Position numbers and translations under genes: made by a program
Virus record (IMG/VR): IMGVR_UViG_3300025626_000105
Location: 1-27,295 of that record
DNA length: 27,295 nt
Strand: one strand, 5' to 3'
Source: a virus
Notes under the pieces: model-generated
The model's database searches: none
What the model saw: the letters and a program-made list of their open reading frames with translations, nothing else
What the model was told of the DNA's origin: nothing
Part shown: piece after piece, positions 1-27,295 of the stretch
Layout: every line of letters begins with the position of its first letter
Position numbering within the stretch: position 1 is the stretch's first letter

Positions 1-3000
1 ATTTATTTTCAACATTTAATATACCTAACTCAACTAAGCCATCTGCTTTAGTTTTTAAAGAAGGATTGAAATTAAACTTTTCAAATACGCTACGGGTATC
101 AGCTGTTTCTACTTGCTGGTCTTCCGCTGCAACTTCTCTAGACTCAGGAGCATCAATAGTCTGAGCACCTTGAGTTGCTTGTTTACTAGCTCTTTCTTCA
201 AAAACTCTAATAGCTTGGAGGGCTAAATAAGTTTTAGCATGTCCCCCAAATGATCCAATAGCTGGGTTGTATCTTTTAGCTATCCCTACTAACGAGCTTG
301 CTTTATTGTTATCAGGACCAAACACCAAGTCAGAAACAAAAGCTTCTTTATTCTCTTTATTAGAAAAGTAATCCATAACAAATTGGTCTTGTTCTTTACT
401 AATACCAAAACCAACTTTACTGATACGCTCAACCACAGCTTGAGCTAACGGTTCATAAGCATACGCAGCCTGAGCATGAAAACTATCAGGAGCGTTGTTC
501 TTTTTACCGTCATAAGTGTATTTTTGAAACTCTTGATTAATAGAGCCTTCTTCAAATGTAACGTTTTCAACTATTCTGGAAGGGCTAGCTTTATTTGTAG
601 CTTTTTCGTCTACTTCAATTTCAGTACTGCCTTTTTTTGGAGCAGGTAATTTAATATTTGAAATTGGGTTACCATTAAAACTGTTATACTTTCTTAAAAA
701 AGCTATTGTTTCAGACCCATTTTCTAAGCCTGAAAAATCTAAAGATTCAGGGTTACCAATGCTTAAAGCTTCCGCTATTCTATTTCCTATTTTAGAAAGA
801 GCGGTTGTTACTTGAACATCCCCAGATTCAACTTCTTTTGCGCGCATAAAGTCAGAAACAGATGCTAAAAATTCTTCATTAGCTTCACGGGACATAGCAT
901 CGGAGTAATCATTAGAAACTCTAAGCCCAGATAATTCTACTATATCTTGTAATCCTTTATTACCTGATTCTTTAGCAAACTGTTTTATACCACCCACTAT
1001 AGATTCTACAGTAGCATCATCAGAGGAATTTAGTATAGCGTGAATACCTTCGTGGTGAACAGCATTGCCACCGACTCCTGCTTTTCCGAGATTTAGATTC
1101 TCTTTAACATCAACTATTATTTTCTGTTCATCTAAAGTAACTGCATAGTTATCACCATTAAGTAATCCCTGCACATTTTCTATATTTAAATCAACTCCTT
1201 TTCTACTTAAAAAATCTTTAGCTTCGTCAGATGTTTTAAAGGATGAATATGTAAAGCCGTTAAATTTTTCAGAGTTATTATTTATATAATCTCTGAATTT
1301 ATTGCCCATGTTAAGAACAACTTGCTTGTTAAGTACATTTAGTTTTTTAGCTTCTAACTTTTCAATTTTTTCTTCGTTAACAGCCACTTGCCCAGCACTA
1401 AAAACATTATCTGAGTTATATTGTGTTTTTAAATTTTCATTTTTATTAGCTAAAACTTTCTTTTGTATTTCAAGATCTACCATTTCTTCTTTAGCCTCTG
1501 TTTCAAAATTTCTATATTTTGATTCCCTAGCTATAGACTCAGCTTCGTATATTGCTGTTAATTGCTCGTCACGCTGCGCTTTATCAATGCTTCCGTTCTC
1601 ATACAGTACTTCTACTGCATCCGTTTCTTGCTTAATCTGGTTAGTAATTTCTTTTTTACTCTTAAACTCAAGCCCAGCTAGTTTCCTAGCTTGACGTATA
1701 GTGCCTTTCGTTCCTCTACCTGCAGCTACTAATGGTCCAGACGTTACAAAAGCCTGCGCCCCAGCTTCTTTTAATTCTTGACCAGTTATGCCTATTGTTC
1801 CAAGTTCACTACCAACGGTTGTACCTGTTATGGTTTCTTGAAACATTTCAGTAGGCACTTCTGATATTTGTGCTTTTAAAACCTCTTTTAAATTACCTTT
1901 AGATGCTTTGATAGCTCCTTTAAAGTTTCTTTTGACTAAATTACGTGCCACAGAGCCACCTACTCCTTTTGCTATTTTACTAGCTCCAAAAAGATTTGAT
2001 AGAACATCAACTGATGCTGATATTCCACCAGCAAGTTCTAACTTAGTATAATCTATTTCACCATTACGAACTATATCTTCGTACTCTTTGTTTTTTTCTT
2101 CTTGAGACATACTGTCCCATTTTTCCCCTAGTTTTTCTTTACCTTTACCTTCTAAAACTTCAGAAAGCATTCCTCCTGCTTCTTGAGCATAGATTAAAGG
2201 AGGCACGATAGACATTACCATTTGTCCAGCTTGCGTTCCAAAAAGTTCGCCAAAGTCTTCACTTGTTAGACCATCTTCATCCCAAACTTCAGGTGGAGGA
2301 CCGAATTTGTCAATCATTTCTTGATATTGCTGAGATTCAACAATTTTACCTAAACCTTCGCTGTATTTTTCTTGTATTTTATTTTTATAGTCTTCAATAG
2401 CAGCTTCATTAGATTCATACTTATCGCTACCGCCGGCTATATTTGTTACAAACACACCTCCTTCTTTAGATGGTGTACCTCCTTGGGATTCAATTCTTTC
2501 TAATATTTTACCCAAAGAAGCTGCGTCATCTAGCTTACTTAAAGCTCCCGTTACAGGCATGCCTAAATCAATAGCCTGCGGTACAGTGTACATTAATTTT
2601 AAACCGCCTTTTTTTACACTATCAGGCAAAAAAGGAACGCTTCTGAAAGTGTAGTCAGCTAAAGCTTTAACTTGCGCTTCGTTTTCTTTTTCGGCTTTTA
2701 GCTCTGCACTATTAATTAACTCTATTTGTTTTTCTACTAAAGCATCCGTGTAAGTATTAAGCCTTTGTTTATACCCATCAGAGCTATCCATCGCGCTTTT
2801 GAGCAAGTTAGTTGTAAAAGTGTTTAATTCCTTATTAGCGTCATTAACTCCCTCTGACTTTGATAAATCGTATTTTTTAGATAATTCGCCTTTAAAGTTT
2901 TCTATTTTATCTTTTTCAAGATCAAACACATTTTGCGAAAAGGAAGTTACAAATTCGTCGTTTATAGCTGCTTTTGCTAATAAATTACGTGGATTAGAAA

Positions 3001-3373
3001 AATCAGATAATGTAATATCTTTTAATTGATCTTTAGTATTTTTAAAAACTTCTACAGCATTTGTTGGCTCTACCTTTATGTTGTTTTTTTCTTCATATGA
3101 AGGCAAAAAACCTATAGGCTTTCTTTGGTCTTCAGCAAACTGAGAAGGACCTTGTTGGTTACCTTGTAATTCCGAAGAACCATTTGCCGACTGCAACTCC
3201 GTATCTACGGGTGTTTCTGCCACTACAGGCGCAGTTTCCTCCGCAGTGGCTTTTTGAAAATCTTCAGCTACCTCTGATACTTCAAGACCTTCTTCTTGTG
3301 CTGTAGCTAAAAAACCATCAACTTCTTGTGGAGAAATATCGTAAGTTTTACCGTTTACTGTGTATATTGGCAT
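1..3373 (-). CDS. Giant virion (ejection-type) protein with zincin motif, partial
   Basis: The reading frame is open from the ATG at 3373 to the left edge. I read it codon by codon and found no stop, giving at least 1124 residues with the C-terminus outside the window. The protein opens with a short module (MPIYTVNGKTYDI...) of a kind seen at the start of large virion proteins of flavobacterial phages. A charged, helical, Glu/Lys-rich body follows. An HEGIH sequence at residues 774-778 matches the HExxH zinc-metallopeptidase signature. Near residues 1030-1060 a segment (YNPAIGSFGG...) resembles parts of polyvalent phage proteins. It starts 11 nt after the 701-residue gene. Size and position recall T7 gp16, the largest ejected core protein, and the giant cargo proteins of crAss-like phages. 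Likely role: packaged in the virion and injected, perhaps cutting a wall or membrane barrier. The gene and frame are certain; the role is inference. Confidence 0.8.
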   Translation of the reverse strand, partial: MPIYTVNGKTYDISPQEVDGFLATAQEEGLEVSEVAEDFQKATAEETAPVVAETPVDTELQSANGSSELQGNQQGPSQFAEDQRKPIGFLPSYEEKNNIKVEPTNAVEVFKNTKDQLKDITLSDFSNPRNLLAKAAINDEFVTSFSQNVFDLEKDKIENFKGELSKKYDLSKSEGVNDANKELNTFTTNLLKSAMDSSDGYKQRLNTYTDALVEKQIELINSAELKAEKENEAQVKALADYTFRSVPFLPDSVKKGGLKLMYTVPQAIDLGMPVTGALSKLDDAASLGKILERIESQGGTPSKEGGVFVTNIAGGSDKYESNEAAIEDYKNKIQEKYSEGLGKIVESQQYQEMIDKFGPPPEVWDEDGLTSEDFGELFGTQAGQMVMSIVPPLIYAQEAGGMLSEVLEGKGKEKLGEKWDSMSQEEKNKEYEDIVRNGEIDYTKLELAGGISASVDVLSNLFGASKIAKGVGGSVARNLVKRNFKGAIKASKGNLKEVLKAQISEVPTEMFQETITGTTVGSELGTIGITGQELKEAGAQAFVTSGPLVAAGRGTKGTIRQARKLAGLEFKSKKEITNQIKQETDAVEVLYENGSIDKAQRDEQLTAIYEAESIARESKYRNFETEAKEEMVDLEIQKKVLANKNENLKTQYNSDNVFSAGQVAVNEEKIEKLEAKKLNVLNKQVVLNMGNKFRDYINNNSEKFNGFTYSSFKTSDEAKDFLSRKGVDLNIENVQGLLNGDNYAVTLDEQKIIVDVKENLNLGKAGVGGNAVHHEGIHAILNSSDDATVESIVGGIKQFAKESGNKGLQDIVELSGLRVSNDYSDAMSREANEEFLASVSDFMRAKEVESGDVQVTTALSKIGNRIAEALSIGNPESLDFSGLENGSETIAFLRKYNSFNGNPISNIKLPAPKKGSTEIEVDEKATNKASPSRIVENVTFEEGSINQEFQKYTYDGKKNNAPDSFHAQAAYAYEPLAQAVVERISKVGFGISKEQDQFVMDYFSNKENKEAFVSDLVFGPDNNKASSLVGIAKRYNPAIGSFGGHAKTYLALQAIRVFEERASKQATQGAQTIDAPESREVAAEDQQVETADTRSVFEKFNFNPSLKTKADGLVELGILNVENK

Positions 3374-3384
3374 AGTGTTGTTTT

Positions 3385-5490
3385 TTATTCAATTATATTT
3401 TTTTCGTAATCGGCCATTGACCCTTTGTAACCTACTTCTTCTGCAACATTAGCTATATTCTGTTGTACTGTTTCAAGTCCATCAGATAGCAAGAACACAT
3501 AAGGCTCTTTAGCTGAAGTTGACGTAGAAGTTGTTCCATCAGCATTTTGTCTTGTTGTTGTTTTGCTTTGTGGGTAAATAGTTACTTTATTATCTTTAAC
3601 TATTACTTCCTTTACACCTTTTCCTTCTAATTTTTTAAGATTAGGAAATGCGGTATATAAGGTTTTTTTATTGTTAATAATAGTAGGTTGGCCTGTTCCA
3701 GAATCTAAAACAATATTACCACCATCAAATCTTACATTTTCTTCAGCTTTAACAAGATCGCTTAAAACAGTGTTATATTCATCTGTTTTACTTTGCTTTC
3801 TGCTTTCTTTTCGAATATCAACTTGTTCCTTAAATCTAGCGGTTGTTCTAGCTGTTCCTTCTCTTGACTCAAAACCGGCTATAGGTCTTAATAAATCTAC
3901 TAAATTAGCTTTCATTTGAGCAGCAATGACTTCTCTAGGGTCTTGCCCAGCGTTAACCATTGCTTCCCATTGACCATGATTCATCTCTAATAAAGCACTC
4001 CCATAACCTTTAGCATCCATCACATCTTTAAGCTCTTCCTTTATGTACAGATCAGCTACTTTTCCAATTTGATCTAAGTTATATTTTGTTGTTTTCATAC
4101 CATCTGGTCCTTCAACAACTTCTTTCCCAACACCTGGTATTTTGCCATTTTTTAAATTAGCAGTAAAAGTGTTGTAGAACTCCATTGGCTCTTGCTTTGC
4201 CACAAGCTTAATTTTGTTAAGTTGCTGTGCAATAGTAGTTAAGTTCATATTAACCGGCTCATTTCCACGCGTACCCCCTACTAATGAAGGTCCCTCTCCC
4301 AAATCTGCTATTCCAATCATACCACCTCCTCTAGAAATAGTGTTCATCAAATCCATACCTATAGGGTTTGATGCTAGTGTATCTATTTCTTCATTTTTTA
4401 AACCCTCTCCAAATTCGTCTATCTTGGTTTTAATCACATCTCTAGCGTTTAAAACGTTGTCAGCTAGACTCATATACTCTTTATTTTTTGTATACCATTC
4501 GCTGTCTCTACCTTCTTCTTCCCATTGCTGTCTTTCCTTTTGGTGCTGTAGATATTTTTTTTGCTGACCCATTACCATTTCAGTAATACTGTCATCAATA
4601 ATATTGTAACCTGTTCTACCTGGGTCAAGCCCTTTTAGTTGCTCGTTAAAATAGTCTTGTGTATCAGCTTGTACTTGTTTTTCGTAGTTTACAGCTTCAG
4701 TTACCATATTATAACCTTCAATAGCAGCACTACCCATCCAACTAGGTGCAGACAGCATTCTGTCTTTTGCAATATAAGTTTTACCTTCAGTGTATTGTGA
4801 AGTATCATCACTCCCTTGCACAGGGCCTGATTGTCCTACTGAATATAAACTTGCTAGTTCATTAGAAAAACCAGTACGACTGCCTCGTCTTTGTAATGGT
4901 GAAAGTCTGTTTATTGGAGTTTTTAATCCACCCCACGGAGTAGAAACACTTTTATCTCTGACTATTTTATCAGCGGTAAGATTTATTTGGTTGCCTAACG
5001 GATCATTTTTAGTCCTCCAATTTGAAGCTGCTCTAGTAAAACTATCAAAATCAACTATATTCTGTTCCTTTTTTAAAAGGTCACGTTCAGGCTGAGATAG
5101 TCCATCCCAAGCCATTTGATCTGTAAAAGTATAGTAATTATTTACATCTGTAGAGCCTGTAGACTCTAGCGAAGTACCTGTGTCACCAACATCTCCGCTA
5201 GTATCGGTTTGTTGGTTTAATGAATCTTGATTTTCATCAGTGCCTTGAGTTATTTGCTGCTGTTGTTGTTCTTGAGCTTTTCTAGCTTGGTCTTCTTGGG
5301 CTTTTCTAGCTTGTTTATTTTTCTTAGCTTTACCAAAAGCTTCGCCTAGAGCTGCTCCCAAGCCACCGATTTCTCTACCAATTGTTTCAGAAACTATATC
5401 TCTGCCAGCTCTATTAATATAAGCAGCGTCTTCAATTGAAAGACCTCTAGCTTGTCGTCTTCTGTATAATGGACTATTGTTTTCTTTCAT
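3385..5490 (-). CDS. Putative internal virion protein, 701 aa
   Basis: No recognised catalytic domain. The N-terminus is basic (LYRRRQARG), followed by a glycine-rich stretch at about residues 38-52 (REIGGLGAALGEAFGKAKK). Next come a Lys/Gln region with an 8-residue repeat (ARKAQEDQ, ARKAQEQQ) and a run of Gln, then an Asp/Thr/Ser-rich low-complexity linker to about residue 115. The rest is hydrophilic and mostly helical in character, without membrane segments. It lies between the 235-residue and giant genes. Its length is close to that of T7 gp15 (about 750 residues), which occupies the same middle place in the T7 ejection cassette. I infer an ejected or internal core protein. A tail-associated structural protein of another type cannot be ruled out. 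Confidence 0.75.
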   Translation of the reverse strand: MKENNSPLYRRRQARGLSIEDAAYINRAGRDIVSETIGREIGGLGAALGEAFGKAKKNKQARKAQEDQARKAQEQQQQQITQGTDENQDSLNQQTDTSGDVGDTGTSLESTGSTDVNNYYTFTDQMAWDGLSQPERDLLKKEQNIVDFDSFTRAASNWRTKNDPLGNQINLTADKIVRDKSVSTPWGGLKTPINRLSPLQRRGSRTGFSNELASLYSVGQSGPVQGSDDTSQYTEGKTYIAKDRMLSAPSWMGSAAIEGYNMVTEAVNYEKQVQADTQDYFNEQLKGLDPGRTGYNIIDDSITEMVMGQQKKYLQHQKERQQWEEEGRDSEWYTKNKEYMSLADNVLNARDVIKTKIDEFGEGLKNEEIDTLASNPIGMDLMNTISRGGGMIGIADLGEGPSLVGGTRGNEPVNMNLTTIAQQLNKIKLVAKQEPMEFYNTFTANLKNGKIPGVGKEVVEGPDGMKTTKYNLDQIGKVADLYIKEELKDVMDAKGYGSALLEMNHGQWEAMVNAGQDPREVIAAQMKANLVDLLRPIAGFESREGTARTTARFKEQVDIRKESRKQSKTDEYNTVLSDLVKAEENVRFDGGNIVLDSGTGQPTIINNKKTLYTAFPNLKKLEGKGVKEVIVKDNKVTIYPQSKTTTRQNADGTTSTSTSAKEPYVFLLSDGLETVQQNIANVAEEVGYKGSMADYEKNIIE
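5276..5313 (-). repeat. Short tandem coding repeat (8-codon unit)
   Basis: The 14-base string gcttttctagcttg occurs at 5276-5289 and again at 5300-5313, a spacing of 24 bases. It encodes two copies of an ARKAQE(D/Q)Q unit in the 701-residue protein, next to a polyglutamine run. It is probably a small coding expansion. Confidence 0.7.
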
Positions 5491-5537
5491 AATAACTTTT
5501 TAACCAAATATATTTCTGTTACTAATTTTTTTTGTCA

Positions 5538-6245
5538 TTACTGTAAAAATTGACTAAATGGGTTACCAGTTAAATTAGGCATCGTTAAGCCATTAGATTG
5601 AAATCCGCTAGAGCTCAAACCTCCGCTCGCTATTGAGCTACCCCCGCTTCCACCTCCAAATCCTCCTTGTGCAACACCACCTGCTATTTGTCCAATGCCT
5701 CCCATTAGTTGTTTTGTAGCTGCTGCTCGCGCTGCATCTGCTTGTTGTTTTCTAGCTGAGGCCATTTTGAGTAAATCTTGGTTTTTTTCGTAGTTAGCAA
5801 CTTGTAAATCTTCTTGACCTTGTGCTTCTAAGTTTTGTAGGTTTGCTGCTTGTTGTGCTCTTAGCATTTGATTTCTTGATTCTTCCTTAGCTATGCTTGC
5901 TGCAATGCCTTGTTTAGATTGTAAAGCTGCTTGTGCAATAGCCTGGGCTCCACCAGATGCACCTCCAGAAGCAACCGCAGCTTGCATTGATTGAGCAAGT
6001 GCCGCATCTGTTTGCTGAGCTTGGAACTGTGCTGCTTGTTGGTTTATAGTTAGGTCTTCTGCTGTGTTCTCTAAGCCAGCGTAGGGATTAGTAAACTGAG
6101 TGTCCATTAATGATTGACGCTGAGCAGCGTACTCTGCTGCTGCTGCTTTAGCTTCTCTTCTCCGTTTTCCGCCTCCAATTAAACTTCCTATTATATTTGC
6201 GCCACCTTGTATTAATCCCCCGATAGCCGCCACTGGTAATCCCAT
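5538..6245 (-). CDS. Ala/Gln/Gly-rich internal virion protein, gp14-like
   Basis: A 235-residue protein very rich in Ala, Gln and Gly. The N-terminus is a hydrophobic glycine-zipper segment (residues 3-25, GLPVAAIGGLIQGGANIIGS...) followed by a basic KRRR patch. The middle (about 30-165) is an Ala/Gln-rich amphipathic helix (QQAAQFQAQQTDAALAQSMQ), and the C-terminus is Gly/Ser-rich and probably flexible. This composition and layout match T7 gp14 and P22 gp7-type DNA-ejection proteins, which are stored in the head and inserted into the host envelope at infection. It follows the nozzle gene (15-nt gap) and precedes the 701-residue and giant genes, the order T7 uses for gp14-15-16. No direct homology is claimed; the call rests on composition, length and context. 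Confidence 0.7.
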   Translation of the reverse strand: MGLPVAAIGGLIQGGANIIGSLIGGGKRRREAKAAAAEYAAQRQSLMDTQFTNPYAGLENTAEDLTINQQAAQFQAQQTDAALAQSMQAAVASGGASGGAQAIAQAALQSKQGIAASIAKEESRNQMLRAQQAANLQNLEAQGQEDLQVANYEKNQDLLKMASARKQQADAARAAATKQLMGGIGQIAGGVAQGGFGGGSGGSSIASGGLSSSGFQSNGLTMPNLTGNPFSQFLQ

Positions 6246-6260
6246 AATTTATTATTTTTT

Positions 6261-9200
6261 TTAAGTTTGACTTATGTAGTATTCTGAACTAATTGCAAAA
6301 AGTTCTTTCTTAGTTGTTGCGCTAGTTTTAAATCTAACTTTTGCAAAGAACCCTTTAGTGCCTGAAACATCTTGTGTATTAGCCCCATCCTGTATTAAAG
6401 GCCAAAAGCCGTCAGCACCAACTGTTCCAGCTGGATCTACAACGTACACAGGTTGTGTTCCAACAATAGCTCCGTGATATTTACCTTCTTTTAAGAACCA
6501 TCCTAAGAACCCAGATTCATCTGAATCAAGTATTCTAACATTGTTAATGCTATACACACCATCTTGATCTCCTACTATTTCAGAAGCTTCCCAATCTGAA
6601 TCACCTTCGTAATTCAATGTGAGATAGTCTGAAACATATGTTGGATTGTCGTTAAATATTACTTGCACGTTAGAATCATAAGCAGTGCCATAGAAAGTGT
6701 TCCTGTCAGCCACATCTGAATTATGCAAATATGCTTTGCCGTTTTTAAATGTGTAAAACTTATTGTTCATTGTTACACCAGACTCTGGTATAAAACTATA
6801 TCTTGACGGCCACCCTTCAGAACGCAAACTATAACCTAGTGTAATATTAGATGTTTCATTTGGGATTGTTTCAGAGCCAATAGAAGCTGCGTTAGGATCA
6901 TATCCTTGTATTGATAACACATATTGCTTTTTGGTTCCATCATAAGCTCCTATAAGCCTTCCGTCGAGAGTGGCTCCGTTGATACCTTTTATATTTAATG
7001 CTCCTAATCTATCTCTAAAAAAGTTTGACATCCCTCGGCTGCTAATTGGAAACAATTGCCCATTAGCCGGCGTGAGCTGCATTACTGTACCTCTTTTAGC
7101 ATCTGTAAAGTAAGCGTTATTACCAAAGAAAATAAAAGACTCTGGGTGTGTGCTTATACCGTAATTACCCTGATATGCTATTGCTTGGCCTAGCACATTT
7201 GGTGTTGCTATTAGGTTAACATTTTCATCCGCATTAAACAGCGCATCTTTATCCGCTAATACTTTAAACACTTTATCTTCTGTTAAAGTTAGAAGGTTTG
7301 TGTCTAGCGCAAACATTTTTTGTATTCCACCGTAGTTAGGCTCTAACTCTTTTGTAGGATTTATAGACATATTAAACTGATTAAGCTCGTTTATGCCTGT
7401 TTTAGAATTAAATATACCTGAGAATATTAATCCTGTTTTTCTGCGCTCTTGAGCATACCCAGCCTCGGGCGTATTTACCCTTATGGATTTAGTCATCTCA
7501 ATACCATTAAACTTATCAAGAATCTTCGTTGATTCTAAATAAATAGCTTTAGGCGCTCCTCCTACTCTAGCAATACAGTTACTCCAGTCTATTATATTTT
7601 TTTTACCATGGTCTGTTGCAATATCAAAAGTACTTGAGCTTTCCCAGTATAAATCTAAGTTAGACTCTTCGCCAGAATCTGTTTCAAAATCAAAAGCCAC
7701 TAGGTTTTCTACCTTGCCATCTTCATCTAAAGATGTTTGGGCTACAGGCATACTAGTTATTATAGCGCTTTCACTTGGATTATTAAATTTTCTAGGTATT
7801 TTTACAAAAAACGATCCTTTCAGTTTGTCAAACGCTTGTTCTGTTAATCCTATTTTAGAAAACTGAAGATAAGGGTTATTATATTGGGCATCTCCGGTGT
7901 ATGTACCTGAGCCGTTCATAGTAATTCCAGCTACGTTTATTCCCAATCCAGCATCAACAGTACCTTCACCAGTTACTCTATTACTTAAAGTTATCTTTAT
8001 TAAGTCTCTTCTTGAAGAACCAGATGTTGCTGACAGCTCTATTTCATCTACAAGACAAAGTTGAGTTGCTTGAGCAATAGCGCTTACCGCAGCCGGGGGA
8101 AAAGCTGTAAATTTTAATAAAAGTCTTTCTGTAAAACCTGTACAATCGATAGTTATAGGGGTTAATCCAGTTTCCTGCCCTACTTGTAAAGTTGTGCTTC
8201 CGTTTTGTGAAGAAATATATGCGTTTAAAGAACTAAAATTAAATCTATTGCCTCTATCGGAAATGTATAAAACAGTTTGTCCTACGGTTGTACCATTAGG
8301 AAGAGCATTACCGGCTGAATTTGAAACAACAACATTTTTAGAGGAAAACTTAGTTAAAGATTGAATTTTTCTTTCTAATAATTGCTGTTTTACTATATCA
8401 GGGGCTTCATTTTCAATATCTAAAACAGGCTGTCTAAACTGCTCTCTTATTATTGTTCCTGCAGGAGTATCATGCGTAGACCTCCGTAACATAAGGAATG
8501 AATCTTCTGTTATTTTATTTCTATCTTTAGAATCAAATTGAACATAAACATTAGAAGCTTCACCCTCCCCTTCACTTCCTTCTATATAGGAATTAAAAGC
8601 TGTTAAATTTTCATAATTGCCCGATGTATCTTTTATAAAATACCTGTAGCAAGCAGCCCATGGAGGAGGATTAGACGTTATTTTTGCGTTTAGTTTTGCT
8701 AACCCTGAATAAGTAAAATTTGTTTTAATTAAAGATCCGGTACTATCCCCTGTTGTTACTTTTTGAGTTAACAAAGATCCTTGCCTTCCGTATTTATCTA
8801 TATATACTACACCTACTTCGTAATTTCTGTTTGTTTTAACAGAAGGGCCGGCTGTTGACCCACTAACAAAAGATACGCCTGTTTCTATAGAAAAACCCCC
8901 TTTGCCAAGTTCTTTATCCCCTTGGTTAAACTTATGCAAATAATTACCATACATTAACCTGTTTGCGGTTATTTCTTGGGCTTTTGCTTTTAAAGGAACG
9001 TTATCAAAATGTCTATTTAATTGGTCATTTACCAAAGCGCTTCCTAAAGCTCTTCTAGGTATTTTAATGTTATAGATAAACCCATTGTCTCTTTCGTCCA
9101 CTGGTATTTCTATTGTTTTTAAAACGTATATAGTGCTAGAAATAGATTCTGTATATAATATATCAACAGCAACAACGTCCTCCCTACCTTTTGGTATAGC

Positions 9201-9401
9201 GGTTATTGTTATTAAGTCTAGGTCGTTGGTCATAAAAACATTAAAACCATCTTCATATCTTTCAAGGTCGTTTGTTGACGCAACCGACAAAAACTGCACC
9301 TCAGTAAAAGGAGCATAAGGCGAGTATTCGCCGTCGTCGTATTGCCATCTATAACTAAGATATGGAAATATTTCTTCAAATGGTTTAATTTTGTCAGCCA
9401 T
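6261..9401 (-). CDS. Tail nozzle/muzzle protein, C-terminal propeller part
   Basis: A 1046-residue beta-rich structural protein. Its first 40 residues (FPYLSYRWQYDDGEYSPYAP...) match what I remember as an internal segment of one-piece phage nozzle (muzzle, P22 gp10-like) proteins, not a natural N-terminus. Around residues 700-870 are propeller-like motifs (FIFFGNNAYFTDAKRGTVMQ, ISSRGMSNFFRDRL, DGRLIGAYDG). The C-terminal part (about 900-1046) contains further beta modules ending in ISSEYYISQT. I see no signal peptide or membrane segment. It starts 17 nt after the FN3/BACON gene. In the virion it would form the distal tube of the short tail. The N-terminal parts of the same ancestral protein appear to be encoded by the two large ORFs upstream (15361-13592 and 13366-9419). 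Confidence 0.75.
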   Translation of the reverse strand: MADKIKPFEEIFPYLSYRWQYDDGEYSPYAPFTEVQFLSVASTNDLERYEDGFNVFMTNDLDLITITAIPKGREDVVAVDILYTESISSTIYVLKTIEIPVDERDNGFIYNIKIPRRALGSALVNDQLNRHFDNVPLKAKAQEITANRLMYGNYLHKFNQGDKELGKGGFSIETGVSFVSGSTAGPSVKTNRNYEVGVVYIDKYGRQGSLLTQKVTTGDSTGSLIKTNFTYSGLAKLNAKITSNPPPWAACYRYFIKDTSGNYENLTAFNSYIEGSEGEGEASNVYVQFDSKDRNKITEDSFLMLRRSTHDTPAGTIIREQFRQPVLDIENEAPDIVKQQLLERKIQSLTKFSSKNVVVSNSAGNALPNGTTVGQTVLYISDRGNRFNFSSLNAYISSQNGSTTLQVGQETGLTPITIDCTGFTERLLLKFTAFPPAAVSAIAQATQLCLVDEIELSATSGSSRRDLIKITLSNRVTGEGTVDAGLGINVAGITMNGSGTYTGDAQYNNPYLQFSKIGLTEQAFDKLKGSFFVKIPRKFNNPSESAIITSMPVAQTSLDEDGKVENLVAFDFETDSGEESNLDLYWESSSTFDIATDHGKKNIIDWSNCIARVGGAPKAIYLESTKILDKFNGIEMTKSIRVNTPEAGYAQERRKTGLIFSGIFNSKTGINELNQFNMSINPTKELEPNYGGIQKMFALDTNLLTLTEDKVFKVLADKDALFNADENVNLIATPNVLGQAIAYQGNYGISTHPESFIFFGNNAYFTDAKRGTVMQLTPANGQLFPISSRGMSNFFRDRLGALNIKGINGATLDGRLIGAYDGTKKQYVLSIQGYDPNAASIGSETIPNETSNITLGYSLRSEGWPSRYSFIPESGVTMNNKFYTFKNGKAYLHNSDVADRNTFYGTAYDSNVQVIFNDNPTYVSDYLTLNYEGDSDWEASEIVGDQDGVYSINNVRILDSDESGFLGWFLKEGKYHGAIVGTQPVYVVDPAGTVGADGFWPLIQDGANTQDVSGTKGFFAKVRFKTSATTKKELFAISSEYYISQT

Positions 9402-9418
9402 TATTTATTTGTTAAATG

Positions 9419-12400
9419 TTAATATCTAAAATTGTCAGTGTCACCGTCGGTCTCTTTAAACCAATCCAAATTGTCAACGTTGTCGTTAAAACCTGTGCCT
9501 ACACCTTGTTGAATAATTTCTATTCTAAGCTGTTTTGTTATATCAGTAGTGTTTTCTAATGTAACCCCTGCCCTAGTTTGATAAGTGGTCTGATTAACTC
9601 GCTGTCGCCCTATGTTTAAAAAATACGTTCCATTTTTTAATCTTTTTGTAACCCTAGGGCTAATATTTGAGCCACTCCATTTTTGAGTTGATTTAATACG
9701 CCAGTTATCCGCTGTGTTTTTTTCAGTAGCTATTTCTATAAAAAGATCCCCGCCTAAAACAGGTCTATTAAAACTGCTATCAGAGCAAGGGTATCCCTCT
9801 GAATCTACATACACGGTGTTGTAATTAGATGGAACTGTTTCTATTTTAGAAGGTGTATTATCTGATATAAACAACTCTGTAACATTGTTAGATATACCGG
9901 TTTCGCCTTTTGAATTTGTAGCATAAGCGGCGTAAATATAAGTATAACCCTTTTGAAAACTAGAGATTGATTTTGAAAAATATGAACCAGCTGTATTCGA
10001 AACTTCATTAGTTGCAGTAACACCCGCAGGCGGATTATCAAAAACACTTTTTAAACCAGCACCTGTGCGGGTTAAAGATATTGAATTCTGCCCTTGTTTC
10101 TTAATAACATAAAAACCTTTAGTTACTATATCACTAGTATTTTTTGTAATTCTACCATTCATTTGCACCTGACCGGAATAAGTTTCAGCTTTTAGTTCTG
10201 GTGTAGTATTTAATGTTGTATCAGTAGAAACATTTATTGTTATAGATTTATAATTATTTGATATTCTAGTATAAGTAGTCCCTCCTATAATTATTTCGCA
10301 AAAAGCAGATACATAATAAGTACCATTAGCTAGAGCTGATGTTGGTTTAAAGGAATAATCTACCCCTTTTGGCAAATTTAAACCACTTAGTTGCGTTCTA
10401 TTAGTAGGGCTTGCCATTTCTGTTTTTACGTCAGCCTCTGCCGAAGAAGAAAAACTTGTTGATGGTTTATAATAAAATCCTTTTTTACTTATAGTATAAT
10501 TTTGTGAGTTTGCGTTTGCTTTTCCTACAAAGTTAGGGTAGCTAGCATTGGCGTCGATTCTGTTTATTACAACAGTAGGTTCAACATCTATAGAGGTTAT
10601 TGTTTTACCTATTTGTACAGATGCTAGACTTTCTCCATATCCTATACCTCTCCCAAATTTTATTGGAACCGGTCTTTGAGCTGCAAGACCAAGATTATAC
10701 AATCCAGTTCTGTGCATTAAATTGAAGGGAGTCCAGTATATATATTTTCCTTCTTTACCAGCAGGTATTGTTATGGTTGTTTCTAAATGAAACTTTTTTT
10801 CGCCATAAAGCTCTGCTCCGTTTGTTCCTGTAACAATGCTCGTCCAATTTGTAGCCTGCACATTCCCGCTTCCTCTTGGATCTGGCTGTGTTGAAGTAAC
10901 AGGTATAGTAACTTTATTAGTTGAGGGCTTAGCAGCCCATTCTTCAAGTTTTTCCTGGTTAACACTGGTTCCTTCTATTTTTTCATAACTCCAATAGAAC
11001 CCCATTTCTAACAAAGCATTATTTGATCTATTTGCGTTTGGACACATACTAGCATAAAGGGTTACCGAGGTTGTTGGGTTTTCCGGTAAATGTGTTTTAG
11101 CGGGATCAACCCCACCAAACCACATTGTGGGAGGCCCAAGTCTTAGGCCCGTACAGTTGCCGGTTGTAAATCCAGAGCCTGTAGAACTAAATATAGCCGC
11201 AAAAGCCCCGGTTCTTATATTTGAAAAGTACTTTTGTCCGTCGTATATTATATAAACATAATACGAAAATCCAGCATTGAAAGGACCAAAATAACTTTCC
11301 GGAAATAATTCTTTATACCTTAAATCATCCTCTGTGTTTACGTTTTCCCTAGTATTGTACTGTATCGTATAATTACCTATTTGATTATTAGGGTCCGAAC
11401 CGGTATATGTAAATTGCGAGCTTTCTATAGTAACAGAAGTAGGAGAATTGTCTATTTTATTGTAACCGTCGTTTTCTTTATGAAAACCGTTTAACACACC
11501 TGAGGCCGCAATGTTTGTTTCATTTATGCCATATTCAGGGCTATCGCCTGACGGATAAGCATAAACAAGTCCTATAGCGTCTACTTTTGTACTGTCTGGA
11601 ATAGCGTCAATATCAAAGCCTAAGCTTAAAACACGATGCCTATCTGAATTAAGTTTATACGTAGTAAAATGATTGATACTTATTTTAGGCTCTACATTAG
11701 CAACCGTTGTTACTCTATCCATACCTAAACCTTGCCCTAGTGTAAGTGATCCTCCAACCGCTGATCCAACTGTTGGTCGCTGTGGAGCATAAGCTGTTTG
11801 TCCTCGGTCGTTTGTAGCGTATGCTACATAATAAACAGTTTCATTTGTATTTAAGGCTCCATTATTAAAAAACGCGCCATTATAGGTGTTTGTAAAAAGA
11901 GAATAATCTTCATTTAACCCATTAGTACCAGGTGTTATAGGTACAGGAACTTTATAAGTATTACTCGGGGCTCCACTCCCAGTTGCTTGGTATGTTGTTG
12001 GACTAAAAGTTAAGGTTTTTATATTGTTTAAATCATTTTCAACTGTTGAAAATATAAAACCTCTTTCTGAAAGCGTTGCGTTCGAACCAGCGTTTGTTAT
12101 ATGTGCTTCAAAACTAACATATGTTGCTGCCGTACCGGGGAGTTTATGATACAATGAAGGTGCCTCGTTCGAAACATCTGCACTAATTTCTATTATACCA
12201 GGAACAGCAGAATACACTCTGCCTTGTGTAGAATTTTCAGTATCAACATATGCGTAAACATAATAAATACTTCCTGTTGTTAATCTACTTGCATCAATAT
12301 TTTGTTCTGGAAAAAACCTTCCATCGTTATCGGCTGCCGAATTATTTAAAGCTTTAGGAAATAAAGATTTTGTCCCGTCATCGTCTGTATATATAGGTAT

Positions 12401-13366
12401 ATTACCACCCTCTTGGTCTCTTATTTCATTTCTTACCTCGGTTGCTGTGGGGACTCCTTCCCCACTTCCAGCTATCCTTTCTGCACTAATTAAAAATCCA
12501 TTTTGTTGTACTCTTACATAACTATCTTTTGAATATGTGGCTTCTATAGTAACTCTCTTACTCCCTATAAGTGAAGTAACTTGCACGTTTACTTCTAAAT
12601 CAGATATAACGCCAATTGGTTGCGAAGTTGCATCTCCAATAGTTTTATTTACTATGTCTAAATCACCGTTGCTTTCAATGGCAAATACAGGGTCCCCTGT
12701 ACCACCTGCTTCAATAGCATATAATACATAAAATATTTTATCACCGTTACTAACGTTAGCTAGTGCCGGTTCGTAATTAACATTTGTAGGATCATTTGAA
12801 ATGCTTAATTCAACATCACCACTAATAGCTTCTGGCCCTGAAATTTTATATACCCCGTTATTTAGGTTTGCACTTATACTTGCGGCGTTGTCAATTAAGC
12901 TTTCATCAAAAGTATAATAAAAACCTATTTCAGACAATGGTGTTATTGTTGAAACACTTCCATGCATCGACAACTTTTGTAGAGTATCCCCATCGGCTTT
13001 AAATATAGTGTCTAATGATTTGCTAATTTCAAAACCAGTCCATGTTAAATCACCGTCAACTAAAATATCCCCGCCACCGCCGTCATCATCGACCACGTCT
13101 ATTATATTAGATTGTAGGTTAGAATTTAAAGCTTTTTTAGGGTGTTCTTTAATTACCGTTATATCTCTCTCTTCAAAAGGTCTACCGTATATATTTGTTG
13201 TCCCAGAAGAATGATCCACTGTCACCTCATCAAAGTTTCCTTTGAATTTTTCAATATTTATTTTTTTAGGTTCAGTATGGTCATCTGTAAAAAATAACAT
13301 CCCATCAATTATATTGATTCCTGTTATTAAACGGTCTTTATTAAAATTTAATATTTTACTAGGCAT
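9419..13366 (-). CDS. Split nozzle middle part carrying FN3-like array and BACON-like domain
   Basis: A 1315-residue protein. Residues 5-80 (ILNFNKDRLITGINIIDGML, FEERDITVIKEHPKKA) look like a middle blade segment of phage nozzle proteins. An acidic glycine linker (93-100) follows. Then come about seven Ig/FN3-like modules, roughly 135-240, 281-395, 400-530, 555-720, 765-905, 925-1045 and 1050-1165. Most modules carry an early G-F-x-x-S/K motif and a late Y-Y-V-x-A-Y-A-T-N-type strand (for example TVYYVAYATNDRGQT near 510-524). Residues about 1200-1288 look like a BACON-type sandwich ending in LRIEIIQQG. FN3 repeats of this style and BACON domains are common in Bacteroidota surface proteins, and BACON domains occur in crAss-like phages. 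Likely role: arms projecting from the tail to bind glycans or the cell surface. The start overlaps the 76-codon gene by 8 nt. Confidence 0.75.
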   Translation of the reverse strand: MPSKILNFNKDRLITGINIIDGMLFFTDDHTEPKKINIEKFKGNFDEVTVDHSSGTTNIYGRPFEERDITVIKEHPKKALNSNLQSNIIDVVDDDGGGGDILVDGDLTWTGFEISKSLDTIFKADGDTLQKLSMHGSVSTITPLSEIGFYYTFDESLIDNAASISANLNNGVYKISGPEAISGDVELSISNDPTNVNYEPALANVSNGDKIFYVLYAIEAGGTGDPVFAIESNGDLDIVNKTIGDATSQPIGVISDLEVNVQVTSLIGSKRVTIEATYSKDSYVRVQQNGFLISAERIAGSGEGVPTATEVRNEIRDQEGGNIPIYTDDDGTKSLFPKALNNSAADNDGRFFPEQNIDASRLTTGSIYYVYAYVDTENSTQGRVYSAVPGIIEISADVSNEAPSLYHKLPGTAATYVSFEAHITNAGSNATLSERGFIFSTVENDLNNIKTLTFSPTTYQATGSGAPSNTYKVPVPITPGTNGLNEDYSLFTNTYNGAFFNNGALNTNETVYYVAYATNDRGQTAYAPQRPTVGSAVGGSLTLGQGLGMDRVTTVANVEPKISINHFTTYKLNSDRHRVLSLGFDIDAIPDSTKVDAIGLVYAYPSGDSPEYGINETNIAASGVLNGFHKENDGYNKIDNSPTSVTIESSQFTYTGSDPNNQIGNYTIQYNTRENVNTEDDLRYKELFPESYFGPFNAGFSYYVYIIYDGQKYFSNIRTGAFAAIFSSTGSGFTTGNCTGLRLGPPTMWFGGVDPAKTHLPENPTTSVTLYASMCPNANRSNNALLEMGFYWSYEKIEGTSVNQEKLEEWAAKPSTNKVTIPVTSTQPDPRGSGNVQATNWTSIVTGTNGAELYGEKKFHLETTITIPAGKEGKYIYWTPFNLMHRTGLYNLGLAAQRPVPIKFGRGIGYGESLASVQIGKTITSIDVEPTVVINRIDANASYPNFVGKANANSQNYTISKKGFYYKPSTSFSSSAEADVKTEMASPTNRTQLSGLNLPKGVDYSFKPTSALANGTYYVSAFCEIIIGGTTYTRISNNYKSITINVSTDTTLNTTPELKAETYSGQVQMNGRITKNTSDIVTKGFYVIKKQGQNSISLTRTGAGLKSVFDNPPAGVTATNEVSNTAGSYFSKSISSFQKGYTYIYAAYATNSKGETGISNNVTELFISDNTPSKIETVPSNYNTVYVDSEGYPCSDSSFNRPVLGGDLFIEIATEKNTADNWRIKSTQKWSGSNISPRVTKRLKNGTYFLNIGRQRVNQTTYQTRAGVTLENTTDITKQLRIEIIQQGVGTGFNDNVDNLDWFKETDGDTDNFRY

Positions 13367-13589
13367 ATGTTATGATTACTTTAGGCGTTTGAATAACACC
13401 ATTTATAGTTTCTGGTTCTTTAAATTCGTTTAAATATAGTGTAGTGCCTTCAGTTATAACATCGCCCTCTGAAAAATTTAAATTAAAACCATATTCATTA
13501 GTTATGCTTTCTATTGTAATGTTACCTTCGGCTACAAAATTTTGGGCTTCTTGAGTTTGTGTTCCTTGTATTATAATAGCTGTTGGCAT
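13359..13589 (-). CDS. Small protein between nozzle fragments, weakly LysM-like
   Basis: A 76-residue ORF wedged between the two nozzle-fragment genes. It starts 2 nt after the stop of the upstream gene and overlaps the downstream start by 8 nt, so translation of the three is probably coupled. Residues about 20-52 (GNITIESITNEYGFNLNFSE..., then GTTLYLNE) have the spacing of a LysM module: an SIxxxYG helix, then a G-T-x-L-x-L strand. LysM-like domains hold tails to peptidoglycan or serve as hubs in several phages. The resemblance is weak and by eye. It could equally be a spare beta domain cut off from its neighbour. No membrane segment. Confidence 0.6.
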   Translation of the reverse strand: MPTAIIIQGTQTQEAQNFVAEGNITIESITNEYGFNLNFSEGDVITEGTTLYLNEFKEPETINGVIQTPKVIITYA

Positions 13590-13591
13590 AA

Positions 13592-15361
13592 TTAATAGTT
13601 ATATGTTATATTTAAAGTGTGAGAAACTGTGTTTGTTGCGCTATTTAAAACGTAAGGGTCTGCTTCTACAACAATAGCTGGTATTGCATAGCCCAATACA
13701 GTAGAACCCCAAATTGACATAGCTTCTTCAGCAATGTAATAATTATAATCAACACCTTCTGTTTTACCTGTTATAGAAACATCTAATTTAGTAGGATCAA
13801 ACCCTGTGAAGCTAGATGTTGTGTGTAAGCCAGAGGCTACGCTAGTGTCGTTTGCTATAGGTATCATTATAGCGCCGTTACCATGAGACTGCTCAAAAGG
13901 GCCTATTTTAAAATTAGCTAGTGGAGCGGGTGAAGCATTGTAATGTAGTGCAGTCGCGCTATCATTATCGTACACAGCTACAGCTGGCACAGCTCCAGTT
14001 CCTGTTTTTGCAAAATTTAAAGTGAAATTAGACGTAAATACAGCGTTAGAGGGCGAACCTTTTCTTATCTGTATACTATTTGACGTAAGCCCAGTTTTAG
14101 AAGCTGTAATAGTGTACAACCCAGTAGTAGAAGCTGTTGCATATTCGCTTCTGGTTTTTGTGTAATTATTTGGGGCTGTTACTCCAGCATTGTTAAAAGT
14201 CAAAGTGGTGGGGCCTATGCTACTTAATAAACCTGTTTCGTTTCTTAAATCGTCGTAGTCAGTATATAAACCACTTTGTTTTGAAGCAACTACGGTAAAG
14301 TAAAAATTACCATCTGGCTTTTCAAAATCACCATAACCAGGATAATATGGGGAAAGAGCTGTTATTCCTTCATCATTAATAGCTGGAAAAATAAATAATT
14401 TGTTTTGTGGTAATCTATTATAAGCGGGTGCCGCACTTGATATAAAAGTTTTTACTTCACCTTGCGCTGTTCCAACAGCGTTTGTAGCCTGAGCAACAAA
14501 GCTTATTGTTTTAGCGCTAGGCACACTTGTTATATCTTTTGTAAAAGTAGAACTAACCGACGCAACTGTTTCTGTGTTTACAGTATTATTTCCAGCTGTA
14601 CCAGCCTGCAACTCAGCTAAAGTTAACGCTGTACCTCCTGTATTATATCCCCATAAAAATCCAACAGCGGTTACGCCGCTAGTATTTCTATTTAATTTAC
14701 CAACTAAAGTTGCTGTAGTTGATGTTATATTTATTGCATTAGAAGTTGTTGGAGATGGAGCTGTTACAGATGGCTGTACTGCCGACACACTCCCAACGAC
14801 AAAATCATTATAATTAGCAAATCCAAAAGGTACTTTAACTTTAACTTGTACGTCTTGTGTTATTGCGCTGCCTGTTGTATTTGGGTTTTTATCAGCAGAA
14901 ACGCTGGTAGCGTTGCCAAGTTGGCTAAAAACAGATATTAAGCCGCTTTGAGAAATAGATGCTGAAACACCTGCGTTTTCAAAAGTAAATATTGTTTGGG
15001 CGGTAACACTTTCTTCAGAAGAATCAACTATTACAGTACTAACAGCTCCTGTAACCGCATCATATTCAAATATACCATCTGTTTTATCACCTGTAATAAA
15101 GTAATATATTTTATTTTCTTCCGGATGAGCAATACTTCCAATAACCTTTGCGTTAGGATTTGTAGCCGCGCTTAACCCTAAAATATTTTGATTAGCTAAA
15201 AGCTCATTACCTTTAAGGTTCTCTAACGCCCCTACGTTTGCGTCTTCCGAAAAATCTACACTAACATTTAATGCGTCTCTATATGTTCCTGCTGGTAATA
15301 TTCTGTCGTCAATGTTTTTATCCATCTTAGCCGACTGAAATGTTCTTTTACTTTCTGCCAT
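13592..15361 (-). CDS. Split nozzle N-terminal part with FN3-like insert
   Basis: A 589-residue protein. Residues 1-113 (RTFQSAKMDKNIDDRILP..., GTYRDALNVSV, NVGALENLKGN, then KVIGSIAHPEENKIYYFI) are a familiar N-terminus of nozzle/muzzle proteins in marine and flavobacterial podoviruses. In those proteins the chain continues directly into the next blade. Here it leads into beta-rich, Ser/Thr-rich sequence instead. Residues about 195-308 form a textbook Bacteroidota FN3-like unit (ITSTTATLVGKLNRNTSG... to FVAQATNAVGTAQGEV). The remaining 280 residues are further beta modules of unknown type. It follows an AT-rich gap with a perfect hairpin. I infer that this polypeptide supplies the first blade of the nozzle plus a decorating arm. 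Confidence 0.75.
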   Translation of the reverse strand: MAESKRTFQSAKMDKNIDDRILPAGTYRDALNVSVDFSEDANVGALENLKGNELLANQNILGLSAATNPNAKVIGSIAHPEENKIYYFITGDKTDGIFEYDAVTGAVSTVIVDSSEESVTAQTIFTFENAGVSASISQSGLISVFSQLGNATSVSADKNPNTTGSAITQDVQVKVKVPFGFANYNDFVVGSVSAVQPSVTAPSPTTSNAINITSTTATLVGKLNRNTSGVTAVGFLWGYNTGGTALTLAELQAGTAGNNTVNTETVASVSSTFTKDITSVPSAKTISFVAQATNAVGTAQGEVKTFISSAAPAYNRLPQNKLFIFPAINDEGITALSPYYPGYGDFEKPDGNFYFTVVASKQSGLYTDYDDLRNETGLLSSIGPTTLTFNNAGVTAPNNYTKTRSEYATASTTGLYTITASKTGLTSNSIQIRKGSPSNAVFTSNFTLNFAKTGTGAVPAVAVYDNDSATALHYNASPAPLANFKIGPFEQSHGNGAIMIPIANDTSVASGLHTTSSFTGFDPTKLDVSITGKTEGVDYNYYIAEEAMSIWGSTVLGYAIPAIVVEADPYVLNSATNTVSHTLNITYNY

Positions 15362-15395
15362 TTGATTTATTTGTGATTAAAAAGCTATATTGCTG

Positions 15396-15425
15396 AATAT
15401 ATATTATATTTATATAATATATATT
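15396..15425. repeat. Perfect AT-only inverted repeat
   Basis: The 30-base stretch has 13-base perfectly complementary arms (aatatatattata / tataatatatatt) around a 4-base centre. It lies in the 90-base gap between the ring-protein gene and the nozzle gene, the largest clean gap in the tail region. No T-run follows on the minus strand, so a standard terminator is unlikely. It could be a weak RNA hairpin, a processing site or part of a promoter region. Confidence 0.6.
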
Positions 15426-15451
15426 GCATAAATATCGTAAAAAGTATATAT

Positions 15452-16384
15452 TTAGTGCTTAATCCACTTTGCTTTACCTCTTAATACTTGAGCAAGCTCT
15501 GGTAATTTGTAATTGCTTAATCTTATTTTTGTGTTTCTCATTTTAGCACTAGCTTCTTTCTTGTATAAAGGAACTATAGGTGCAAGTGTTGGGCGTACTT
15601 TAGACAGGTTGTACAGCATGTACGCATACAAGGCATCCTCAGCAAGCTTTGGGATATAAACCTTGCTTAGATCTCCATTATCTGCTAAGCCATCAGAAAT
15701 ATAGTCTAAAACAATTATTTTGTCTTTCTTTAAGGATCCGTCAAAATAAACTAACCCATTTGTTTCATCTATAAAAAATGTGCCAACGCTGTTCATGTTC
15801 TCGGGATTGCTTCCAAAGCGTTTGTTTAAATGAGGATACTCTTCATCATTATATCTTGAATAGTGATCTTCATCAGAAACTTCGTAGTTTGTAGAATCCT
15901 GAAACTTAGTTGTTGTTTCAGACTTGCTTGCTAGCTGAAGGTCGCCATTAGAATCAAATGTGTATTCGTAATCACCGTCTTGCAACGGAGCTGTTGGATT
16001 ATTTACATTTCTTCTTGGTTGTAATCTTGTTTTTGTGCCGTCCTTTTCAACCTGAAATATTCCGCTATAAGTAACGTAGTCTTGAGGCAATGCAAATGTT
16101 AGCGCATCACTGAGTTCTGCTTCAATACTTTTTTCACTATGTAATATATCATAGCTAAACTCTTGAATACCTCGCTGAGCCCAGAAATCCACTTCATATC
16201 TAGGTACTTTTGCTAAAGATTTATCTTCTCCAACATATGCCACTATAAAGTTATTTATAACATCATCTAAGTTAACTCTTCTATAATAACCTAAACCCGC
16301 AAAATCAGAGGGGATGTTTGCTGTATCCCCTTGATGTTTTGCGTAATATTGTTGTCCTGTATATAGTTTTCTAGATTCTGCCAT
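15452..16384 (-). CDS. Ring/adaptor protein of the head-tail connector
   Basis: A 310-residue soluble protein. The region at residues about 70-130 (GIQEFSYDILHSEKSIEAEL, then ALPQDYVTYSGIF and RLQPRRNVNNPTAPLQDGDY) resembles crAss-like and flavobacterial podovirus ring proteins, which stack below the portal and join it to the nozzle. A second block (GTFFIDETNGLVYFDGSLKK) is beta-rich. The C-terminus (VRPTLAPIVPLYKKEASAKM...) is helical and basic. The start codon overlaps the last base of the preceding ring-protein gene (shared base 16384). The gene order portal, scaffold, capsid, unknown, two ring proteins, nozzle supports the role. Functionally it corresponds to T7 gp11 or P22 gp4. Confidence 0.72.
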   Translation of the reverse strand: MAESRKLYTGQQYYAKHQGDTANIPSDFAGLGYYRRVNLDDVINNFIVAYVGEDKSLAKVPRYEVDFWAQRGIQEFSYDILHSEKSIEAELSDALTFALPQDYVTYSGIFQVEKDGTKTRLQPRRNVNNPTAPLQDGDYEYTFDSNGDLQLASKSETTTKFQDSTNYEVSDEDHYSRYNDEEYPHLNKRFGSNPENMNSVGTFFIDETNGLVYFDGSLKKDKIIVLDYISDGLADNGDLSKVYIPKLAEDALYAYMLYNLSKVRPTLAPIVPLYKKEASAKMRNTKIRLSNYKLPELAQVLRGKAKWIKH

Positions 16385-17088
16385 TATCGTTCAGATTGTT
16401 GTATTTGTTGTTCTTTAGCTGCTGCAACTTGTGTAACGTCAGCCGCTCTAATAATAACTCCAGCGTAAGATAGTATTTTAACCACTAACTCATGGAATTC
16501 AGAAGTATGTAACTCAAAATTCTGGTAGTCAGAAGCAGAAGTATTAGCAATAACCTGCCCAGCGGTTGTACCTCCAACCCATTTAGGTTCTGCGGGCTTT
16601 CTAACATAACTTAAAAGTATATCCGTAATACCTGTAGTTGGGTATATAACAACACCACCTTCATGACGAACATATACAGGTGTTTTATCTGTTGGCTTAG
16701 TTAAAGGTGATCTGTTTATATACAGTATGCGTTTACTAGAAGCTTCTTCTGCAGGTATACCGCTAATTGATACATTACTTAACCTGTAAAAGTTTGAAGG
16801 ATAAGCAAAATAACTTGCTGTTGAATTACCTTCTGCATTAGAAAACGTTCCAGAAGATACTGTTTCTTCGTTTTCAAAACCAGATATTTTTTCTTCAATA
16901 TTCTTACGAATATCTGAATAATCTGAATCGTTTGTAACCGCATAGTTACGAGACGAGAAGTACCCTTCAAATATTTCGTTTTGAGCTTGATTAGCTAAGG
17001 TGTTAAACTCCCTTGGTACTATATACCCCCTGTTCTCCTTATTAAGGATGTTAAGTACAGTTTTATAAACGTTGTCTATGCTTACCAT
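16384..17088 (-). CDS. Ring/adaptor protein, first of the pair
   Basis: A 234-residue protein. The N-terminal helical part (VSIDNVYKTVLNILNKENRG, YIVPREFNTLANQAQNEIFE) is a well-conserved start of connector proteins in Bacteroidota podoviruses. The middle is a beta domain (FAYPSNFYRLSNVSI, then TPVYVRHEGGVVIYP). The C-terminus (NFELHTSEFHELVVKILSYAG, VTQVAAAKEQQIQQSER) is a helix that in relatives packs against the portal ring. It ends one base into the next ring-protein gene, so the two are almost certainly co-translated. The family link is from recognition by eye; which of the two rings touches the portal cannot be read from sequence. Confidence 0.72.
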   Translation of the reverse strand: MVSIDNVYKTVLNILNKENRGYIVPREFNTLANQAQNEIFEGYFSSRNYAVTNDSDYSDIRKNIEEKISGFENEETVSSGTFSNAEGNSTASYFAYPSNFYRLSNVSISGIPAEEASSKRILYINRSPLTKPTDKTPVYVRHEGGVVIYPTTGITDILLSYVRKPAEPKWVGGTTAGQVIANTSASDYQNFELHTSEFHELVVKILSYAGVIIRAADVTQVAAAKEQQIQQSER

Positions 17089-17110
17089 TAGTTATATTTA
17101 TTTATTAGTT

Positions 17111-17138
17111 GACTATAGCTAAACGAATAACTATAGTC
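17111..17138. repeat. 8-bp inverted repeat between genes
   Basis: gactatag at 17111-17118 pairs with ctatagtc at 17131-17138 across a 12-base spacer. It lies in the 57-base gap between the unknown 241-residue gene and the first ring-protein gene. The downstream side on the minus strand is AAC-rich with no T-run, so it is not a typical terminator. It may be an RNA hairpin affecting expression of the ring proteins, or chance in AT-rich sequence. Confidence 0.45.
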
Positions 17139-17145
17139 TGGTGTT

Positions 17146-17871
17146 TTATGAAAGTTTCTTAACAATAGCTTTCATAACGTCTACTCCTTCATCTGTTTTT
17201 AAGAATCGTGCAAACGCTGTATATGGGTGTTCGTCAAATGGTACAGTCATAATCTTCTTACCATTTGATGCCCACTTAAATGTTGTGTTGTCATCAACTA
17301 AACTAACAATAGAAGCTTCAACTGCTCTATTCGCTAAGTTTCTTAATTTGATGTCTTCATCATTAGCAATTTCAATAAAAAGCTCTGGGTCATTCTTAGC
17401 GAATAAGTAACAGTCTCTTTTTATTTCTTTTGATGACATCTTGTTTACGTCAGAACCAACTTCAGTTCTTAGTATAGCTTCAAGGTGTTCAATTTCAAGT
17501 TCTTGAACAAGTCGCATTGCTTCTAGTTCAATTTCAATCATTTCAACATCATCAATTGCTTCTTTTACTGGATCAAGTTCTTCCCATTTTTTGCCAGCCT
17601 CAGGATGATAAATAGAAAGTAATTTTTGTAAATTTACATTTGTTCTAGGAACGAATAAAGCTCCGTTCTCAAATACAATATGCTCTAGTCTTGCGTAATC
17701 ATCTTGTTCGTCTCTAAATAAAGATTTTTGATTAGGCGCATATCTAATTTCTCTTTGAATGCTTTGCTGGTCATCAAACCAAAGTATTCCTTTTGATTTA
17801 ATCGTATATGTTAATGGTGACATTCCACCGGTTAGCATATATGATCTATCTTTTAATTCCCAATTTTTCAT
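17146..17871 (-). CDS. Conserved capsid-adjacent protein of unknown function
   Basis: A 241-residue soluble protein that I recognise as a recurrent neighbour of the capsid gene in marine flavobacterial phages, without a known function. Visible blocks are TYTIKSKGILWFDDQQSIQR near residues 21-40, an acidic helix (VKEAIDDVEMIEIELEAMRL, about 101-120), MSSKEIKRDCYLFAKNDPEL (about 145-164), and FKWASNGKKIMTVPFDEHPY near the C-terminus. It reads like a mixed beta/helical scaffold with no catalytic signature and no membrane segment. It sits between the terminator behind the capsid gene and the ring-protein pair. A head-completion or head-tail joining role is a guess from position only. Confidence 0.7.
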   Translation of the reverse strand: MKNWELKDRSYMLTGGMSPLTYTIKSKGILWFDDQQSIQREIRYAPNQKSLFRDEQDDYARLEHIVFENGALFVPRTNVNLQKLLSIYHPEAGKKWEELDPVKEAIDDVEMIEIELEAMRLVQELEIEHLEAILRTEVGSDVNKMSSKEIKRDCYLFAKNDPELFIEIANDEDIKLRNLANRAVEASIVSLVDDNTTFKWASNGKKIMTVPFDEHPYTAFARFLKTDEGVDVMKAIVKKLS

Positions 17872-17889
17872 AATTATATAATTTAATAA

Positions 17890-17919
17890 GATAAAATAAC
17901 CCCCGCCGAAGCAGGGGCT
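17890..17919 (-). terminator. Intrinsic terminator after the capsid gene (UUCG loop)
   Basis: On the minus strand CCCCTGC, loop TTCG, GCGGGGG (17917 to 17900) forms a seven-pair GC-rich stem with one G-U pair. TTATTTTATC follows immediately. A stable UUCG tetraloop with a T-rich tail is the classic intrinsic terminator form. It lies 20 bases past the capsid stop and stands out sharply in AT-rich DNA. It would cap abundant capsid transcripts while letting some read-through reach the tail genes. Confidence 0.85.
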
Positions 17920-17936
17920 ATATTAATTATAAGCTA

Positions 17937-19361
17937 CTATGCTTTTTTCAATAAGAAGAAGTTATTAGCTCCTTGTGTTACTAAACAACGCTCAGATAAG
18001 AAATTAACTCTCATCTCATCAACGTCAGAAGTGTAAGCACCTCCAACAGATCCAGTGATCCAAGTTTTCATCTTACGATCATCAGTCTCAGATGCACGGT
18101 AACGTACGTGTAAGAATGGACGCTTGATATTTTTACCTAAATCTTGGTCATACACTGTAGATGTACCTGCAGGAATAATAGCTCCTTCAATATCAGTAAA
18201 TCCACCACGTGTAGCGTGATCGTTTAAGTATTTCCAATCTGTTTTGTAGAAGTCATAAGATCCACGACGGAATCCAGCAAAACCTAAGTTAAGCGCCATA
18301 TCTTCAGAGTTGTTGAATACACCGTAAGATGTACCTCCAGATCCATAAGAATTTTTAGCAGCTAAACCATCATCAATAGATAGTGATAATGCGCGGTTAG
18401 CATAGATCATGTTTTCTTCAATAGCTCCGTTTTTATCTAACTGCTTTAAGATAGTATCAAAGTCAGAAAGATCGGTATCTGTAGAAAGGTTCTCAAATAC
18501 ATTTCCTCTAGACTCTAAAGCAGCAAATAAACCTTCAGAACCAGTTACGTTGGTTGGGAAAGAAGCGTGAACAGTACCAGCTTTCTTAACTGCTTCAACC
18601 ATAGACATTTCTAAGTAGTCTTCAAAACGCTGACGAGTTTCGTGCTCAGACTGTAGGTACCATAAGTAACCAGAAGCTCCATTCTCAGAAGTAACTTCAA
18701 TCCATCCAATCTGCGCTGTGTCAGATCCGTTGATTTGGTAGTTGTCTTTTAAGATGATTGGCTTATTGGTATAGCTCATGTAATCAGATTCGATAGAATC
18801 AGACATTCCGTTAGATCCTTTAGCAAATTCAGATCCGTATACTAATACACGAACGCCTGTAGCTGCGGTAAATCCAGTTTTAGCCCAAGTAGCTGCTTCG
18901 TAGCAGTGAGCTGTAAATGTACCAGTTGTAGAAGAAGCGTTAGCTCCAGCAACAGTTACAACACCTTTTAATACAGGCCCTGTACCGTCTTTTTCTTGAA
19001 CCATAATAGTTTGACCCACACGGACAGCAGGAGCTTGACTAGTTCCAGCGCTAGCGCCATCAGGCAAGTTAGCAAATGTTACTGTGAACACTCCAGTGGC
19101 AACATTTAAAGCAACGTTGTCATAAGTAATGTGTAAACGTCCTTGTTCTACCCAACGAATTTCGTCAGATGCAGAAGGCATTTCAGCAGATACTAAACGT
19201 AAGAAAGAAGAGATGGAACGGTTTCCGTAAATCTCAGCTTGCTTTTCATATACGTCCGGTAAAAACTGATTTGCAAAGTCAAAGTCAGAAATATAATTTT
19301 TCTGAAATAATTGCCCCTTCGATGGGGTTGGTGTTAAGTTTTCAATAAGTTGATTAGCCAT
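17937..19361 (-). CDS. Major capsid protein (HK97-fold type)
   Basis: A 474-residue protein. The N-terminus (MANQLIENLTPTPSKGQLFQ, then FLPDVYEKQAEIYGNRSISS and VSAEMPSASDEIRWVEQGRL) matches major capsid proteins of Bacteroidota podoviruses as I remember them. The middle is a beta-rich domain (about 80-190). A helix follows with the conserved feel of the HK97 spine (WYLQSEHETRQRFEDYLEMS), and the C-terminus (KMKTWITGSVGGAYTSDVDE...) returns to beta structure. It lies between the putative scaffold gene (11-nt gap) and a strong terminator, as expected for the most expressed phage gene. Codon choice is visibly more selective than in neighbours. The HK97 fold is family knowledge and is not shown directly. 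Confidence 0.85.
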   Translation of the reverse strand: MANQLIENLTPTPSKGQLFQKNYISDFDFANQFLPDVYEKQAEIYGNRSISSFLRLVSAEMPSASDEIRWVEQGRLHITYDNVALNVATGVFTVTFANLPDGASAGTSQAPAVRVGQTIMVQEKDGTGPVLKGVVTVAGANASSTTGTFTAHCYEAATWAKTGFTAATGVRVLVYGSEFAKGSNGMSDSIESDYMSYTNKPIILKDNYQINGSDTAQIGWIEVTSENGASGYLWYLQSEHETRQRFEDYLEMSMVEAVKKAGTVHASFPTNVTGSEGLFAALESRGNVFENLSTDTDLSDFDTILKQLDKNGAIEENMIYANRALSLSIDDGLAAKNSYGSGGTSYGVFNNSEDMALNLGFAGFRRGSYDFYKTDWKYLNDHATRGGFTDIEGAIIPAGTSTVYDQDLGKNIKRPFLHVRYRASETDDRKMKTWITGSVGGAYTSDVDEMRVNFLSERCLVTQGANNFFLLKKA

Positions 19362-19372
19362 TTTTTAATCTT

Positions 19373-20581
19373 TTAGTTTTTTAGCTTAATTTTTAATTTT
19401 GAGCTAGAATCACCTGAAACAACTTTAAACTTCTGACCAGTGCTAGTTTTAATAGCACCTTCTTGCCTTGGGTCCATATTTATATTCTTAGCCTCTTTTG
19501 CACTCGTACGAAGAGCATCGGCACGGCCTTGCTCATAAAAGTGTTGTGCTAATTTATCTGCATTGCGTGCAGCGAATAATGCTTTATGGTAACCTTTAGC
19601 GTCAGAAATTTCTCCCTTATCATTCATATAAGGTTTTACAAAATTAGATATATCAGCTTGCATTTTCTTCGTTTCTGAAACGTTTGCAACTTTATATCGG
19701 AATTTATTGTCTCCAACTTGGAAATCAAATCCTTTAAAGTCATCAGAAAATACTTTTTCTGTTCTATCTAAAAATACTTTAGAAAGTTGTTGATTAGCGT
19801 CTAGTTCTTGTTTATAGTTATTATAATTACTGTAAGCTTCTTGATACTCTTGTGGAATTTCCTGAGTGCGACTTAACTTAAGATCGGCGTAGTACTTTTC
19901 TTTATTTGTTTCAAAAAACTTACGAGCATTATAAAGTTCTTCTTTAAACGCACGTTTTTTAGCGCGTATGTCTCTTGGGTCATCCAGCTCCTCATCAAAT
20001 GTAAACTGGTCTTCCATGTATTCATTGATGTCTGTTTGATCCCAAGGTTTCGATTGTGCGTAATATTCTCTAAGTACTTCGCCATCTGGTAATTGAGAAA
20101 CATCGCGATTCATTTTAACGTAATCTTCTAATGAACCGCCTGTATCTTCCATAAACTTTAAAAGTTTATCTACGCCGTTGGGTAATTGTACTTGTTCTGT
20201 TTGTTGAACCGGTTCAGGCTGTTTGTTAATATCTGCAGCTTGTTGGTCTACTTTAGGCTGATCGGTTACTTCCTTTTCCGGTTCTTCGTCCTGTATGAGT
20301 TCAAGAGGGCTTTCATTGGGCTGCTCTTGTACTTCTTCAACCACTTCTTCGCTAGCTTCGGATTTGTTGCCCACAGGTATCTCCTCTGTTTTTCGCTCTT
20401 GAACGGCATCTTTTGTTTTGTTTAGTTCGTCTAAATTAATCTTTGGAACTTCAGGTTCTTGACCAGCTGATTCAGGCTCAATATCGCCTTTTTCAACTGC
20501 TTTATCTAGAACTGCTTGTTCTGTTTCTTGTTTTGATTTAGGTTCGTCATCAACGATACCTTTAACTGTCCATTTTGCCAT
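19373..20581 (-). CDS. Putative scaffolding protein
   Basis: A 402-residue hydrophilic protein immediately before the capsid gene. Residues about 1-135 are an acidic, Glu/Gln/Pro/Lys-rich disordered region (VVEEVQEQPNESPLELIQDE). The middle (about 140-340) is helical and charged (DPRDIRAKKRAFKEELYNAR). The last residues are a short basic tail (DSSSKLKIKLKN). An acidic, helical, low-complexity protein with a basic C-terminal capsid-binding tail, encoded directly upstream of the capsid gene, is the usual signature of phage scaffolds such as T7 gp9. No protease motif is evident, so a fused maturation protease is unlikely. The assignment rests on composition and position. Confidence 0.65.
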   Translation of the reverse strand: MAKWTVKGIVDDEPKSKQETEQAVLDKAVEKGDIEPESAGQEPEVPKINLDELNKTKDAVQERKTEEIPVGNKSEASEEVVEEVQEQPNESPLELIQDEEPEKEVTDQPKVDQQAADINKQPEPVQQTEQVQLPNGVDKLLKFMEDTGGSLEDYVKMNRDVSQLPDGEVLREYYAQSKPWDQTDINEYMEDQFTFDEELDDPRDIRAKKRAFKEELYNARKFFETNKEKYYADLKLSRTQEIPQEYQEAYSNYNNYKQELDANQQLSKVFLDRTEKVFSDDFKGFDFQVGDNKFRYKVANVSETKKMQADISNFVKPYMNDKGEISDAKGYHKALFAARNADKLAQHFYEQGRADALRTSAKEAKNINMDPRQEGAIKTSTGQKFKVVSGDSSSKLKIKLKN

Positions 20582-20612
20582 AATTTAATAATATAAAATA
20601 ATTAATAGTTTT

Positions 20613-22973
20613 TTATCGTGGTTCAAAACCACTTAAGTCAATACCACCTAAAACGTCGTTTCCACTTGATTCAAAACCCTTTTTAGGTTCAGGGTTAGAT
20701 GGCGGTTTATTTAAAGCAACGTTTTCTTTACTGTTAAGTTCCATTTCTTTTAACTTAACGTTTAAATCAAACTCATATTGCATTAACTCACGCTTTGTAA
20801 TAGCTTCGTGTTCTAGCTTTTTAATATCTAATTGAGTCTGCATTTCAGCTAATTGAGATTTAGCTTGCACTTTTATTTGTTCTGCTTGAGCTTTAGCCAT
20901 TTCAGCCGCTTGTGCTGCTTGTGCATTTGCTTGCGATTGCGCTGCTATATTACGTTCAGCTCTTTCTTGATCTTCTGCAACTTTTTTAGCTCTTCTATAT
21001 TTTAAAAGCTCGTTAGCTAGTTTAACATTTTTAACTCTTCTAATATCAATAACATCCTCTAAGTGTATTTGATCTCTTGATAAAGCCATCTGTATATTTT
21101 GCTCAACAAGCTGTTTTTCATCTTCATCAGGGTCTAACTCTAAAAATATTCCAAAGTCGTGCAAATGCAACGAATTTATTTCTTGAAGAGCCCCAACACT
21201 AAATCTTCCCAGTGCACTTATAAAAGCGTCTCTTTGTGGATGAAACTCTAATACATCTTTTATCCTAGTCGATATAGCCTCAGCAAGTGTCGCTGTTATA
21301 TATAAAGAACTTTGCAATATATGTCTTGTTGCTGTATTTGAATTTGCTGCTGCTAATTTCTGGACACCGACCAAAGCATTAGGGTCAGGGTCACTACCAT
21401 CTCTAGCTTCATTTAAACCTGTTACATCGCGTATCATATTTAAATAATAATTGTACGCTTGTATAAGTTGAGCACTTTGTTGCCCACCACCACCTGGTAG
21501 TTCTTGTATAGGTACTTTGCCAGGGTTCATATCGCCGTCAGCAGTCATAGATCTTCCTATTACAGAACCTGTTTGGAAGTACATGTTCAACGCCTCTTGT
21601 GGGTTGTAACTTGTGCCATTACCTAAATCTATTTCAGCAAGTCCATCAGCATCTAAATAAACACCTGAAGGTGTCATTCTTTGTATTGTTTGTTGTAGTT
21701 TTAAATGAGTTAACTGTATTAAATCAGCATAAGTAACCATTCTGCCAACTAGGCTTTCAATCCTACCTTTATACATTCTAGGTGCACTAACAATGTAATT
21801 CATCATCACTTTATTAGCATTTGAATCTGGGCGTACCATATTACTAGCTTTCTCCCACTTAAGTAATTTGTTAGCACCAAGAACCATTACACCTTCGTAT
21901 ACAGTTTCTCTTGCTTGAGCAACTCTTTCAAATCTTGTTCTTTGATCCTTTGGCGGGTCAAATGTGTCATCTTTTTTAATGGCTTTTTTTGCGCCAGTAG
22001 ATGTTTCTTTTATTTTATATACGCTTTTTTCCCACGTTTTCCAATTAAAGTATAATACAGTTAAAGAGCTTGAATCTACGTTGTCTGTAGAATCGTTATT
22101 AGTGTAATCGTAATTATTATAATTACTTGATTTTTCTACAGCATCCTCAAATTCATCATCAGAAAGATTTGGAAATTGCTTTTTAAGCTCGTTACTTTTA
22201 ATTTGTTTAACTTCGCCAAAATAGTATACGTCGTCAAAATTAGGATCTTCTGTGTAAGAATAAACTAAATTAGCAGGATCTACATAATCTAATTTTATTC
22301 CATCTGTATTGTTAAATGTGTGTTTTGCAGCAGCTATACCTAGTACGGCTTGGTCATAATCACATCTTTTCTTTAACTCAGAATACGAATTTCTTTTAAA
22401 TACATTATCAATTGCTTGTTCGTGAGCTATCTCTATAGATGGTTTAAACGCAATTTGCATGTGCAGTTCCAACTCTTCTGTAGATTTTGGAGCCTTAGCA
22501 TCTTTTACATTTTTAGTATCTATGCCTAACTTACTGTTTATCTCATCAATAAATTCTTTAGCAATTATATCATCTTCTATTTTTTGAACATAATCAGTTC
22601 TTTCTTTAATAGAAGTTGGATCTTGAGCAAAAGCCTTTATTGTGAATAAGCGATCTTGCATCCCATTGACAACTATATCGACAAACTTAGGGATAATAGG
22701 AACTGGTTTCCAATCTAGGTTTAAATAAGATAAATCTCCATTTACAGAAAACTCATCCTTATATTTTTGAATAGATTGTTCGCCTCTAGCATATAACCTT
22801 AATTTATGAAAGTCACGCTGATTTTGAATAAAGCGACCTGTTCCAGAATTACGTCTAAACCATTCGCTTTGTATACCCTGAGCCACTTCCAATCCGTATT
22901 CTTGTGAAGCTTTTACGCTATCGCTTACAGATTGACTGGGAAATTGAGTACCTTGTCCTTTAGCTTCTGCCAT
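20613..22973 (-). CDS. Portal protein
   Basis: A 786-residue protein. The block at about residues 57-110 (KLRLYARGEQSIQKYKDEFS, VPIIPKFVDIVVNGMQDRLF) is highly characteristic of portals from crAss-like and flavobacterial podoviruses. A central region includes NALVGVQKLAAANSNTATRH, a helix typical of portal cores. The C-terminal 130 residues form a long Ala/Gln/Glu-rich coiled coil (AQAAQAAEMAKAQAEQIKVQ), probably the barrel that projects into the head. The protein forms the dodecameric ring at one capsid vertex through which the terminase packages DNA and the tail attaches. It starts 4 nt after the TerL stop with an AATAAAAAA leader and no Shine-Dalgarno motif. Confidence 0.88.
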   Translation of the reverse strand: MAEAKGQGTQFPSQSVSDSVKASQEYGLEVAQGIQSEWFRRNSGTGRFIQNQRDFHKLRLYARGEQSIQKYKDEFSVNGDLSYLNLDWKPVPIIPKFVDIVVNGMQDRLFTIKAFAQDPTSIKERTDYVQKIEDDIIAKEFIDEINSKLGIDTKNVKDAKAPKSTEELELHMQIAFKPSIEIAHEQAIDNVFKRNSYSELKKRCDYDQAVLGIAAAKHTFNNTDGIKLDYVDPANLVYSYTEDPNFDDVYYFGEVKQIKSNELKKQFPNLSDDEFEDAVEKSSNYNNYDYTNNDSTDNVDSSSLTVLYFNWKTWEKSVYKIKETSTGAKKAIKKDDTFDPPKDQRTRFERVAQARETVYEGVMVLGANKLLKWEKASNMVRPDSNANKVMMNYIVSAPRMYKGRIESLVGRMVTYADLIQLTHLKLQQTIQRMTPSGVYLDADGLAEIDLGNGTSYNPQEALNMYFQTGSVIGRSMTADGDMNPGKVPIQELPGGGGQQSAQLIQAYNYYLNMIRDVTGLNEARDGSDPDPNALVGVQKLAAANSNTATRHILQSSLYITATLAEAISTRIKDVLEFHPQRDAFISALGRFSVGALQEINSLHLHDFGIFLELDPDEDEKQLVEQNIQMALSRDQIHLEDVIDIRRVKNVKLANELLKYRRAKKVAEDQERAERNIAAQSQANAQAAQAAEMAKAQAEQIKVQAKSQLAEMQTQLDIKKLEHEAITKRELMQYEFDLNVKLKEMELNSKENVALNKPPSNPEPKKGFESSGNDVLGGIDLSGFEPR

Positions 22974-22977
22974 TTTT

Positions 22978-25212
22978 TTATTGTATTATTTTACTTTTTG
23001 ATCCTGTATTGTTGTACTTTGAAAAACCAAAGTTTAATTTTTTAATTTCTCTACCAGCTTTTGGTGCATATAAATGTCTTTGACAAGCCATTATAGCTAA
23101 ACCACTGCTAATAGAAGCATCATACTTTGTTCTATTATTTATATTAAATTTAGACCAGTCCTCTAACGTGCGTTGAAAGTACATTGCTCCGTGCTCGCCA
23201 TTTTCTTTCATGCCAACACTGTTTTCAATATAAGATTCAATTGCCGCCGCGTGAGCTTGTTTTATATCTTCAGATGAGTTAGGTATACCACCTAATTCTT
23301 TTTCTGTTACAGATAACTTATTTCTAGCTCTGTCAGGGCGGTTCATCGAGTATCCTCTATATCCTCTACGTTTAAGGTGATACAGTAGCCGTGGCTTGTT
23401 ATTCTCCGCCAAAAGTGGCATACCATAGAATACAATGGCCATAAGCACATCTTCAAAAAATATTTCAGCTGTTTGTGGTCGTGCGACATATTCTACTATA
23501 AATTGTGAGGGTGGTACATCAGGATGAAGCGTGAACGCTGTAAGCCCATGTAGTGCACCGTTTGAACCGCCACCGTCAACTGTTCCGCTAATATCATAAC
23601 TATCACAGCCAAAGGCACCTAAATCTTTATTACCAGGGTGTTTAACACCATTTTGTACAATAATATTATTTTGCATCTCAACCGGAGGTACCCAGGATAA
23701 CCTAAATCTACCATCTTTATGCGGATGCCATTCTACTTGAGTATCTTTAATACCGTTCTTCCATTGAAATGATCCTCGGGTTACATAACCACTCATAACC
23801 ATTTCTTCGTTGAAATCTATTTGTTGGTATATCTTTGTTAAATTAAATATAGAATCTTTAGCTTCATCTCTAAAAGCGTGTTGCTCTGTTCTTGGAAACT
23901 GTCTATAATATTCATTTAATCCGTCAGAATCGTGCTTAAGCCCATCGACTTCATTCTCCCAATGCTCGATAACTCCATAGTCGATAAGTTGTTCGTCGAT
24001 TCCTTCGACCGGCTCTTCTGGAGTATCAAAGACAGGAAAACCATATTTGTCGATGAATCCCTCGTAATTCCATTCCATAGGAATGAACAAAGCGTATAAT
24101 CCACTAGAAGTTTGCCCATTGCGATTTCGCTTTGTAACGTTTGAGTCATTGTATAATTTTTTAAAATTAGCGCCCCCCTTATCTAAAGCGTTTGATGTTG
24201 AGCCCATCATACATTTGCCAACTACTTTTGCTCCAAGTCTAAGACACGTTTTTGTGACCCTCCAGTTGTTGAGGATGTTATCCGGCCTCTCCCATTTACC
24301 CGATTCATCGTGGACGAGGAGTTTGAGTTTCTCCCCATCATATGAGTTGTCTCCTGTATTCTTCCAGTCGATGGTTGTGTCCAATCCCTGTTGTTGGTCG
24401 TCCTCCGACGCGGTTGCTCGTATGGACTTTCTCGTAAGTCTTCGTGACGGAACCTTGTAGGATAATTCTGTTTTGGGTCTTTCCATACCATCCTGTACCG
24501 GTTTGAAGAAGAACGGGTAGTTTGCTGAAATCGGAACCACCTTGTCTGTGAACATCTTTTTAGCATCAGCCCCAGACTTAGATAAAATTCCGAATCTAGC
24601 GTCTCGTGAGATTGTAGCTTGGTTAACAGTCTCTGAACTTGCCATGAAGGAAAAACCAGACCGTCTGTTCTTAAGGTAGCACATTCCATAACTTCTTGGA
24701 TCAGCCTTGCACGCCTCCCAAAAGTAATAGAAGATTCTATTTGCTTCTCTAAAGTCCGGTGATCCCACGTCGATCTTTGTCCAGTTAAGGTAGACGTATT
24801 GTGACCCTGTAATATAACACGGGGTACCATTGCGCATGAACCAGTAACCATCATTACGACGATTATACTCATTATCAATATAGCTGTAGTATTGTTCTTT
24901 AGTATCTTCAGGTAGTGATTTAAAATCATAGATTGTTTTTATTTTATTTAAAGAAGCTGGTTTTTGTGTTTTAATAAACACTTGATCTTCTTTTTTAATG
25001 TCGAACCCAATAACTTCTTTTGGCGTGGCTGGCAGTCCTATACGTAAACCTTGTACTTCGTATATTTCTCCTAGCGTTCCATCTTTACTAATTATAACAC
25101 AATCTAAATCTTGGTTATACCCGTAACTAAATTTTTTATACCTGTTATTTTTTTTTACATCTTTACGATTAAGATGATCTGCGTGTATAGCATATAGCGT
25201 TTGCTTATACAT
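22978..25212 (-). CDS. terL: Terminase large subunit (packaging ATPase/nuclease)
   Basis: A 744-residue protein with terminase architecture. The ATPase domain has a deviant Walker A at residues 178-188 (CYLKNRRSGFS, with GFS in place of GKT/S), Walker B at 296-303 (LKLLVHDE) and a coupling motif near 337-341 (GSTSN). The RNase H-type nuclease domain shows acidic residues at 537 (FGCDSYD) and 698 (KYDASISSGLA). This set matches TerL proteins of crAss-like and flavobacterial podoviruses. It pumps DNA through the portal and cuts concatemers. It overlaps the 85-codon gene by one base and precedes the portal gene by 4 nt. The ATPase-coding half has markedly higher GC than the rest. Confidence 0.9.
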   Translation of the reverse strand: MYKQTLYAIHADHLNRKDVKKNNRYKKFSYGYNQDLDCVIISKDGTLGEIYEVQGLRIGLPATPKEVIGFDIKKEDQVFIKTQKPASLNKIKTIYDFKSLPEDTKEQYYSYIDNEYNRRNDGYWFMRNGTPCYITGSQYVYLNWTKIDVGSPDFREANRIFYYFWEACKADPRSYGMCYLKNRRSGFSFMASSETVNQATISRDARFGILSKSGADAKKMFTDKVVPISANYPFFFKPVQDGMERPKTELSYKVPSRRLTRKSIRATASEDDQQQGLDTTIDWKNTGDNSYDGEKLKLLVHDESGKWERPDNILNNWRVTKTCLRLGAKVVGKCMMGSTSNALDKGGANFKKLYNDSNVTKRNRNGQTSSGLYALFIPMEWNYEGFIDKYGFPVFDTPEEPVEGIDEQLIDYGVIEHWENEVDGLKHDSDGLNEYYRQFPRTEQHAFRDEAKDSIFNLTKIYQQIDFNEEMVMSGYVTRGSFQWKNGIKDTQVEWHPHKDGRFRLSWVPPVEMQNNIIVQNGVKHPGNKDLGAFGCDSYDISGTVDGGGSNGALHGLTAFTLHPDVPPSQFIVEYVARPQTAEIFFEDVLMAIVFYGMPLLAENNKPRLLYHLKRRGYRGYSMNRPDRARNKLSVTEKELGGIPNSSEDIKQAHAAAIESYIENSVGMKENGEHGAMYFQRTLEDWSKFNINNRTKYDASISSGLAIMACQRHLYAPKAGREIKKLNFGFSKYNNTGSKSKIIQ
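23930..24850 (-). other. GC-rich composition island inside terL
   Basis: By hand count, 24361-24420 is about 58% GC (35 of 60), 24301-24360 about 45% and 24421-24480 about 42%. The start of the same gene (25081-25140) is near a quarter GC. The island covers roughly codons 120-430, including Walker A and B. Codons there favour C- and G-ending forms. It also causes unusually long open frames in the other phases. Possible causes are recombination with a different phage lineage or local selection on codons. Confidence 0.65.
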
Positions 25213-25469
25213 TATTTAGCACGACCCTCCACGCCAAAAAATTCTTTCGTTTCTTTTTTAGTTTCTTTACCAAGCGTTTCAAGTTCTTCTACTTTAGCCA
25301 TCATAGTCATTGCGTCTTCCATAGCTAATCTATAGGCTGATGCTGATATTTTAACTTTTTCAGGATCCACTTCGTCTAAATCCATTTTCTTATCCATTAC
25401 TTTGATAAGTTCGTTAATTGCATTCTCAGCAGCTTTTAGTAGTTGCTCTCTTTTTTTCTTTATGTCCAT
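25212..25469 (-). CDS. Small helical protein upstream of TerL, candidate small terminase
   Basis: An 85-residue, highly charged helical protein (MDIKKKREQLLKAAENAINE at the start, VKISASAYRLAMEDAMTMMA in the middle). Its stop shares one base with the TerL start, and its start lies 44 nt inside the end of the preceding gene. Both overlaps point to coupled translation. A small charged helical protein just before terL is the standard place for a small terminase subunit. However, no helix-turn-helix is obvious, and the length is short for that family. It is recurrent in related marine phages as I recall, without known function. Confidence 0.65.
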   Translation of the reverse strand: MDIKKKREQLLKAAENAINELIKVMDKKMDLDEVDPEKVKISASAYRLAMEDAMTMMAKVEELETLGKETKKETKEFFGVEGRAK

Positions 25470-26022
25470 AGTTGATAGTTATGTCGGTTGATAAAATTCT
25501 ATATAATTTTGTACCATCTATGTTAAACTCATATTCGGAATCAGGTGTAAACCCGACTGTATCACCTACAGCCAGTCCTAACGAGCTTAAATACTCATTA
25601 GTATATGTAAGCACTCCTGCTAATTTACGTTCGCTTAGAGTGCTCCATTTGTCTTCGTTAGGTAAAGGTTTTACAAAACAATAATCTAACATTGCATGCC
25701 ATTTATCATTTCGTTTATATGCGAATATCTGATCGTGGTAAACAGCGTATTTGTCTTCATCAATAAATGATGCGGAGTTACGCTCATCGCCTCTAGCGTC
25801 AAACCATCTTCTAAACACATTATGATGAACAATAATTTCATCACCTTCTTGTACTGGTGTTTCAAAGTTTATAGGTGTGCCAACTACTTTAGCAATTCTG
25901 TTTACAAATTCGTAATCACGTTCTGTGATTTCTGTATTTAATACAAGTTCTTTATCGCCAACATCTATTTTGTTGTTGTAACGATTTTCAGTAGATATAA
26001 TATAATTGTATAATGATCTCAT
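25426..26022 (-). CDS. GroES-like co-chaperonin candidate, tandem modules
   Basis: A 198-residue protein. Residues about 20-118 carry a GroES-like pattern: DVGDKELVLNTEI, then AKVVGTPI, VQEGDEIIVHHNVFRRWFD and the terminal strand YHDQIFAY. Residues about 114-186 repeat it in shorter form: CFVKPLP, AGVLTYT, GLAVGDTVGFTP and DGTKLYRILSTDITINY. The latter is close to the GroES C-terminal block, in which a Gly-Glu/Lys-Tyr strand leads to a DI(L/T) strand. Phage co-chaperonins such as T4 gp31 replace or assist host GroES so that GroEL can fold the capsid protein. The gene lies upstream of terL, portal and capsid. The fold call is from pattern recognition. The tandem arrangement is my inference. 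Confidence 0.62.
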   Translation of the reverse strand: MRSLYNYIISTENRYNNKIDVGDKELVLNTEITERDYEFVNRIAKVVGTPINFETPVQEGDEIIVHHNVFRRWFDARGDERNSASFIDEDKYAVYHDQIFAYKRNDKWHAMLDYCFVKPLPNEDKWSTLSERKLAGVLTYTNEYLSSLGLAVGDTVGFTPDSEYEFNIDGTKLYRILSTDITINYGHKEKKRATTKSC

Positions 26023-26241
26023 TTAGTAATCTAAATTGTATTCAATAGAGACTGCCATATTTTTATTAAAATGTTTCCAAGGTAATTGCTCACCGTCCTT
26101 TTCAATATAAATATTAAATCCATTTTCTTCTTCTAAAATGTCACAAATCGTATGACCGCCGTAAACGCTTTGGCCTACGGAATAGTGCATAGCCTCATTT
26201 TTATAGTCCTGCCCTATTGATATTTTTCTAATTAATTTCAT
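26023..26241 (-). CDS. Small conserved phage protein, unknown function
   Basis: A 72-residue protein starting MKLIRKISIGQDYKNEAMHY. A central part, YSVGQSVYGGHTICDILEEE, looks like a small beta barrel, and it ends WKHFNKNMAVSIEYNLDY. It has no membrane segment or catalytic motif. Very similar small proteins recur between lysis and terminase genes of flavobacterial phages as I recall. It abuts the peptidase gene (ATG directly after the TAA) and the co-chaperonin-like gene, so all three are probably on one transcript. Confidence 0.65.
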   Translation of the reverse strand: MKLIRKISIGQDYKNEAMHYSVGQSVYGGHTICDILEEENGFNIYIEKDGEQLPWKHFNKNMAVSIEYNLDY

Positions 26242-26592
26242 TTAATATGTCCAGATTGTATGTGATGGGGCATCAGGGTAACCAATACCAACATGCACAA
26301 AGTTACTTTTTCTTGAAATACCTATACGTGTAAAACCTACCTCAATAGCAGCTTTAACTAACTTAAACGTTGCTTCTCCTCCAACACACTTAATATCAAC
26401 AGCAGCTCCATAAGTATGCTCTCCTGGTTTAGCTTTCTTAGCTTCAATAGGATGCTCAGGTGATCTGTATGATGAATTTAAAATTATTGGGTGGCCGTAT
26501 ATTTCACGAAGTGTATCCAACATATCTAATAGCTTTGGATCCATTTTGTGCATATTGCCTTTAAAGTCGGTTTCGTCAGTAAAGTATTTCAT
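26242..26592 (-). CDS. M15-family peptidase endolysin
   Basis: A 116-residue protein matching the M15 (D-Ala-D-Ala carboxypeptidase/L-Ala-D-Glu endopeptidase, M15_3-like) family. It has SSYRSPEH at residues 40-47, the zinc ligands H59 and D66 in EHTYGAAVDI, and H100 in NFVHVGIG. The short length is normal for single-domain phage members. It lacks a signal peptide, so it would need the neighbouring holin to reach peptidoglycan, where it would cleave peptide stems at lysis. Gene order holin, small membrane protein, peptidase makes a compact lysis cassette. Strong call. Confidence 0.85.
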   Translation of the reverse strand: MKYFTDETDFKGNMHKMDPKLLDMLDTLREIYGHPIILNSSYRSPEHPIEAKKAKPGEHTYGAAVDIKCVGGEATFKLVKAAIEVGFTRIGISRKSNFVHVGIGYPDAPSHTIWTY

Positions 26593-26598
26593 AGTATA

Positions 26599-26754
26599 TT
26601 ATTTAATTTTTTTATATATATTAATTGTAGTATAAACTATAGTAAGCACTAACACTAATGTTTGTAAAGTTGGATTAATGTTATGTGCCATATCTGAGCT
26701 AGCAAATAATGCTGTAATATTTAAGCCGTATATTTTCAAATCTGTATTTATCAT
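26599..26754 (-). CDS. Small single-span membrane protein of the lysis cassette
   Basis: A 51-codon gene whose ATG overlaps the holin stop (ATGA, bases 26751-26754) and whose stop lies 6 nt before the peptidase start. The protein begins MINTDLKIYGLNITALFASS. One hydrophobic helix spans about residues 29-47 (TLQTLVLVLTIVYTTINIYK), and it ends in a Lys-rich tail. The opening is shared with an incomplete copy upstream of the holin. It could be an antiholin, a second holin or a pinholin-like partner; the sequence does not decide. Proteins starting with the IYGLN motif and ending in one helix recur in marine phages as I recall. Confidence 0.7.
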   Translation of the reverse strand: MINTDLKIYGLNITALFASSDMAHNINPTLQTLVLVLTIVYTTINIYKKIK

Positions 26755-27164
26755 TTATGCTTGTTGTTTCCGAACACTTTTTCAACACCCCGAGATCCAA
26801 AATAGCCTCCAATGACTATAGTCAATAGTCCTGTTATATCATCTAATGGGTAGCCCATATACCAACCAGCAACGTATGATGTTACTAAAAACACCAATGT
26901 TAACGGTCGTACGTTAGCCGCAAGCCAGCTTCCTGACCGGGCATCTGCAACCCATCTTCTTGTTGTGCCGTCAATTTCAGCACGTTCAATTTTTAATTTT
27001 TCTAAGGCAACTTCTTTGTCTTCGGGTGCCATATCACTGCCACCAATTATAGCTTCTATCACAGAACCAACTGGTGTATCACCAGCAATAGCTCCAACAA
27101 CGCTAGGAATTTTCTGTAGTAGAAATTTCCCAACGTTGGTGTCTTTAAATTTTTTCTTTCCCAT
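26751..27164 (-). CDS. Holin, GTA-type three-helix family
   Basis: A 137-residue protein. A weakly hydrophobic N-terminal segment (about 20-41) is followed by a charged helix (PEDKEVALEKLKIERAEIDG). The RPLTLVFLVTSYVAGWYMGY helix (about 86-105) and a final helix (about 110-125, TGLLTIVIGGYFGSRG) follow. The sequence SGSWLAANVRPLTLV followed by two spans and a basic end is typical of the 3TM holin family used for gene-transfer-agent release. It opens the inner membrane so the M15 peptidase can escape. The start has an AGGAG-like element 7 nt upstream, unlike other genes here, lying inside the overlapping micro-ORF. Confidence 0.78.
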   Translation of the reverse strand: MGKKKFKDTNVGKFLLQKIPSVVGAIAGDTPVGSVIEAIIGGSDMAPEDKEVALEKLKIERAEIDGTTRRWVADARSGSWLAANVRPLTLVFLVTSYVAGWYMGYPLDDITGLLTIVIGGYFGSRGVEKVFGNNKHK

Positions 27165-27210
27165 AGACTGCTCCTAAATTTAGTCCGTATATGCGTAGGT
27201 CTTGTATCAT
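27145..27210 (-). pseudogene. Truncated micro-ORF with the IYGLN start motif
   Basis: A 21-codon frame, MIQDLRIYGLNLGAVYGKEKI, starts at 27210 on the last base of the upstream stop and ends 20 nt inside the holin gene. Its first 12 residues closely match the start of the membrane protein at 26754 (MINTDLKIYGLN). The hydrophobic helix expected after the motif is missing. I read it as the leftover 5' end of a second copy of that gene, cut by the holin start. A leader peptide coupling holin translation is the alternative. Confidence 0.5.
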
Positions 27211-27295
27211 TAGTTTCCGCTTCCTTCGTTATATAATTCAGTTACTTCCGATAGAGTCAATATTTTGTCATACATTTTAACTTTACTTATCTTTC
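27210..27295 (-). CDS. C-terminal end of a LamG/concanavalin-like protein, partial
   Basis: The last 27 residues of a gene entering from the right edge: KISKVKMYDKILTLSEVTEL, then YNEGSGN and a TAA. The pattern of a V-x-M-Y-D-K-x-L strand, then L-S-x-x-E-V-x-x-L-Y-N-x-G is the usual closing of LamG/concanavalin A-like lectin domains. An internal ATG at 27275 would give only 21 residues, so I prefer the longer open frame. A lectin-tipped protein just before a holin fits a tail fibre or adhesin, as in T7, where the fibre gene precedes the holin. Only the tail end is visible. Confidence 0.55.
   Translation of the reverse strand, partial: KISKVKMYDKILTLSEVTELYNEGSGN

Follow-up and report, generated by a model that had tools for sequence, protein, structure and literature searches.

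The window, the whole stretch of 27,295 nucleotides analysed here, is a metagenomic virus record (a fragment; IMGVR_UViG_3300025626_000105) from an uncultured viral lineage whose relatives include phages that infect Bacteroidetes. Its minus strand carries a structural block of podovirus type that runs from holin, endolysin, a GroES-like protein and the large terminase through portal, a major capsid-type protein and two ring/adaptor-type genes to four ORFs termed N, S, M and C (Table 1). N and S are separated by 2 nt, S and M overlap by 8 nt, and 17 nt lie between M and C. The sequence-only reading of this DNA had taken N, M and C for consecutive pieces of one nozzle (muzzle) protein; its count of three ORFs was incomplete in that S, between the first two pieces, had been overlooked, and the "tail tube" of which it spoke is properly a tail-tip muzzle. 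The placement of the muzzle ORFs directly after the ring/adaptor genes in a portal-capsid-tail block matches the order in phi38:1, phi13:2 and ctfjg026. An open-ended ORF of at least 1124 aa at window positions 2-3373, located 3' of the tail genes and without a PHROG match, is suggested by its position to encode a large ejected cargo protein.

Table 1. Features of the muzzle region in the window (positions are those of the window unless a locus is named)
Feature	Position	Strand	Evidence
N chain, 589 aa	13592-15361	minus	
N core, residues 1-113 of N: N-terminal segment and one predicted four-stranded propeller blade	15023-15361	minus	phrog_14478, blastp, dN/dS, AF2
N tail, residues 114-589: predicted Ig/FN3-like domains and C-terminal domain	13592-15022	minus	AF2, repeat HMM, dN/dS
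S, 76-aa ORF between N and M	13359-13589	minus	related ORF in most clade loci
M chain, 1315 aa	9419-13366	minus	
M core, residues 1-82 of M: next nozzle segment (putative second blade)	13121-13366	minus	one-chain relatives, dN/dS
M tail, residues 83-1315: six or more Ig-like repeats in an array	9419-13120	minus	repeat HMM
C chain, 1046 aa: remainder of muzzle	6261-9401	minus	phrog_14478 (1.3e-88), PF25729, tblastn to 87 phage records
crAss_MUZ_C, residues 899-939 of C	6585-6707	minus	PF25729, 30.4 bits vs cut-off 27
Conserved virion protein, 310 aa, immediately upstream of N	15452-16384	minus	phrog_13977 (2e-34); order as in phi38:1
Ring/adaptor-type protein, 234 aa	16384-17088	minus	phrog_14543 (4.8e-44); PF24175 SU10_adaptor (8.7e-05, below cut-off)
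Break before the C-terminal domain in other loci (L003, L004, L051-L086, L151, L152, L159)	12270-12995 of L003		

Sequence comparisons identify the 589-, 1315- and 1046-aa ORFs as consecutive parts of one crAss-type muzzle. First, residues 5-119 of N match positions 2-108 of PHROG 14478 (1474 positions; E 1.7e-18), and the best-matching stretch of C, residues 564-924, matches positions 858-1203 of the same profile, collinear with the N match. Second, the Pfam muzzle profile recognises C above its cut-off. Third, blastp aligned the N core to N-termini in phi38:1, phi13:2, ctfjg026 and elemoE, and continuous homologues are present in cultured Cellulophaga, Tenacibaculum and Flavobacterium phages. 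The M piece and the Ig arrays had no match among PHROGs, Pfam and NCBIfam profiles, and PDB sequence searches gave no match either; scans that used N and M at full length recovered no relatives, since most of the peptide patterns came from the fast-evolving tails. The position of the M core was set by HMMs built in this analysis and run on the ORFs of all fetched loci. In relatives with a one-chain muzzle it sits directly between the N and C cores, as in L029, where N spans residues 5-109, M residues 114-188 (5e-25) and C begins at 193. The prediction that one family would appear in three collinear, non-overlapping parts held, with the reservation that the library profiles miss the middle part and clade-specific HMMs were required. 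Without the inserts, 113 + 82 + 1046 = 1241 residues remain, in agreement with the earlier estimate of about 1240.

The core HMMs place N, M and C in order on a single ORF in 108 loci and on three ORFs in 25 loci, the window included; near-identical contigs are counted here, and the three-ORF loci reduce to 13-14 distinct members. One locus, L025, has the first break only, with N separate and M and C joined, and a further six loci are incomplete. The junctions are thus continuous in relatives, as the sequence-only reading stated, and the contrary possibility, that the pieces are independent genes in all relatives, is contradicted. Among the nearest one-chain loci the cores are separated by 0 to -3 residues, and more distant ones carry in-frame inserts of ~100-260 residues at the same two junctions. 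A careful tree of 69 loci (LG+G4) groups all the three-ORF loci into a single clade (100/100), to which L025 is sister (100/97); the one-chain loci L029, L031 and L050 join next (100/100), and the remaining loci are one-chain at both junctions. A second tree agrees with this picture. On the basis of this branching order, a continuous ancestral gene that was broken in steps is very likely, and the simplest history is a single origin in which the first junction was broken and then the second.

Further variation was observed around the muzzle genes. The one-chain muzzle of L031 (8027-13666) has an in-frame insert of ~460 residues within the N core itself, and in L025, the one-break intermediate, a 543-aa ORF (8091-9722) extends from the end of N into the beginning of the joined M and C, overlapping both. 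The N chain of L015 (3815-5573), L018 and L019 is only 208 aa long, the remaining decoration being on a separate ORF of 369-376 aa; the closely related L017 and L040 keep the N decoration on one ORF. The C-terminal ~40-60 residues of C in the window are matched by an ORF of their own, small and located downstream, in L034 (16039-16467), L037, L043-L048, L125 and L148.

Near residue 113 of N and residue 82 of M, conservation drops sharply, from 0.6-0.8 to 0.1-0.5 (0.10-0.31 in the M tail), and the predicted blade ends at residue 114, in support of the piece boundaries drawn from the sequence alone. The dN/dS ratios, which are rough, with synonymous sites near saturation in some comparisons, were 0.04-0.09, 0.07-0.26 and 0.10-0.21 for the N, M and C cores, respectively, versus 0.27-0.45 for the N tail and 0.36-0.64 for the M tail. 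As judged from these values, the cores are under strong purifying selection and the tails evolve fast. An ORF related to S occurs in most loci of the three-ORF clade (dN/dS 0.18 versus L008). S is present together with the C-terminal domain of N, which terminates in HTLNITYNY (...NITY), and both are absent from L013, L014, L016 and L022; S and this domain may therefore act together.

These data bear on two explanations that would do away with three separate chains. That the breaks are an assembly or sequencing artefact, or signs of a decaying gene, is scarcely credible: the contig is a metagenomic fragment, but the two breaks recur identically across 25 loci, which come from a MAG contig and many different samples (the group includes L088, a contig binned with a Bacteroidetes MAG), and the low dN/dS speaks against decay. 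A single chain might still be produced through splicing (introns or inteins), programmed frameshifting or bypass, and ORFs split by introns and inteins can be numerous in crAss-like phages (PMC7886860). However, no Rfam intron was found within the window and no intein match in the protein libraries, and the stretches that would have to be removed encode Ig-like domains under selection. Moreover, loci differ in the frame offset from M to C (0, 1 or 2), and an ATG beside the preceding stop opens each ORF. Given the variable M-C offset, the lack of detected introns and inteins and the purifying selection on the cores, we judge frameshifting, splicing, assembly error and pseudogene formation unlikely, and production of a single chain very improbable.

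Structure prediction (AF2) of the window's N chain gave a model with a pLDDT of 81, in which residues 72-114 form a blade-like four-stranded sheet that is followed by a weak linker and by Ig/FN3-like domains at ~123-440. The predicted FN3 domain at 198-311 superimposes on fibronectin (1fnf) with a Z score of 11.6 (rmsd 2.2 over 94), and our repeat HMM matches N at 202-304 (3e-22). Residues 1-40 are among the most conserved but, on their own, are predicted without a confident fold (pLDDT 37-47), which would suit a segment that folds on a partner. In M the repeat HMM detected Ig-like repeats at 130-224, 267-385, 403-524, 765-837, 930-1037 and 1060-1157 (2e-08 to 6e-24), and it had no match on shuffled controls. 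A BACON-like domain had been suspected at the end of M; Pfam gave no match.

An AF2 model of the one-chain muzzle of L045 is most similar to the PhicrAss001 muzzle (7QOL/7QOK; Z 16 over 500 residues) and also matches P22 gp10 (Z 9.0); this model, of a distant relative, is of no more than fair quality (pLDDT 60), and the blade numbers used here are tentative. Both junctions lie between strands in this model: the first separates 106-112 from 126-130, the second 179-184 from 203-211. A muzzle fold combines a ring-joining domain, a propeller, Ig domains and a crass domain; the evidence for it comprises the fold match of this one-chain relative and the one blade of the window's N chain. The published PhicrAss001 muzzle is a hexamer with a seven-bladed propeller and the domain IG1 between blades 2 and 3 (PMC10172136). 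Based on this position of IG1, blade 1 would lie on N, blade 2 on M and the rest, from IG1 onward, on C.

It is conceivable that C alone makes a shortened nozzle, and that the conserved cores of N and M, as distinct proteins of the tail surface, merely anchor the Ig arrays and do not complete the propeller. C is long (1046 aa), propellers with fewer blades are known, N and M consist mostly of the arrays, and the conserved cores could also be docking tags on separate proteins. Yet the start of C coincides exactly with the end of the M core in one-chain relatives, so that C is without those segments, and the N and M cores are kept in order beside C in 25/25 loci under strong purifying selection. 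We regard a shortened nozzle as unlikely. Instead, from the conservation, purifying selection, fold and gene order, we infer with a probability of about 0.8 that the muzzle gene was broken twice and that its chains reassemble non-covalently into one muzzle with Ig arms.

In such a three-chain muzzle the breaks would lie in loops between propeller segments: N would consist of the N-terminal segment, blade 1 and a C-terminal Ig/FN3 array, M of the next segment (blade 2) and a far longer Ig array, and C of the remaining muzzle. The short gaps and overlaps between the genes would suit coupled translation, yielding the chains in similar amounts. These would assemble non-covalently in the virion, with six copies per chain, to form a single muzzle beneath the ring barrel; N and M would add their blades in trans to the propeller begun by C. 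A precedent for a blade supplied in trans is provided by Sec13/Seh1 (PMC9646525), unrelated eukaryotic coat proteins whose open propeller is closed by a blade from another chain. The Ig arrays of N and M would project from the tail tip as arms, which, from their adhesion-like domain type and fast evolution, probably contact the host surface.

Comparison with known nozzles shows what is shared and what differs. PhicrAss001 gp44 (7QOK/7QOL) has a homologous C-terminal domain, lies after the ring genes and shares its fold with the one-chain relative (Z 16), but its two Ig-like domains are internal to a single chain, whereas here there are three chains with large Ig arrays at the new C-termini. 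Similarly, gp097 of Cellulophaga phage phi38:1 (Pervagoviridae, PHROG 14478) stands in the same gene order and aligns collinearly with the N and C parts, but is one chain of 1324 aa without Ig arrays at these two points. P22 gp10 and T7 gp12 are propeller-based hexameric nozzles, the architecture proposed here, and P22 gp10 is among the structural matches of L045, yet they are one-chain, much shorter and without Ig arrays. The three-chain muzzle is a variant of the crAss-type muzzle: it is not a single polypeptide, yet homology does not depend on this feature.

A broken muzzle also exists in Cellulophaga phage phi13:2 (Pachyviridae). There, gp120 has a new C-terminal tail of ~494 residues and the next ORF, gp121, starts at the remaining core; both are annotated as structural proteins. 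By contrast with the window, the break lies elsewhere, before the C-terminal domain, and the first two junctions are intact. A sister lineage that includes phi13:2 is broken at this third site with an anatomy like that of the window; in all, the third-site break occurs in 25 loci, including phi13:2 and ctfjg026 (Table 1). In these loci the first ORF gains 274-814 residues and the next ORF starts 2-14 residues from the core; other genes may occupy the gap. Parsimony on the tree requires at least 2 changes for this break, and L159 may represent a further independent one. Two interruptions of other kinds were seen: in L133 (6205-9964) the muzzle ORF is broken between the C1 and C2 regions with overlapping frames (a split or a frameshift error), and in L001 (10223-10290; Maribacter phage Panino) it has a frameshift near a run of five T, due to a sequencing error, a mutation or a programmed shift. 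We lean, if only slightly, towards the broader view that muzzles of crAss relatives break repeatedly, at different inter-segment loops in each lineage, that each new C-terminus grows a decoration array, and that the tail tip would here comprise at least 18 chains with ~10,000 residues of exchangeable Ig arms.

No mention of muzzle fission was found in the Crassvirales papers and the open-access journal literature searched; the available text of the Nature structure paper mentions insertions and no fission. The nozzle gates DNA release and has hitherto been regarded as one chain. A natural nozzle made of three chains, present clade-wide and with a surviving intermediate, would show how this propeller machine tolerates fission and how surface arrays settle at open chain ends, and would identify the loops that tolerate breaks and inserts. 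Nozzle parts can hide among neighbouring genes annotated as "hypothetical" or "structural", which matters for the annotation of many related marine phages.
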